Origin: Breoghania sp. L-A4
Lineage (GTDB): Bacteria; Pseudomonadota; Alphaproteobacteria; Rhizobiales; Stappiaceae
Assembly (NCBI RefSeq): GCF_003432385.1
Contig: NZ_CP031841.1
Span: forward strand, 2,705,579-2,769,578
Reading direction: 5' to 3'
DNA length: 64,000 nucleotides
The notes under the pieces are model-generated. The model had not been told where the DNA came from. It did no database searches and saw nothing but the letters and a program-made list of their open reading frames with translations. The stretch's first letter is position 1; every line of letters starts with the position of its first letter. Below, piece by piece: positions 1-64,000 of this stretch. The position numbers and the translations under genes were made by a program.

Positions 1-2
1 AA

Positions 3-197
3 GTCGAAGTCACCGTCAACGTCAACGTGGCGCGTTCCGCGGACGAAGCCGAGCGCCAGGCGCGCGGCGAAGACCTGACGCAGCGCGATCACGACACATT
101 CGAATTCGAGCCCGAAGACGAAGATGAAGACGGCGCGGACGGCGAAGTCGATCTTGAAATTGAAGCATCGGTTGAAGAAGAAGCTGAAGAGAGCTGA
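3..197 (+). CDS. rplI: 50S ribosomal protein L9, C-terminal part
   Basis: The first 64 codons in this frame end at TGA 195-197 and read [20 protein letters not shown] followed by a long acidic tail rich in Glu and Asp. L9 of alphaproteobacteria ends in this way: a C-terminal 23S rRNA-binding domain with a V.V.VARS.EEAERQ segment, then an acidic extension. The 5' part lies outside the window. The position before dnaB matches the usual rpsF-rpsR-rplI-dnaB order. A strong terminator follows. Confidence 0.9.
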
Positions 198-226
198 TTT
201 TACTCAACTCGCTTTGTGAAATTGAA

Positions 227-257
227 GACGGCGCCCAACTGGGTGCCGTCTTTTTTT
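227..257 (+). terminator. Rho-independent terminator of the rplI operon
   Basis: Bases 227-236 pair with 241-250 (ten pairs including one G-T, loop AACT), directly followed by seven T residues at 251-257. It sits 30 bases after the rplI stop and separates the ribosomal protein operon from cfa. Confidence 0.93.
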
Positions 258-409
258 GTGCCCCCGCGCACCGCCGCACTTGTGCTCGCGGAGCGGCATG
301 CTTGACCGGAGCCTGCTTTCGCGCCACCATTTCTTGGTAATGATGACAACGTCTTTTTTTCTACCGCCCCGCCTCCTCCCGGCGCGCGGCGCTGATCAGG
401 AGATGAGCG

Positions 410-1681
410 ATGGCGAAATTTGTGGCTGACAACTTCGAGCGCGTGATCCGCCGCGGTCAGCTCCGCGTTCAATTCGCGTCGGCCGGTGGTGGAGAGCAGC
501 CCGTCATCCAGACCTTCGGCGATGGAACCGGAAAGCCGGTCGCCATCCGCTTCAATGATCAGGCGGCGCAATGGAAGCTGTTGCTCAATCCCGAATACCA
601 GGCCGGCGATCTCTTCATGCACGGCCGCATCGACGTTCTCCAGGGCAGCATCTACGATTTCCTCGCCGTCGTGCTGCAGAACACCAAGGGCCTGCCCGTT
701 TATTGGTGGATGCGTCTGCTGAACGCCATCCGCATCGCTACCCGGCGGCTGCGTCAGCGCAACACGCTTGTCCGGTCCCGCAAGAACGTCGCGCATCACT
801 ATGATCTCGACGGAAGCCTGTATCGCCTGTTCCTCGATTCCGACTGCCAGTATTCCTGCGCCTATTTCGAGCGGCCCGGCGACAACCTGGAAACCGCGCA
901 ACTGGCAAAGAAGCGCCACCTGGCTGCGAAACTTGCCCTGAAATCCGGCCAGAAGGTGCTCGACATCGGCTCCGGCTGGGGTGGCCTTGGCCTCTACCTC
1001 GCCGAGATTGGCGGTGTTGACGTCACCGGCCTGACGCTGTCGACCGAGCAGCACCAGGTGTCGAACGCCCGGGCGCATGAACTGGGACTGGACGGTCAGG
1101 CCCGCTTCAAGCTGCAGGACTACCGCGCAACAAAGGGACCTTTTGACAGGATCGTCTCCGTCGGCATGTTCGAACACGTCGGCATCGGCAACTTCGACGC
1201 GTATTTCAACACCTGCCGCGACCTGCTTGAGCCCGATGGCGTGATGATCCTGCATTCCATCGGCCGCATGGACGGACCCGGAGCGACCAACCCGTGGATT
1301 GATCGCTATATCTTCCCCGGCGGCTACATCCCGGCCCTGTCCGAGGTCCTGCTGGCGATCGAGCGCGCGGGTCTAAAGGTCACCGACATCGAGATCCTCC
1401 GTCTGCACTACGCCGAGACGCTGAGGGCATGGCGGGAACGCTTCATGGCGCGGCGCGACGAAGCCGAGGCGCTTTATGACGAACAGTTCTGCCGGATGTG
1501 GGAATTTTATCTCGCGGCGTCCGAGACCGCCTTTCGCTTTCAGAACATGATGGTCTTCCAGATCCAGCTGGTGCGGGATCAGGAGGCGCTGCCGCTGACC
1601 CGCGCCTATATAGCGGAGGCCGAGGAGGAACTGCGCCGGCGCGAGAACGGCATCCACAGGCTGCGCCTGGCGGGCGAATAA
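410..1681 (+). CDS. cfa: Cyclopropane-fatty-acyl-phospholipid synthase
   Basis: A 423-residue enzyme that transfers a methylene group from S-adenosylmethionine to the double bond of unsaturated phospholipid acyl chains at the inner membrane. The SAM-binding glycine motif VLDIGSGWGGL lies near residue 183, followed by VTGLTLS and the VSVGMFEHVG segment typical of the CFA synthase family. Length matches the family (about 380-430). The start at 410 is preceded by CAGGAG. It lies between rplI and dnaB behind a terminator, so it is probably its own transcription unit. Related fatty-acid methyltransferases with other products cannot be excluded. Confidence 0.9.
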   Translation: MAKFVADNFERVIRRGQLRVQFASAGGGEQPVIQTFGDGTGKPVAIRFNDQAAQWKLLLNPEYQAGDLFMHGRIDVLQGSIYDFLAVVLQNTKGLPVYWWMRLLNAIRIATRRLRQRNTLVRSRKNVAHHYDLDGSLYRLFLDSDCQYSCAYFERPGDNLETAQLAKKRHLAAKLALKSGQKVLDIGSGWGGLGLYLAEIGGVDVTGLTLSTEQHQVSNARAHELGLDGQARFKLQDYRATKGPFDRIVSVGMFEHVGIGNFDAYFNTCRDLLEPDGVMILHSIGRMDGPGATNPWIDRYIFPGGYIPALSEVLLAIERAGLKVTDIEILRLHYAETLRAWRERFMARRDEAEALYDEQFCRMWEFYLAASETAFRFQNMMVFQIQLVRDQEALPLTRAYIAEAEEELRRRENGIHRLRLAGE

Positions 1682-1913
1682 CCTCAGCCGGCAAAGCGCT
1701 GAATTCGGCTCCGAGAGGATCCTGTTTTGGGAACAAACCGGCGCCATCGCCACATTTTAGCCGACCCCGAGAGTCAAGGTCGAGGGACAGTTTTTCCCCG
1801 TGACTCTCATGATTCGGAAATGAATATCGTCCCCATCGACTTTGTTGCCGATCGAGGCTTCCGGGAGGCTGTCTCCGACGTTAACCGGTGGTAACGTCTC
1901 TTGGGGAACGACG

Positions 1914-3398
1914 ATGAACACGAGCGCACCGAAAATCGTGCCGGCGACACCGGCAACCCGCATGGCGCCGCACAACGCGGAAGCCGAACGACAGCTGCTG
2001 GGCGCGATTCTCGTCAACAACGAGACCTATTACCGGGTTTCGGACTTCCTCGACCCCGAGCACTTCCTGCTGCCGCCGCACCAGGAAATCTATGAGATGG
2101 TCGGCAAGCTGGTGCGCGCCGGCAAGATCGCCTCCCCGATCACCTTGAAGACGTTTTTCGGCTCGGACGCGAAGATCGCGGACCTCTCCGCCACCCAATA
2201 CCTGCTGCGGCTCGCCGCCGACGCCACCGCCGTGATCAACGTCGAGGACTACGGCCGTACGATCTATGATCTGGCCGTCCGCCGGAACCTGATCCGCATC
2301 GGTGAGGACATGGTCAACATCGCGTTCGACGCGCCGATCGACATGCCGCCGAGCGCCCAGATCGATGACGCGGAACGCCGCCTGTTCGCGCTGGCGGAAA
2401 CCGGCAGTGCCAGCGCCGGCTTCACGACGTTCGGTGATGCGCTCGCTGCGACCATCGACATGGCTGCCGCCGCCTACCAGCGCGAGGGCCATCTGTCGGG
2501 TCTGTCGAGCGGCCTGCGTGGCGTCGACACGCAGATGGGCGGCTTGCAGCATTCCGATCTGATCGTGCTCGCCGGGCGCCCCGCCATGGGCAAGACATCG
2601 CTGGCCACCAACATCGCCTACAATGTGGCGTCCGCCTACCGCGCCGAGGAACAGCCGGACGGCTCGATGAAAACGGTCGATGGAGGCATCGTCGGGTTCT
2701 TCTCGCTCGAAATGTCGGCCGAACAGCTCGCCACCCGTATCATTTCCGAGCAGACCGAAATCTCGTCGAGCAAGATCCGTCGCGGCGACATCTCCGACGC
2801 GGATTTCGAGAAACTCGTCGCCGCCTCCCAGCACATGCAGACCGTGCCGCTCTACGTCGATCAGACCGGCGGCATCTCGATCGCCAACCTGGTTTCGCGC
2901 GCCCGGCGGCTCAAGCGCCAACGCGGCCTCGACCTGCTGATCGTCGACTATATCCAGCTCCTGTCAGGGTCCGGCAACAGCAACTCCAACCGTGTGCAGG
3001 AGATCACGGAAATCACCACCGGGCTCAAGGCGCTGGCCAAGGAGCTTAATGTCCCGATCATCGCCCTCTCCCAGCTCTCCCGTCAGGTCGAGAGCCGCGA
3101 CGACAAGCGCCCGCAGCTCTCCGACTTGCGTGAATCGGGCTCCATCGAGCAGGACGCCGACGTGGTGATGTTCGTGTTCCGGGAGGAATACTATCTGTCC
3201 AAGACCGAGCCGCGCGAAGGCACCGACGAGTATTTCGCCTGGCAGGCGGACATGGAGCGGCTGCGCGGCCGCGCCGAGCTGATCGTCGCCAAGCAACGGC
3301 ACGGCCCGACCGGCACCATTGACCTGCTGTTCCAGGGCGAGTTCACGCGCTTCTCCGACCTCGCAGAGGACGACCATTTGCCCGAGCGCATGGAATAG
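1914..3398 (+). CDS. dnaB: Replicative DNA helicase DnaB
   Basis: The hexameric fork helicase, 494 residues. The N-terminal primase-interaction domain starts at about residue 15 with HNAEAERQLLGAIL; the RecA-like domain has Walker A GRPAMGKTS near residue 220, FSLEMSAEQLATR near 262 and Walker B LLIVDYIQLL near 340. I chose ATG 1914, which has GGGGA seven bases upstream; an in-frame ATG at 1842 would add 24 residues not typical of the family. The alanine racemase gene follows after two bases, so the two are probably cotranscribed. Confidence 0.96.
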   Translation: MNTSAPKIVPATPATRMAPHNAEAERQLLGAILVNNETYYRVSDFLDPEHFLLPPHQEIYEMVGKLVRAGKIASPITLKTFFGSDAKIADLSATQYLLRLAADATAVINVEDYGRTIYDLAVRRNLIRIGEDMVNIAFDAPIDMPPSAQIDDAERRLFALAETGSASAGFTTFGDALAATIDMAAAAYQREGHLSGLSSGLRGVDTQMGGLQHSDLIVLAGRPAMGKTSLATNIAYNVASAYRAEEQPDGSMKTVDGGIVGFFSLEMSAEQLATRIISEQTEISSSKIRRGDISDADFEKLVAASQHMQTVPLYVDQTGGISIANLVSRARRLKRQRGLDLLIVDYIQLLSGSGNSNSNRVQEITEITTGLKALAKELNVPIIALSQLSRQVESRDDKRPQLSDLRESGSIEQDADVVMFVFREEYYLSKTEPREGTDEYFAWQADMERLRGRAELIVAKQRHGPTGTIDLLFQGEFTRFSDLAEDDHLPERME

Positions 3399-3400
3399 CG

Positions 3401-4581
3401 ATGACCCGCCCCGAGTCGCGCCATCTGGCTGGAACGCCGCCGACGTCCGGTCCGCGGGACGCATTGGCCGGAGGGCGCCTGACCGTCGATCTGGGTGCCC
3501 TTGCGGACAACTGGCGCACCCTGCGCGACCGGCTGCACGGTGCGTCATGCGGCGCGGCTGTGAAGGGCGATGCGTACGGCATCGGTCTTGAGGCCGCGGC
3601 CGTCACCCTGAGCGAGGCCGGGTGCGAAACGTTTTTCGTGGCTCTTCCCGACGAAGCCCTGCAAGTGCGCGCGATCCTGCCCGATGCGGCAATTCACGTG
3701 CTCGATGGGCTGTTTCCGGGCGCCGCGGGTGATTATGCCGCCGCCAATCTGATTCCGGTTCTCGGCTCCATGCCGGAAATAACGGAATGGGCCGCCTTCT
3801 GCGCCGCCCAAGACCAGCGGCTTTCCGCGACGATCCACATCGATACCGGCATGAACCGCCTCGGCCTTCGGCTGGACGAGGCGCGCGCGCTCGCTGAGGA
3901 CGCGGCCACCCTGTCCACATTCCACACCGTGCTGCTCATGAGCCATCTCACCTGCGCGGGCGACGCCGCGCATCCGCTCAATGCGATGCAACTGGCGCGG
4001 TTCCGCGAGATCACCGGCCTGTTTCCCGGCATTCCGCGGTCGCTGGCCAATTCCGCGGGGATCTTTCTCGGTCCGGAGTATCATTTCGACATCGCCCGCC
4101 CGGGAATCGCGCTTTACGGCGGTGAAGCGGTCGACGACACGCCCAATCCCATGCGGCCGGTGGCAACGCTCGAGGCGCGCGTCCTCATGCTGCGCGACGC
4201 CCTTGCCGGAGAAAGCGTCGGCTATGGTGCCGCCGAGGTGTTGGCACGGCCGGCGCGGCTGGCGATTCTCGGTACGGGCTACGCGGACGGCTACAACCGC
4301 CTGGCGGGCAATGGCGGCGGCACCCCCGCGGCGCAGGCCTGGATCGGCGGCCATTTCGCGCCGCTCGTCGGCCGCGTCTCGATGGACCTGATCGCCATTG
4401 ACGTCACCGACGTGCCGGCCCATCTGTGTGAACGTGGAGCCTGGGTGGAACTCTTCGGCCCCATGTTTCGGTTGATAGCGTCGCGGCTTGCGCGCAAACC
4501 ATCGGATACGAATTGCTGACCTCGCTCGGGCGGCGCTATACCCGCAGCTATATTTCCGCTCCAACATCCGGACACCCCTGA
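3401..4581 (+). CDS. alr: Alanine racemase (reading frame broken once)
   Basis: A PLP enzyme that converts L-alanine to D-alanine for peptidoglycan. The PLP lysine is in AAVKGDAYG (about residue 54) and the C-terminal domain has VGYGAAE and [11 protein letters not shown]. The frame as given runs into unrelated sequence after ELFGP and stops at 4519. Adding one base at the C4 run 4459-4462 restores a normal C-terminus ([20 protein letters not shown], then [11 protein letters not shown]) ending at TGA 4579-4581, 393 residues, overlapping the radA start as TGATG. I read this as a sequencing indel in an intact gene; a real frameshift is possible. Confidence 0.88.
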
Positions 4582-6013
4582 TGGCCAAACGCACCAGCCG
4601 CTTCGTCTGCCAGAGTTGCGGGTCCGTGACCGGCAAATGGGCCGGACGCTGCGACGACTGCGGCGAATGGAACTCGATCCAGGAAGAGCAGGATCAGTCC
4701 GGCATCGGCGCGGGTCCCGCCAAGTCGCGCCGCGCCTCGGGCCGCGTCGTGCCGCTCGTGGGCCTTGTGGGTGAAAACAAGACGCCGCCGCGCATCATGA
4801 CCGGCATAGCAGAATTCGACCGGGTGACCGGCGGTGGGCTGGTGCGTGGTTCGGCCCTGCTCGTGGGAGGCGATCCGGGCATCGGCAAGTCGACGATCCT
4901 GATCCAGGCCGCCGCCGCGCTGGCCCGCGCCGGTCACCGCGCCGTCTATGTCTCGGGCGAGGAAGCCATCGACCAGGTGCGCTTGCGCGCCGAGCGCCTC
5001 GGCCTTTCCGATGCTCCGGTCGCACTGGCGGCGGAAACCAGCGTCGAGGATATTTTGGCGACGATGGAGGCAGGCCCCGCGCCCGCCCTGCTGATTGTGG
5101 ACTCCGTGCAGACCTTGTGGACCGATCAGGCGGAATCCGCGCCCGGCACCGTCACCCAGGTGCGCGCATCCGCCCAAGCCATGGTCCGCTACGCCAAGAA
5201 CTCCGGCGCCTGTGTGATCATCGTCGGCCACGTCACCAAGGACGGGCAGATCGCCGGACCCCGGGTGGTCGAGCACATGGTTGACGCCGTTCTCTATTTC
5301 GAGGGCGACGGCATGCACCAGTACCGCATCCTGCGCTCGGTGAAGAACCGCTTCGGCCCGACCGACGAGATCGGCGTTTTCGAGATGACCGGCGCCGGCC
5401 TGGGCGAAGTCGCCAACCCCTCGGCGATGTTTCTGGGGGAACGCAGCGGCACCAGCCCCGGCGCCGCCGTCTTCGCCGGGCTTGAGGGCACAAGGCCGCT
5501 GCTGATCGAGATCCAGGCGCTTGTCGCCCCTCGCCGCTGGGCACGCCGCGGCGCGCGGTCGTCGGCTGGGATTCGAGCCGCCTGTCGATGATCCTGGCGG
5601 TGCTGGAATCGCGCTGCGGCGTTCGTTTTGCCCAGCATGATGTGTATCTCAATGTCGCCGGGGGCTTGCGCGTCAACGAGCCCGGCGCGGACATGGCCGT
5701 CGCTGCAGCCCTGGTCTCGTCGTTGAGCGGGGTTGCCCTGCCGCTCGATAGCGTCTATTTCGGCGAGATCAGTCTGTCGGGAGCACTACGGCCGGTGGCC
5801 CAGGCGCCGGTCAGGCTCAAGGAGGCGCAGAAGCTCGGCTTCACCCAGGCCTTTGTGCCGCAAGCCAATATCAAGACCACGGATCGCGCGACGAGCGATC
5901 TGACGATCCGCGGACTTGCGGAACTTGGCGAGATGGTTGCCGAAATCGCAGCCGGCAATCCGGCGGCGCCATCGGGCGGCGAGGTCGCCGACCGGCAGAT
6001 CGCAAGCGGATAA
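4581..6013 (+). CDS. radA: DNA repair protein RadA (reading frame broken once)
   Basis: A RecA-like branch-migration ATPase in recombinational repair. An N-terminal zinc finger (FVCQSCG, CDDCGEW), Walker A GGDPGIGKST, the RadA-specific KNRFG motif (SVKNRFGPTDEIGVFEM) and a C-terminal Lon-like domain (DVYLNVAGGLRV, then DMAVAAALVSS) are all present. ATG 4581 overlaps the restored alr stop. The frame is lost after IEIQALVAP at the C4 run 5527-5530; adding one base joins it to SPLGTPRRAVVGWDSSRLSM and on to TGA 6013, 477 residues, the normal length. Probably a sequencing indel. Confidence 0.9.
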
Positions 6014-6217
6014 CCGAAATCGAACGGATGATATCGTTCCAATAACGTGGTATCGAGACCTGAATCGTCCGCCGACCTGACGCACTCGACCGATCGGGCC
6101 GGCATCGCCTGATCGATGAAACAGTTTCAGGATCGATACTTTGAGCCTGTTTTCGCCGCCCTCCCGTATCCTCGGGTCGCCAACGGAACAGGCTTTAGCG
6201 CCGGAGCATGGCACGCA

Positions 6218-6856
6218 ATGCCGATTACTATCCTTGATGGAATCCTGATCGCGATCATGCTGATCTCGGCTGTACTCGCCATGATCCGCGGTTTTGTGCG
6301 TGAAGTCCTGTCGATCGCCTCCTGGGTGGCCGCCGCCGTCGCCGCCTATCTGTTCTATGGCCAGGTCCTGCCGTTCGCCAAGCAGTACATCTCCAACGAG
6401 CACATTGCGCTCGGCGTCTCGGTCGGCTCGGTATTCCTGCTGACGCTGATCATCGTCAGCTATATCACGATGCGGATCTCGGATTTCGTTCTCGACAGCC
6501 GCATCGGCGCGCTCGACCGGTCCCTCGGCTTCGTGTTCGGCGCGGTACGCGGACTGCTGCTGGTTGTTGTCGCCATGCTGTTCTTCAACTGGTTCGTGCC
6601 CGAAACCAAACAGCCGCAGTGGATCATCACGGCCAAGTCCAAGCCCATGCTGAACTCCATCGGGGAACAGCTCATCGCCGCGCTGCCCGAGGACCCGGAA
6701 TCGGAACTCTTCAAGCTGCGCAACCGCGGAGCCCCCAAGGAGGATGACGCGGTCGACAACACGCCGCCGGTCACCAGCGACGAAGACGCCAGCTACTCCA
6801 ATCGCGAGATCAACGGTCTGAATCAGCAGATTGAAGCCTCGCAAAGCGCCAACTAG
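6218..6856 (+). CDS. cvpA: CvpA family inner-membrane protein
   Basis: A 212-residue protein with four hydrophobic segments in its first 130 residues (ILDGILIAIMLISAVLAMI first) and the family's REVLSI.SW segment, then an acidic, disordered tail. CvpA proteins are membrane proteins linked to colicin V production or envelope stress and are often found next to purF, as here (purF starts 55 bases later). I chose ATG 6218 because MPITILDG starts the family; an ATG at 6116 would add 34 atypical residues. Confidence 0.87.
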   Translation: MPITILDGILIAIMLISAVLAMIRGFVREVLSIASWVAAAVAAYLFYGQVLPFAKQYISNEHIALGVSVGSVFLLTLIIVSYITMRISDFVLDSRIGALDRSLGFVFGAVRGLLLVVVAMLFFNWFVPETKQPQWIITAKSKPMLNSIGEQLIAALPEDPESELFKLRNRGAPKEDDAVDNTPPVTSDEDASYSNREINGLNQQIEASQSAN

Positions 6857-6911
6857 ATACGGATCCGCCGGCGCGGGTTTCACCCGGGCGGCGAAACCCC
6901 AGGAAGCCATC

Positions 6912-8420
6912 ATGAGCGGCCAGCCTCCCCTTTCCGCTTCGCCCGCCAGTCATGCCGGTGCGAACGACGGCACGTTTTTCAATCTCGAAGATGACCGCCT
7001 GCATGAAGAATGCGGCGTCTTCGGCATTCTCGGCCACGACGATGCGGCGGCCCTGACGGCGCTTGGGCTGCATGCGCTTCAGCATCGCGGACAGGAAGCG
7101 GCCGGCATCGTCACGCATGACGACGAACAGTTCCGCGCCGAGCGCCACCTGGGTTTGGTCGGCGACCACTTCTCCTCCGCCGACACCATCGCCCAGCTCA
7201 GCGGTCCCAACGCCGTCGGCCACGTGCGCTATTCAACGTCGGGCGAAACCATTCTGCGCAATGTGCAGCCGCTGTTCGCCGAGCTGGAAGGCGGCGGCAT
7301 CGCCATCTGCCACAACGGCCACTTCACCAACGCGATGACGCTGCGTCGCCAGCTCATCAAGGACGGCGCGATCTGCCAGTCGACATCCGACAGCGAGGTC
7401 GTGCTGCAGCTTCTCGCCCGCAGCCGTCAGCCCAAGATCGTCGACCGTTTCATCGAGGCGATCAGCCAGATGGAAGGCGCCTATTCGCTGGTGGCGCTGA
7501 CCCGCAAGAAGCTGATCGGCGCACGCGATCCCTTCGGCATCCGGCCGCTGGTGCTGGGCGACTTCAACGGCGCGCCCATTCTGGCGTCAGAGACCTGCGC
7601 GCTCGACATCATCGGTGCCAAGTTCATCCGCGAAGTGGAGAACGGCGAGGTGATCGTCTGCACCCCGGGCGGCATCGAGTCCTATTTCCCGTTCGGCAAG
7701 CGCCCGGCGCGCCCGGACATCTTCGAGTACATCTACTTCTCCAGGCCCGATTCCGTGCTTGGCGGGCACAGCGTCTACGACGTGCGCAAGCGGTTTGGCC
7801 GCCAATTAGCGCTGGAAGCCCCCGTCGAAGCCGACGTGATCGTGCCGGTTCCCGATTCCGGTGTGCCCGCGGCGCTCGGTTACTCCCAGGAATCGGGTAT
7901 TCCGTTCGAGCTTGGCATTATCCGCAATCACTATGTCGGACGCACGTTCATCCAGCCGACCCAGGCAATCCGCACGCTCGGCGTCAAGCTGAAGCATTCG
8001 GCCAATCGCAGCCAGATCGAAGGCAAGCGCGTGGTGCTGATCGACGACAGCCTGGTGCGCGGCACCACCTCGGTGAAGATCGTGCAGATGATCCGCGACG
8101 CCGGCGCCGCGGAGGTCCACTTCCGTCTCTCGAGCCCGCCGATCCGCTTCTCCGACTACTACGGCATCGACACGCCGGTGCGCGAGAAGCTGCTGGCCGC
8201 GAAATACAATCTCGAGGAAATGCGCTCTTATATCGGCGCCGACACGCTGGCGTTCCTGACTGTTGATGGCGTGTACCGCGCCATGGGTCACGACGGCCGC
8301 AACGACGCGCAGCCCCAGTATACGGATCACTGCTTCACCGGCGATTATCCCACGCCGCTGACCGATCTTGAGGGCGAGGACGAGGTGCGCAGCCAGCCGC
8401 GCCTGGTCGAGGTGCGCTGA
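6912..8420 (+). CDS. purF: Amidophosphoribosyltransferase
   Basis: The first committed enzyme of purine synthesis: PRPP plus glutamine to 5-phosphoribosylamine. A short leader precedes the N-terminal nucleophile cysteine (ECGVFGI, Cys34), so the leader must be cleaved. The class II glutaminase domain has HALQHRGQEAAGI and GHVRYSTSG; the phosphoribosyltransferase domain has the PRPP loop VVLIDDSLVRGTTS near residue 374. It has 502 residues, normal for the family. ATG 6912 follows AGGAAGCC. The TGA stop overlaps the ATG of the next gene (TGATG), indicating coupling. Confidence 0.96.
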   Translation: MSGQPPLSASPASHAGANDGTFFNLEDDRLHEECGVFGILGHDDAAALTALGLHALQHRGQEAAGIVTHDDEQFRAERHLGLVGDHFSSADTIAQLSGPNAVGHVRYSTSGETILRNVQPLFAELEGGGIAICHNGHFTNAMTLRRQLIKDGAICQSTSDSEVVLQLLARSRQPKIVDRFIEAISQMEGAYSLVALTRKKLIGARDPFGIRPLVLGDFNGAPILASETCALDIIGAKFIREVENGEVIVCTPGGIESYFPFGKRPARPDIFEYIYFSRPDSVLGGHSVYDVRKRFGRQLALEAPVEADVIVPVPDSGVPAALGYSQESGIPFELGIIRNHYVGRTFIQPTQAIRTLGVKLKHSANRSQIEGKRVVLIDDSLVRGTTSVKIVQMIRDAGAAEVHFRLSSPPIRFSDYYGIDTPVREKLLAAKYNLEEMRSYIGADTLAFLTVDGVYRAMGHDGRNDAQPQYTDHCFTGDYPTPLTDLEGEDEVRSQPRLVEVR

Positions 8421-9160
8421 TGGCGAACCGGTTTGAAGGACGCGTTGCGGTCGTCACCGGCGCATCGCGTGGTATCGGCTATCAGGTCGCCAAGGGGCTG
8501 GCGGCCGAAGGTGCGCATGTCGTGGCGATTGCGCGCACGGTCGGCGGGCTGGAGGATCTTGATGACGAGATCCAGGCGGCCGGCGGTTCGACCACCCTCG
8601 TCCCGCTCGATCTGACCGACATGGACGCGATCGACCGTCTGGGCGCCGCCATACACGAACGCTGGGGCAAGCTTGACGTGCTGATCGGCAACGCCGGCAT
8701 TCTGGGTGTGCTGTCACCGCTCGGCCACATCTCGATCAAGGATTGGGACAAGCTGATGGCGGTCAACGTGACCGCCAACTGGCGGCTGATCCGCTCGCTC
8801 GACCCGTTGCTGCGCACCTCCGACGCCGGACGCGCCGCCTTCCTGTCATCGGGCGCCGCGCACAAGTGCCGGCCGTTCTGGGGTGGGTATTCGGTCACCA
8901 AGGCCGCGCTGGAAGCGCTGGTGCGCACCTATGCGGCGGAGACCGCTTCCGGCACCGTGCGCGCCAATCTTGTCAATCCGGGGCCGATGCGCACCGCCAT
9001 GCGCGCCAAGGCGATGCCCGGAGAAGATCCGCAGAGCTTGCCGGAACCCGCCGAGCTCGTCGGTCCCCTGCTCGACCTCGTCGCTCCGGACTTCAATGAA
9101 ACCGGCAAACTCTATGATTTTCCGACAAGAACGCTGATCGAGTACACGTCGATGGTGTGA
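8420..9160 (+). CDS. SDR family NAD(P)-dependent oxidoreductase
   Basis: A classical short-chain dehydrogenase of 246 residues: TGASRGIG nucleotide-binding loop near residue 14, NAGILG, and a catalytic Ser...Tyr-Lys pair in LSSGAAH and GGYSVTKAAL. It overlaps purF by one base, an arrangement common in Hyphomicrobiales, but the substrate is unknown. It is closest in style to the YciK-like SDRs. The convergent terminator at 9188-9217 ends the unit. Confidence 0.88.
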   Translation: MANRFEGRVAVVTGASRGIGYQVAKGLAAEGAHVVAIARTVGGLEDLDDEIQAAGGSTTLVPLDLTDMDAIDRLGAAIHERWGKLDVLIGNAGILGVLSPLGHISIKDWDKLMAVNVTANWRLIRSLDPLLRTSDAGRAAFLSSGAAHKCRPFWGGYSVTKAALEALVRTYAAETASGTVRANLVNPGPMRTAMRAKAMPGEDPQSLPEPAELVGPLLDLVAPDFNETGKLYDFPTRTLIEYTSMV

Positions 9161-9187
9161 CCGCCACGACGCGGCGCTGAAACGAAA

Positions 9188-9217
9188 AACGCCATGCCGG
9201 GGGACCGGCATGGCGTT
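9188..9217. terminator. Bidirectional terminator between the purF-SDR unit and der
   Basis: A perfect 13-base-pair inverted repeat (9188-9200 with 9205-9217) and a four-base loop. On the minus strand it is followed by TTTTTCG, so it is a good terminator for der; on the plus strand the T tract is weak. The convergent genes end at 9160 and 9229. Confidence 0.88.
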
Positions 9218-9228
9218 GTCATTTCAAA

Positions 9229-10641
9229 TCACTTGATGTTGCGCTTTTTCACCTTGCTGGCGTAAGGGTTCTCGCCCTTGCGCATGCTCAGCCGGATCGG
9301 CGTGCCCGGCAGCTTGAAGGTCTCGCGGATGCCGTTGATCAGGTAGCGCAGATAGGCTTCCGGCAACGCTTCGGGGCGCGAGCAGAATGCGATGAAATGC
9401 GGCGGCCGCGCCTTGGCCTGGGTAAGGTAGCGCAGTTTCACACGGCGCCCGCCGACGGCCGGAGGCGGATGCCGCGCGAGAACCCCTTCCAGCCAGCGGT
9501 TGAGCCGCGCGGTGGAGATGCGCGTGTTCCAGATCCGGTGCGCGGCGACGATCTCTTCCATCAGCTTGTCGAGGCCCTGGCCCGTGCGGCCGGAGATCGG
9601 CACCAGGGTCACGCCCCGCACCATGTGCAGCAACCGGTCCGCCTGTTCGCGCATGTCGCGCCACGCCTCGGTGCGGTCCTCGATGAGATCCCACTTGTTG
9701 ATGGCGATCACCAGCGCGCGGCCCTCGCGTTGGACCAGATCGATGATCTGCAAGTCCTGCTTCTCGAAGGGAATCGTCGCGTCCAGCGTGACGACGACTA
9801 CCTCGGCGAACTTGATCGCCCGCAGGCCGTCGGCGACGGAGAGCTTTTCGAGCTTTTCCTGCACCCGCGCCTTGCGCCGCATGCCGGCGGTATCGAACAT
9901 GCGGATGAAATGCTTGCGCCACTTCCAGTCAACGGAGATGGAATCGCGGGTGATCCCCGCTTCCGGGCCCACCAGCAGGCGTTCCTCACCGAGGAAATTG
10001 TTGATCAGGGTCGACTTGCCGGCGTTCGGACGCCCGACGATGGCGATCCGCATCGGCCGCTCGGCTGTGCCGGCCTTGTCGGCTTCCTCGTCGCTGTCGC
10101 TGTCGGCGTCCGGCGCATCCGGGTCGAACGGATTGTCCAGGCCCAGGGTTTCCAGCGTGCTGCGCAAGGCCTCGTAGAGATCCGCGAGGCCCTCACCGTG
10201 TTCGGCTGAAATCGGCACCGGCGCATCGAATCCGAGGGAGAAGGACTCGTAGACGCCGCCCTCGCCCGCCTTGCCTTCCGCCTTGTTGGCGAGAAGGATC
10301 ACCGGCGTGTCCACCTTGCGCAAGATGTCGGCGAAATACTTGTCCAGCGGGGTAATGCCGGCGCGCGCGTCGACCACGAACAACGCCACGTCCGCGGCGG
10401 CGATCGCTTCTTCGGTCTGGGCGCGCATGCGGCCCTCGAGGCTCTCGGCATCCGCCTCTTCGAGACCGGCGGTATCCACCGCGGTGAATTTCAGATCGCC
10501 GAGCGTCGCCGCACCCTCGCGCCGGTCGCGGGTCACGCCGGGGGTGTCGTCGACGAGCGCGAGGCGCTTTCCGACCAGCCGATTGAACAGCGTCGACTTG
10601 CCGACGTTCGGCCGGCCGACAATGGCTACGGTCGCGTTCAC
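9229..10641 (-). CDS. der: Ribosome-assembly GTPase Der (EngA)
   Basis: A tandem GTPase needed for 50S ribosome maturation, 470 residues. The first G domain starts with [12 protein letters not shown] at residue 8 and has DTAGLEE; the second has [20 protein letters not shown] and INKWD; a KH-like domain and a basic tail (KVKKRNIK) end the protein. An acidic insert ([16 protein letters not shown]) links the two G domains. It is the last gene of the YfgM-like - BamB - Der unit, the same order as in E. coli. Confidence 0.96.
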
Positions 10642-10679
10642 GCCCGTGCTCCTTGAAAGACTGTTGTGACAATAGAACA

Positions 10680-10703
10680 GCCTGCGCCCGTTGGGACGCA
10701 GGC
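10680..10703 (-). terminator. Hairpin between bamB and der
   Basis: A seven-base-pair stem (10680-10686 with 10697-10703) with a ten-base loop, between the bamB stop and the der start. The run of T after it on the minus strand is poor (TGTTCTATTG), so it may only attenuate transcription into der. Confidence 0.35.
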
Positions 10704-10775
10704 ACGATGTTCTACACTCTTGGATCGATCATGTTTCGGCAGGCATGCATGGCCGCCAAAACGAATGTCGATCGG

Positions 10776-12137
10776 TCAGTTGAAGGCGACCACGTTGCCG
10801 CCGCCGCTGATTGCGATCAGCTTGCCGCCGGCCGCGATCGGAGAAATATAGACCTTCTCCGACACATCGCGGGTCCAGGTGATCGTCCCGGTCGCCGGAT
10901 CGACACGGCTCATCTTGCCGTCGCTGGACAGCATCCACAATGCGCCGCCCGCCAACACCGGTCCCGCCCAGTTCGAGCGCTTCTTCTTGGTGTGGATGAT
11001 CGGCAGTTGCGTGCTCCATATCGGCGAACCGCTCTTGCGGTCAAGCGCAATCAGACGATCGCGCAGATCAATCAGGAAAACCGCGTTGCCGGCGACCACG
11101 GGCGTGTGCACGCTTCCCGCATCCTGTTCCCAGAGCCGATCGCCGTTCTTCAGGTTCACGGCGATGGTGCGACCCACCACGCTGGTGGCGAAAACGACGC
11201 CGTCGGAGATCACCGGGCTGGCGCTGACGTCCGCCAGACCCGACAGGGCCTGGGTGCGATAGGAGCTGTTGACCGCATCGATCCAGCGCGGCGAACCGCT
11301 CTTGGCGTCAATCGCCATCACTTCACCGGACGAGAACGGCACCACGACCGTGTCACCGGACACCGCCGGATTGGCAGCCGACAGAAGTCCGGCCGTCTCG
11401 GGAATGCCGGAGTAGGTCCACAGATCGCCGCCGTCTTCCTGGTTGAGCGCATAGACCTCATTGGTCTGCGTCACCACGAAGACCTTGCCGCCCACCGCCG
11501 TGGGCGCACTGCGCGCAGGCGCCTCGAGCTGCTTGGCCCAAAGCTGACGTCCGCTGGCGGCATCGAGCGCGACGACGGATCCGTAACCGGTCGCGGCGAA
11601 AATCCGTCCGCTGTCAGCGGCAACGCCGCCGCCGCTCGCAACACCCTTTTCACCCTCGGGACGCAACTGCGCCACCCACTGGCGGCCACCATTGCTCTGC
11701 GAAAGCGCCGTGACCTTTCCGGCAGGGTCATAGACGAAGACACGGCCCTGGTAGGAAATCGGCGACGCCGCGATCCGCGGTCCCGAACTGCCGAATGAGG
11801 TGATGCCCCCGGAGCTTGTCCCGACAGAGACGCGCCACGCCTTGCCGCCGGCGCCCGAATAGGAGGCATGCGCGGGGTTGTTGGCCGCGTTGCCGCCACC
11901 CTGGCTCCAGTCGGCTGCACCGGAGGGTCCGGGTACCGATGCCGTGCCACCGGTCTCGCCGGTGAGCGAACCGGCGCCTTCGAACAGCTCCTGGCGCTCA
12001 CCCTGCAGGATGTCCTCCCTCTCGGAGAAGGGATTCAGGGACGATGCGACATCGGACACCGAACTGCAGCCGGCGAGCACGGCGCAAGCGATTACCACGG
12101 ATGCGGCGGAAAAGGGCCTGGTCATACGCAACACCAT
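10776..12137 (-). CDS. bamB: BamB-like outer-membrane assembly lipoprotein (PQQ-type beta-propeller)
   Basis: A lipoprotein with signal peptide and lipobox VLAGC (Cys24), then repeated propeller blades with the pattern VFV.D..G.V.AL...G...W. In E. coli BamB is part of the BAM complex that inserts beta-barrel proteins in the outer membrane. About 453 residues, somewhat longer than E. coli BamB because of a low-complexity stretch after the lipobox. ATG 12137 overlaps the upstream stop (TGATG); an ATG at 12125 is an alternative. Its place before der, after a YfgM-like gene, supports the name. Confidence 0.87.
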   Translation of the reverse strand: MVLRMTRPFSAASVVIACAVLAGCSSVSDVASSLNPFSEREDILQGERQELFEGAGSLTGETGGTASVPGPSGAADWSQGGGNAANNPAHASYSGAGGKAWRVSVGTSSGGITSFGSSGPRIAASPISYQGRVFVYDPAGKVTALSQSNGGRQWVAQLRPEGEKGVASGGGVAADSGRIFAATGYGSVVALDAASGRQLWAKQLEAPARSAPTAVGGKVFVVTQTNEVYALNQEDGGDLWTYSGIPETAGLLSAANPAVSGDTVVVPFSSGEVMAIDAKSGSPRWIDAVNSSYRTQALSGLADVSASPVISDGVVFATSVVGRTIAVNLKNGDRLWEQDAGSVHTPVVAGNAVFLIDLRDRLIALDRKSGSPIWSTQLPIIHTKKKRSNWAGPVLAGGALWMLSSDGKMSRVDPATGTITWTRDVSEKVYISPIAAGGKLIAISGGGNVVAFN

Positions 12138-12802
12138 CAGTTGGCAACGCCATCGGCGCCGGCCGCGGCCAGCAGCGATTCCAGAACGCGGGCGCGGTTC
12201 ACGACGTCCGCAGGGGTTTCTGTATCGGCTTGAATCTCGGACACCCATGTGCTTGCCGTCTTGGCGTCGCCGGCTTTCCAGGCCGCCAGAGCCATGATTT
12301 CGCGCGCCGAATGACGCAGCGCGTGGTTCCCGTCGGTGACAATCGAAACTCGCGCTTCGACCGAGCTCCGGTCTTCGAGATCAAGCGCCAGATAGCCTGC
12401 GCGTACCCGCGCGAGATCCCGATTGACCGAACTGGCGGAACGGTCGTTTGCAATGGCGTCGAATTCGCTCACGGCCGCCGCGGCGTCGCCCTCGGCCGCC
12501 AGTTCAGCCGCCGCGCGCATGCGCGCCAGAAGCGGATAACCGCCCGTGGCATCGTTCATGTCCGTCAGCATCTCACGCGCCTTGGCGTGGTTGCCGGCAT
12601 CGGCTTCCTCAAGCGCGGCGAGGAACGCGTCCCCCGCCGTCTCCGCGCGCTGCGCCTGCCAGGCTTCCCATCCGCGGAAGCCCGCGGTGCCAGCAACGAT
12701 CAACACGGCAACGCCGATGATGTAGGGTGCAAATCGCGACCAGAGCCTGCCCAGGCGGTCCCGCCTGAGATCCTCATCAACCTCGCGAAAAATATCGGCC
12801 AT
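12137..12802 (-). CDS. YfgM-like tetratricopeptide membrane protein
   Basis: A 221-residue protein with one N-terminal transmembrane helix (FAPYIIGVAVLIVAGTAGF, near residues 24-42) after a short cytoplasmic MADIFREVDEDLRRDRL segment, then an alpha-helical, Ala-rich TPR-like domain. E. coli YfgM has the same layout, is anchored in the inner membrane, works with PpiD near the Sec translocon, and is also encoded just before bamB and der. I chose ATG 12802 as the family start. Confidence 0.83.
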   Translation of the reverse strand: MADIFREVDEDLRRDRLGRLWSRFAPYIIGVAVLIVAGTAGFRGWEAWQAQRAETAGDAFLAALEEADAGNHAKAREMLTDMNDATGGYPLLARMRAAAELAAEGDAAAAVSEFDAIANDRSASSVNRDLARVRAGYLALDLEDRSSVEARVSIVTDGNHALRHSAREIMALAAWKAGDAKTASTWVSEIQADTETPADVVNRARVLESLLAAAGADGVAN

Positions 12803-13051
12803 TGTTACTCGCTTAAACTTCTCATTCCGCCGCACCACGCCCGGACATGCTCCGGATCAAACGGCGATCGGCAAGGATCGTTGCGGGAATCGTCCAGAAA
12901 CCGGAACATCGCCCCGGAAAAAAGGTTCGCGGACCATACATGCTCACCGATTTGGACGCAATCGAGGCCGGACGGCAATCAGACACAAGAAATCCGCCAG
13001 CGATATGAAATCACCGACGGATCCTTGTTCGTCGCGTCGCGGTCCGTTCGG

Positions 13052-13888
13052 CTAGCCGCCCGAGGCGGCCTTCTTGTTGGCCGCATAGACATGATCTTCA
13101 GCCGGGAACGCCCGCGTGCGGACCTCCGTTGCGTATTCGGCCACCGCACTGTCGATCATGTCGCCGAGATTGGCGTATGTTTTCACGAATTTCGGCACCT
13201 TCGGCGAAAGGCCGAGCATGTCCTCCAGCACCAGAATCTGGCCGTCGCAGGCATTCGACGCGCCAATGCCGATCGTCGGGATGGCAATCGCGGCGGAAAT
13301 GCGCGCGGCAAGCGGCTCAACGATGCCCTCGAGCACCACGGCGAAGGCGCCCGCATCCGAGATCGCCTGCGCGTCTTCCTCAAGCGCAGCCCATTGGTTC
13401 TCGTCCTTGCCCTGCACGCGGAAGCCGCCCATCGTGTTGACCGATTGCGGCGTCAGCCCGATATGCGCCAGCACCGGAATGCCGCGATCCACGAGATAGC
13501 GCACGGTCGGTGCAATGTGCTTGCCGCCTTCGAGCTTGATCGCGCCGCAGCCGGTTTCCTTCATCACGCGCGAGGCAGTTGAAAACGCCTCCTTGGGATC
13601 GGCCTCGTAGCTGCCGAACGGCAGGTCGACGACGACCAGAGCCCGTTCGGATCCGCGCACCACCGCGCGCCCGTGCATGATCATCATGTCGACCGTGACC
13701 GGCACGGTCGTCTCCATGCCGTGCATGACCATGCCCAGCGAATCGCCGACGAGCATGAAATCGGCGTGTTTGTCGACAAGCCGCGCCGTATGCGCGTGAT
13801 AGGCGGTCAGGGACACGATCGGCATCCCGCCCTTGCGGCTCTTGATGTCGACGGCCGTCAAACGGCGCTTGGCTGCGTGGACCGACAT
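13052..13888 (-). CDS. panB: 3-methyl-2-oxobutanoate hydroxymethyltransferase
   Basis: The first step of pantothenate (CoA precursor) synthesis: ketoisovalerate plus methylene-tetrahydrofolate to ketopantoate. Motifs: [16 protein letters not shown] (metal- and substrate-binding Asp), [30 protein letters not shown] and IGIGAS..CDGQILV. It has 278 residues, the usual length. ATG 13888 follows GGGAGAATC. It stands alone, 250 bases upstream of the yfgM-like gene and without panC. Confidence 0.95.
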
Positions 13889-14110
13889 GATCGATTCTCC
13901 CACTCTCTGTTTGCCCGGACAGCGTGTCCGAGACGTACGGGCGGCAGTTGATGGCCCGTCGCGCATAAAGTGCGGAGAAACGGCTTCGCGCGACCGCGCG
14001 CCTCTCCGTATTTCACTATCGCCATCGCGTCATATGGTATCGCGACGCGGGATTCACAAAGTGCGCCGTTGTCATGAGGGCGTTGGCCAAACCCGCATAC
14101 GGGCGGCGGA

Positions 14111-14677
14111 TCAGGGAAGAACCGGAACGCCGATCAGCATTTCATGCAGTTTCAAGGCGAACAGCGCATACACGCCCAGGCCAACCATGACCGCCAGAAC
14201 ATCATTGATCCAGGGCCCGGCCGGTGCGGGAGCCGCGCCGCGGCGCTTCAGCGAAATCCGGTCGTAGACCGCCCAGGCGAGAAGCGTTGTGAACAGCACC
14301 AGCGACGCGAGGTCGCCATTGGCGAGCAGGTGCGCCAGGGCCCAGACCTTGATGGCCGTCACCATCGGATGCTTCACGGCCGCCGCGATCCGGCCCTTGA
14401 AGATCGACGCCGCGAGAAGCACGAAAGCGATCGCCACCAGCAGCAGCGTCAGGTGCCGCAGTCCCGTTGGCGGCTCGTAGATCACCGGAGAACCGGCAGC
14501 CCGCGCCATGGCGAATCCGTAGACGATCATCACCAGGCTCAACAGCGATGCGATGGAAAAGACAATCCGATAACCATTGGCGCCAAGTCGGTCCGTCAGC
14601 CCCGCACGCAATCCCGGGCGCGTAGGAATATGATGCGTCACGAGAAACAAGACCAGTCCGAGTATCAGCAGCCACAT
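14111..14677 (-). CDS. NnrU family membrane protein
   Basis: A 188-residue integral membrane protein with about five hydrophobic segments. It starts with MWLLILGLVLFLVTHHIPT and has the family's HP.VTAIKVWALAHLLANGDLASLVLF stretch. NnrU proteins are linked to nitric-oxide metabolism in denitrifiers but are also widespread in alphaproteobacteria without denitrification genes; none is nearby. ATG 14677 has GGGAGA seven bases upstream. Confidence 0.87.
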   Translation of the reverse strand: MWLLILGLVLFLVTHHIPTRPGLRAGLTDRLGANGYRIVFSIASLLSLVMIVYGFAMARAAGSPVIYEPPTGLRHLTLLLVAIAFVLLAASIFKGRIAAAVKHPMVTAIKVWALAHLLANGDLASLVLFTTLLAWAVYDRISLKRRGAAPAPAGPWINDVLAVMVGLGVYALFALKLHEMLIGVPVLP

Positions 14678-15315
14678 GGTAATCTCCCGTGCGGATTGCT
14701 TTTCCGCGTTTCCGACGCCTGTCTGGCGCTTGTATAGCAAAATGGCGAATTGCTGCAAAGCAACATCATCGCCACTGAGTCGTGCCCGCCAGAATAGCCT
14801 GGCGTCGCCGGCCCGTATTGCCTGGTTTCGGAACCGCTCGGTGATCCGGCCGCGCGGGACAATGCTCCGGCGGTTCCTCTGTTATCCCGAACACTCGCCA
14901 CTTCGCCCCGCCCTGCGAGCGGCGCGGCGAAAGCCGCAGGACCGATACCACGTTCGGCTGCCGGCATTCATGTAAACAGTAACGGCGAACAGGACGACCC
15001 CGGCTTCCAATGTGGCGTGGTGGAAACAGCCCGCCGTCATTCTCGGGAATCAGGGCTTTCGGGCACGGACGAGCAAGGCTGCCACCTCGTCCGAGCGCAA
15101 AATACATACGTTATATATCCTTGTAACAATCGACTATAGTCGCGCAAAATCAAACATTTAAAAATCGCTTGACCCGTGAAACGCTCTATTAAAAGTTTAT
15201 TGGCAGATAATGTCTTCCGCTCTTTTTGTTACGTCCTGCGATACTCAAGAACATTGCAACAAGAAACCCAGCCAGTACCCGAGATCCCCCGCAGCCGAAA
15301 TTCAATGGTGCCAGA
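14678..15315. other. Divergent intergenic region without a recognisable gene
   Basis: This 638-base stretch lies between the nnrU-like gene (-) and the HD-GYP gene (+). I see no convincing coding frame. The right third (about 15100-15220) is markedly AT-rich against its surroundings and holds TTGTAAC and TTGACC hexamers that could be promoter elements for the HD-GYP gene. I cannot place a promoter securely. Confidence 0.5.
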
Positions 15316-16482
15316 ATGGCCGATGTTTATCTGATCAGTGATGATCTGACCCGCGCCGAGAAACTGCGCGCCAAACTGGCATTCAATTTCTGGATTGAGA
15401 TCGCGCCGATCGACACGCTGCCCGATGGCGTGAACGAAGGCGATTGCATTTTGCTTATTGACTGCGACCTGGGCGAGAAGGCGAGTGCGGAGCCTTTGAA
15501 GGCTCTCATGGAGCGTGTCCCCTCGCCAGACAAAAGCATCGTTTTGGTCGACGGCAGCGGGTTCATTGGCCAGGCGCGCGGCAACGCGCTAGGCGGCGGT
15601 CAGATTTTCAGCCGCGGGATCAAGATCGCGACCCTGAGCTATGCGCTGGACACGATGCTGCACGACATCCGTCCGCTGCCGCAAAACGGCACGTCCCCGG
15701 AAGTGCGCCGGGTTCTCGACCAGGCCCGGCGGCTGCATCAGGACATCGCGCTGGCGGTGCACGACAACAAGGCCCTGCCGAAAAAGGCCATTGAGACGGT
15801 TTTGCGCAAACTGGTCGACGTCCTGGCCTTCCACGGCATCGGTTCGTGGATCGACGCCGTGCGCCTGCACCACAGCCATACCTATCGCCATTCGATGCTG
15901 GTGACCGGCTATGCGGTGGTCTTTGGGCAGCAGATGGCGCTGGACGCCGCTGACATCGATCTGCTGGCGATTGCCGCATTGTTGCATGACGTCGGCAAGG
16001 TACGGATCCCGCTCAGCGTGCTCGACAAGCCCGGCAAGCTGACGTCTGAGGAATTCGATCTCATCAAGAATCACCCCATCTACAGCCGCGACATATTGGT
16101 TGACGACGGACAATTCGCCCCCGCCGTGATCAACGCGGCCTATCAGCATCATGAATTCATCGACGGCTCGGGCTATCCGGAAGGCTTGAAGGGCGACCAG
16201 ATCGCGCCCCTCGTGCGCATGCTGACGATCGCCGACATCTACGCGGCGCTGACCGAGGTGCGGTCCTACAAGCGCGCCTACAGCAACCGCGAGGCGTTTC
16301 ACATCATGACGGAAATGGTCGGCAAGCTCGATAGCCGTCTTCTGAACGCCTTCCGGCCCATCGTTCTGGATGAAACCTTCGGCCGTGTGCGCCGGCGCAA
16401 GGCCGCCAATGCGCAGCAGGACCGCCCGGTCCTGCAAGCAGGCATCCATCCACTTGACCGCAACCGCACGGTTGCGATGTAG
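15316..16482 (+). CDS. HD-GYP domain protein with degenerate receiver-like N-terminus
   Basis: A 388-residue putative cyclic-di-GMP phosphodiesterase. Residues 1-120 look like a response-regulator fold (MADVYLISDD, then ILLIDCDLG). The HD-GYP domain has HSHTYRHSMLV, HDVGKVRIPLSVLDKPGKL, NHP.YS, HHEFIDGSGYPEGL and TIADIYAALT, so the metal ligands and the GYP motif are kept. ATG 15316 starts the conserved part; an upstream in-frame ATG at 15226 is less likely. A PilZ-type gene, a c-di-GMP receptor family, follows 187 bases later. Confidence 0.88.
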   Translation: MADVYLISDDLTRAEKLRAKLAFNFWIEIAPIDTLPDGVNEGDCILLIDCDLGEKASAEPLKALMERVPSPDKSIVLVDGSGFIGQARGNALGGGQIFSRGIKIATLSYALDTMLHDIRPLPQNGTSPEVRRVLDQARRLHQDIALAVHDNKALPKKAIETVLRKLVDVLAFHGIGSWIDAVRLHHSHTYRHSMLVTGYAVVFGQQMALDAADIDLLAIAALLHDVGKVRIPLSVLDKPGKLTSEEFDLIKNHPIYSRDILVDDGQFAPAVINAAYQHHEFIDGSGYPEGLKGDQIAPLVRMLTIADIYAALTEVRSYKRAYSNREAFHIMTEMVGKLDSRLLNAFRPIVLDETFGRVRRRKAANAQQDRPVLQAGIHPLDRNRTVAM

Positions 16483-16669
16483 CCCGCCTGCACCGGCGCG
16501 CGCAGGAGCGCGAGGCGGCGGCGCCGTGCTGTGATCCGTTTCTCAATCCGTGTTCTTGCGTATTCCGAAATCGCGCGATCATTAAAATTTTCAGCAATTG
16601 CAATACAGTGTGGTCAGAAGGCCATGGCTAGAGTGTCGCGAACAGAACTCTCATCGTCAGGCACGTCAG

Positions 16670-16984
16670 ATGGACACCGTCGAAAAAAGAAAACTCCACC
16701 GGCCCCGGATGCTTCAGGGCGGCAAGATCGTCTATGGCATGAACAACCTGCTGATCGACTGCATGATCCGGGACCGCACGGACATGGGCGCCCGACTGAA
16801 GGTCGCCATTTCCGCCGATGTCCCGAACCAGATCCGCCTGTTCGTCACCGGGGACAACGCCCTGACACCCGCACGGATCATCTGGCGCTCGGAACGCGAG
16901 ATCGGCATCGAGTTCACAGGACCGGCCGAGCCGATTCACGACGCGGCCGACCTTCAGCTTCGCGCCCTCCGCGTCCACGCCTGA
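16670..16984 (+). CDS. PilZ domain protein
   Basis: A 104-residue protein with the two c-di-GMP-binding signatures of PilZ domains in degenerate form: an RxxxR-like start (KRKLHRPRM) and a D.T.MGARL segment in place of (D/N)xSxxG, then a beta-barrel ending in ARIIWRSEREIGIEF. The start at 16670 is the first Met of the conserved part. Next to an HD-GYP gene, it could be a c-di-GMP effector, but ligand binding is not assured by the sequence. Confidence 0.75.
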   Translation: MDTVEKRKLHRPRMLQGGKIVYGMNNLLIDCMIRDRTDMGARLKVAISADVPNQIRLFVTGDNALTPARIIWRSEREIGIEFTGPAEPIHDAADLQLRALRVHA

Positions 16985-17299
16985 TCGACGGAAAGCGCCT
17001 CTCCAGCCCCCGGTTTCCTCAGCAGGTCCTGCTTGCACGGGAAAGTGTCGACGCGGAGGTTGAAAATTTCATCGCCGGCCGAAGAATATCGCGATAATTG
17101 TGATGTAATGCACTTTTGCCGCAGAGAATGCCGCGCTAAGATTCGCTGTGGCCGGACATAGCCCGGCTTCGGCGTGGCATTCCGGCCGCGCAACTTTTCT
17201 GAGAACCGAATTTGCTCGTGAAATGAATTGTGGAGCGTCCTGCTCGTCGGCCCTTTCTGTCTGCCAGCCGTCGCTCCGTCGTCGAAATGGGGGGTGAGT

Positions 17300-17770
17300 A
17301 TGCGTATTGTCTTGGCTATCGTATCGTTTTGCGCGTTTTTGGGACTGTCGGTGCCGGCACTGACAACCCAGGCAAACGCGACGGTTCGTCCGGGCTTTCG
17401 CTCCGGCGGACCAGACATCATCGCCGTGGTGGATATTTCCGATCAGCGGCTTCGGGTCTTTCGCTCCGGCAAGCTGCTGCACACCTGGAAGGTCTCCACG
17501 GCCGCGCGCGGCTATCGGACGCCGGTTGGGCGATATACGCCCTATCGCATTCACAAGATGTGGCGGTCGCGCAAATATCAGAACGCGCCCATGCCGTACT
17601 CGGTGTTCTTCCACAAGGGCTGGGCGGTGCACGGCACCGACGCGATCAAGCGTTTGGGGCGCCCCGCGTCGCACGGCTGCGTGCGCCTGCATCCCAAGAA
17701 TGCAAAAGTTCTTTATTCGCTCGTGCGCGAAGCCGGAATGCAAAACGCTTCCATCGTGGTGCAGAAGTAG
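17300..17770 (+). CDS. L,D-transpeptidase (YkuD family)
   Basis: A 156-residue exported enzyme that makes 3-3 peptidoglycan crosslinks or attaches proteins to the wall. A signal peptide (MRIVLAIVSFCAFLGLSVPA, probable cleavage near residue 27) is followed by the YkuD domain: IIAVVDISDQRLRVF, RTPVGRYTPYRI, the conserved HG in WAVHGTDAIKRLG and the catalytic SHGCVRLHP. ATG 17300 has GGGGTGAG just upstream. Small single-domain enzymes of this type are often multicopy in Hyphomicrobiales. Confidence 0.92.
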   Translation: MRIVLAIVSFCAFLGLSVPALTTQANATVRPGFRSGGPDIIAVVDISDQRLRVFRSGKLLHTWKVSTAARGYRTPVGRYTPYRIHKMWRSRKYQNAPMPYSVFFHKGWAVHGTDAIKRLGRPASHGCVRLHPKNAKVLYSLVREAGMQNASIVVQK

Positions 17771-17795
17771 GCGCCACGCGCGCTCCTGACCCAAT

Positions 17796-17827
17796 CGGCC
17801 GCTGGTGACAAACCCCGCCAGCGGCCG
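17796..17827. terminator. Hairpin between convergent L,D-transpeptidase and VOC genes
   Basis: A ten-base-pair perfect stem (17796-17805 with 17818-17827) with a 12-base loop in the 78-base gap between two convergent stops. There is no T tract on either strand, so it is only a possible terminator. Confidence 0.4.
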
Positions 17828-17848
17828 TATGCCGTCGAGTATCCCGGT

Positions 17849-18633
17849 TCACGCGCTCTTGTTTGCGGACATCAGGGAATATGTGACGCCCTGCGGGTCG
17901 ATCGCATTGGCAATCCACATGCCGCCGGGCACTTCCATCGGTCCATTGGTGATCGTGCCGCCCGCCTTGGCAACGCGCTCGATTGCCGATGTGATGTTAT
18001 CGACACCGAAATAGAAGTTCCACAACGGACCCGGCATGGAGTCCTGGCGGGTCATCATGGCCCCATGCCAATGCTGCCGTCGTCATTGCCGAACAACTGG
18101 TAGACGCCATCCGCGCCCATATCCATGGCGTCGCGCTTCTTCCAGCCAAACAGGCTCGAATAGAACGCGAAAGCCTCCTCGCCATTACCGGCATGCAGCT
18201 CCCGCCACCCCACATGTCCCACGGCCCCGTCTTCGGGCGCGCAAGCGTCCGCGTCGCCTTGTTCCGGCATAGCCGTTGGGCTGAACAGTCCGAAAACCGC
18301 GCCATGCGGATCGGCCGCAATGGCGATTCGGCCCACATTCGGAACGTCAAATGGCGGCCTGCAAATGCTGCCGCCGCTCGCGCGAACCCGCTCAGCGAAA
18401 TCGTCAATGTCAGCGACCCCAATATAGCCGGTCCAGCCCGGAGGCACGCCTTCGGGCGCGGTCATCAGCCCCGCAACCGGCGCGTCTCCGTAAGAAAAGA
18501 TCGTGTAGGGATGAGCTACGTGCCCGGGGTCCGCCGCATCCCAGCCAACGACCGCCGTATAGAACGCTTCCGCCGCGGCCATGTCGCCGACCGCCAGCTC
18601 GTACCAGACGAATTCAAAACGCGACTTGCTCAT
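17849..18633 (-). CDS. Two-domain VOC (glyoxalase/bleomycin resistance) protein, frame broken once
   Basis: Two vicinal-oxygen-chelate domains: residues 1-125 (FVWYELAVGDMAAAEAFYTAVVGW, ending in ADPHGAVFGLF) and 135-255 (VGWRELHAGNGEEAFAFYSSLFGW, then AIDPQGVTYSLM). Such proteins bind a metal and act on small molecules, but the substrate is not predictable. The frame breaks at the C4 run 18061-18064 (plus strand); one more base links GSIGMG to AMMTRQDS and gives 261 residues, the family norm. ATG 18633 lies behind GGAGACC. A divergent MarR gene starts 113 bases upstream and could regulate it. Confidence 0.83.
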
Positions 18634-18727
18634 CCAGGTCTCCTCCCCCGTCCGCCGGCTTCGCCAGCCGGAAAAAGCGCATGCGTCCCGGCGCGAACCA
18701 CAACGCGCCGGTTGACTATCTACGTTG

Positions 18728-18737
18728 ATATCAACAT
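18728..18737. promoter_or_regulatory. Palindrome, possible MarR operator
   Basis: The perfect ten-base palindrome TTGATATCAA lies between the divergent VOC and marR genes, just upstream of the marR start. MarR proteins often bind such AT-rich palindromes in their own divergent promoter. Assignment rests on position and symmetry only. Confidence 0.4.
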
Positions 18738-18746
18738 AAATGACCC

Positions 18747-19208
18747 ATGTCAAAACCCGGTATGCTTCCGTACGAAACGACCATTCTTGTCCGCGACAGC
18801 TGTCTGTGCCTGCATGTTCAGCGCGCGGCGCGTGCGCTGGCGCGCCGCTTTGATGACGCGCTCAGGCCACTGGGGCTGACCAACGGGCAATTCTCGTTGC
18901 TGATGTCGCTCAACCGCCCGCATCCTCCCGCCATCGGCCAGGTGGCGGAGGTGCTGGCGATGGACAGGACCACGCTCACCGCCGCGCTCAAGAGCCTTGA
19001 GCGGCGCGGTCTCGTCACAATCGAATGCAACCCGGCTGACAAGCGGTCCCGGCTTCTCCACCTGACCAATGACGGACGCGCCCTTCTGGCGCGCGCCTTC
19101 CCCGTCTGGAAACAGCATCACGCCGAAATCGACGCCGCTTTGCAGGATGCGGACCGTCTGCGCGGGGATCTCAATCAGGTGCTTGCGCTGCGGCCCGTCC
19201 CGGTCTGA
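18747..19208 (+). CDS. MarR family transcriptional regulator
   Basis: A 153-residue winged-helix regulator. The DNA-binding part is clear: GLTNGQFSLLMSL, IGQVAEVLAMDRTTLTAALKSLERRGLV and the wing NPADKRSRLLHLTNDG. It is divergent from the VOC gene. The intergenic region contains TATCTACGTTGATATCAACATAAA with the palindrome-like TTGATATCAA at about 18728-18737, a plausible operator. Confidence 0.86.
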   Translation: MSKPGMLPYETTILVRDSCLCLHVQRAARALARRFDDALRPLGLTNGQFSLLMSLNRPHPPAIGQVAEVLAMDRTTLTAALKSLERRGLVTIECNPADKRSRLLHLTNDGRALLARAFPVWKQHHAEIDAALQDADRLRGDLNQVLALRPVPV

Positions 19209-19223
19209 AGCCAATTCGCCCGT

Positions 19224-19412
19224 TCAGGAATCGGGCACATGCTCGGGCTTTCCCTTGCGGCTTCCGGAGGCGAACTCTTCAAGCTCCTCCTCGCTCATGC
19301 TCTCGTACATCGACCTGGCGGCCCCTTTCAGGTCCGACTTGTTCGTCTCGCCGCGTTTCGCCGAAAGGGCCGCGCCCGCAGCCTTCTGCTGCGCCTTGGA
19401 TTTCGCTGGCAT
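19224..19412 (-). CDS. DUF3008 family small protein
   Basis: A 62-residue basic and acidic protein starting MPAKSKAQQKAAGAALSAKR and containing MYESMSEEELEEFA, which is the DUF3008 pattern. Function is unknown; the family is common in proteobacteria and its composition suggests a disordered, nucleic-acid-associated or stress protein. ATG 19412 has a textbook AGGAGGT six bases upstream, which decides the start against longer frames. Confidence 0.82.
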   Translation of the reverse strand: MPAKSKAQQKAAGAALSAKRGETNKSDLKGAARSMYESMSEEELEEFASGSRKGKPEHVPDS

Positions 19413-19525
19413 GATCACCTCCTGCAGGTTCGCGCCGGCAGGCCCGTCGCGCAGAGAAGATCTTCGCGCAAGGACCCCGCCATCTGCGCAACGTCGTGGC
19501 GAGGAAAAGGTTCCGGCATCGCGTC

Positions 19526-19890
19526 TCAAGCAGAGTGGCGTACGGCGGCAACAGCATCGGCCTTAGCGGTCTTCGGCGCCAGGTCCACATGCTCATCACC
19601 CCAGGCCCTCAGCGCGCGGATCACGGGTTCAAGGCTGCGGCCGCGCGGGGTCAGGCTGTACTCCACCTTCGGCGGCACCACTGGATAGACCCTGCGGCTG
19701 ATCAGCCCATCGGCTTCCGGCGCGCGCAACTGAATGGTCAACGTGCGCTGCGCGCCCTCGAACAAATGATAGAGCACGACGCCCTTCCACTTTCCGGAGA
19801 TGAGTTCGGGCGTGCCTTCCACGGCGCAGCCGGGACTGCAATCAAGACGCTTGTGGCGGCTGCGCGGTATGGTGGTATCCTTTCTGACAT
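19526..19890 (-). pseudogene. HxlR family regulator with an internal deletion
   Basis: The C-terminal half is typical HxlR (EADGLISRRVYPVVPPKVEY, SLTPRGRSLEPVI) and so is the N-terminal CSPGCAVEG...ELISGKWKGVVLYHL. Two defects are visible. First, ATG 19890 reaches the right frame only if one A is added to the A3 run at 19881-19883. Second, FEGAQR joins directly to TLTIQLRA, so about 14 residues (the usual FNELRR...P.VTQR, part of the helix-turn-helix) are missing in frame. The deletion probably occurred between CGCAGCGC-like repeats. DNA binding is probably lost. It is divergent from the alcohol dehydrogenase gene, a common pairing. Confidence 0.75.
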
Positions 19891-19980
19891 TGGGCGCATT
19901 TTATGTGCGTACTTGCACCTCTCATATGTAAGGGGCATGTCTCGGGCAGGCAATTCACACCCCATGACGCAGGAGCCACC

Positions 19981-20997
19981 ATGCGCGCCGTCGGCTACCA
20001 GAAATCCCTTCCCATCGAGGATCCCGCCTCGCTTGTCGATATCGAGCAGCCGAAACCCGAACCCTCCGGGCGCGACCTTCTGGTGAAGATTCACGCGATC
20101 TCCGTCAATCCAGTCGACACCAAGGTTCGCCGGCGCGCGGAGCCCGAGGCCGGCGGCTGGAAGATTCTGGGATGGGACGCCGCGGGCACCGTCGAGGCCG
20201 TCGGCCCGGATGCGACGCTGTTCAAGCCCGGGGACGCGGTCTATTACGCCGGCGCACTCGAGCGCCCCGGCACCAACGCGGAGTTTCATCTGGTCGATGA
20301 GCGCATCGTCGGCCGCAAGCCCGCTTCCTTGTCATGGGCAGGAGCCGCTGCACTTCCGCTGACCGCAATCACGGCCTGGGAGGCGCTGTTCGACCGGCTG
20401 ACCGTCAACAGGGCCGTGCCGGGTGGTCGCAATGCGATCCTGATCATCGGCGGCGCCGGCGGAGTCGGGTCCATCGCCATCCAGCTCATCCGCCGGCTCA
20501 CCGACATCACCATCATCGCGACCGCATCACGTGCGGAAACGCGATCCTGGGTCGAGGATCTTGGCGCGCATCATGTGGTGGATCATTCCAGACCCCTGGC
20601 CGCTGAAGTCGCCGCGCTCGGAATCGGCGCTCCGGCCTTCGTCTTCTCCACGACCAATACGGAGGACCATCTCGCGCAGATCGTCGAGCTGATCGCCCCG
20701 CAAGGCCGCTTCGCGCTGATCGACGACCCGGCCGCGCTCGACGTGATGCCTTTCAAGCGCAAAAGCGTCTCCACGCACTGGGAGTTCATGTTCACCCGCT
20801 CGATGTTCTCAACCGCCGATATGGCGGCCCAGGGCGAGCTGCTCAACGAAGTGTCGCGGCTTGTCGATGAAGGCACGCTGCGCACCACGCTGGGCGAGGT
20901 GTTCGGCACGATTTGCGCCGAAAACCTCAAACGCGCTCATGAGTTTATCGAAAGCGGCCGTGCCCGGGGCAAGGTCGTGCTGGAAGGCTTCGCCTGA
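19981..20997 (+). CDS. Zinc-type alcohol dehydrogenase-like oxidoreductase (MDR)
   Basis: A 338-residue medium-chain reductase without the structural zinc cysteines. It has NPVDTKVRR, GWDAAGTVEAVG, the NAD(P)-binding IIGGAGGVGSIAIQL near residue 155 and the C-terminal GRARGKVVLEGF. Family members reduce quinones or enals; substrate is unknown. ATG 19981 follows GCAGGAGCCACC; upstream in-frame sequence from 19903 is not family-like. The divergent, damaged HxlR gene is its likely former regulator. Confidence 0.87.
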   Translation: MRAVGYQKSLPIEDPASLVDIEQPKPEPSGRDLLVKIHAISVNPVDTKVRRRAEPEAGGWKILGWDAAGTVEAVGPDATLFKPGDAVYYAGALERPGTNAEFHLVDERIVGRKPASLSWAGAAALPLTAITAWEALFDRLTVNRAVPGGRNAILIIGGAGGVGSIAIQLIRRLTDITIIATASRAETRSWVEDLGAHHVVDHSRPLAAEVAALGIGAPAFVFSTTNTEDHLAQIVELIAPQGRFALIDDPAALDVMPFKRKSVSTHWEFMFTRSMFSTADMAAQGELLNEVSRLVDEGTLRTTLGEVFGTICAENLKRAHEFIESGRARGKVVLEGFA

Positions 20998-21023
20998 CGC
21001 CGGCGAGGGATTCTGCGCGTGCC

Positions 21024-21048
21024 GCAGGGCGGATCGCATCCGCCCTGC
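21024..21048. terminator. Hairpin between convergent MDR and tyrosinase genes
   Basis: An 11-base-pair stem (21024-21034 with 21038-21048) with a three-base loop in the 75-base gap between two convergent stop codons. There is no T tract; it may still stop both transcripts. Confidence 0.5.
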
Positions 21049-21072
21049 TCCGCCACGACAGTCCTGTTTGCG

Positions 21073-22602
21073 CTATTCGGTTTGCACCGGAATGCTGACC
21101 GAAATCGTCGGCTTGCCCATCATCTTGACCGGAAAGCGCGACCCGACAAACGATGTGTCGACCGGTTCAACCTCCACCTGCAGTTTTCCGCCGGCGATTT
21201 CGCTCAACGGCAGGTCGAAGTCGAAGTGCGCCATCGCATTCTTGACGCAATTTTCGCACTTTTCCGGCTCATCCGGCTGGAACATGAAGCGCGTGGCGAT
21301 CGGCTTGCCGTCCTTCAACAGATGAACCTTGAAGCTGCCCGGGATCTTCAACCGGTTGATGCCGCTGGCCGTCACCATGGCGCGTTGCGGATTAATCGAC
21401 ACGCTGCGCTCCAGCGGCACCGATTGCGCCGTCTTCGCGGCCAGGGCGATAAGAGGCTGTTTGGTGGCCGGCGGGGCATAATCGACGTCCAGCGACTTCA
21501 CCGAGTCGATGACTTTGATGGAACTGAGCGCGACGGGCAGGCTTGTGAACGGTTCCAGCGCCTGCAGCGGCGGGACGGTGAAGATCTGATAGCTCGCCAG
21601 GTCCGTCTGCTTGTCGATGGTCGAGAGCAACCCGTTCAGCTCGGTGGCGCCAACCTTCTTCTGCCATTCCCACCACAGCCGGTCCCAGTTCGAATGAAAG
21701 AACCAGAAAACGGGATCGAAGGCTGCGACCGACTGGTTGGCCATCGTCGGCCCGATAGCACCATGTCCGCCGTCGTGCGCCGCGATGATCGTGTTGTAGG
21801 GCGCTCCGGACCAGTAGCCGTGGAAGTCTTCCCAGTCGGTCTTTGTCAGCGCCCGCTCCAGATCGGCGGTCACGTTGTACGTCAACAGGTTGCTCTTGAT
21901 GTCGGGATAGCTGAACCTGGTTGTCTTGTAACCCTTGCTGAAGCCGCCACCGATGTCGGCGGGCAGCGTGTAGCTGTCGAAGGGCGCCTTCTTGAGAAAG
22001 TCCGGAAACGGCGTCGTGATGTCCCAGTATGGAAGCGTCACATCCTCGCATCCGGGGACCGAGCGCAGCGCGTTCTCGAAATTGAACATGTAGGCCCGGT
22101 GCCAGGGATTGTAGCCGGGCACATGATGCTGGCAGTAAAGCGGCGCGGGAAGCCAGTGGTAGCCGGCCTGCATGAAATAGCAGTTGGGATCCGTGAGATC
22201 CTTGTCCTTCGCGAGAATTCCCTCGAACGCCGTCTTGACCAGTTTCAGCTCCGCGTCGCTCAGTGAATTGAGATCCTTCCTGACGCGCCCTGCGCCGCTC
22301 GTCCCGGCCGGGGCCGCCAGTGTGGCTGTTTCCCCGTCCGGTGCGGCTTTCCCCTTCGGATAACCGTCGGTCATCCAGTTGAGAAACGTCTGGACCATGT
22401 CCGCCGTCCAGGGGTCCCCCGGCGGCATGGTCTTGGCGGCCACCTGGCCGTAGATGGTGCCTGCGGACGCCCGCACCTGCTCGTAGCTTGTCAGGTCGAG
22501 CCCCTGCGTCTGCATGTGGGCGATGTCCGTATCGGTGAACATCAGCCGGATGGTGTCGTACCAGGTCGGGTGTGCAACGGGATAATTTGGCGATTGGGGC
22601 AC
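21073..22602 (-). CDS. Tyrosinase / polyphenol oxidase family type-3 copper protein
   Basis: A 509-residue enzyme with a binuclear copper centre, expected to oxidise phenols to quinones. CuA ligands: YHW (His149), QHH (His159/160) and NPWHRAYMF (His168). CuB ligands: AHDGGH (His276, His280) and FWFFHSNWDRLWWEW (His303). Residues 10-110 form an N-terminal segment (PTWYDTIRLMFT...MPPGDPW) whose family I cannot name. Residues 400-509 form a beta-rich C-terminal domain (SFKVHLLKDG, AHFDFDLP, MGKPTISVSIPV) of the kind that caps the active site in polyphenol oxidases. No signal peptide. Start is GTG 22602 with GGAG eight bases upstream. The next gene upstream resembles its C-terminal domain. Confidence 0.9.
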   Translation of the reverse strand: MPQSPNYPVAHPTWYDTIRLMFTDTDIAHMQTQGLDLTSYEQVRASAGTIYGQVAAKTMPPGDPWTADMVQTFLNWMTDGYPKGKAAPDGETATLAAPAGTSGAGRVRKDLNSLSDAELKLVKTAFEGILAKDKDLTDPNCYFMQAGYHWLPAPLYCQHHVPGYNPWHRAYMFNFENALRSVPGCEDVTLPYWDITTPFPDFLKKAPFDSYTLPADIGGGFSKGYKTTRFSYPDIKSNLLTYNVTADLERALTKTDWEDFHGYWSGAPYNTIIAAHDGGHGAIGPTMANQSVAAFDPVFWFFHSNWDRLWWEWQKKVGATELNGLLSTIDKQTDLASYQIFTVPPLQALEPFTSLPVALSSIKVIDSVKSLDVDYAPPATKQPLIALAAKTAQSVPLERSVSINPQRAMVTASGINRLKIPGSFKVHLLKDGKPIATRFMFQPDEPEKCENCVKNAMAHFDFDLPLSEIAGGKLQVEVEPVDTSFVGSRFPVKMMGKPTISVSIPVQTE

Positions 22603-22622
22603 TAAAATCTCCTGTCAAAAAA

Positions 22623-23003
22623 TTACACCGGGTGCAGCATGAGGCAGACACTCAGCGTTGGATTTCCCATCCGATCGGGATCGACGGCCTTGCGAGACCC
22701 GTCCGCGTCGAGCGCTTCAATGTCGACGCTGAGTGTGCCGCCAGACACGACGTCGATGGGCAAGATAAAATCGAAATGAGCGGCCTGACTTGGTCCGCCG
22801 AGCCCGCCGGCATCCGCCCCGTCGGAGGGCTGGAAGAAAAAACGCGATGCAATCCGCTGGCCGTTCATCAGAAGATGGACCGAGAACGATCCGCCGATGG
22901 CCGCGCTGTCCAGCCCGTCAATCGCAACATTCACATCGCGGGCCTGGACCGCAACGCCTTGGGAAATGGCAACAGACTTGCGAGGCTTCCGCGCACGTTC
23001 CAT
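22623..23003 (-). CDS. Stand-alone homologue of the tyrosinase C-terminal domain
   Basis: A 126-residue protein that matches the last 100 residues of the neighbouring tyrosinase position by position: SF.VHLL..G..IA.RF.FQP, AHFDF.LP, GG.L.V..E..D and MG.PTLSV. It lies 20 bases upstream in the same direction, so the two are probably one operon. The tyrosinase keeps its own copy, so this is an extra domain in trans. By analogy with caddie proteins and shielding domains of other tyrosinases it might help copper loading or block the active site, but that is inference. ATG 23003 is preferred; GTG 23006 is also possible. Confidence 0.8.
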   Translation of the reverse strand: MERARKPRKSVAISQGVAVQARDVNVAIDGLDSAAIGGSFSVHLLMNGQRIASRFFFQPSDGADAGGLGGPSQAAHFDFILPIDVVSGGTLSVDIEALDADGSRKAVDPDRMGNPTLSVCLMLHPV

Positions 23004-23188
23004 CACCGCCGGCCCACGCGTTCAAATCACGAAATGCATTTCTCGAACAAAATCAATTATTCAGACACAAAACCTTGAACCCCTCCGGGCTCAATATACT
23101 TGATCGTACATCTTGCGCCCACGGGAGCGCAATGCCGCCACGGAAATTTGAAGCGCGGGACAGACGCACCCGCCGCCGGAAATGAAAA

Positions 23189-23208
23189 GGCCGGTCCATG
23201 GACCGGCC
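23189..23208 (-). terminator. Perfect palindrome followed by T4 on the minus strand
   Basis: A 20-base perfect palindrome centred on CCATGG. On the minus strand it is followed by TTTTCATTT, so it can end transcripts coming from the IS fragments to the right before they reach the tyrosinase operon. Confidence 0.6.
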
Positions 23209-23237
23209 CCACACGGTTGTGCTACTCCCGCTCATTA

Positions 23238-23547
23238 CTAACGTATCCACGTAACCTTCTTGGCTTACGAATGACATGACGGCTTCGATGGGTCCGCGGC
23301 CCATGTTGCGGTAACCTAGATGTGGGCATTCGGTGTTGTAATGGATGAGCCAGGCGTCGAGATCGGTCTGCAGGGCTTCGACGCTCGGACAGAATGTCTC
23401 GCGCATCTTCACGCGGAAGAACGCGTCGAGGACGGCGCCGTTGAACCGCTCGACGAAACCGTTCGTCTTTGGCGTCCTGACTTTGGTTCGGCGATGCTCG
23501 ATGCCGTTGAGCTCGAGATAGAGCTTGACGTTGCCCCACGGACCTAA
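23238..23547 (-). pseudogene. IS481-type transposase, C-terminal remnant
   Basis: The minus strand reads LYLELNGIEHRRTKVRTPKT, NGFVERFNGAVLDAFFRVK and HYNTECPHLGYRNMGRGPIE, the C-terminal third of an IS481-type integrase-fold transposase (last catalytic Glu region and HYN motif). The N-terminal part is lost: the sequence is cut at its 5' side by the end of another IS at 23526-23578. The open frame runs on past the usual end to 23053, so the terminus is also altered. Not functional. Confidence 0.8.
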
Positions 23548-23578
23548 TCCTATTTGAAATAGACTCGGCCCATCGAAA
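23526..23578. repeat. Detached left end of the IS407-type element found at 27746
   Basis: These 53 bases repeat the first bases of the IS3-family element at 27746 in the same orientation (TGACGTTGCCCCACGGACC..., TTTGAAATAGACTC, GGCCCATCGAAA) with a few differences. The rest of that copy is missing, because the IS3 element at 23579 begins directly after it. Confidence 0.85.
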
Positions 23579-23596
23579 TGAATAGCCCCGAGTTTT

Positions 23597-24471
23597 CTAG
23601 ACGCCCTCGGCTCTCATTTTCCGCTGCCGTTCGAAATCGACGGGTGACAGTATCCCGTTCCTCACATGCTTGCGCTTCGGGTTGTAGAACATCTCGATGT
23701 AGTCGAACACATCCTGCCGGGCTTCAACGCGGGTCTTGTAGGTCCGGCGCCGTGTCCGTTCCCGCTTGAGCAGATTGAAGAAGCTCTCCGCAACAGCGTT
23801 GTCGTGGCCGTTCCCGCGACGGCTCATGGAGTGTTCCAGGTTATGAGCCCTGAGGAATGATGCCCAGTCCATGCTGGTGAATTGGGTGCCTTGGTCTGAG
23901 TGGATCAGCACCTTGTGCTTTGGCTTCCGTCTCCACACCGCCATCAGCAATGCCTGCAGGACCACGTCATCGTCTGACGGCTCTACATCAACCAGCCGAC
24001 GACGCGGCGGGAGTAGAGATCGATCACGACGGCCAGATAGGCGAAGCCCTCCAGCGTCCTGATATAGGTAATGTCGGTGACCCAGATCCGGTCTGGCGCG
24101 CCCACATCGAACTGCCGGTCCATGCGTTGTCGACGACCAATGACGGCTTGCCGCCATGGCTGCTCGGTCGGCGCTTGTAGCCGATCTGTGCCTTGATGCC
24201 CGCCAGCTTGGCCAGTCGAGCAACGCGGTTCGGACAGCACGTCTCGCCCTGATCCAGCAGATCGTCGTGCAGCTTGCGATAGCCATACACCTTGCCGCTT
24301 TCCTTCCAAACCTTGCTGATGAGTTCGGTCTGGCGAGCGTCTTCCTTCGCCCGCTTGCTCAGCGGGTTCTTCAGCCAGGCGTAGAAGCCGCTCGGATGGG
24401 GTGCGCAGGCACCGGCACATCGCCCGCACCGAGAACAGCGGGCGATGCTCGGCGACGAACGCGTATCTCAC
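23597..24471 (-). pseudogene. IS3-family transposase OrfB, broken
   Basis: Pieces of the rve catalytic domain are spread over frames: [71 protein letters not shown] and MSRRGNGHDNAVAESFFNLL. The DDE residues themselves are kept. One frame change lies at the run 24398-24401, another near 24120, a third near 23965. There is also a CAG-to-TAG stop in the GW.MQSRQ segment near 23988, which a sequencing indel would not explain. Transposition from this copy in cis is not expected. Confidence 0.85.
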
Positions 24472-24749
24472 TTTGCATCCCTGGCGAAATACGCGTTCGA
24501 CTGCGTCTCACCTATTTTTAGGATGTCGCGCTCCTCGGTGACCCTCGCCAGCTCGCCCTTCAGGCGCCTGATCTCGGCGTCCCTGTCATCGCCGCCGGGC
24601 GGCAGCGAGAACTTCCTCTTCCAGGCGTAGAGCGAGTGCGGACTGACGCCCAGCCGCTTCGAAACCTCCGCGACCGGATAGCCCCGCTCGGTGATCTGCG
24701 CCACCGCGTCCCGTTTGAAATCGTCGCTGAAATTGCCTTTGACCATCAT
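24468..24749 (-). CDS. IS3-family transposase OrfA
   Basis: A 93-residue helix-turn-helix protein ([40 protein letters not shown]) followed by a leucine-zipper-like stretch ([18 protein letters not shown]). It binds the element ends. ATG 24749 or the next Met. The end ([18 protein letters not shown]) differs from the usual ILKKATAYFA, near the normal OrfA-OrfB frameshift site. Confidence 0.85.
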
Positions 24750-24841
24750 GGCCTCCTTGCCTCAAAATTAGGGAAGAAGGCGTCTACGAAGCTTGGGGCT
24801 ATTCAGAGTCCTGAACTGCGACGAAAACTAATTTTTACCAG

Positions 24842-25971
24842 CTATTCGTTCAACTCCTGCATTAACCTACCTGCCAAATCACTGGCTACCCAAATCGAAT
24901 GATCAATTTTCCCTGAAAACACAGTATAAAAGGGATGTTTTGTCTCCAATTTCTCGATGAGCGACGGTCGCCTATCAGTACTATCAACGCCCGCAAGAAC
25001 CACACGAACTGTTGCCAAAAAGTCTATGTACTCTGCGCTGGAAATATCTGGAAGCCAATGCGATGACGAACGAACCATTTGCTCATATGCATCCCTGGCA
25101 GCGTCATCCCCTATGGCCTCTCTTGGGGACTTCCATTTCTTTGGATAATTCCTACCAATAAATGTGTCTCGTACCGTGTGATCAACATGATAAAGAAGAT
25201 ATTGTCCTGATTTACCAAACGGGAGAATTGTAAAAAACCGTCCATCCATAACGGTGATGCCGACTGGCGGCTTCTCACTTCTCCACTTAACAATGGGAAC
25301 AACTGTAAGCTCGTATTGCAGGTCTGTTAAAGAAACACCTAAAGATTCATTGAATGAGTTGAAACTTGAATATGTACAATTTACAATTGACCTCGCATTT
25401 ATGGTAACATTATCGGCCTTTAAAACAAAGCCATCTATAGACTCTTCGACAGAACTCACGTTGCTGTCAAAGAGGACGGCTACATTATTCCTATCAAGAT
25501 CTGAGCTTACTAAATATTTAAGAATGCGCGAATCGTAAACAACCTCATCGGTATATATCCCACCAGAGACATTTCTTAATGAAGGTTTGAAATCATCAAG
25601 ATCGATTTCATCTGTTTTCAAATTCGCCTTACGACAGAAATCCAGATACTCGGCGAAGTTAACATTGCTGCCTTCACTGCTAACAAAATACGCGTTTGGA
25701 AATCCGCGCAAGATGCTTTCATTGAACCTCTTTTGGAATGCATGAAAGCCTCTCTGACAGTGCACTGCCGTTTCTATATCTCGGGGTAATGATAACCAAG
25801 GTGAAGTCTGTTTTGGTTATTTAGGGTGGCACCCTGCATCAACGACGATTCTCGCTCCAGTAACTTCACGCTTAACCCTAATTTTGACAGCTCAATTGCC
25901 GACAAGCAGCCAAATATACCTCCTCCTATTACTACCGCGTCAACTTTGGACACTTCACTCGCCTTTGACAT
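24842..25971 (-). CDS. FAD-dependent oxidoreductase (DAO type), frame broken once, AT-rich
   Basis: A Rossmann FAD motif at the N-terminus (VDAVVIGGGIFGCLSAIELS, then LLERESSLMQGAT) starts a flavoprotein of the amine/amino-acid oxidase fold. The first part stops after LGYHYP; adding one base to the G4 run at 25783-25786 (plus strand) gives LGYHYPRDIETAVHCQRGFH and a single product of 376 residues ending near SDLAGRLMQELNE. Base composition is far more AT-rich than the neighbours and codon use differs, so it was acquired. Similar genes occur in surface-polysaccharide clusters; the substrate is unknown. IS elements flank both sides. Confidence 0.77.
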
Positions 25972-25999
25972 CGATGAACTTTCCACCTAATGATCTCGA

Positions 26000-26297
26000 A
26001 CTCGGATGGTCAACCTCAAAACAAAATTCAGCTAGATCTTTCTTAAGACTAGTTCCTCTACAGGAGTTTCACCTAGATGATTCTAAATTTTTTCCAAAGG
26101 ATAACATCTGCATCATTTGCGAACCTTCGAATATTCCGGGAGATGCGCAGCTATGACGAATACCACGTTTTCCTTTCCGAGTGATTTGCTCAAACCAAAT
26201 CGAGCCGATTTTGAGGATGCATAAACCCCTCTAAACTTCCAGAAGAAGTTGGGATTGAATTAGGTCACATACTCATAAAACGGGATTCCCTTTGCGC
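26000..26297 (-). pseudogene. Degenerate AT-rich coding remnant upstream of the FAD oxidoreductase
   Basis: The minus strand reads SSKSARFGLSKSLGKENVVF and VIAAHLPEYSKVRK before a stop near 26116; GETPVEELVLRK follows in another frame near 26040. The first stretch resembles the YxxxK region of an SDR or epimerase, but I cannot assign a family. Composition matches the FAD oxidoreductase gene, so both probably arrived together. Stops in all frames make it non-coding now. Confidence 0.4.
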
Positions 26298-27110
26298 GAG
26301 GGTTCTGATTCACTGACCACCATCAATGGAGGTCAGGATGGCTCGCTTCGATCTGACGGATTTCGAGTGGTCTGTGATACAGCCGCTTCTGCCGACAAAG
26401 GTGCGTGGGGTCCCGCGCGCCGATGACCGCAAGGTGCTGAACGGCATCTTCTGGCGGCTGCGCACGGGAGCGCCTTGGGCCGACATTCCGGCGCGCTATG
26501 GCCCGTACACGACCTGCGTCAACCGCTTCAACCGCTGGCGCAAGGCCGGGCATTGGGCCCGTATTCTTGAAGCGGTATCAGATGCTTACGACGGTGACGT
26601 GCAGATGATCGACTCGTCATCGATCCGCGTTCACCAGCATGCCGCCAACGGCCAAAAAAAGACCAGCGATCCCGTTGCATGGGTCGCTCGCGCGGCGGCC
26701 TGACCACCAAGATCCATGCGCTCGTCGACGCCGAGGGCCGGCCGATCCGCCTCAAGCTGACCGAGGGCCAGGCCCACGACGGACGCTCGGCCGCCGACAT
26801 GTTCGAAACGCTCAAGGCCGGTCACATCCTGCTCGCCGACCGCGCCTATGACAGCGATGCCTTGCGCGCCGAAATGGCCGCGCGGGGCGCATGGGCCAAC
26901 ATCCGCGCCATGCCGAACCGCGTCAAAACCTTCCCCCTTCAGCGCCTGGGTTTATCGACAACGCAACGCCGTCGAGCGTTTCTTTAGCAAACTCAAACAC
27001 TTCAGGGCCATTGCCACACGATACGACAAGCGCGACGCCAATTTTCTCGCCTCAGTCCAACTCGCTTCAATCCGCATATGGCTGCGAACTTATGAGTCGG
27101 TCACCTAGAG
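26298..27110 (+). mobile_element. IS5-family (IS427-like) element, right end missing
   Basis: Starts with GAGGGTTCTGATTCA, the usual IS427-group end, at 26298. The transposase starts at ATG 26338 (GGAGGTCAGG upstream): MARFDLTDFEWSVIQPLLP, then IDSSSIRVHQHAANG, a slippery A7 run at 26655-26661 where the group normally shifts frame, MGRSRGGLTTKIHALVDA and LADRAYDSD. A further frame change at the C5 run 26933-26937 separates the end (AWVYRQRNAVERFFSKLK, IWLRTYESVT). No matching inverted end is found on the right; an IS630 remnant begins there. Confidence 0.82.
26338..27108 (+). pseudogene. IS5-family transposase, in three frames
   Basis: The DDE residues are visible: Asp in MIDSSS, Asp in LADRAYD and Glu in NAVERFFSKLK. 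The first frame change, at A7, may be the programmed one. The second, at C5 26933-26937, looks like one extra base and may be decay or a sequencing error. Reading across both gives a product of about 256 residues, normal for the group. Confidence 0.75.
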
Positions 27111-27120
27111 CATTTACCGA

Positions 27121-27458
27121 TCAATCGCGATCATATCCGGCTGCCGCGAAATAGTTCTGGCATTCGGTCGGTGTGAAGGTGTCGATACCCTGGGAGATCG
27201 CGTCCCAGAGATCGTCTTTTGTGCGCGCGGCGGTTTTCTTGAGGAAGGCCTTGAGTTTGGAATAGGCCATCTCGATGGGATTGAAATCGGGCTGTAAGGC
27301 GGCAGGAAGCGCAGGGTCGCGCCGGCGGTCTCGATGGCATGGCGCACTTCAATCGGCTTGTGCGCCGGCAGATTGTCCATCACTACGATGTCACCGGCTT
27401 TATGCATCGGAACGAGAACCTGCTCCATATAGGCGAGAAAGGCCGCGCCCCACATGCG
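27121..27458 (-). pseudogene. IS630-family transposase, C-terminal remnant
   Basis: The minus strand reads [13 protein letters not shown] (second catalytic Asp), [13 protein letters not shown], then, after adding one base at 27288-27291, [20 protein letters not shown] (catalytic Glu) and [20 protein letters not shown], ending at TGA 27121. The N-terminal two thirds are gone. Its first codons are fused in frame to the end of an acetyltransferase gene. Confidence 0.85.
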
Positions 27459-27745
27459 CTTCCCGAACCGGAACATGCCATCGTCGCCGGGCAGATCTGG
27501 CTCATTCAGACGGCGCGGATCCGGGTGGCCGGCATGGTGGTACTCGACGATGTGGAAGCCGCAGACGTTGACGTAAAAATGAATGTTTCGCTTCTCGAAA
27601 TACGGCGTGTGCGTTGTCCAGACCTGCGTGTCCGGATACGTAGCCTCAATGGCACGCCAGGCGTTGCGGCCAATGCCGCGGCCCAGTTGATCAGAGCGCA
27701 CGTAGAAAAAGTCGAGTGAGTTGTGCTGCGTTTCGGTATTGATCG
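27459..27745 (-). pseudogene. GNAT acetyltransferase, C-terminal half (split gene)
   Basis: This half reads [20 protein letters not shown], then [19 protein letters not shown] (acetyl-CoA loop) and [16 protein letters not shown]...GFHIVEY, a GNAT fold. Its N-terminal half lies at 29017-29258, on the other side of an IS407-type element. The two halves join in frame once the IS and one ATCG copy are removed. At its end it runs in frame into an IS630 transposase remnant near 27458, so the natural C-terminus may be altered too. Confidence 0.85.
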
Positions 27746-27809
27746 TGACGTTGCCCCACGGACCTAATCCAGTTTGAAATAGACTCTGGCCCATCGAAAA
27801 GGACCAGAG

Positions 27810-28088
27810 ATGAAGCGCACCAAGTTTAGCGAAGAACAGATTATCGGCATTCTCAAAGAGCATGAGGCGGGCGTTCCGATCGCCGATTTGTGCCGCAAGC
27901 ACGGCGTGAGCAACGCCAGCATCTACAAATGAAAAGCCAAGTATGGCGGCATGGATGTGAGCGAGGCCAAGCTGCTTAAATCGCTCGAGGACGAGAACGC
28001 CAAGCTCAAAAAGCTCTTGGCCGATACCATGCTCGACAACTCCGCACTCAAGGATCTTCTCGAAAAAAATGGTAGCGCCCGCCACTAG
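27810..28088 (+). pseudogene. IS407-type OrfA with an internal stop
   Basis: [20 protein letters not shown], then [19 protein letters not shown] is the helix-turn-helix of the family. At 27930-27932 TGA replaces the TGG tryptophan of IYKWKAKYGG. The rest ([20 protein letters not shown]) is intact. The usual end LLEKKW is out of frame because the A run before ATGG has seven A (eight expected). Confidence 0.85.
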
Positions 28089-28998
28089 GCGAAAGGCTGT
28101 CGCTTATCTCAGGAAGACCTTTGAGATGAGCGAGCGGAGGGCGTGCACAGTGCTAGGCTGTTGTCGCATGACCATGCGGTATCAGGGCAGCCGCGTGGAT
28201 GATGTCGATCTGCGGGATCGGATGAAGGCGATTGCCCATGAACGTCGGCGCTTTGGATATCGGCGCCTGCATGTATTGCTGCGCCGGGAAGGCTATGTGG
28301 TCAACCACAAGCGCCTGTTCCGGATGTATCGGGAGGAGAATCTCTCGGTGCGGCGCAGGGGGTGCCGGAAACGTGCCTTGGGAACTCGGGCGCCGATGGT
28401 CATCCCCATAGCACCCAACGACCGCTGGTCGCTGGACTTTGTCTCCGATCAGCTCACCTATGGTCGCCGGTTCAGGGTTCTGACGGTCGTGGACGATTGC
28501 ACCCGGGAGTGCTTGGCACTCGTCGCCGACACATCCCTCTCGGGTCTACGGGTTGCTCGAGAGCTAGAGACGCTCATGGCGACACGGGGCAAGCCAAAGA
28601 TGGTGGTCAGCGACAACGGCACCGAGTTCACCTCCAATGTCATTCTCAGCTTTGCCGATCAGCACAAGATTGACTGGCATTACATCGCACCGGGAAAGCT
28701 GATGCAGAACGCGTTCATTGAATCGTTCAATGGCAGGCTCAGGGACGAGATGCTCAACGAGACCCTGTTCCCGAGCCGATCCTATGCCCGTATCGCCCTG
28801 AGAGAATGGCGGGCTGATTACAACGCCAACCGCCCACACTCGCGGCTGGGCTGGCTCACCCCAACCGAATACGCCACCACCTTCACCCAACGACGGGACC
28901 TGCCGCTGCGCTCAATGGCCAACTCCGCGCCAGCCCCCGTCTTCCACCCGGCTCAGCACGGCCAAAACAACCCCCGGAGTCTACATCACATTGGATAA
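28069..28998 (+). CDS. IS407-type transposase OrfB
   Basis: A 309-residue integrase-fold transposase, full length. It has the HTH_21 segment [13 protein letters not shown], then the rve domain with all three catalytic acids: [10 protein letters not shown] (Asp), VVSDNGTEF (Asp) and [14 protein letters not shown] (Glu), and the closing [17 protein letters not shown]. The protein is normally made as an OrfAB fusion by frameshifting; the OrfA stop codon should limit this. Confidence 0.92.
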
Positions 28999-29016
28999 AA
29001 GATGGGGGCAACGTCA

Positions 29017-29258
29017 ATCGAAACCACGGCCCCGCCTACCGATCGGCCGTCCTCGAAAATCCGGTGAACGACGGCGTTCGGAGCCGTGAAGGAGGCGGTC
29101 ACGTCATCATCGGATGGAATCGGGCCGTCGTCGACCGATCCGAATGTTTCCACGACGACGATCGCGAAGGCATCCTGAAGATCTTTGCGGAAGCGCGGCA
29201 GGTCGTCCTCGCTCGCAATGTCCAGCGTCACGTGGCCCGGTGTTGGTGCGGATTTCAT
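29017..29258 (-). pseudogene. GNAT acetyltransferase, N-terminal half (split gene)
   Basis: Starts at ATG 29258 with GGAGAA seven bases upstream: MKSAPTPGHVTLDIASEDDL, then VVVETFGSVDDGPIPSDDDV and VGGAVVSI, where the IS407-type element interrupts it. It continues at 27745 on the same strand. The restored product is about 175 residues, with [24 protein letters not shown] across the join. The substrate is unknown. Confidence 0.85.
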
Positions 29259-29335
29259 CAGTATTCTCCAGAACAGATGTCGAGAAACGGCAGGGAAAGA
29301 TATCTCCGTCATGGGTGGGCGCTCGAGCGCATCGT

Positions 29336-32300
29336 TCAAGTTGGAACCGTCTCGGCCCTTCGCTTTGTCTTCCATTCCGCTAATCGCATGACGAGCGTGA
29401 AGAAGACCGGCACGAAGAGCACGGCGAGGACCGTGGCCAAGATCATGCCGCCGAAGAGGCCTGTACCCAGCGCGTTCTGCGTCTCCGAACTCGGACCCGT
29501 GGCGATGACCAGGGGCACGATGCCAAGCGTGAAGGCAAACGAGGTCATCACGATCGGCCGCAGGCGGAGACGCGATGCCTCTATGGCCGCCTCCTCGAGG
29601 CTCCGGCCCTCCGCGTGCAGCTGTCGCGCGAACTCCACGATCAGCACCGCATTCTTGGCCGACAGGCCAATCAGCGTGATGAGGCCGACCTTGAAAAACA
29701 CGTCGTTTTCCAAGCCGCGCAGGTGCGCCGCGATGACCGCACCGAGGATGCCCAGCGGAACGACCAGCATGATGGACAGCGGGATGGCCCAGCTCTCGTA
29801 GAGCGCCGCCAGAACCAGGAACACAACGAGGAAGGAAAAGGCGATGAGGATTGGTACCTGCGTGCCGGTCTGGCGCTCCTGGAATGACTGCCCCGTCCAT
29901 TCCACGCCATAACCACCCTGCAGTTTCGAGGCCAGGCGCTTGATCTCGGTCATCGCGGCGCCGCTCGATACGCCGGAGGCCGCATCGCCGGAAATACTCA
30001 GCGCGGGATAACCGTTGTAGCGGTTGAGCTGGAGAGGGCTGACTGACCATTCCGGCGTGACAACCTCAGCCAGCGGAACCATGCCGCCCTTGTCGTTGCG
30101 CACGTGAAGCTTGAGCACCTCATCAACCTGCATGCGGTCCTTGGCTTCGGCCTGTATGATGACCTGTTGAAGCCTGCCGGCGCGCGGAAAGTCGTTGATG
30201 TAGGTCGAGCCCATCGCCGCAGCGAGCGTATCGCTGATCGTCGAGAAGCTGACGCCCAGCGCCCCGGCCTTGGCACGATCGATATGAAGGCGAACGCTCG
30301 GCCCGCTCGGAAGCCCGTCAACCCGGACGCTCTGCAACAGCTTGCTGTCTGCCGCCAGCTTGACGAGCTCGTCGGCGGCTTTCCGCAGAGCCCCTGCCCC
30401 GGTCCCACCACGGTCGACGAGGCGCATCGCAAAGCCGGATGTGGTGCCGAGTTCCTCGATGGCCGGCGGCTTCATGACGAGGATTTCGCCCTCCGTCGCG
30501 TCCTGCATCGCCACGGTCGCAGCCTCCACTTCTGCGCCGGTGCTGCCCGTACGTTCGCTCCAGTCGCGCAACGTCGTGAACGCCATGGCGGTGTTCGCAC
30601 TCGATCCGGAGAAGCCGAAGCCCATGACGGACAGGTTGTTCTCGATGTCGGGACGCGTCGCGACATGGTGGTCGAAGCGTTCCAGGATCGCGCAGGTGCG
30701 CTCGGCTGTCGCGTCGGCCGGAAGCGTGAACGAGGTCATGAACGTTCCCTGGTCTTCGTCAGGCACGAAGGCGGAGGGCAGCGATGAGTAGCCGAAGGCC
30801 AGCGCGCCGACGATCGCGGCGTAGACCAGCATCACCCGAGCACCACGTTTCACCAGTGCTCCGACCCAGGCCGTGTAGCGGCCTGTCAGCCGGTCGAAGC
30901 CGCGGTTGAACCACGCGAAAAAGCCCTTGCGCTCGTGGTGAGGCGCGATCGGCCGGAGGATCGTGGCGCACAGTGCCGGTGTCAGGCTAAGCGCGAAGAA
31001 GGCGGAGAATAGGATCGAGACCGCCAGCGAGACCGTGAACTGCCGGTAGATCGTGCCGACCGAACCTGTGGCAAGGCCCATGGGCAGGAACACCGCGGTC
31101 AGAACCAGCGTGATGCCGATGACGGCGCCCGTGATCTCGCGCATGGCGCGGCGCGTGGCTTCCCGCGGTGAAAGTCCCTCGGTGGCCATCAGCCGCTCGA
31201 CATTTTCCACGACGACGATCGCATCGTCGACGATGATGCCGATGGCCAGCACCATGCCGAACATCGTCAGCGCGTTGATCGAATAGCCGATTCCCCACAT
31301 AACGGCAAAGGTACCGAGAAGGGCGATAGGGACGACGATCGCCGGGATCAGCGTGTAGCGGATGTTCTGGAGAAAGAGCAGCATGATGAGGAACACCAGC
31401 ACCATTGCTTCGACCAAGGTCTGGACGACCTTGGTGATTGAGACCTTCACGAAGGACGCGGTGTCGTAGGAGACGGCGTGAGTGGCGCCGAACGGCATTG
31501 AGGGTGCCAACTCGGCCAGCCGTGTTCGTACACCCTCGGACGTGCTGACCGCATTGGCGCCGGGCGTGAGCTGGATCGCCGCCGCGGTCGCCTGCTTGCT
31601 GCCGTCGAAGATCGAGAAACCGGAAGACTGGGCTCCGATCTCGATCCTGGCGACATCGCCCAGCGTCAGCTTCGATCCGTTCGGATTGGAGCGCAGCACC
31701 ACCGGAGCGAACTGCTCAGGCGTCTCGAGCTGGCCACCAACGCTGAGCGGTACGCTGATCGTCTGGCCGGGAACAGTCGGCTCCTCACCGAGCCTGCCCG
31801 GAGCCACCTGGATGTTCTGCGTCTGGATGGCCTGGATAATCTCGGCCATCAACAGCGAGTAGGATGTGAGCAGGGCGGGATCCACCCACACACGCATCGC
31901 GGCCTCCGAGCCGAACGACTGAACGCGGCCGACGCCTGGCACTCGCTTCAGCTCCGGCGCGAGGCTGCGGGCAAGATAGTCGTCAAGAGCCAGAGGATCG
32001 GACCGCACCGTCGGCCGACCGCAGCGAGACGATCATCAGGAAGCCCGAAGATGCGGCTTCCACGGACAGTCCGCCGCGGCGGACCTGCTCAGGCAGGCGT
32101 GACTCAACCGACTTCAAACGGTTCTGCACATCGACCTGGGCGAGCTCGGGATCGGTGCCGGGCTTGAAGGTGACCGTGATGTTGGCGTTTCCTGAGGCGT
32201 CTGCCAAGGATTCGAAGTAGAGGACGTTCTTGACCGCCGACAGCTCGCGCTCGATCGGGGCGATCACGCTGTCGGTGACGGTCTGCGCGCTCGCGCCGAC

Positions 32301-32447
32301 ATAGCTCGCATAAATGCTGACGCTGGGCGGCGCAATCACGGGGAAGCGCGAAAGAGGCAGCTGCGGGATCGCGACGATGCCGGCGATCGTGATGAAGATG
32401 GCGATAACCCAGACGAAGACGGGGCGGTCGATAAAGAATTGGGGCAT
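29336..32447 (-). CDS. RND multidrug efflux permease (HAE1 family), frame broken once
   Basis: The inner-membrane pump of a tripartite drug exporter. N-terminus MPQFFIDRPVFVWVIAIFIT; porter domain; central helices with GIIVDDAIVVVENVERLM, which carries the proton-relay Asp pair; then the second half and C-terminal GLITLIGLSAKNAVLIVEFA. The frame changes near 32006-32010 (after SLRSAD, before VRSDPLALDDY). One extra G there would explain it; removing it gives about 1036 residues, the family length. It lies 10 bases after the fusion-protein gene on the same strand. No outer-membrane channel gene is adjacent. Confidence 0.88.
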
Positions 32448-32457
32448 GGCGGCGTCT

Positions 32458-33639
32458 CTACTGTGCGTCCGTCAGGACGGCAGGCTGGTACGCCACCGTC
32501 TGGAGCTTCGTTCCGTCGGTCGCGCGATCCTGACCTTGGACCACCACCTCGTCGCCGGCGCTGATGCCCGACAGGATCACGTACTGCCGGTCGACAAGCG
32601 GACCCAGTTCGACATTGCGGCGCGATGCCGTCTTGTCAGCCTCGACAACCGACAGCTCCGTCCGGCCGGAGCTGTCGCGCACTATGGCTTCCTGCGGCAC
32701 CGTCAGAGCGTTGGGATAGACTGAGCTAGGGATCCTTGCGCGAAGGTACATGCCGGGCAACAGCTGATCATAAGGATTGGGCACCTCGACGCGGATCATG
32801 ATGCTGCCCGTTCCCGGATCGACCGCGCTGTCGGAGAAACGGATCGTGCCCTGGAACTCGTAGGGCTTCCCTATGATGGTCAGGATGTCGACAGGCAGCC
32901 CGCCCGCCTCGTCTCCTTGACCGTTCGCCAGCGCCTCTTCCAACACCTCGCGGCGCATCGACGGCTGGCGAACGTCCAGAAAGAGGCGGTCCAGTTGCTG
33001 GACGACGGCCATGGGGCTGGTAGCCCCCGCCGTGGCGAGGCCGCCTTCGGTGATGAGCGCTTGCCCTACCCGCCCGGCGATCGAGCTGGTGACGGTCGCA
33101 TAGGCCAGCTCCAATTTGCGCCGCGTCAGGTTTGCCCGCGCCTCTGCCACGCTCGCGTGTGCCTGCGCCAGCGCTGCCTTTGCGTCTCCCAGGGTGGCGG
33201 CGGTTGCGGTCCGGCTTTCGGCCAGGGCCTTGATACGATCATGCTTGAGGGAGGCATTGAGCTCGTCTGCCTCGGCGCGCGCCAGCACCGCCGACGCCGC
33301 CTCGACATCGGCGGCGAACGGCGCTGGGTCGATCTCGAACAGGGGTTGGTCCGCAGCGACTTCGAAGCCCTCCTTGAAGAGCACTTTGCGGACGATCCCG
33401 CTGACCTGCGGGCGTATTTCGGCGGTGCGCAGCGCAGAGACGCGTCCGGGCAGTTCGTCATAGACGACGACGCGGCGCGGCTGCACCGTCAGGGTCGCGA
33501 CGCGCGCAGCGATCGCTTCAACCTGTTCCTGCGCGCCTGCTGCCTGGGGCATTGCCTCCTGCGCGTTGTCGGAACAGGCGACAAGAGCCAGCAAGGCAGT
33601 GCCGAGAAGTGCGCGGGTAAATTGACTTTGGACACGCAT
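32458..33639 (-). CDS. RND periplasmic adaptor (membrane fusion protein)
   Basis: A 393-residue AcrA/MexA-type lipoprotein: signal peptide with lipobox LVAC (Cys22), lipoyl halves around YDELPGRVSALRTAEIRPQV and VLFKEGFEVAADQPLFEIDP, an alpha-hairpin (residues 110-180), and beta-barrel segments (FSDSAVDPGTGSIMIRVEVP). It links the RND pump to an outer-membrane channel. It precedes the pump gene in one operon and is divergent from the response-regulator gene, typical for AdeABC/AdeRS-like systems. Confidence 0.93.
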   Translation of the reverse strand: MRVQSQFTRALLGTALLALVACSDNAQEAMPQAAGAQEQVEAIAARVATLTVQPRRVVVYDELPGRVSALRTAEIRPQVSGIVRKVLFKEGFEVAADQPLFEIDPAPFAADVEAASAVLARAEADELNASLKHDRIKALAESRTATAATLGDAKAALAQAHASVAEARANLTRRKLELAYATVTSSIAGRVGQALITEGGLATAGATSPMAVVQQLDRLFLDVRQPSMRREVLEEALANGQGDEAGGLPVDILTIIGKPYEFQGTIRFSDSAVDPGTGSIMIRVEVPNPYDQLLPGMYLRARIPSSVYPNALTVPQEAIVRDSSGRTELSVVEADKTASRRNVELGPLVDRQYVILSGISAGDEVVVQGQDRATDGTKLQTVAYQPAVLTDAQ

Positions 33640-33802
33640 TATCGAGACATCGTTGAAGACAATCGATCACTCGAAGCGACGACGCCCATATCGCTCTCGA
33701 CCGTTGGCGCAGCGTGGAGGTCTTGTGGAGACTTGGTGGATGAGCGGCCGAAGCTCTCGACGGCAGGCACTGCGGATGGCATCCCTTGGGCAGGAGAACG
33801 CC

Positions 33803-34486
33803 ATGGCCGCACTTGTCCTCATTGCCGAAGACGACGAAGAGATCGCCTCCATCCTAGATGCCTACCTCCAGCGGAAAGGGTTCAGGACGGTCATGGCGCG
33901 TGACGGCCGCACCGCGCTCGACCTGCACCTCGCGCTAAAACCGGACCTCGTCCTGCTGGACGTGACAATGCCACGTCTCGATGGTTGGGAGGTCTTGGCG
34001 GAGCTGCGACGACGCGGCAGCACGCCCGCCATCATGATCACCGCGCTCGATAAGGACATGGACCGTCTTCAGGGCCTGCGGATCGGCGCAGACGATTACG
34101 TCGTCAAGCCGTTCAATCCGATCGAGGTAGTGGCGCGGGCCAAGGCTGTACTCCGGCGCTCGGGGCTGGCGACGGTAGGCGGCGTTCTGCGTGCAAGCGA
34201 TCTCTCCATCGATCTCGACGGCTATCAGGCGAGCTTCGGAATCGGCAGCGACGCGAAGCCGCTTGCCCTGACCCTCACCGAGTTCCGCATCCTCGCCCAT
34301 ATGGCGCGAAACCCCGGCAAGGTGTTTACCCGCAGCGAACTGGTCGACGCCTGCCTGCCAGGATCTGACGCCCTGGACCGGACCGTAGATAGCCATCTCA
34401 GCAAGCTGCGGAAGAAGCTCGAACAGGCCGGAGCGCACGGGCTCCTGCCCGGCGTTCGCGGCATCGGCTACAGATTGTTGGAGTGA
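33803..34486 (+). CDS. OmpR-type response regulator (AdeR/SmeR-like)
   Basis: A 227-residue regulator. Receiver domain: LIAEDDEEIAS (acidic pocket), LVLLDVTMPRLDGWEVL (phosphorylated Asp), MITALDKD and DDYVVKPFNP (Lys). The winged-helix output domain has ALTLTEFRILAHMARNPGKV, FTRSELVDACLP and the wing VDSHLSKLRKKLE. ATG 33803 follows CAGGAGAACGCC; the open frame upstream to 33653 is not family-like. Divergent from the RND operon, which it probably controls. Its stop overlaps the kinase start. Confidence 0.92.
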   Translation: MAALVLIAEDDEEIASILDAYLQRKGFRTVMARDGRTALDLHLALKPDLVLLDVTMPRLDGWEVLAELRRRGSTPAIMITALDKDMDRLQGLRIGADDYVVKPFNPIEVVARAKAVLRRSGLATVGGVLRASDLSIDLDGYQASFGIGSDAKPLALTLTEFRILAHMARNPGKVFTRSELVDACLPGSDALDRTVDSHLSKLRKKLEQAGAHGLLPGVRGIGYRLLE

Positions 34487-34488
34487 CG

Positions 34489-35620
34489 ATGGACGCGCGC
34501 ACTGGATTGAGCCGTCAGATCCTTATCGCCATGTCAGCGATCACCGTCCTGGCAGGCATCCTCGTGTTCTTCGGCACCTATCTCATCTACTCGGTTATAG
34601 TCGCCGTCTATCCATTGCCGGAAGCGGATGGCTGGCTGACATCACTTGACCTCGCGATCTTCGCCGCGTTGGTCTTCGTAACCCTTCCGATTGCCGCCTT
34701 CGTGGCGCTGCGGCTCGCGCGCCGCATCCTCGATCCGTTGGAGTCGCTGGCCCGGAGCGCTCGCCAGATCTCCGCCGGCGACTTGTCCGCTCGGGCTGCG
34801 GCAAGCGAAAAGGCGCTGGCGAAACCGCTTCCCTAGTCGGCGACTTCAACACGATGGCGCAACGGCTGCAGAACATGGCGGCCGACATGGCGCTGTGGAA
34901 CGCAACGATCGCACACGAACTGCGCACACCACTGACCATCCTCAAGGGTCGCCTCCAGGGATCATAGACGGTGTTTTCGAGCCAGACGAACTCACGCTTC
35001 GGCGGCTCGTCCATCAAGTCGATGGCCTCAGTCGGCTGGTCGAGGACCTTCGTACTGTAACGCTTGCCGACAGCGGCCATCTCGACCTCCGCATCGTGCC
35101 TACCCGCCTAGCCCAGGAAATCGAGGAAATCGCAGAGCTCATGGCACCCGATCTGGCTTCCAGCGGTTTCGATCTGGCGCTCGACCTCGACGACTTCGTC
35201 ATTGAGGTCGACGCGACGCGGGTCCGCCAGGCGGTCCTCGCCTTGATCTCAAACGCGCGGCGCCACGGCATCCAGGGGACGATCACCATCAGCCTGAAGG
35301 TGGTTAATGGAACAGCGGTGCTCAGCATCTCGGACCAAGGACCCGGCATCGACTCCGACCTAGTTGGCCGGGTGTTCGACCCGTTCGTGCGCGGCAATCC
35401 CGAGCGCGCAAGGGAAACGGGCGGCAATGGGATCGGTCTCTCGGTCATGTGCGCGGTCATGGAGGCACATGGGGGAAGTCTTCGGTACAGGACAGCGCCA
35501 GGCGGCAGCGGAGCTTTGTTCGAGATGGATTTTGCAGCATCAAAGGATAAGCGCTCTGCCTTTGAGACGGGGAGCACGCGGGCTCCGAGCAGTGTCGACG
35601 ACCCACGCACCCGTTCTTAG
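34489..35620 (+). CDS. Sensor histidine kinase (AdeS-like), frame broken twice
   Basis: Two transmembrane segments (about residues 8-35 and 50-75) flank a short periplasmic loop, then HAMP (RILDPLESLARSARQISAGD), the phosphorylated His in ATIAHELRTPLTIL, the N box LISNARRHG, and the G boxes SDQGPGID and GGNGIGLSV. The frame is lost at the G2 run 34818-34819 and again at G3 34958-34960; adding one G to each gives a continuous product of about 377 residues. The middle block between the breaks holds the catalytic His, so both repairs are needed for function. Coupled to the response-regulator gene. Confidence 0.87.
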
Positions 35621-36417
35621 TCCTGAGACTACGGCATCTTTATTTGTAGAAGACTTGAGTGCTGACAGACACGCTGCCTCTTCCAAGACGTACATAGCAG
35701 GCAGTGGATAGCAAGTAAATAAATGGCGATCCGCGCAGTGTCGGATGACTTGTCAACGTCAAATCTCCTTGCGCTCCGCCAAGAACAAAGCGTTTTCGAC
35801 TCCGAGATATCGAACGACGTTCTCGAAGTGGCCAGACAGGGTCCGGATGGCGTGGATATTCCCCGAGGCAAGCAAGCCAAAGCCCGAGCGAGCGGCACCC
35901 TGGCAGTTCCGAGACACCAACGATAAAGGCGGCATCCAGACGACTGTTGAGGATCGCAGCAGCATTCGTTCGAGAGCAAGTCTCCTCCACCTTCACCTAG
36001 ACACTCGGAAACCGGCTTCGGTAATTGCAAAATAAGGTGGAAAGAAACCCGGCCGCAAGAGATCCCACAATGCCCAGACGGAGTTCGCCGATATATCCGC
36101 GCTGTACCGAACGTAAATCGTTCACTGCGTGACGAAGGTGTTCCGCCCCAAACGTTGCCCGGCGGATGAATTCCGCCCCGAATGTGTCAGACGAGCACCG
36201 GTTTTGCTTCGTTCAAAAAGTGAAATGCCAAGTCATTGCTCAAGTGATTGGACCCGCCTGCTGATCGTTGATGGATGCAGGTCCAGAACATCAGCGGCTC
36301 AGCGGAAGCTCCCATGCTCGGCGACCGGCATCGCGCACCGGAGATAGCGAAGATCAAACGCAAGATCTGGAACAGGACAAACTCCGCTTTCTCGCCCACA
36401 AAGTGAAAGAGAGACCT
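35621..36417. other. Gene-poor junction region with an integrase trace
   Basis: Apart from the integrase remnant at 35759-35870, I find no credible gene in these 797 bases. Near 36135-36185 the nonamer TTCCGCCCC occurs twice within about 36 bases, followed by TGTGTCAG; this resembles repeated binding sites near the ends of large insertion sequences, but I cannot identify one. The stretch looks like debris from past recombination. Confidence 0.5.
35759..35870 (-). pseudogene. Tyrosine recombinase (integrase), C-terminal remnant
   Basis: The minus strand reads GNIHAIRTLSGHFENVVRYL, then GVENALFLAERKEI and a stop. This matches the usual end of plasmid- and transposon-type integrases: GN..A.Q.LLGHTKIE.TVRYLGVDVEDAL.LAERTEI, with the catalytic His of LGH present and the Tyr in RYLG kept, but with small losses between them. 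Only about 35 codons remain. It marks the edge of an acquired segment. Confidence 0.6.
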
Positions 36418-36882
36418 CTATTCTTTGTTTAAAGTATCCTGGCATACTTGCGAAAACTCGTGCTTCTTGTTTTTCAGGCAGCTCTTGATTGTGAATGGGT
36501 TTAGACCACCGCAGACTTCCCTCATTTCTGATTGACACATCCTGGCGGTGACCCAGAAAGCCTGACAAACGGGCGACAGCTTCGAGGCGTTCTCCTCGAC
36601 GCACGCCGATATGGCATCCGGCGTAAGTCGCCAGGGCCGCAGGCAGACCGACCGGATTTCCGCTCCGCACGCTTCTTTGACCGCGGCCGAGGGCGCAGCT
36701 GCGATGGCGGCCTGCAGTGAGATGAACAGGCTCAACGCGGAAATGGACGCCGGGCGCAATCGCTTTCTGACAACGTCAAAGGTTTCACGGCTCCAGATAA
36801 AGCGACGACCTGCATGTGGGGCCGCTCTGTCATTCTGGGTGAAGCTGAGGTTTCGTTGGAACCGCCCTTCAGGTTGGCTCAT
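36418..36882 (-). CDS. Small exported cysteine-rich protein
   Basis: A 154-residue frame with a hydrophobic signal-like segment (ISALSLFISLQAAIAAAPSA, about residues 47-66), preceded by an unusually long N-terminus, so the true start may be internal. The mature part has eight Cys in two similar units: C...I...C....L....ISACVEENASKLSPVCQAF and C...MREVCGGLNPFTIKSCLKNK. The spacing resembles the Cys-rich GLG1 repeat seen in small bacterial exported proteins. Function unknown. Confidence 0.6.
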   Translation of the reverse strand: MSQPEGRFQRNLSFTQNDRAAPHAGRRFIWSRETFDVVRKRLRPASISALSLFISLQAAIAAAPSAAVKEACGAEIRSVCLRPWRLTPDAISACVEENASKLSPVCQAFWVTARMCQSEMREVCGGLNPFTIKSCLKNKKHEFSQVCQDTLNKE

Positions 36883-37075
36883 GGGGGCAATCTCCTTCTT
36901 ATCCTGAGTGCGTCGGTCGGGTATCCAAACAGCCCGAGGGGCGGATGGATTGCCGTCGTATTGAAAGTGGTCGAAGCTGAAGAGTCGGTTCGGCTTGGGG
37001 CAACCGGCTCGAACGCGGAAGTGCTTGAGGACGCGCGTTTCCGAAACACTCTGTTCGCGCGGCGACGGGAAGGCG

Positions 37076-37978
37076 TCAGTGCGTCACGAGCGGTTTGGGC
37101 TTCTTTTCGGTCCATTCCGGTGGCAGCCCGTAATTGGCAGCGATGGCGCCCAGCACCCCAGGCGCCCGGCCAAAGGCTTCACACGCGGGGTATTTGGGTT
37201 TTCCGCCGAGCCAGGATTGCACGCCGTGCCGTGTTGGAAGGGAGATGTCCAACATCTTTGGCTCCTTGCCAGTGACAAGTATTCTGGAAAAGGCACTCGC
37301 GAACTTCGATGCGAGGCCATACGCGTCGCCCACCTGCGAAACGCGAGGGTTGTCCTGGATCGCGTTTGCCCCGCGAGCCCAGACGATCGCCGCGCGCTGG
37401 ACGCCCTCGCTATCAACGGCCTCCGCTTCAACCGCCAGCCCACCCAGGCCGATGGGCAGGCGTGGCACGCTGACAAAGGGAACATCGCTGGGAATGGCAA
37501 ATCCGCCTCCCACGGTCACAATGGTTGCAATTCCCGCCGCCATCTTGTTCGTCGGAACAACGTTGGTAATGACGGACCGGATCGTGATATCCGCCGGCTG
37601 GCCGGCTGGAACCATCTGATATTTATCGCTCAGCGCGACGCAGAGTGCCCGATCCAGTGCATTGGACACCATTGAACGGTCGGCTTGCGACTTGACCCGG
37701 GATGCGGCGCCAAAGCCGTAGGTGGTCGGCACGATGCTGGCCGTCTTCACCGCAGCCAGACCTTGGCCGTCCACGTAAATTCGCTTCTTTGACAGCGTTC
37801 CCTTGGGAGCACCGAGATTGCTGTAGGAGGTCAGTGTTCCGACGTCCTTCAGAGGCACCGAGGCACATCCGGATATCGCAACAATCACCGGCAAGGCCAG
37901 ACTGAGATCTCTCAATGGGAATCGTCGCGGAGAAGCCCCAAATCCCCGGAACGAGAAAATTGATGGATTGTTACTCAC
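37076..37978 (-). CDS. DUF3313-like lipoprotein
   Basis: A 300-residue protein with a lipobox (LPVIVAISGC, Cys38) after a longer than usual N-terminus. The mature part, SVPLKDVGTLTSYSNLG at its start and then KKRIYVDGQGL, VSNALDRALCVALSDKYQMV and ADITIRSVITNVVPTN, follows the DUF3313 layout of outer-membrane-associated lipoproteins of unknown role. Start is GTG 37978. It stands alone. Confidence 0.7.
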   Translation of the reverse strand: MSNNPSIFSFRGFGASPRRFPLRDLSLALPVIVAISGCASVPLKDVGTLTSYSNLGAPKGTLSKKRIYVDGQGLAAVKTASIVPTTYGFGAASRVKSQADRSMVSNALDRALCVALSDKYQMVPAGQPADITIRSVITNVVPTNKMAAGIATIVTVGGGFAIPSDVPFVSVPRLPIGLGGLAVEAEAVDSEGVQRAAIVWARGANAIQDNPRVSQVGDAYGLASKFASAFSRILVTGKEPKMLDISLPTRHGVQSWLGGKPKYPACEAFGRAPGVLGAIAANYGLPPEWTEKKPKPLVTH

Positions 37979-38151
37979 GCTTTATAGCCTCCGTCACCGA
38001 TGTTGGAGGGACGGTGCGAGCTTGGGATTGCCGCAACATTACAGACTGGTCTAAGGGAGGATGATTCTGCCGTTGGCATGGTTGTACGGAGGCTCAAAGC
38101 ACCCTCTCCTTCAGGATGCCGTCTCCACCGAAAGGCGCGCGCCACGGCCCG

Positions 38152-38910
38152 TCAGGCATCTCGCGAGACGAATGCCGCGATGCTGGCAATCCCAAGCGCG
38201 AATGTTGCCGCCGCAAGGATTCCCAGCCCAAGCCATGGTGTAACTTCATTGGCTAGCTGCATGACCATATAGGCCTTCTGGCCGGCAGTGATCGGCCAGT
38301 ACCTCCCAAACCAATCGCCGATCGGACCAGGTATGGACGGTGCGATAGCTGGCATGAGCAGAGTGATGCCGACAAGTGTCGCCAAGCTGCCCGCGGTCGA
38401 CCGCGCAAGAACGCCAACTGAAAGTCCGATGAGGGAGACGAGCGTGAGGTAAATCGCGGCTCCGACGAGCGCCCAAGCAACACCCGGACCACCTATGCTC
38501 GCGATCGGAATATCGGCATCGCCGAGCACCAATTGCACCGCCGTGAAACTGATCAGTGCCGTGGCAACGCCGGTACCAAGCCCGATCGCAGACACCACTG
38601 CCGCCTTCGCTATGAGAAGGCGGGGTCTCGAGGGGACGACGGAGAGACTGGTCGCGATCATCCCGGTCTCATATTCGGATGTGATGCTGAGCGCTCCCAG
38701 CATTCCGACCAGGAGCTGAGCGAACAAAAGCCCCTTCAGGCTCGTCGCCGTCGGATCCCAGTCATCGGGCAAGTCTGACGGCTGTGCGCCGATCAGGTCG
38801 GACACGCCGAGAAGCCCCAGCAATACGCTGGCCAGCATTGCGCTCACCACCAGCAACCACGTGGTTCTTACGCTGGAAAGTTTTGTCCATTCGGAACACA
38901 AGATGCTCAT
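38152..38910 (-). CDS. ABC-2 type transporter permease, actinobacterial in style
   Basis: A 252-residue permease with six hydrophobic segments, starting SEWTKLSSVRTTWLLVVSAM and containing ALSITSEYETGMIATSLSVV and PSRPRLLIAKA, which is typical of the small drug or lantibiotic exporters of actinobacteria. ATG 38910 overlaps the stop of the upstream ATPase frame (ATGA), so the pair was an operon. The ATPase partner is gutted, so the permease probably has no energy source from this locus. Confidence 0.8.
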   Translation of the reverse strand: MSILCSEWTKLSSVRTTWLLVVSAMLASVLLGLLGVSDLIGAQPSDLPDDWDPTATSLKGLLFAQLLVGMLGALSITSEYETGMIATSLSVVPSRPRLLIAKAAVVSAIGLGTGVATALISFTAVQLVLGDADIPIASIGGPGVAWALVGAAIYLTLVSLIGLSVGVLARSTAGSLATLVGITLLMPAIAPSIPGPIGDWFGRYWPITAGQKAYMVMQLANEVTPWLGLGILAAATFALGIASIAAFVSRDA

Positions 38911-39215
38911 GCGATGTGGCCCTCATCGTCGCGCGCGTCACGAGTGAGGCGAAGGAAGACGTCTTCCAGCGAATCTCGGACCTGGGTCAGCTCTTCAAGG
39001 ACAATCGCTTCCCGTGCAGCAATCCTGCCGACGGTCGTCGTGTCGACGCCAGTGATGAGAAGGCTTGATGTCGAAACGTCCTCGCAAGCAATGCCCGCGC
39101 GGCCCAATGCCGTCGCAAGCTGAGTTCGCGAAGGGGTTCGATCCTTCACCACCAGCTTGTTGCCGTATCGCTTGGTAAGTCGATGCGCTCGAATGCCGGC
39201 TGCGTTCGCCGCGTC
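38907..39215 (-). pseudogene. ABC transporter ATPase with the catalytic core deleted
   Basis: The minus strand reads IRAHRLTKRYGNKLVVKD, the first 18 residues of a drug-exporter ATPase, and then directly RTPSRTQLATALGRAGIA..., the C-terminal accessory domain ending VLEELTQVRDSLEDVFLRLT. Walker A, the signature LSGGQ, Walker B and the H loop are all absent: roughly 190 residues are missing in frame. The N-terminal Met is also missing; upstream sequence is of another origin. Non-functional as an ATPase. Confidence 0.83.
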
Positions 39216-39339
39216 GAAATGCTGGTCAGGAAGACGCAGGAACTCGCCCGCGAGAGGAGGACTTGCATTCGATTGGATGTCTTGCCTCATTCCGCACACG
39301 GTAGGGATCGGCGTCGGCTGATGGTGTTCATTTTTCCGA

Positions 39340-40106
39340 CTACTCGAGGACATAGACGTAGGCATACGCATAGGCGCAATCGGGGTCGATCTGCTCCATC
39401 AGCCGTCTGCCGATCGCTTCCGCGACGTCGCGGACCGCAACGCCTTCCTCGCCCACCGCATGGTAACGCTCGCCACTCGCCCCTTGTCGAGGACAAGGCT
39501 GTAAAGCCGGGCGGCGTCGAGCCGGTGAACCGCCGGCCAGCGGTTTTGTCCCTCGCCCACATAGGCCGAGAAACCCTGTTTGCGCGCATGATCCATCAGG
39601 TAGGATGCAAATCCCTGCCGGTTCTGATCGTGGACCTGCGGCATCCTGATCACCGACACGCGCACGCAGCTGTCGGTCAGCGCCATGGCCACCTGCTCCG
39701 ATACCCGTGGCATGCCATGGGCGCCCGCCGGCAGAATATCGGTCTCGGTCGAAACCCGCCCCATCAACGGCGGCAGGCCCGACGTGACGATGAACCTTTT
39801 ACCCGATCCCGCAAGAGCGCTGCCCATCGCTTCGATCGCGATGCGGTCCATCTCGCAGTTCTCCGCCATGCGAGAGAAATCATGATCGAAGGCCGTGTGA
39901 ATGACGGCGTCGGCCTGCGCCGCGCCACGGCGCAAGCTGTCCAGATCCCGCAGATCGCCCTGCAGGACGTCGCAGCCGGCTTGCCGCAAGGCATCGGCAG
40001 ATGTACCCGACCGCGCAAGTCCCAGGACTTCGTGTCTGTCGTTGAGCAGGTTGGGCACGATCGCCGAGCCAATGAACCCGGTCGCGCCGGTCAGAAAAAT
40101 TCGCAT
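39340..40106 (-). CDS. NAD(P)-dependent epimerase/SDR-type protein, frame broken once, altered C-terminus
   Basis: An extended SDR: MRIFLTGATGFIGSAIVPNL (Rossmann loop), DLRDLDSL, AVIHTAFDHDFSRM and VSVIRMPQVHD. The frame breaks at the A2 run 39464-39465 (plus strand); one more base gives VYHAVGEEGVAVRDVAEAIG, as in the family, but then the protein ends within about 18 residues in MEQIDPDCAYAYAYVYVLE. Relatives are about 30 residues longer with a different end, so the 3' end appears replaced. ATG 40106. Product about 255 residues. Confidence 0.75.
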
Positions 40107-40176
40107 TCCAATACCTCCGGATATTCCTGTCGGAGCGGGCTGCATTGCTCAAAGCAACCCGCAATTCTGCGCGTCT

Positions 40177-40923
40177 TCACCAAGGAACGGTTCCATTTTC
40201 GTCGGAGAAGGTCCCGGTCGGTCCATCATCGCCAATCAGGGCAAGCCGCACCGGTTCCCGCGCGCCCTCTTCCACGCTGCGCGTGCCGTTGAAGTTGTTG
40301 AGCGCGGTCGAGGTGAAGCCAGGACAAGCGGCGTTGACCTTGATGTTGGTGCCTTCGAGGGCAAGCGCAAACGCCAGCATCACGGCGTGCGCCGCTGTCT
40401 TTGACACGGAGTAATTGCCGAACATCCGCCGGTGCGGATTGGCGGGATCGGAGTTGAGCGTCAGCGATGCGCCCGAACTCCCGGTAATGACGATGCGGCC
40501 CGCAGGCGACTCACGCAGAAGCGGAAGCATTGCCTGTGTCACGGCAATGACGCCGAACACATTGGTCTCAAACACCGTTCGGATATCGGCAAGAGGCGCG
40601 TCCGTGAGCAGGTTTGTCCTGACGGCTTCTGCGAAGTCCAGGTTCGGCTTCGCCCGTGAGATCCCGGCATTGTTCATCAGGATATCCAGGCGGCCGAACC
40701 GGGTGCGAATGAGAGCGGCCGCTCGAGCGACCGATGCTTCACCCGTGACATCGAGCTGGATAGCGTGGGCTCCCGCTCCGATTTCCTGCGCCGCCTTCTC
40801 GCCCTTTTCGAGATCGCGCGCGCCGACAATCACCGTCAGACCTTTTGCAACCAGATCCTTGGCGATCTGGAGACCGATGCCTTGAGTGGCTCCCGTGACG
40901 AGAGCAATGCGTTCGTCCGACAT
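40177..40923 (-). CDS. SDR family oxidoreductase
   Basis: A 248-residue classical SDR: TGATQGIGLQIAKDL near residue 10, NNAGISRAKPN, Ser in VITGSSGASLTL and the catalytic Tyr-Lys in FGNYSVSKTAAHAVM, then CPGFTSTALNNF. It is divergent from the tetR gene with a double palindrome between them, so it is probably the TetR target. Substrate unknown; similar enzymes reduce carbonyl compounds. Confidence 0.88.
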   Translation of the reverse strand: MSDERIALVTGATQGIGLQIAKDLVAKGLTVIVGARDLEKGEKAAQEIGAGAHAIQLDVTGEASVARAAALIRTRFGRLDILMNNAGISRAKPNLDFAEAVRTNLLTDAPLADIRTVFETNVFGVIAVTQAMLPLLRESPAGRIVITGSSGASLTLNSDPANPHRRMFGNYSVSKTAAHAVMLAFALALEGTNIKVNAACPGFTSTALNNFNGTRSVEEGAREPVRLALIGDDGPTGTFSDENGTVPW

Positions 40924-40971
40924 GATGAAGTCCCTAGTTTCTCTGCTGGCTTTTTGAAGCCCGACGGCGTA

Positions 40972-41019
40972 TTAAACGGAACGGTCTTCCGTCTATATAC
41001 GGAACGATGTTCCGTTTAA
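40972..41019. promoter_or_regulatory. Double palindromic operator between the SDR and tetR
   Basis: Two 15-base palindromes, CGGAACGGTCTTCCG (40977-40991) and CGGAACGATGTTCCG (41000-41014), are 23 bases apart and themselves lie in one large inverted repeat of 21-base arms (40972-40992 with 40999-41019). This is a convincing TetR operator that can control both divergent genes. It covers an ATG at 41007, which argues for the later tetR start. Confidence 0.82.
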
Positions 41020-41048
41020 CAAGCGCGTATCGGGAATTTTTGGAATCC

Positions 41049-41663
41049 ATGCCTGGCAGATCGTCGGAACGGAATGTGCGCGCAGATGCGCAGCGCAACA
41101 TCGAGACGCTGGTACGCACGGCACGGGACGTGTTCGCCACGTCAGGGGTTGAGGCTCCGATGCGCGAGATCGCGGAAAAAGCAGGCGTCGGCGTCGGCAC
41201 CATCTATCGCAACTTTCCGCAGCGCTCCGATCTGATTGCAGCGGTATTTCGCAGCGAGGTCGACGCCTGCGCGGACGCCGCGGCCAGTCTTGCCGAGGCC
41301 TTTCCTCCCGGGGAAGCGCTCGACCGCTGGATGCAACGGTATGTCAATTTCATCGTTGCCAAACGCGGACTGGCGGCCGCCCTGCATTCGGGCGACCCGG
41401 CGTTCGAGGCCTTGCCGGCCTATTTCGACAGCCGGTTCGAGCCTGCACTGCAAAGCTTGCTCGATGCCGCGGTCACCGCCGGAGAAATACGCCCCGACGC
41501 AAATCCGTATGATCTCTTGCGAGCGGTCGCGAGCCTGTGCATGCCGTCAAGCGACGGAAATCCCTCAGCCGCTCGCCGGCTGGTCGCACTACTGGTTGAC
41601 GGACTGCGCTATCGCGCGGGCTGTCCGCAGGGCGCTGCCAATCCTGCACATAAGCCTGAGTAG
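41049..41663 (+). CDS. TetR family transcriptional regulator
   Basis: A 204-residue repressor. The N-terminal helix-turn-helix is clear: RNIETLVRTARDVFATSGVE, APMREIAEKAGVGVGTIYRN and FPQRSDLI. The C-terminal ligand domain has the RPDANPYDLLRAVASLC segment common in this subfamily. I prefer ATG 41049 to 41007, because 41007 lies within the operator and 41049 directly precedes the conserved part. It probably represses itself and the divergent SDR. Confidence 0.9.
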   Translation: MPGRSSERNVRADAQRNIETLVRTARDVFATSGVEAPMREIAEKAGVGVGTIYRNFPQRSDLIAAVFRSEVDACADAAASLAEAFPPGEALDRWMQRYVNFIVAKRGLAAALHSGDPAFEALPAYFDSRFEPALQSLLDAAVTAGEIRPDANPYDLLRAVASLCMPSSDGNPSAARRLVALLVDGLRYRAGCPQGAANPAHKPE

Positions 41664-41698
41664 ACGCCGAGCAAATCGTCTCAGACAGCTTATACGCG

Positions 41699-42045
41699 CT
41701 AGTTTTCCGGAACCCCGTCGGTTCGCCTCCGAAGAATGGCGTCCGATATGATATCGAAGAGGTGATCCGCGCGCGGGACGAGCGGAGGCTGGTCGGCAAG
41801 CCAAGCCAGAGCGCTGATCAGTGCGAAGAGATCGTTGCCATCCATGTCATCCCGCGCCAACCCCCTGGCTTGCGCCCGCTTCAGAAGCTCCGCCCCGCCT
41901 GCCGCAGATCGACGCATGAGGAATGCAGAGCGGAGTTTTCGTCGGCGATCGCGGCCACCATCGGCGCGATCACACCCTTGTAGCTGTGGGTCACCGCGAT
42001 CGCCTCGCGCAGCCAGCTCAACAGCGCCTCGCCGGCCTGGTCCCA
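41699..42045 (-). pseudogene. TetR regulator, C-terminal remnant
   Basis: The minus strand reads WDQAGEALLSWLREAIAVTH, then SYKGVIAPMVAAIADENSAL, and, after one added base at the C4 run 41893-41896, AGAELLKRAQARGLARDDMD through LRRRTDGVPEN. This is the ligand domain of a TetR repressor. The helix-turn-helix is gone: the sequence stops at about 42045, exactly where an ADH remnant begins on the other strand. Confidence 0.82.
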
Positions 42046-42369
42046 CGACCTCGATCTTGTCGTCGATGCGCTGGGTGGTCCGACAACGGGTCGTTTTCTC
42101 CAGACCCTGAAGCGCGGAGGAGCCTTGTTCCCGGTCTACCCGCTGGGCTTTTCGGACGCCGAGGAGGCCGGAAAGCGGGGCATCATGGTCTCCACGACCC
42201 AGGTCCGTTCCAGCGGAGCGCAACTGACGGAGCTTGCCCGCTATCTGAACGACGGGACGATCCGCGCAGTGATCGACGGCACCTTTCCGCTTGCCGAGGT
42301 GCGTCAGGCGCATTAACGGGCAGCCAGGGGTCATATCCAGGGCAAGATCGTGCTGACCGTTGGCATGTG
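42045..42369 (+). pseudogene. Quinone/alcohol oxidoreductase, C-terminal remnant with a stop mutation
   Basis: The plus strand reads DLVVDALGGPTTGRFLQTLK, RGGALFPVYPLGFSDAEEAG, QLTELARYLNDGTIRAVIDG and FPLAEVRQAH, then TAA at 42314-42316 where relatives have GAA, and goes on with RAARGHIQGKIVLTVGM to TGA 42369. It is the last third of an MDR oxidoreductase. The catalytic and most of the nucleotide-binding domain are lost. The reading direction away from the tetR remnant shows that they were a divergent pair. Confidence 0.83.
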
Positions 42370-42385
42370 AACGGGAGGAAACGCC

Positions 42386-42685
42386 ATGCTCATCCTCATG
42401 GGTTACATCCACATCGACCCTCAGGACGTTGACGCATTCGTCCGCGACGTTCAGGCGATCGGTCTCAGCACGAAAGCCGAGGATGGGTGCCTGTTCTACG
42501 GCATCACCCTGGATGACAGGCCAACGGGACGCTTCCTCGTTGCCGAGCGCTGGCGGGACCAGAAAGCGCTGACAGCCCATCTTGCAAGGGCGGAGACATT
42601 GGCGTTCCTGAAAGACTGGGGCGGCCGGATGAAAGGCGACCTTCAAACCTACGAGGTGATGGAGGACATGCCCAGATCCAGTTGA
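42386..42685 (+). CDS. Antibiotic biosynthesis monooxygenase (ABM) domain protein
   Basis: A 99-residue single ABM domain: LMGYIHIDPQDVDAFVRDVQ, CLFYGITLDD, FLVAERWRDQKALTAHLARA, then ETLAFLKDWGGRM. Such proteins include quinol monooxygenases (YgiN type), which act on small aromatics without cofactors. A strong GGGAGGAAACGCC precedes ATG 42386. It follows the ADH remnant by 16 bases and was probably in the same operon; it may now lack its promoter. Confidence 0.83.
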   Translation: MLILMGYIHIDPQDVDAFVRDVQAIGLSTKAEDGCLFYGITLDDRPTGRFLVAERWRDQKALTAHLARAETLAFLKDWGGRMKGDLQTYEVMEDMPRSS

Positions 42686-42717
42686 ACCGCCGGCTCCGGC
42701 AAGGCCCGCGCATCGTC

Positions 42718-43340
42718 TTATGAACCCTCGGGCGCCGCGACCGACCTCAGGTCGCGCGCCAGCTTTATGTCCGGTGTGCGTGCCAGCTCTTCGATGAAGC
42801 GATCCATGAACAGGCTGACACGGCGACTGGCGGCGAGGCCGGGCGCGCGGATCAGGTAGAGCAGCTTGGGGACCAGCGGACGTTCGGGCAGGATGATTTC
42901 AGCATCGCCGCGAGCCAGAAGGTCGGCCACGAGATAGCGCGGCGCCTTGGCAAAACCCAGATGGTTCTGCACGGCCTGCAAAATCAGCTTGGGCATCTGG
43001 GCGGCAAAGGAAAGGGTGACGGGAGCACTCCGCCATCGGCAAAGACAATGGTATTTTCATCAGGGTCGTCCCGATACTGGATGTAGTCGAGGGGAAGCAA
43101 ATCCGCCGGTGCTTTCGGCCTGCCCACCCGGTCGAGATAGCCGCGCGAGGCGACCAGGCAGAGCTCGATCTCGGCCAGTTTGCGCACCGTGCCGTTGCCG
43201 GCGCCATCCGTGCTTGCCTGGATCGCCAGATCAAGTCCGGCCTCGGCAAGATCGACCAGATCGTCGGTGGCGCGGAATTCGATTTTCAGCTTCGGATGGG
43301 TGCGGCGGGCCAGGCTCGTCAGCAAGGCCGCCGGACGTGA
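42718..43340 (-). pseudogene. LysR family regulator without its DNA-binding domain
   Basis: The substrate domain is recognisable: [50 protein letters not shown], then, after one base is added next to 43020-43023, GGVLPVTLSFAAQMPKLILQ, AVQNHLGFAKAPRYLVADLL and PGLAASRRVSLFMDRF. The first roughly 110 residues, including the winged helix, are missing. Its 5' boundary lies in an AT-rich patch (43370-43430) next to the 3' end of guaA. Confidence 0.8.
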
Positions 43341-43448
43341 TCTATGCCCACCGATAGATGTCGATAGGCATAAGGGTTATTTATTTTTATTTTCAGTGCC
43401 TTAGTTCGTAAGGCAGCGTAAATTCGGCGGCGTTCGGATGCGCTTGAG

Positions 43449-44998
43449 TTATTCCCACTCGATCGTGCCCGGGGCTTTGAGGTGATGTCGTAGGTGCAGC
43501 GGTTGATGCCCTTGACCTCGTTGATGATCCGCGTCGCGGTCTCGCCGAGGAATTCGTGGCTGAAGGGATAGAAATCCGCCGTCATGCCGTCGACCGAGGT
43601 AACCGCGCGCAGGGCGCAGGCGTAGTCGTAGGTGCGGTAGTCGCCCATCACGCCAACGGTGCGCACCGGCAGGATCGCGACGAACGCCTGCCAGATCGCG
43701 TCGTATAATCCGTGCTTGCGGATCTGGTCGATGAACACCGCGTCCGCCTTGCGCAGGATGTCCAGCTTCTCGCGGGTGATCTCACCCGGACAGCGGATCG
43801 CCAGACCGGGGCCGGGGAACGGATGCCGGCCGATGAAATGATCCGGCAGCCCCAACTCGCGACCAAGCGCCCTCACCTCGTCCTTGAACAGCTCGCGCAG
43901 CGGTTCGACCAGCTTCAGGCCCATCTTCTCAGGCAGGCCGCCCACGTTGTGGTGCGACTTGATGGTCACGGACGGACCGCCGGAAAACGAAACGCTCTCG
44001 ATCACATCCGGATACAGCGTCCCCTGGGCCAGGAATTCCGCGCCCTCGATGTCGTGGGCGTGCTTCTGGAACACGTCGATGAACAGCTTGCCGATGATCT
44101 TGCGCTTGGTCTCCGGATCCGAGACGCCTTCCAGCTCGCCCAGGAACAGCTCCTGCTCGTCGGCGTGGATGAGCTGCATGTTGTAGTGGTCGCGGAACAT
44201 GGTCACGACCTCTTCCGCCTCATGCAGGCGCAACAATCCGTGGTCGACGAACACGCAGGTGAGCTGGTCGCCGATCGCCTCGTGGATCAGTACGGCCGCG
44301 ACCGAGCTGTCGACGCCGCCCGACAGGCCGCAAATGACCTTCTTGTCGCCAACCTGCGCGCGGATCTTGGCGATCGCTTCCTCGCGGTAGTGGCCCATGG
44401 TCCAGTCGCGCGTGCAGCCGGCGATGGTGACGAAGTTCTCATACAGCTTGGAGCCGTGCGGCGTGTGATGCACCTCGGGGTGGAACTGCACCGCGTAGAA
44501 GTGCCGCGACACGTCCGCGGTGATCGCGAAGGGCGCGTTCGGCGATGTGCCGTAGACCTCAAAGCCCGGCGCGATCTCGCTGACATGGTCGCCGTGGCTC
44601 ATCCACACCTGCTCGCGGTCGGTCTCGAACCAGCCCTCGAGCAGATCGAGCGTTCCGTTCTTCGGCGTCACATAGGCGCGGCCGAACTCGGCCGTCATGT
44701 GGCCGCGTTCCACCTTGCCGCCCAGCAGATGCATCATCGCCTGCTGGCCGTAGCAGATGCCGAGCACCGGCACGCCCAGCTCGAACACCGATTTCGGCGG
44801 CAGGGGCGCGCCTTCGTCGAAGACCGATGCGGGCCCGCCGGACAGGATCACCGCCTTGGGCTTGAAGTCGCCCAGGAACGCGTCCGTCACTTTCTGGAAG
44901 GGATGGATCTCGCAGTAGACGTTCGACTCGCGCAAACGACGCGCGATCAACTGGGTCACCTGGGAGCCGAAATCGATGATGAGGATGGTGTCGGTCAT
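43449..44998 (-). CDS. guaA: GMP synthase (glutamine-hydrolysing), frame broken near the end
   Basis: The last step of GMP synthesis: XMP plus glutamine and ATP to GMP. The class I glutaminase has [15 protein letters not shown] (catalytic Cys) and [11 protein letters not shown]; the ATP pyrophosphatase has the P loop [13 protein letters not shown]; the dimer domain ends [20 protein letters not shown]. The frame is lost at the G4 run 43471-43474 (plus strand); one more base gives PPGTIEWE and TAA 43449, the normal GuaA end and 516 residues. Almost surely a sequencing indel, since guaA is needed for growth without guanine. Confidence 0.94.
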
Positions 44999-45118
44999 GA
45001 AGCGGGTTTACCCGGTTGGTATCGACATTTGAACTGTTTTCGCGCCGCTTCGGCGCTTTTTGCGTCGCTGCACAGCCGGTGGGCACGTTGCCCCGCGGCC
45101 CGCCCAAACGCGGTGCGT

Positions 45119-45601
45119 CTAGTCACGCCTGGACAGCGGCTTCAGCAGCTGACTGAGGCGGATGCGATCCTGAAGATGCATGCCCGTGAGGATGTCCTTC
45201 TCCAGGGCGGTCAACCGTTCGCCGATGGCCTCGGCGGCGTCGCGCCCCTTTTTCGTCGGCGTCAGGATGATCAGGCGCCGGTCGGCGGCGTTTTCGCGCT
45301 TCCTGAGATACTTGCGGTCCGCAAGCCGCGTGGCCGCCCGGCTGACGGCAACCGAATCCAGCCCCACGCGCGGCCCTATCTCGCGCACCGACACGCTGTC
45401 GGTGCGCATCAGGCAGGCCAGCACCTGCCACTCGGCGAGCGAGAAGCCGAACTCCTCGGACACAACCCCGGCGAGCCGGCGCTCGATCGCCCGCGCCGCC
45501 GCCATCAGCCGCCAGGGCAGGAAATTATCGAGCGCGAACGGCTCGGCCGCCGCTTCCAGCAAGGATCCCTGGAGCGCGAATAGATCGGGTTTTGAAGACA
45601 T
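45119..45601 (-). CDS. MarR family transcriptional regulator
   Basis: A 160-residue winged-helix regulator: FGFSLAEWQVLACLM, VREIGPRVGLDSVAVSRAAT and RLADRKYLRKRENAADRRLI, then ILTPTKKGRDAAE. It lies between guaA and rsmB in the same direction, but its target is unknown. ATG 45601 starts the conserved part; an ATG at 45658 would add 19 residues. Confidence 0.85.
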   Translation of the reverse strand: MSSKPDLFALQGSLLEAAAEPFALDNFLPWRLMAAARAIERRLAGVVSEEFGFSLAEWQVLACLMRTDSVSVREIGPRVGLDSVAVSRAATRLADRKYLRKRENAADRRLIILTPTKKGRDAAEAIGERLTALEKDILTGMHLQDRIRLSQLLKPLSRRD

Positions 45602-45692
45602 GCCGCCTTCTAGCCGAGGAACCCGCGTGCCGCCATCGGGCAATGATTCATTCCACATGAAATGAAACGTGCTGGCAGTGCGCGAACGCGCC

Positions 45693-46987
45693 CTATTCCT
45701 CGCGGACCATCACCGCGACGAAAAACCCGTCGGTGTCGGTGGACGCGGGCGTCATGGTGATGGAGTTCATGTCCGCCGACCACGGCTGCGCCTTGTCGAA
45801 CCCAAACGTGTCCTGCCAGACTTCGCCCAGCGAGACGATCTGGAAATTCGGATTGTTGTCGAGGAAACGGTAGACCTGCTCCTCGTTTTCTTCGGCCAGT
45901 ACCGAACACGTCGCGTAGACCAGGCAGCCGCCGGGCTTCACAAAGGCCGCGGCCGTGGCGATCGCAAGCTCCTGCTCCGCGATACGATCCTCGAGCGCCG
46001 CCTCGCTCAGCCGCCACTTGGCGTCCGGCCTGCGCCGCCACACGCCCGTGCCCGTGCACGGCGCGTCCACCAGAACCCGGTCCATCTTGCCGACCAGGTC
46101 GTCCAGCGCGCCTTCCTTGGGACTGCGCACCTGGATGTTGCGCGCGCCGGCGCGGGCGAGACGCTCGTGGATCGGCGCGAGCCGGTGCTTGTCGCTGTCG
46201 TAGGCGTAGATCTGGCCCTTGTTGTCCATGCTGGCCGCCAGCGCCAGCGTCTTGCCGCCGCCGCCCGCGCAGAAATCCAGCACCTGTTCGCCCGGTCCCG
46301 CGAAGACCAGCAGCGATGCGATCTGGCTGGCCTCGTCCTGGAGCTCGAACCAGCCCTTGCGATAGCCTTCCTCGGCCTGTACATGGGGCATGCGGGCGGC
46401 ACCCGGCTTGGCCTTCAGCCGCAGCCCGACCGGCGAGATCTGCGTCGCCTCGACGCCCAGAGATTCGAGCCGCGCGGCCACCTTCTCGCGGCTCGCCTTC
46501 AGCGTATTCACACGCAGATCGACCGGCGCGCGCGTGGCAAGCGCCTGACCTTCGGCCACCGCCTCATCATCGAAATTGGCGACAAACGCCGGCCACAGCC
46601 ATTCCGGCACGTCCGCCTTGACCCAATCGGGGCGTCATCAAGCGAATTCGCCGCGATCGCCGCCTTCTCCGCGTCGCTGAGCGGCTCCGGCGCGTGGCGC
46701 TCATCCGCGGCAATCGCCGCTTCCAGGCCCTCGACGCCCTTCTCCCATTCCAGCGCATAAACGCCCAGCACCAGTGCGCGCGGCGTCTCGGCGCCCATGC
46801 GGAACGCCAGAGAGGCGCGTCTGCGCAGCACGTCGAAGACCAGGTTGCCGATGACCGTGCGGTCACCCGAGCCAGCGAACCGGTGCTTGATGCCCCAGTC
46901 CTTCAGCGCTTCCTGTGCCGGGCGATGACGCGTCTCGATTTCCTCGAGCACTTCGATCGCTGCCGCAATGCGGCCCCCGTCCTTCAT
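45693..46987 (-). CDS. rsmB: 16S rRNA (cytosine-C5) methyltransferase, RsmB/NOP2 type, frame broken once
   Basis: An m5C methyltransferase with an N-terminal NusB-like part (RPAQEALKDWGIKHRFAGSG) and a Rossmann domain: VLDFCAGGGGKTLALAA, VDAPCTGTGVWRRRPDAKW (first catalytic Cys) and LVYATCSVLAEENEEQV (second Cys). The frame breaks at 46628 (plus strand): one more C gives DDAPDWVKADVPEWLWPAFV and one product of 431 residues, the family length. The last start, MPEWLWP, at 46610 would otherwise be a truncated protein. Order next to guaB is typical for Hyphomicrobiales. Confidence 0.87.
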
Positions 46988-47064
46988 ATCAAAACGTCCT
47001 TTCGGCTGCCGCGCTCGGCGGCGGCCTTGTGTCGATTGCAGGTCCGGTCAGCGACCGGTCCGCA

Positions 47065-48663
<1,599 letters not shown>

Positions 48664-48798
48664 TCATTAACACGCTTATGACGGCTTGCAAAGCCATGAT
48701 GCGCGGCTGATGTTCCACGCTAACGCCCACCCCGCCGAGAGGGATTCCGCAGCCCGTCTACCGGGCGCTCCGGCGGACTTTTCGAGAGGCATAGAATA

Positions 48799-49607
48799 GT
48801 GGAACCGAAGCCCCAACTGGATGTGATCAACGCGGCCGTCGATGCGCTTCGCAACGTTCCTGGTGTCCATGCGCTGTTTCTCGCCGGGAGCCATGGCGCC
48901 GGGCTCCAGGACAAATGCAGCGATATCGATTTCCTCGCGGTCGTCACCGAACCCGCGGCCGCCGGGTTTTCGGACCTCTGGCGCGAGACGCTCGGCGGTA
49001 ACATCCTCCTGTGGCGGGAACGCCCCGGCCAGGTGATCAATGCGATTGTCGGAGACTGGGTGCGGATCGATGTGCGGTTCATCGCGCCCGCGCAACTCGC
49101 GGGCCTGTCGCGCGACCGCCTGAAGCCGCTCTTTGATCACGACGAGATTTACGGGACGCTGCCGGCCGTCGCGCCGCCACCGGCGCTGGACAAGGAAAAG
49201 ATGAGCTGGCAGGTCGAGGAATTCATCCGCATTCTCGGCCTGCTGCCGGTCGCGATGGGACGCGGGGAATACATTAATGGCGTGACAGGTCTGGGTTTCC
49301 TGCGCGGCCTGCTGATCGACCTGCTGATCGCGGAGACGGGCGCACCGCACAGGGGCGGTGCGCTTCACCTCAATCGCCTGATCACTGCCGAGCACAAAGC
49401 CATCCTGACCGCCCTGCCCCCTTGGTGCCGGAGCGCCGTGCCCTGATCGGCGCACACCTCGCATACGCGGCCGCCTATCTGCCTCGGGCCCGCGCACTGA
49501 CCCGGCGCGCCGGCATCCGCTGGCCGGACCGCCTTGAAGCGGCGTTGTGGGCGCGGCTGAAATCCACGCTGGACATTGATCCCCCGGCGTCCAGTCCGGG
49601 GGCCTGA
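48799..49607 (+). CDS. Nucleotidyltransferase-fold protein, frame broken once
   Basis: The N-terminus holds the polymerase-beta-like nucleotidyltransferase motif: LFLAGSHGAGLQDKCSDIDF (GS...DxD), followed by RIDVRFIAP with the third acidic residue. Aminoglycoside nucleotidyltransferases share this fold, but I see no specific drug-class signature. The frame breaks at the C5 run 49417-49421; one more C joins LTALPP to LVPERRALIGAHLAYAAAYL and gives 269 residues. Start is GTG 48799 behind GAGAGG. It is the only plus-strand gene in this block and convergent with rlmE. Confidence 0.75.
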
Positions 49608-49611
49608 TCCA

Positions 49612-50316
49612 TCAATTCTCGTGCTGACCGCGAAAGCCCTTGGCGATCACGAAGAGCTCGGGGCTTTCCTTGCGGCTTGCCGGCGGCTTGACGTGCTGCA
49701 CGGATTCGAAATTCTTCTTCAGGTCGGTGAGAACCACGTTCTCCGCCCCGCCGCGAAACACTTTTGAGAGAAAAATACCGCCAGGGCGCAACGTCTGGCA
49801 GGCGAATTCCGTCGCCACCTCGAACAAGTGGCTGGTACGCAGGTGATCGGTCTTGCGGTGCCCGGTGGTCGGCGCCGCCATATCGGAAAGCACCAGATCG
49901 ATGGGTTCCCCGCCCAGGGCCTCGCGCAGCGCGTCCGGCGCATCGTCGTCGAGAAAATCCTTTTGCAGGAAAATCACTCCGGGCATGCCTTCCATTTCCA
50001 GAAAATCGATGCCCACGACAAGCGGCTTCTCATCCGTCGACCCCACGACCCTGGAGCAGATCTGGCACCAGCCACCAGGCGCGGCACCGAGGTCGACAAC
50101 GCGCATGCCGGGTTTCAGAAACTTGTGCTTCTCGTTGATTTCAAGGAGCTTGTAAGCCGCGCGCGAGCGATAGCCCTCGGCCTTCGCGCGGCGCACGTAA
50201 GGGTCGTTGAGCTGACGCTGCAGCCACAGCGTGGACGAGTTGCGGCGGCCACGCGCGGTCTTCACCCGCACATGCATGCCCCGGTCGCCCGTTCCGCGCC
50301 CGCTTCCCTCAGCCAT
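49612..50316 (-). CDS. rlmE: 23S rRNA (uridine-2'-O-) methyltransferase RlmE (RrmJ/FtsJ)
   Basis: It methylates U2552 in the A loop of 23S rRNA. SAM motif [16 protein letters not shown] near residue 80; the catalytic K-D-K tetrad lies in [10 protein letters not shown] (Lys), [11 protein letters not shown] (Asp) and FLSKVFRGG (Lys). A basic N-terminal extension ([15 protein letters not shown]) is usual in alphaproteobacteria. 234 residues from ATG 50316 with GGATCTGGGA upstream. It follows ppx in the same direction. Confidence 0.93.
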
Positions 50317-50444
50317 TCCCAGATCCTTCCTGCTTCCGCCGCGGCGGACCGTCAATCGATATCAGGCGCCCTCATACGCGGCGCGGCCGCCCGCCGCCAC
50401 ATTTTTGCGGACCAAAGTGAATCCCGCGGTGGCCTCGGCGGACC

Positions 50445-52061
50445 TCAGGACCCCGAATACCGCCGCCGGGGCGGCCGCCGGCGGTTCCTGTCCGCCGCCA
50501 TGAGCTCCGTCAGAATGCCCTCGCGAAGACCCGGTCGGCGACCCGCAGGCGCGGGCACGGCCAACGCCGGCGGATGGCCTCCAGAATCGCGCAGCCCGCA
50601 AGCACCAGATCGGCGCGGTCCGCGCCAATGCACGGGTTGCTGACCCGCTGCTCATAGCTCATCTCGCGCACCTGATCGATCATCGCGCCGACCTGTTCCG
50701 ACTGCATCCAGGTCCCATCGACCCGGCGGCGGTCGTAGCGCTCAAGCTCCAGGTGCACGCCTGCCAGCGTCGTCACCGTGCCCGAGGTTCCCAGCATATG
50801 CATTTTTCCGGTCGAGACGGCTTCGGCAAGGCGCGGTCCGGTGCCGAAGGAGCCCAGATGCCCGGTGACATCGTCCACCATGGCTTCAAAATCCTCCGGC
50901 CCTACATGGGTGCCGCCATGACGTTCTGCCAGCGTCACGACGCCGAGCGGCAGCGACGTCCAGGCCCGCATGAAGCGCGTCAGCGCATAGCCGCGCGCGC
51001 CGCAACGGTTGCGCAGATCAAGCCATACGAGTTCAGAGGAGCCGCCGCCGATATCGAACAGCAGCACCCCGTCGGCGTCGAGATCGACCAGCGACGTGCA
51101 GCCGGCCACCGCCAGCCGCGCCTCGGTCTTGCGATTGACGATTTCCAGCGCCAGCCCGGTCTCCACACGCACGCGCTCGATGAACTCGGGTCCATTCTGC
51201 GCCGATCGGCAGGCTTCCGTGGCTATCAACCGGGTTTGCACCTCGCCGCATTCCACGAGCTTGTCGCGGCAGATCGACAGGGCCTCAATGGCCCGCGTCA
51301 TCGCCGCTTCGCTCAACCGGTTCGTGGCGCCCACGCCCTCGCCCAGCCGCACGATGCGCGAATACGCGTCGACCACGCGAAAGCCGCGCCCGTCGGGCCG
51401 CGCAACCAGAAGCCGGCAGTTGTTGGTGCCCAGATCCAGCGCCGCATACAGCGGACCGGTGTAGCCGCCGCGCCGGGGAGAGCGCGAACGCACGAACTCG
51501 GGAGCCCGTTGCGGTTGCCCAACCTCGGGTGTTGCCCCTTCCGCTCCGCTTGTCCCGGTGTGGATCTGTCCGTTGCGCGAGGAATCGGAATAGGCGCCGG
51601 CCGGCACCTGTCCCGAAACCGCCTGACCAATGACCGCTACGCGCGGTCCGACCAGCGCAACGCCGGACGTGCGCAGCGATACCTGTGCGGCTGGACCCGC
51701 CGAATCGTCGCGTTCCGGAGTCTCCCCGCCGCCGTCAGGAACGGCCGCGTGCCGCGCCACGCCGGTCTGCCCGGGCATCGCCGGTTTTCGTCGTCTGCGC
51801 CGCCTGCCGCGCTTTTGGCGGCTGCCGCTGTCGTCGCGCACGGGACGCGAACCGGCCGCGGCTGAATCGCCTGCGGCAGGTTGGGGGCGGGGTCCGCGGG
51901 GCGCCGCGCTCCGTCGTCGGCGCGCCGCCATCTCCCGACTGTCCGATTACACCGTCACGCCTGCGCTTCGGTCTGCGTGACCTCTTCTTGCGCGGCGCGG
52001 CGGCATTCCCATTCGCATCTCCGGGCGACGGCCGTTCCGGCCCGTCTTCACCCGAATCCAT
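50445..52061 (-). CDS. Ppx/GppA family phosphatase with long basic N-terminus, frame broken
   Basis: An exopolyphosphatase / guanosine pentaphosphatase-type protein of the ASKHA fold: YAALDLGTNNCRLLVARPDG near the start of the domain, VLLFDIGGGSSELVWLDL and MLGTSGTVTTLAGVHLEL. Near the end, one base added at C3 50530-50532 changes the terminus to GLREGILTELMAADRNRR and stop 50445. The domain is preceded by more than 150 residues of low complexity rich in Arg, Pro and Gly. The start is uncertain: ATG 52061 has GGAAGG and reads MDSGEDGPERPSPGDANG, but a frame change near 51900 is needed to join it; the continuous frame opens at 51931. Confidence 0.78.
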
Positions 52062-52438
52062 AAGGTCTGAACCTTCCGAACCGCCGGTATCGCCAAGGAA
52101 GCGGCGGTCTCGATATCTACGTTGACCCGAGTGTACCACCTCCCCGCCCCCCGCAAGCGTTACCCCTTGCCGTCGGTCGAAGCGCCCGCGCCCCTCGCTG
52201 AGACCCGCGGCCCTTTCTCACCCCGGTGGACCGCCGTCCGTGCCGCGGCGCGCCCGCGAAGCGCGCTTGTTGAAAAACCCGCGCCAGACAGTTGCATCGC
52301 TTCCGATCGCGCGATATAAGCCCACCCAACGACTGCGGTGCCGGCATCTGGCGCTCGCCGGATTCCATATCCGGTCCGTTCCGCGCCTCGCACGCATCCA
52401 CACGATGACGTGCTGTTTCGCCGGACACGCGGTTCAGT
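52062..52438. other. Intergenic region between ppx and tRNA-Gln
   Basis: These 377 bases separate the divergent ppx and tRNA genes. It must hold both promoters, but I cannot place them securely. I see no coding frame with a plausible start. Confidence 0.45.
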
Positions 52439-52512
52439 TGGGGAATAGGTTAACGGTAGACCCGCGGACTCTGACTCCGCTAGTCCTGGTTCGAATCCAG
52501 GTTCCCCAGCCA
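52439..52512 (+). tRNA. tRNA-Gln (anticodon CUG)
   Basis: A full cloverleaf can be drawn: acceptor stem TGGGGAA / TTCCCCA, D arm around GGTTAACGGTAGACC, anticodon stem GCGGA / TCCGC with loop CTCTGAC (anticodon CTG, reading CAG), T arm CCTGG / CCAGG with TTCGAAT loop, discriminator G and encoded CCA. 74 nucleotides. Confidence 0.96.
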
Positions 52513-52653
52513 ATCTTCCTTACAAACAATCGAAGACATGCGAGATCACGCCCGCTGCGACTCCGCGTTCGCGCGGCAATAGACGCCTGTCGGGTCCAGG
52601 ACTCGGGCCCGCAACCGGTGCGAATGCGGCCCAGACGGCGCGGCGCATGCGAT

Positions 52654-53220
52654 TCAGACGCGCCAGCGGCGCAGGCTCTCCCCCGGGTCGAGCCCGGCGG
52701 TGGCGACCGCGCGCGCGGCGATCTGACGGACCATGTCCTCGAGGCTTTCGATCGGCGCGTAAAACGGCGGCACGGGCGGCGACACGATGGCGCCCATGCG
52801 GGTGACCTTCAGCATGGCCTCGAGATGACCCTCATGCAGCGGCGCCTCGCGCGCCAGCAGCACCAGCCGCCGGCGCTCCTTCAGCGTCACGTCGGCGGCG
52901 CGCGCCAGCAGACCTTCTCCGACGCCATGGGCGATCGACGCCAAACTGCGCATGGAACAGGGTGCAACGATCATCGCGTCCATGGGAAACGACCCGCTGG
53001 CGATCGGCGCGGCGAGATCATCAATGTCGTGCACGAAGCTGGCGGCGCGGCCGATTTCCGCGCGCGCGCAGGCGCCCAATTCATGCGCGATGGTCCGCTC
53101 CGCGCCCGCGCTGACGACGAGATGGGTCTCGGCGCCGATTCGGCCGAGCGCCTCCAGCACGGCGCGTCCGAGACAGGCGCCCGAGGCGCCCGAGATGCCG
53201 ACGATCACGCGCGCGCTCAT
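52654..53220 (-). CDS. ubiX: Flavin prenyltransferase UbiX
   Basis: It makes prenylated FMN, the cofactor that UbiD needs. 188 residues of the flavoprotein fold: VIVGISGASGACLGRAVLEA, HDIDDLAAPIASGSFPMDAM, IVAPCSMRSLASIAHG and the end region RRLVLLAREAPLHEGHLEAM, VTRMGAIVSPPVPPFY. ATG 53220 overlaps the ubiD stop (ATGA), so the two are translated together, fitting their joint role. Confidence 0.94.
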   Translation of the reverse strand: MSARVIVGISGASGACLGRAVLEALGRIGAETHLVVSAGAERTIAHELGACARAEIGRAASFVHDIDDLAAPIASGSFPMDAMIVAPCSMRSLASIAHGVGEGLLARAADVTLKERRRLVLLAREAPLHEGHLEAMLKVTRMGAIVSPPVPPFYAPIESLEDMVRQIAARAVATAGLDPGESLRRWRV

Positions 53221-54737
53221 GACACCATGTCCTCCGTTGCGGATTGCGGCGCGGCGGCGAACAGCGCCTCCCAGCGCTCGTCGACCCGCGCTGTCAGCTC
53301 TTTCGGCATCAGGAGCCGCGCCGCGAACGGCCGCGCGGTCTCCGCGCCGATCTTGACCGTCGCGTCGATGCCGAGCTTGCCGCCCAGACCCTCCAGCGGG
53401 CTGGCGAAATCGAGCTGGTCCACCGGCGTGCGCTCCAGCACCATCATGTCGCGCGAAGGATCGGCGCGCGTCGCCACCGCCCACATGACGTCGGACCAGG
53501 AGCGGATGTCGATGTCACCGTCGACGACGATGACATATTTGGTCATCGAGAACTGCGGCAGCAGTGACCAGAAGCCCATCATCACCCGCCGCGCCTGGCC
53601 GGCGTAGCGCTTGTCGATCGACAGCACCGCGATGCGGTAGGAGCAGGCCTCCGGCGGCAGATACACGTCCAGGATTTCCGGTATCGACTGCCGCAGCAGC
53701 GGCGCGAAGACATCGGTGAGCGCCGCGCCGATCACCGACGGCTCGTCCGGCGCGCGGCCGGTGAAGGTGGACAGATAGGGCGCGTCGGGGCGCATGCGCA
53801 GCCGCGACAGGCGGAACACCGGATAGGACGCGGCGTCGTTGTAGTAGCCGGTGTGGTCACCGAACGGTCCCTCCAGCGCCTGCTCGTCGCAGGCCACCAG
53901 ACCTTCGGCGACAATGCCGGCGCTTTCCGGCACATGCAGGGCGACGGTCTCGCACGGCGCCAGGCGCGGGCGGCGGCCGTTGATGATGCCGGACAGGGCC
54001 AACTCGCTGACGCCCTCGGGCGCCGGCATCACCGCGGCCAGCAATGTCGCAGGATCGCAACCGATGACGACCGCGACAGGCATGGACTCGCCGCGCGCCG
54101 CCCAGAGCCGGTGATGCCGCGCGCCGCCGCGCATCGGCAGCCAGCGCACGATCGCCCGGTTCGCCGCCAGCACCTGCATCCGGTAGACGCCGAGATTGTA
54201 GCCGCGCGGATCGTCCGCGCCGGGCGGCCGCGTTATCACGATGCCCCATGTGATCAGCGGCCCGGCGTCACCCGGCCAGCAGGTCTGTACGGGCAGCGCG
54301 GTGAGATCATTGGCCACCGCGCGCAACGCCGCGGGCGCGGCGACGCGTTTGGGCCGCGTCGCCAGTCCCGCGCGGGCGACCGGCAGCATGGCGCGCAACC
54401 CGCCGAGGCCCTCCGGCGGCGTCGGCGCCCGCAGGGCGGCGAGAAACTCGCCAAAGCGGCCCAGATCGCAGGCGGCCAGCCCCAGCCCAGCCGCCACTCT
54501 TTCGCGCGTGCCGAACAGGTTGGTGAACAGAGGCCGCGTGAACGTCGCGCCACCGTCCCCGACCGGCTGGTCGAAGCGCAGCACCGGACCACCGTCGGCG
54601 ATCACACGGCGGTGGATCTCGGTCGCCTCGAGCCGGACGGAGACCGCCGACGCAATCGGGCACACATCCTGGCGCGCCTCGAGGAAGGCGAGAAACGCCG
54701 GCAGGTCGGGGAAATCCGGCAAGGTCCGCAAATGCAT
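53217..54737 (-). CDS. ubiD: UbiD family decarboxylase
   Basis: A 506-residue prenyl-FMN-dependent decarboxylase that in this context removes the carboxyl group from 4-hydroxy-3-polyprenylbenzoate in ubiquinone synthesis. Motifs: GVYRMQVLAANRAIVRW (Arg and Met of the cofactor site), ALEGPFGDHTGYYND (catalytic Glu region), YAGQARRVMMGFWSLLPQFS, MTKYVIVVDGDID and LDFASPLEGLGGKLGIDAT. ATG 54737 is the family start. It is divergent from ubiT with an FNR-type box between them. A related UbiD decarboxylase of another aromatic acid is possible but less likely here. Confidence 0.9.
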   Translation of the reverse strand: MHLRTLPDFPDLPAFLAFLEARQDVCPIASAVSVRLEATEIHRRVIADGGPVLRFDQPVGDGGATFTRPLFTNLFGTRERVAAGLGLAACDLGRFGEFLAALRAPTPPEGLGGLRAMLPVARAGLATRPKRVAAPAALRAVANDLTALPVQTCWPGDAGPLITWGIVITRPPGADDPRGYNLGVYRMQVLAANRAIVRWLPMRGGARHHRLWAARGESMPVAVVIGCDPATLLAAVMPAPEGVSELALSGIINGRRPRLAPCETVALHVPESAGIVAEGLVACDEQALEGPFGDHTGYYNDAASYPVFRLSRLRMRPDAPYLSTFTGRAPDEPSVIGAALTDVFAPLLRQSIPEILDVYLPPEACSYRIAVLSIDKRYAGQARRVMMGFWSLLPQFSMTKYVIVVDGDIDIRSWSDVMWAVATRADPSRDMMVLERTPVDQLDFASPLEGLGGKLGIDATVKIGAETARPFAARLLMPKELTARVDERWEALFAAAPQSATEDMVS

Positions 54738-54822
54738 CCTGGGTCTCAAACCTCTCTCGCCTCGCGGGTCCGGCCCGGTCGCGCCGGCGGTGAAGGCTTG
54801 GACCTTAATCAGCCGCCCGGCC

Positions 54823-54836
54823 TTGACGTTGATCAA
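54823..54836. promoter_or_regulatory. FNR/FnrL-type box between ubiD and ubiT
   Basis: TTGACGTTGATCAA matches the FNR consensus TTGAT-N4-ATCAA in nine of ten fixed positions and lies in the larger symmetric CCTTGA...TCAAGG. It is 53 bases before the ubiT start and 86 bases before the ubiD start, well placed to turn on both arms when oxygen is low. This fits genes for oxygen-independent ubiquinone synthesis. Confidence 0.8.
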
Positions 54837-54891
54837 GGCTGGAGAACCGGCCCCGCGCCTAGGGTGGCGGCATCGAAATCGCGAGGCCATG

Positions 54892-55419
54892 ATGAGCGAA
54901 CGCGGCGAACTTCCACGACTGGTGTCGCTTCTGGCGCGGCCGCTGCCGCGCGCTCCGCTGGCGCTGCTGCTGACCCGGGCCACGCGCCGGCTTCTGCATC
55001 AACGCCCGGATCTGACCGGGCGGCTCGGCGCGACCGCCCGGGTGACGATCGGCATCATCCCAACCGACCTGCCGTTCGCCTTCGCCGTGCTCCTCGACGG
55101 TGATCGCGCCCGGGTCGATGTCGTCGATCGTCACGGACTCGATGAGGCGGCCGCACGCATCAGCGGGCCGCTGCTGCTGCTGCTCGGATTGCTCGACGGC
55201 ACCTATGACGGCGACGCCCTGTTCTTTTCGCGCGATCTGGTGATCGAAGGCGCCACCGAGCACGTGCTGGCGCTGCGCAACACGCTGGAAGAGGCCGCCC
55301 TGACACCGGCGGATTTCGCCGGCCTCACCGGACAAACCGCCGGCCTCGTCAATCGTGGCGCGGTCCACGCTTTCGCCGCCGCGCGCCGCGTCCTGCGCGC
55401 ACCCCTGCCCTCAGCCTGA
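54892..55419 (+). CDS. ubiT: UbiT-like SCP2-domain lipid carrier protein
   Basis: A 175-residue protein with an SCP2 sterol-carrier-like fold: RLVSLLARPLPRAPLALLLT at the start, then IGIIPTDLPFAFAVLLDGDR and LLLLLGLLDGTYDGDALFFS, RDLVIEGATEHVLALRNTLE. UbiT binds ubiquinone precursors and is needed with UbiU and UbiV for anaerobic ubiquinone synthesis in proteobacteria. ATG 54889 and 54892 are adjacent; either may be used. First gene of the plus-strand operon, behind the FNR-type box. Confidence 0.88.
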   Translation: MSERGELPRLVSLLARPLPRAPLALLLTRATRRLLHQRPDLTGRLGATARVTIGIIPTDLPFAFAVLLDGDRARVDVVDRHGLDEAAARISGPLLLLLGLLDGTYDGDALFFSRDLVIEGATEHVLALRNTLEEAALTPADFAGLTGQTAGLVNRGAVHAFAAARRVLRAPLPSA

Positions 55420-55441
55420 CCCGCCTGACGAAAGCCCGCCC

Positions 55442-56455
55442 ATGACTCCACATCCCGGCAACGCCGGTCCGCCGCTCGAACTGGTCTGCCCCGCCGGCAC
55501 GCCCTCCGCCCTGCGTGCCGCGGTCGATGCCGGCGCGCACGCCGTCTACTGCGGCTACAACAACGAGACCAACGCGCGTAATTTCCCGGGTCTGAATTTC
55601 TCCGAGGCCGACATGGCGAAGGCGGTCGGCTACGCCCATGACGCCGGCGCCAAGGTTCTCGTCGCCATCAACACCTTCGCCCGCGCCGGCCAGATAGAGA
55701 CCTGGCGGCGCGCCGTTGACTCCGCCGCCGACGCCGGAGCCGACGCCATCATCGCCGCCGATATCGCCGTCCTCGACCACGCCGCACAGCGCGCGACGCG
55801 GCTACATCTGTCGGTCCAGGCGGCCGCCAACACGCCCGAGGCGATCCGCTTCTATGTGCGCAATTTCGGCGTCAAGCGGGTCGTGCTGCCACGCGTGCTG
55901 TCGGTGGAGGAAATCGCGAAGCTCAACCGCGAGATCGACGTGGAAACGGAGGTCTTCGTGTTTGGCGGGCTCTGCGTGATGACCGAGGGGCGCTGCGCCG
56001 TGTCCTCCTACGCCACCGGAGAATCTCCAAACCTGTCGGGCGTCTGTTCGCCGCCCAGCCATGTCGCCTACGAGGAGGACACCGGCGGCACGCTTGTCGC
56101 GCGGCTTGGCGGCTTCACCATCGATCGGTTCAAGACCGGCGAACCCACCGGTTACCCAACCCTGTGCAAGGGGCAGTTCGCGGCCGGCGGCAAAACCGGC
56201 TACCTGTTCGAGGATCCGGTCAGCCTCAACGCCGTGGCGCTGTTTCCCGCCCTCCGAAAGGCCGGGGTAACGGCGCTGAAGATCGAGGGCCGGCAGCGCG
56301 GCAAAGCCTATGTCGCCCAGGTCGTGCGCGCGTTTCGAAGCGCCGTCGATGCGCTTGAGCGCGGCGAGGAGGACACGGGGCTTGCCGGCCGTCTCGCGGC
56401 CCTGAGCGAGGGCGGCCAGCAGACGACCGGCGCCTACCGCAAGACCTGGCGCTGA
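55442..56455 (+). CDS. ubiU: UbiU, oxygen-independent ubiquinone hydroxylation protein
   Basis: A U32 peptidase-family protein of 337 residues that with UbiV forms an iron-sulfur complex hydroxylating ubiquinone precursors without oxygen, with prephenate as hydroxyl donor in known cases. ELVCPAGTPSALRAAVDAGA starts the domain. The four cluster cysteines are Cys178, Cys185, Cys202 and Cys242 (GLCVMTEGRC, SGVCSPP, TLCKGQF), with spacing 6-16-39, almost as in E. coli UbiU (6-16-38). It starts 22 bases after ubiT and ends 11 before ubiV. Confidence 0.94.
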   Translation: MTPHPGNAGPPLELVCPAGTPSALRAAVDAGAHAVYCGYNNETNARNFPGLNFSEADMAKAVGYAHDAGAKVLVAINTFARAGQIETWRRAVDSAADAGADAIIAADIAVLDHAAQRATRLHLSVQAAANTPEAIRFYVRNFGVKRVVLPRVLSVEEIAKLNREIDVETEVFVFGGLCVMTEGRCAVSSYATGESPNLSGVCSPPSHVAYEEDTGGTLVARLGGFTIDRFKTGEPTGYPTLCKGQFAAGGKTGYLFEDPVSLNAVALFPALRKAGVTALKIEGRQRGKAYVAQVVRAFRSAVDALERGEEDTGLAGRLAALSEGGQQTTGAYRKTWR

Positions 56456-56466
56456 AGGAGACAGCC

Positions 56467-57363
56467 GTGGCATCGATCGAACTCGCCCTCGGGCCCTGCT
56501 TCTTCAACTGGTCGGCGGACCATTTCGCCGACTTCTACGCCCGCATCGCCGACGAGGCGCCGGTCGAGCGCGTCTATCTCGGCGAGGTGATTTGCGGCAA
56601 GCGCATGCCGTTCACAGACAGGATCTGGCCGAAGCTGATCGAGCGGCTGCAGCGCGGCGGCAAGACGGTCGTGCTGTCGACGCTGGCGATGCCGGCGACG
56701 GTGCGCGAGCGCAAGACGATCGCCGAATGGGCCGGTCTCGACATGCCCATCGAAATCAACGACATGTCCGCGCTGGAAGCGCGCGCCAGCCGCCCGTTCG
56801 TCGCGGGCCCCTTCCTCAACGTCTACAATGAGGCAACGCTGAACTTTCTCGCCGCGCGCGGCGCCACCGACTGGTGTCCACCCGTCGAGGCGCCGCTGAC
56901 GACCGTCGCGGCGGCGGCCGCCGCCTGTCCCGAGGTGACGGTGGAGATGTTCGCCTTCGGCCGGTTGCCGCTCGCACTCTCGAGCCGCTGCTACCACGCC
57001 AGGGTGCATGGATTGAGCAAGGATTCCTGCCAGTTCGTCTGCGAAAAGGATGCCGACGGCCTGGCGGTGAAGACGCTCGCGGACCAGGAATTCCTCGCGG
57101 TCAACGGCATCCAGACCCTGTCACATGCCTGCCAGACCGTCCTTTTGGATCCGGGCCGGCTGGCGGCGCACGGCATCGGCCGGTTGCGCCTGTCGCCGCA
57201 TATGCTCGACATGGTGGCGGTGGCCGGGCTTTACCGGACACTGCTCGACGGCGTCATCGCGCCCGGGGAAGCCGAAACGCGACTCCTCCAAATGGCGTTG
57301 CCTGGCGCACCATGCAACGCCTACCTCACAGGAGAACCGGGATGGAAAAGACTCTCGGTCTGA
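56467..57363 (+). CDS. ubiV: UbiV, oxygen-independent ubiquinone hydroxylation protein
   Basis: The U32-family partner of UbiU, 298 residues from GTG 56467 (AGGAGACAGCC upstream). The cluster cysteines are Cys43 (EVICGKR) and Cys175, Cys188, Cys192 (SSRCYHAR...DSCQFVC); the CX12CX3C spacing equals that of E. coli UbiV. LGPCFFNWSADHFADFYARI opens the protein. It overlaps the next gene by 22 bases. Confidence 0.94.
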   Translation: MASIELALGPCFFNWSADHFADFYARIADEAPVERVYLGEVICGKRMPFTDRIWPKLIERLQRGGKTVVLSTLAMPATVRERKTIAEWAGLDMPIEINDMSALEARASRPFVAGPFLNVYNEATLNFLAARGATDWCPPVEAPLTTVAAAAAACPEVTVEMFAFGRLPLALSSRCYHARVHGLSKDSCQFVCEKDADGLAVKTLADQEFLAVNGIQTLSHACQTVLLDPGRLAAHGIGRLRLSPHMLDMVAVAGLYRTLLDGVIAPGEAETRLLQMALPGAPCNAYLTGEPGWKRLSV

Positions 57364-57746
57364 TTTCGGGCGCGCCCACGCGCGACGGCCAGCAATGCAA
57401 CCTGCTGGCGGCCGAACGGGCCGCCATCGGCCGCATCCGCCGTTTGCTCGCCGATCTGCACCTGCCCTGCCATTGCCAGGATGAAGTCGACACCGTGATG
57501 GCCGAATTGGACCATTGGGAAGGCTTGCGGTTCAAGCGAAAGCTTATGCGCGAGGCCCGGCGATCGATCGTGCAATTGGTCGCCGGCTTCGAGTTTCTGA
57601 ACGACATTGCCAGAACGCCGGTCAGCCAATTCGATCAGGACACCTGCCGCGATCACGCGGAAACACTGCGCTTTCTCGCCGGAATCGCCGTCTCGGCAGC
57701 CGATGTGCTCGACAAGATCGCCGACGCGGATCCGGAGCCAGACTGA
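57342..57746 (+). CDS. Uncharacterised small protein in the ubiTUV operon
   Basis: A 134-residue protein with no family I recognise. ATG 57342 has CACAGGAG upstream, and the gene overlaps ubiV by 22 bases, so it is translationally linked. It is mostly helical by composition (AAERAAIGRIRRLLADLHLP, RFKRKLMREARRSIVQLVAG) and contains a short LPCHCQDEVD motif with two Cys around a His; a third Cys is at CRDHAETL. No signal peptide or membrane segment. The position suggests a role in anaerobic ubiquinone synthesis, for example as an accessory or carrier protein, but this is inference from context only. Confidence 0.8.
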   Translation: MEKTLGLISGAPTRDGQQCNLLAAERAAIGRIRRLLADLHLPCHCQDEVDTVMAELDHWEGLRFKRKLMREARRSIVQLVAGFEFLNDIARTPVSQFDQDTCRDHAETLRFLAGIAVSAADVLDKIADADPEPD

Positions 57747-57910
57747 CGCGCCAGGCCGCCGCCGTCTTCGCGGTTCGGCCCGCGCGCATGACGCGTCTCG
57801 ATGCGGCAGTGCCTTGTCGACGTTTTCCGATTTCCAGCATGAGGACGGCTTGCGTCCCTGTGATGCCGGCGGAACCGATGGTCCCGCCAGCATCTGTGGC
57901 CTCCATGGCG

Positions 57911-59055
57911 TCAGTGGGCGTGAAAGTCTTCCGCCTCGGGGTCAGCATGATCGTGTTGACCGTCAGGCCCGCGTCCTTGAACGTGTCAATGCTGGCGAGC
58001 GTCTTGCCCGCCACCAGGTCAATCACGGAGATCGAGCCGTCGTTCATGCCGGGGATGTTGATCAGGCTGTTCTGCACATAGGCGCGCGTACCGTCCGGCG
58101 AAAACACCATGTGGTGGGCGCCGCCCGCCGCCTCGGCCGCGTAGAGGTGCCTGGGCGCGCGCGGATCGGAGATGTCGAAGGCGTTGAGATGCCCCGGCAG
58201 CGCCGTGGTGACGTAGGCCCGGTCGCCGGCGGCGTTGAAATAGACCTCCAGCGCCATCCCCTGCCCGATCGCGGCGAAATCGAAATCGCCGCGGAAGCTG
58301 AACGTCTCAGACTCCGGCTGCCATTCGGCGATCCAGATGCGGCCCTCGATCATGTTGGTGATGTAGGCGACCGGCGGATTGGCGCCCGGGACGAAGAACG
58401 CCTCGACGGGCGCCGTGCCCGAGGGCGACGGCTTGTCGGCGACCTTGTGCGTCGACAGGATCTTGCCGGTGCTCGGCTGGACGACCACGATCGACTCGCC
58501 GGCATCCGTCGGATCCTTCGGGTTGATCGTGCTCGTCACCAGCATACGGTCGATGCCGTCGTGCACGGTGATGCCGTGCGGATAGGGCGCTGGCATCGGC
58601 AACGTTTCAAGCACCTCGTCCGTTTCCGCGTCGCCGACGATGACCACCGAGCTTCCCATGCAGGTGAGATACCAGCGGTTCTGCGCCTCGGAGAAGGCGA
58701 GATCCTCGCCGACGACGCAGCCGGGAACGGCAACGACCCTGGTCCGGTACGGGAAGCTCGTCACGTCGAGCACCCACAGTTCGGAACGGCCGAGCGAGGT
58801 GACGTAGGCCCGCTCACGCGTCGGATTGTAGAAGATGTGGTGCGACATCAGGTCCGGCGGCAGCGGAATCTGGGCAAGGATCTTGCCATAGTCCGGCGCC
58901 TGCGGGTCGAGTTCGATAAAGGCGATGCCCTCCTGGCGAACGGTCTGCTGGCCCTTGGTTTCATAGAGAACCAGCGCCGTCTGCTCCGCCCGCGCGGATG
59001 CGGCGCCAAGCCCGAGCGCGACGGCAAGCGCCGCAATTGCAATGGTCTTTCTCAT
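57911..59055 (-). CDS. Exported YncE-type beta-propeller protein, frame broken near the end
   Basis: A signal peptide (MRKTIAIAALAVALGLGAAS, cleavage near ARA-EQ) is followed by seven-bladed-propeller repeats such as YNPTRERAYVTSLGRSELWV, NRWYLTCMGSSVVIVGD and GAHHMVFSPDGTRAYVQNSL. The frame runs on to 57622 as given; adding one base at G4 57938-57941 (plus strand) gives the natural-looking end LTPEAEDFHAH and TGA 57911, 381 residues. Function unknown; related proteins bind metals or report surface quinoprotein activity. Its leader and first codons are duplicated upstream of the DUF1127 gene. Confidence 0.8.
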
Positions 59056-59165
59056 TGTCGTTTTCCTCGTCTTTCTGTCTTGATCGAAGGGAAGGGTTGC
59101 CCGTCCTCGCGCGCCCTTCACGCTACGAAGTGGGGAATCGACCGCGTCCGGTCCGGACGGAGCAT
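59036..59165 (-). repeat. Duplicated leader and start region, copy A (propeller gene)
   Basis: About 130 bases covering the 5' leader and first codons of the propeller gene match copy B at 59366-59495 with the same spacing. Shared landmarks (plus strand): GCAATGGTCTTT, ATCGAAGG/GTCGAAGG, GCGCGCCCTTCA/GCGCGCCTTTCAGG and ACGAAGTGG/GCGAAGCTGG. Confidence 0.75.
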
Positions 59166-59207
59166 TTGAAGGGAGCTTTTGAAGGAAGTGGCGGGCCGGC
59201 TGGCCGT

Positions 59208-59390
59208 TCAGCGAGCCGGCCATGACGCTTTGCGGCGCGCGCCGCGCCCGATGTCGTATCGCGTCAGGCCGATATCGGTAAGCTCGGCATCGGAAAGTCC
59301 GTGCACCGTCTGCGGCTTGCGGCGCATACGACGCGCGGCGAGCATGGTCGTCGCAGTGGCGAGCGCCGCGCGTGCAATGGTCTTTATCAT
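59208..59390 (-). CDS. DUF1127 small protein
   Basis: A 60-residue basic protein with the DUF1127 core LSDAELTDIGLTRYDI and an N-terminal hydrophobic helix (MIKTIARAALATATTMLAAR). Proteins of this family in alphaproteobacteria affect RNA turnover and phosphate or envelope homeostasis. The first codons (ATG-A-AAGACCATTGCA) match those of the propeller gene, as part of the duplicated leader. Confidence 0.83.
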   Translation of the reverse strand: MIKTIARAALATATTMLAARRMRRKPQTVHGLSDAELTDIGLTRYDIGRGARRKASWPAR

Positions 59391-59495
59391 TGTTCAATTC
59401 CTTGTCTTTTACGCACCAGTCGAAGGATAGGTTCGGCCGTCTCCGCGCGCCTTTCAGGCTGCGAAGCTGGAACCATTCGGGCCGAGCCCGGCTCG
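59366..59495 (-). repeat. Duplicated leader and start region, copy B (DUF1127 gene)
   Basis: The counterpart of copy A, about 330 bases away in the same orientation. Similarity covers both sides of the start codon, so promoter, leader and the first codons were duplicated as one block. The two genes are otherwise unrelated. Confidence 0.75.
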
Positions 59496-59552
59496 ACGAT
59501 CGTTGTTGCAATATGCAGCCGCCGGCTCAGCGGCGCGGCTTTCGGGCGCGGT

Positions 59553-60158
59553 TCAAACCGCCATTCGGACGGCCGGCACGCAGCCGCCATCGATCCGCTT
59601 CGTCATCCTGATGCAGGCGAAGCCGCCGCCACGGTTCAGCGCCAGCCGTTCGCTTCCCTGCCCCAGATAACCGAGCCGCTCATAAAGTGCCGCGCCGGAC
59701 AGCGTCGCAGTCAACGTGAACTCAGGTATTCCATGCTCGACTGCATCCCGTTCGGTGCGCGCCATGATTGACGTCGCGATGCCGCGTCTTGCAGCGGCAG
59801 GGTCCACGAACACACTGCGCACGGTTGGCAAGGCCGCCGTTGCAGTGCTGCCGCCGAGCCCTCTCGTGTAGCCGGGTCGCCGGCGCGTCCAGCCTCCGCT
59901 GCCGAGAATCCTTCCGGCCTGGTTCTCGGTAACGAAGAAGTGGCCCTCAGCGACAATCGCGTCGTCCATCGTCCTGTATTGGGTGAGGAATCCGGCAATC
60001 TCGTCGTCCGAATAGAAAGCCCCTCCCAAGACCCACATCGATTTTTGCTGCATGGCACGAATAGCCGGGACGTCGGCGGGTCGTGCATGGCGAATGCTCG
60101 CGCGCGCCGAGACGGCGGTTGGTGCCATCGGACGTGTCTTTGCCATCTGGGTTGCCAT
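59553..60158 (-). CDS. GNAT family N-acetyltransferase
   Basis: About 201 residues with a GNAT fold: IRHARPADVPAIRAMQQKSM, GHFFVTENQAGRILGSGGWT, the acetyl-CoA loop VRSVFVDPAAARRGIATSIM, and FTLTATLSGAALYERLGYLG. The start is ambiguous (ATG 60158, 60146 or 60128). It lies 23 bases downstream of a methyltransferase gene in the same direction, probably one operon. Substrate unknown. Confidence 0.82.
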   Translation of the reverse strand: MATQMAKTRPMAPTAVSARASIRHARPADVPAIRAMQQKSMWVLGGAFYSDDEIAGFLTQYRTMDDAIVAEGHFFVTENQAGRILGSGGWTRRRPGYTRGLGGSTATAALPTVRSVFVDPAAARRGIATSIMARTERDAVEHGIPEFTLTATLSGAALYERLGYLGQGSERLALNRGGGFACIRMTKRIDGGCVPAVRMAV

Positions 60159-60181
60159 CTGGGTCGACGCGGTGCGGCGCG

Positions 60182-61252
60182 TCAGCGCCGCACCTCGAAG
60201 ATGAAGTTGAACGCGGTTTCCGCTGCGCGCCGGAAATGCGTGAAGCCGGCCTTGCGGAACACTTCTGCCAGGCGCGCCTGGCCCGCCTGCGCGCCCAGCA
60301 CCATGGCGCCGCCCTCGGAAACCGCGTGCGCGCAACAGATCGTGGTCGATGCCGAGTAGTAAAGTTGCGCCACCGGCGAGAGGTTGTCCTTGACGTGGTC
60401 ATGCGCGAACGGTTCGACCAGCAGCACCGTGCCGCCGGGCGCAAGCGTCTTCGCCGCATGGCGCGCAGCCGCGACCGGGTCTCCGAGATCATGAAGGATG
60501 TCGAAGAAGCAGATCAGGCCGAATTGCCCATCCGGATAATCGTCGGCGCGTGTGAGCGAGAACTCGACGCGGTCGGAAACACCCGCTGCCGCCGCATTGC
60601 GCCTCGCCTCATCGAGCGAGCCAGGATGCGTGTCGAAGCCGTGAAAGCGCGAATTCGGAAACGCCTGCGCCATCAGCAGCGTCGAGTGGCCGTAGCCGCA
60701 ACCGACGTCGGCGACCGAAATGCCGGCCGCAAGCTGGTCGACAACTCCGTCCAGCGCCGGCAGCCATTGCTGCACCAGATTGGCACGGTAGCCGTTGCGG
60801 AAAAACGCAGCCGAGCCGCAGGAGAGCCGCGTGTCATGCTCGCCCCAGGCGACGCCCTTGCCGGTCCGGAAGGCCTCAAGCGACTTCGGCTCATCGAACC
60901 ACATCGACGCCGGCACGTTCCAGGCATGCGGGATGAACACGGGGCTGTCCTCGTCGGCCAGCACCATCGCCTGCTCGGGAAGCAGTTCGTAGGTGTTGCT
61001 GAGCCCGTGATAGGCAATGTAGCCACCGGCCGCCTGGGCGTTCAGCCATTCGGCGACGTAACGTTCGGCGCAATTGGCGCGCTTGGCAATTTCCGTGGCG
61101 CTCAGCGGACCGGCGCCGGCCATGGCCTTGTAGAGGCCAAGCTTGCTTCCCAGGCTGATCATGACGCCGGTGTAGCCGGCCGTCACGTCGCTGATGGCGC
61201 GTGTTGCAAAGGCCTCGAGTCTTGCCTGGTCGATCTTCGGTGTATCCAGCAT
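60182..61252 (-). CDS. Class I SAM-dependent methyltransferase with N-terminal winged helix
   Basis: A 356-residue protein. Residues 20-90 resemble the dimerisation/winged-helix region of O-methyltransferases (LGSKLGLYKAMAGAGPLSAT, EIAKRANCAERYVAEWLNAQ); the SAM domain has VADVGCGYGHSTLLMAQAFP near residue 185 and ICFFDILHDLGDPV, VLLVEPFAHD. It is of the type often annotated as SmtA-like or transcriptional-regulator-like methyltransferase. AAGGAG precedes ATG 61252. It is divergent from a GlxA-type regulator that may control it. Confidence 0.87.
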   Translation of the reverse strand: MLDTPKIDQARLEAFATRAISDVTAGYTGVMISLGSKLGLYKAMAGAGPLSATEIAKRANCAERYVAEWLNAQAAGGYIAYHGLSNTYELLPEQAMVLADEDSPVFIPHAWNVPASMWFDEPKSLEAFRTGKGVAWGEHDTRLSCGSAAFFRNGYRANLVQQWLPALDGVVDQLAAGISVADVGCGYGHSTLLMAQAFPNSRFHGFDTHPGSLDEARRNAAAAGVSDRVEFSLTRADDYPDGQFGLICFFDILHDLGDPVAAARHAAKTLAPGGTVLLVEPFAHDHVKDNLSPVAQLYYSASTTICCAHAVSEGGAMVLGAQAGQARLAEVFRKAGFTHFRRAAETAFNFIFEVRR

Positions 61253-61402
61253 GGAAGTGCTCCTTCATTTGTTTGAGTTGCATTCAGAAGTTGCCGTGAT
61301 GTTGGCCTTCGGGCAGGCTGCGCGACAGAGCCGCATTCGCCCGCAATAGGTCCGTTCGTGCCAATTGAGGCCTGTTCTTGCGGCGCGGCGCGAGAGGCAG
61401 CG

Positions 61403-62434
61403 ATGACCCAACAGTCAAACCACAACGGATCGTCACCGCTTCGGGTCTGCATCGTCGCTTTGCCTGATGCGGTCATTTCGACGCTGGCCGGGATCTTCGA
61501 CGTCATGAACGGCGTTTCGACGATGGGGATCGCCAGCCCCGGCGCGGAGCATCCATTCACGGTCGAAATCGTCGGTGAGCAGGTGGGGCCGTTGCGGCTT
61601 GCTAGCGGCGTGCCCATCGACGTGCAGCATTCGATCGAGGACATCGCCGCCTGCGACATCCTCATCGTCCCGTCGGTGCTGTTGAGACCCGGCGGATGGG
61701 AGACCGGCCGCTACCCGGCTCTCATCGAGTGGATCAAGCGGATGCATGATGGCGGCGCGCGGCTGTGCTCGGCCTGTTCAGGCGTCTTTCTGCTCGCGGA
61801 GACCGGGTTGTTCGACGGAAAGGACGCGACCGTCCATTTCGGCTATGCAAGCCAGTTTGCCGCCTGCTATCCCGCCGTGCCAATTCACCCTGAGCGCGTG
61901 CTGGTGATCTCGGGCACGCGAGAGGATCTTGTCAGTTCGGGCGCGTCGAACACATGGCACGACATGGTGCTCTACCTGATCGCCCATCACGTCGGCGCCA
62001 CGGTTGCGCAGGAGGTCGCGCGCATGTTCGCGCTGCAATGGCACCAGGACGGGCTCGCGCCCTACATGATCTTCGAAGGCAGAAAGGACCACGGCGATGC
62101 CGAAATCCAGCACGCGCAGGAGTGGCTCGTGAACCACTTCTCGGTCGCCAATCCTGTCGATGAAATGATCAAGCGGTCCAGCCTCGCCGAACGCACGTTT
62201 AAGCGGCGATTCGCGGATGTGACCGGTCTCGCGCCGCTCGCCTATGTGCAACGCCTCAGGATCGAGGACGCCAAGCGACGGCTCGAGCGCACCACTTCTC
62301 CCGTGGACGAGATCAGCTGGCGCGTTGGCTATGAGGACGCCGCATTCTTCCGCCGGCTGTTCAAGCGCACCACCGGAATGACGCCGGGCGCCTATCGGCG
62401 ACGGTTCCAGATCCCGGCGTTCGCTCGCGGCTAG
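61403..62434 (+). CDS. GlxA-type AraC family regulator (DJ-1/PfpI plus helix-turn-helix)
   Basis: A 343-residue regulator. The N-terminal DJ-1/PfpI-like domain (RVCIVALPDAVISTLAGIFD) has the nucleophile-elbow segment LCSACSGVFLLAETGLFDGK; the C-terminal AraC domain has SSLAERTFKRRFADVTGLAP and ISWRVGYEDAAFFRRLFKRT, TGMTPGAYRRRF. ATG 61403 is the family start. Its stop codon TAG lies in the CTAG at which an IS481 element inserted. It is divergent from the methyltransferase-GNAT pair, its likely target. Confidence 0.9.
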   Translation: MTQQSNHNGSSPLRVCIVALPDAVISTLAGIFDVMNGVSTMGIASPGAEHPFTVEIVGEQVGPLRLASGVPIDVQHSIEDIAACDILIVPSVLLRPGGWETGRYPALIEWIKRMHDGGARLCSACSGVFLLAETGLFDGKDATVHFGYASQFAACYPAVPIHPERVLVISGTREDLVSSGASNTWHDMVLYLIAHHVGATVAQEVARMFALQWHQDGLAPYMIFEGRKDHGDAEIQHAQEWLVNHFSVANPVDEMIKRSSLAERTFKRRFADVTGLAPLAYVQRLRIEDAKRRLERTTSPVDEISWRVGYEDAAFFRRLFKRTTGMTPGAYRRRFQIPAFARG

Positions 62435-62435
62435 A

Positions 62436-63470
62436 TGTGAGCTTTCAACAGGTTGTCCATTCGGACCTGACCGAGGAGACTGGAGTTACCACGCTTCAGC
62501 ACGCATCGGAGGGTCCGAATGAACATCCACAAGAATGCCCGCCTGACACCGTTGCGTCGAGGGGAGATGGCCCAAGCGGTCATTGAAGGTCGTCTTTCCC
62601 GGGCCCAGGCGGCGCGGGTCTATGGCGTGTCGGCCAAGATCGTTGCCCGGTGGGCCGAACGCTACAGGGCGGAAGGCCCGGCCGGCATGGTCGACCGCTC
62701 CTCTCGGCCAGGCCGGATGCCCAGCGCAACCGATCCGCTCCTCTGTGAACGCATCATCGCCCTGCGCCGTCAGCGCTGGACAGGTAAGCACATCGCTCGG
62801 GAGGTCGGCGTGTCACCGGCCACCGTCAGCCGGGCGCTGCGGCGGGCAGGCCTCTCCCGGCTCAAGGACCTCGATCCGGCCGAACCGGTGCGCCGCTATG
62901 AACGCCAGCATCCGGGCGAGTTGATCCACATCGACATCAAGAAACTCGGTCGGTTCGACCGCGTCGGCCACCGCATCACCGGCGATCGCACCGGCCAGTC
63001 CAACAGCCGCGGTGTCGGCTGGGAGTTTGTCCATGTCTGCATCGACGATGCCTCGCGCATCGCCTTCAGCCAGATCTTGCCCGACGAGAAGAAACACAGT
63101 GCGGTCGCTTTCCTGCGCGCCGCGCTCGCCTATTACGAGAGCCTGGGCGTCACCGTCACCCGCGTCATGACCGACAATGGCGCCTGCTACAAATCGAAAG
63201 CCTTCGCAAAAGCCTGCCGCGATCTCGGCCTCAAGCACATCCGCACCCGACCCTACACGCCCAAGACAAACGGCAAGGCCGAACGCTTCATACAGACCGC
63301 GTTGCGGGAATGGGCCTATGCCATCGCCTACCCAACGTCACGCCATCGCGCAGCCGAACTGCCGATCTGGCTACACCGCTACAATTGGCACCGGCCACAT
63401 GGCAGCCTAAAATCCAAAACACCGATCAGTCGACTCGATCTAACCGAGGACAACCTCTTGAGGCTCCACA
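62436..63470 (+). mobile_element. Intact IS481-family insertion sequence
   Basis: A 1035-base element with imperfect ends (TGTGAGCTTTCAACAGGTTG left; its inverted TGTGGAGCCTCAAGAGGTTG right). A six-base direct repeat GCTAGA flanks it (62430-62435 and 63471-63476), which fits the NCTAGN target known for IS481. The transposase frame is undamaged. The insertion lies between the stop codons of two convergent genes, so neither is harmed. It looks recent. Confidence 0.93.
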
Positions 63471-63475
63471 GCTAG
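62519..63475 (+). CDS. IS481-family transposase
   Basis: A 318-residue transposase. An N-terminal helix-turn-helix region (LSRAQAARVYGVSAKIVARW) and a second one (TGKHIAREVGVSPATVSRAL) precede the rve domain with three acids: LIHIDIKKLGRF (Asp), VMTDNGACYKS (Asp) and TPKTNGKAERFIQTALREWA (Glu). The last codons run over the IS end: the stop TAG at 63473-63475 lies in the duplicated target GCTAGA, not in the element. Confidence 0.93.
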   Translation: MNIHKNARLTPLRRGEMAQAVIEGRLSRAQAARVYGVSAKIVARWAERYRAEGPAGMVDRSSRPGRMPSATDPLLCERIIALRRQRWTGKHIAREVGVSPATVSRALRRAGLSRLKDLDPAEPVRRYERQHPGELIHIDIKKLGRFDRVGHRITGDRTGQSNSRGVGWEFVHVCIDDASRIAFSQILPDEKKHSAVAFLRAALAYYESLGVTVTRVMTDNGACYKSKAFAKACRDLGLKHIRTRPYTPKTNGKAERFIQTALREWAYAIAYPTSRHRAAELPIWLHRYNWHRPHGSLKSKTPISRLDLTEDNLLRLHS

Positions 63476-64000
63476 AGCGTAAGAACGACCTTGCCGAAGT
63501 GCGCGCCTTTTTCCACGAGGCGATGGGCTTCGGCCGCCTCTGACAAGGCGAACGTCGCGTGCACATGCGGCCGCATCGCGCCCTTCTCCACCAGCGGCAT
63601 CATATCGCGTCGCACCGTCTTGACGATCTCGCCCTTCATCTCGGGCGACAGGGCCGTAATGTCGAACCGGTTATCGTCAGCCGCCGCCGCAGGATGGCCT
63701 CCAGACTGATCGTGACCTCCCGCCCGCCCTGCAGTGAAATCAGCGCATAGCGTCCATCGGCCGCCAGGCAACCGATGTTCGCCGCAGTGAAATCGCCTCC
63801 GACCATATCGAGAATGACGTCCACACCCCGGCCACCCGTCGCCCGCATGACCGCGTCCGCCCAGTCTCCCGCGGAACTGTCGATGGCGTGCTCCGCGCCC
63901 ATCGTCAGGCAGTAGGCGGCCTTTTCCGCTCCGCGTGACGTCGTCATCGCAATCGCGCCAAGCGAACGCGCCCGGGCGATGGCGTGAGACCCGATCCCCG
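63472..64000 (-). CDS. NAD(P)H quinone oxidoreductase (PIG3 type), C-terminal part, frame broken once
   Basis: The C-terminal half of an MDR oxidoreductase; the N-terminus lies outside the window. RGVDVILDMVGGDFTAANIG, DGRYALISLQGG and LRRRLTITGSTLR match the p53-inducible quinone oxidoreductase group. The frame breaks at the G3 run 63651-63653 (plus strand); one more base gives RPLSPEMKGEIV and the end AHFGKVVLTL with TAG at 63472-63474. That stop lies in the CTAG target of the IS481 element. Confidence 0.85.
   Translation of the reverse strand, partial: GDRVSRHRPGAFAWRDCDDDVTRSGKGRLLPDDGRGARHRQFRGRLGGRGHAGDGWPGCGRHSRYGRRRFHCGEHRLPGGRWTLCADFTAGRAGGHDQSGGHPAAAADDNRFDITALSPEMKGEIVKTVRRDMMPLVEKGAMRPHVHATFALSEAAEAHRLVEKGAHFGKVVLTL

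Follow-up and report, generated by a model that had tools for sequence, protein, structure and literature searches.

Two genes on the minus strand of the window (the whole 64-kb stretch of DNA analyzed here) form a compact unit, in which a small gene is followed, after 20 nt, by a tyrosinase gene. The features of this unit are listed below.

22623-23003, minus strand: gene for a free-standing paralogue of the tyrosinase lid, 126 amino acids from ATG (reading frame, BLASTP, dN/dS, tree and model)
22603-22622, minus strand: 20-nt gap with an AGGAG ribosome-binding site before the tyrosinase start
21073-22602, minus strand: tyrosinase, 509 amino acids, GTG start, without a signal peptide as judged by eye
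22351-22569, minus strand: N-terminal MPPG segment of the tyrosinase, residues about 12-85 (match to the C terminus of AsqI)
21655-22182, minus strand: type-3 copper catalytic domain, PF00264, tyrosinase residues 141-316 (Pfam)
Within the tyrosinase: candidate copper ligands H149, H159/H160, H168, H276, H280 and H303, assigned by eye
21076-21453, minus strand: enzyme-borne C-terminal lid, tyrosinase residues 384-509
21280-21282, minus strand: codon of F441, the proposed active-site plug residue of the enzyme's lid
21247-21258, minus strand: CENC motif (C449, C452) of the enzyme's lid, which the free lid lacks
22833-22835, minus strand: codon of the free-lid Phe (F58 in 127-residue numbering), within IASRFFFQ, at the position that the proposed plug Phe occupies in the alignment with the enzyme's lid

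An alternative GTG start of the small gene lies one codon upstream, at 23006, and would give a product of 127 residues. A promoter scan found no site just upstream of the small gene. Both proteins are probably cytoplasmic, as inspection by eye showed no evident signal peptide in the one or the other. The larger product belongs to the type-3 copper proteins of PF00264 (117 bits against a curated cut-off of 22.6, covering profile positions 3-214 of 214), with the His pattern of both copper-binding regions visible by eye, and the nearest PDB relatives of its central domain are mollusc hemocyanin units. Mollusc hemocyanins are oxygen carriers composed of repeated units, with the lid in cis. The window genome encodes three tyrosinases in total (frames of 325, 701 and 513 amino acids), and two PpoB2 matches over the cut-off are located roughly 200 kb or further away from the pair.

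The original prediction held that the 126-residue gene matches the C-terminal domain of the adjacent tyrosinase and that the tyrosinase keeps this domain as well. Both points were borne out: the two frames were found as described, and BLASTP aligned the small protein to tyrosinase residues 384-504 with 46 of 124 positions identical (37%) and 69 of 124 positive, giving a lid in cis and a paralogue in trans. The score of that single comparison (76.6 bits, E 9e-22) rules out chance similarity. When the entire 5.03 Mb genome was searched with the small protein at E <= 10, just two matches besides the query came up: the lid of the tyrosinase, at E 1.2e-18, and another at E 0.47. At the same threshold, Pfam contained no match for either the small protein or the lid region of the enzyme, and NCBIfam contained none for the small protein. 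In the PDB, the small protein found one unrelated chain only (E 0.045), and a lid profile likewise found a single match, an unrelated enzyme at E 0.068.

A comparison of four free and four enzyme lids gave a mean column identity of 37%. The best-kept nine-column windows correspond to IxGSFxVHL (0.81, together with overlapping windows) and to the strand IA(S/T)RFxFQ (0.78); a column shuffle equals the maximum window score in 4.8% of trials, and the clustering of identity is therefore only borderline. The last Phe of the strand (F441 in the enzyme, F58 in the free lid) is the same in all nine lids of the clade, i.e., four free and five enzyme lids, and is replaced by Leu in the more weakly related lid of genome G110. 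A CxxC motif, by contrast, is present in all five enzyme lids of the clade and in that of G110 and is absent from all four free lids. In abPPO4, F454, located on a loop right after a strand, has been described as a substrate placeholder in the copper pocket, and C462-C465 (CxxC), at a spacing of 8 from F454, as a proposed copper-loading motif (PMC4157443). The lid of the window enzyme resembles that account, with its CxxC loop 8 residues past the Phe (F441 to C449), a spacing also seen in the lids of Rhizobium leguminosarum and G110. Indeed, all five enzyme lids of the clade carry CxxC 8 residues after the proposed plug Phe, with copper loading as its putative role. The enzyme may be a lidded (latent) tyrosinase: a C-terminal domain is present, and F441 is placed as the candidate plug by its spacing to CxxC. 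Among the four free lids, no Cys is conserved, and the conserved His and Met residues besides the start are H43, M112 and M122 (ATG numbering).

The free lid is predicted to adopt a beta-sandwich, and in the model F58 directly follows a strand that runs up to residue 57. In a structural alignment of the lid fold, mollusc hemocyanins occupied five of the first seven rows; caddie chains were not among the 50 rows listed, which excludes nothing. The model of the full-length tyrosinase reached a pLDDT of 34, from an alignment of three rows. The net charges of free and enzyme lids are opposite in three of four pairs, and the fourth enzyme lid is neutral. Since the Phe is kept in all four free lids and CxxC in none, the free lid is read as a putative plug-competent helper without a copper motif; the proposed plug residue being retained and the copper motif missing is the main mechanistic clue.

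The expectation that the pair recurs in other genomes was confirmed, at one shared locus. A scan of genome contigs with exact peptide patterns revealed two loci in Bradyrhizobium metagenome-assembled genomes, where an enzyme 71% identical to that of the window is encoded and the directly upstream frame specifies a small protein 56% identical to the window's; for comparison, the window small protein is 37-39% identical to enzyme lids. With a lid profile built from three free and four enzyme lids (A1), 265 Bradyrhizobium genomes (the genus of G484) were searched, and three were found to carry the lid: the two from the contig scan and G710. In all three, the free and enzyme copies are side by side, and the small gene is directly upstream of the tyrosinase in each of the four pairs, the window included. 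Many neighboring frames are common to the three Bradyrhizobium loci, among them an aldo-keto-reductase-like frame noted by eye in the conserved neighborhood (L020, L021 and L022). When the 64-kb window was compared with these loci at E <= 1e-8, the common frames were the pair, frames overlapping it, and one more, an unrelated 27% match at 8372-9160, far from the pair. Because the Bradyrhizobium loci share neighbors and only the window differs, the pair has been seen in two genomic contexts, not four. Both genes have thus stayed together in contexts that are otherwise unlike, and the Bradyrhizobium pairing suggests that the spare lid helps to make or silence the enzyme.

Outside this genus, the lid proved to be rare. 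Queries with the small protein detected it in one of 87 genomes of the window's family, and further searches in one of 347 genomes of the order, one of 296 genomes of G484's family and two of 385 genomes of the class; these genome sets overlap, and the hits in each include the window genome or G484 itself. No further pair was found in the order, class and two family searches, although only part of the first-look candidates was scored in most genomes during the profile searches, such that misses are possible. In G110, the other genome hit in the class, a lid of weak similarity (E 1.1e-4) is part of a tyrosinase frame of 533 amino acids, with no free copy in the flanks of that tyrosinase. The R. 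leguminosarum plasmid, which was the part of this strain's genome looked at, encodes an enzyme 41% identical to the window's with a lid in cis only. A phylum-wide search with the whole enzyme at E <= 1e-20 yielded two of 398 genomes (the window's and G388), and the G388 tyrosinase has a different kind of C terminus and no clear free copy. Among 72,556 plasmid records, none matched the small protein at E <= 0.01, but this search was blind to distant copies, as the lid on the R. leguminosarum plasmid, found by the enzyme query, was also missed. A phage module was considered and rejected, the tyrosinase being without a match in 50,697 phage records, and two viral-contig scans revealed no relative.

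Just upstream of the pair, a run of transposase frames (rve, HTH_Tnp_1, DUF4096 and DDE_3) extends over window positions 23597-28998, and G+C is lowered there (50% at 24001-26000). The small protein has no match in the 86 other members of the window's family. Taken together, these three observations suggest that the pair was acquired by horizontal gain in the window genome. The same region holds an apparently foreign frame of 307 amino acids (24842-25765, GC3 0.40) without a Pfam match, located between insertion sequences.

In a tree of nine lids, the four free lids form one clade with a support of 99/100, apart from the enzyme lids; the remaining inner branches are weak, and a long branch, of 1.5 changes per column, leads to the free lids. 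Because of this grouping, a single origin of the free lid, predating the split between the window and Bradyrhizobium copies, is most likely, and judging from these sequences the two genes have most likely stayed or travelled together since then. Five of the six pairs of free lids have a dN/dS between 0.153 and 0.283; the sixth and closest, with a dS of only 0.075, gives 0.588. For the enzyme, the ratio is 0.159-0.212. Between the window and L011, dN reaches 0.322 in the free lid, compared with 0.213 in the lid of the enzyme and 0.202 in the enzyme as a whole. These ratios indicate that the small gene is maintained under purifying selection.

The frequency of the cis-plus-trans arrangement was surveyed at 22 tyrosinase loci, comprising 19 of the 23 rows of a search of 195 genomes of the class (including three from the window genome; each of the four omitted rows was a second piece of a frame that had been included) together with L008, L009 and L012. 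Two loci were without a frame showing the copper-B pattern and three had C-terminal extensions shorter than 60 residues; at the other 17, the remaining frames of the locus, with flanks of 0-1.5 kb for most, were screened for a relative of the enzyme's own extension. Only the window itself was clear (E 6.4e-22), and five other loci gave scores at noise level (4.7-7.3 bits, E 0.01-0.08). At L043 (G1448), one of these five, a secreted-looking small protein (2416-3006) with weak similarity to tyrosinase lids is encoded directly upstream of a lidded tyrosinase (844-2340). It was not found at E <= 1 by a lid profile built without L043; with a profile that included L043's own lid, its score was 6.8 bits, whereas none of 40 shuffles exceeded 1.7, and profile alignment gave E 2e-4 and a probability of 45%, with ten shuffles at E 0.14 or more. 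L043 is thus a possible second, independent case of cis plus trans. At L037 (G1411), a tyrosinase without a C-terminal extension is accompanied by a separate downstream lid gene (about 2150-2632, E 1.6e-21 to a lid profile), whose ATG is preceded by GGAGG and which begins to overlap where the enzyme gene ends; the lid appears to be in trans only, with an assembly frameshift as a possible alternative.

Accessory domains at the other end of the enzyme were also considered. The original prediction regarded the MPPG segment as unassigned, a description that can be dropped: the segment is related to the C-terminal 90 residues (660-747) of AsqI (PDB 5yy2) at E 3e-6. In AsqI, a protein of fungal origin, it stands at the C terminus of a different protein, unlike the N-terminal position in the window tyrosinase. 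An MPPG segment is also found at the start of the R. leguminosarum homologue, with 46% identity over 90 residues, and in a free-standing protein of 182 amino acids beside the tyrosinase of Mesorhizobium sp. AR10 (L012 6322-6870; 33% over 73 residues, E 7e-8). Such a free gene next to a tyrosinase is clear in L012 and weak in L046 (G1412, downstream of the tyrosinase). Given these free-standing domains, N-terminal as well as C-terminal accessory domains of tyrosinases may switch between cis and trans. A gene of 133 amino acids directly upstream of the Mesorhizobium AR10 tyrosinase (L012 4488-4889) was examined as a parallel lid and rejected, as it matches neither the lids nor Pfam. On the R. 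leguminosarum plasmid, a short tyrosinase frame with a DUF7868 end (L009 12039-13356) adjoins a PpoB2 copper chaperone and lies about 5 kb from the lidded tyrosinase. At L031 (G1311), a frame of 238 amino acids with a KEYPKPG-like repeat at its N terminus and several Cys is situated 94 nt upstream of the tyrosinase.

The reading we favor, held tentatively and at somewhat less than an even chance, is that the pair is a co-translated maturation unit whose free lid derives from that of the enzyme and acts, in the manner of a caddie, as a plug or holder. The enzyme, a type-3 copper protein that is probably cytoplasmic, would be co-translated with the small protein; F441 of its lid would sit in the substrate pocket, and the CxxC loop would help to bring copper in. 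The small protein would be a duplicated lid that retains the plug and is devoid of the copper motif. It would most likely bind the catalytic core in trans, in the same groove, while the enzyme's own lid is unseated, either because the protein is still being folded and loaded with copper or because the lid has opened or been cut. There it may keep the apo or unguarded enzyme folded and silent, like the Streptomyces caddie, implying a division of labor between the free lid and the CxxC-bearing lid. Support for this maturation unit comes from the paralogy, conserved pairing, purifying selection, gene order, beta-sandwich prediction, kept Phe and missing CxxC, from which we infer binding to the enzyme and its inhibition. 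Among the roles proposed for the small protein in the original prediction, that of an inhibitor or plug therefore fits best, the Phe being kept, and Cys-based copper loading fits worst, CxxC being absent from all four free lids. In a more elaborate version, for which our expectation is low, interchangeable lids would mature the enzyme, the cis lid loading copper via CxxC and the trans lid only plugging, such that the enzyme alternates between loading-competent and silent states. If this lid exchange were true, lids in cis, in trans and in both arrangements would mark the stages of a single evolutionary series, and caddie-like proteins would arise repeatedly by lid duplication or separation.

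Several alternatives should be weighed against the maturation unit. An unlikely one is that the small protein is a subunit, with the acidic free lid packing on the neutral-to-basic lid borne by its own or another enzyme, to give a hetero-oligomer in which the copper site is not entered. The charge pattern of the lid pairs (opposite in three of four, the fourth enzyme lid being neutral) is consistent with such packing, as is the proximity of the enzyme core to mollusc hemocyanin, whose units assemble; however, IA(S/T)RFxFQ is among the best-kept segments between the two kinds of lid, and a purely structural partner would not need it. It is improbable that the free lid is a copper carrier delivering the metal to the enzyme as MelC1 does. 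The small gene does lie upstream of the enzyme, as melC1 does, Streptomyces and Marinomonas tyrosinases need copper helpers according to published accounts, and no PpoB2 match at E <= 0.001 occurs in the three Bradyrhizobium pair genomes. On the other hand, the free lids have no conserved Cys and only H43, M112 and M122 as conserved His or Met beyond the start, the small protein has no Pfam match and hence none to the MelC1 family, and PpoB2 genes are present elsewhere in the window genome. We also give little credence to a new role, in which the small protein has diverged towards a different target, or serves to bind a phenol or quinone product, and is tied to the enzyme by shared expression only: the long branch separating free from enzyme lids and the faster rate of the free lid (dN 0.322 versus 0.213 for the enzyme's lid, window versus L011) would fit, but the genes have remained adjacent in both of the unlike contexts, and the strand with the proposed plug is kept. 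Finally, a decaying duplicate of the lid is very improbable and was rejected as an explanation. The window copy does lie about 50 nt from a frame (23053-23412) that resembles a transposase remnant by eye and is without a Pfam match at E <= 0.001, and clear transposase frames follow further out. However, the small gene is open and full length in four of four genomes and belongs to one old clade (99/100), and the selection test, with a dN/dS of 0.15-0.28 for five of the six pairs and of 0.59 for the closest (dS 0.075), contradicts decay.

Bacterial tyrosinases have been grouped into three architectures, namely those with a separate caddie, those with a C-terminal extension and those with neither (PMC9454253). 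The unit described here has both a free and a fused lid. As the former can be seen to be a copy of the latter, the pair offers a concrete route by which trans-acting caddies could evolve. Moreover, the two lids differ in CxxC but share the proposed plug, and may therefore separate copper loading from active-site plugging, which are hard to pull apart within one domain. The cis-plus-trans pair is known from two genomic contexts only. Caddies, lids and PpoB2 have been described in several reports (PMC4157443, PMC10526336, PMC6312201, PMC2855505 and PMC11609597). The accessible text of the open-access literature searched contains lids in cis or caddies in trans, and no lid in cis with a paralogue in trans; the two-part system, termed undescribed in the original prediction, can be called so within that literature, to which the claim is limited.

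Among the known systems, PpoB1-PpoB2 of Marinomonas is like the pair in being an operon of a tyrosinase and a copper helper, but PpoB2 is described as resembling putative transmembrane metal-binding proteins, and its family (PF09948), which the small protein does not match, is encoded elsewhere in the window genome, outside the pair. According to the accessible descriptions, the tyrosinases abPPO4/Aspergillus oryzae, Burkholderia thailandensis, Verrucomicrobium spinosum and Hahella HcTyr1 have a C-terminal lid with a plugging residue, as is proposed for the window enzyme with F441; unlike the window, these accounts present the lid in cis only, with no free second lid. The Streptomyces caddie has been regarded as the C-terminal domain expressed separately (PMC11608171); its Tyr98 plugs the active site and it aids copper loading (PMC9454253 among the caddie papers). 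In MelC1-MelC2 and ORF378-TyrC, as in the pair, the small-protein gene is directly upstream of the tyrosinase (melC1-melC2 order, PMC9454253). The MelC1 family is given as PF06236 (PMC11608171), whereas the window small protein matches no Pfam family at E <= 10. In contrast to the window enzyme, no lid of its own is described for the Streptomyces tyrosinase in these sources, and, unlike the Streptomyces caddie, the free protein of the window is a paralogue of the lid that its enzyme still carries.
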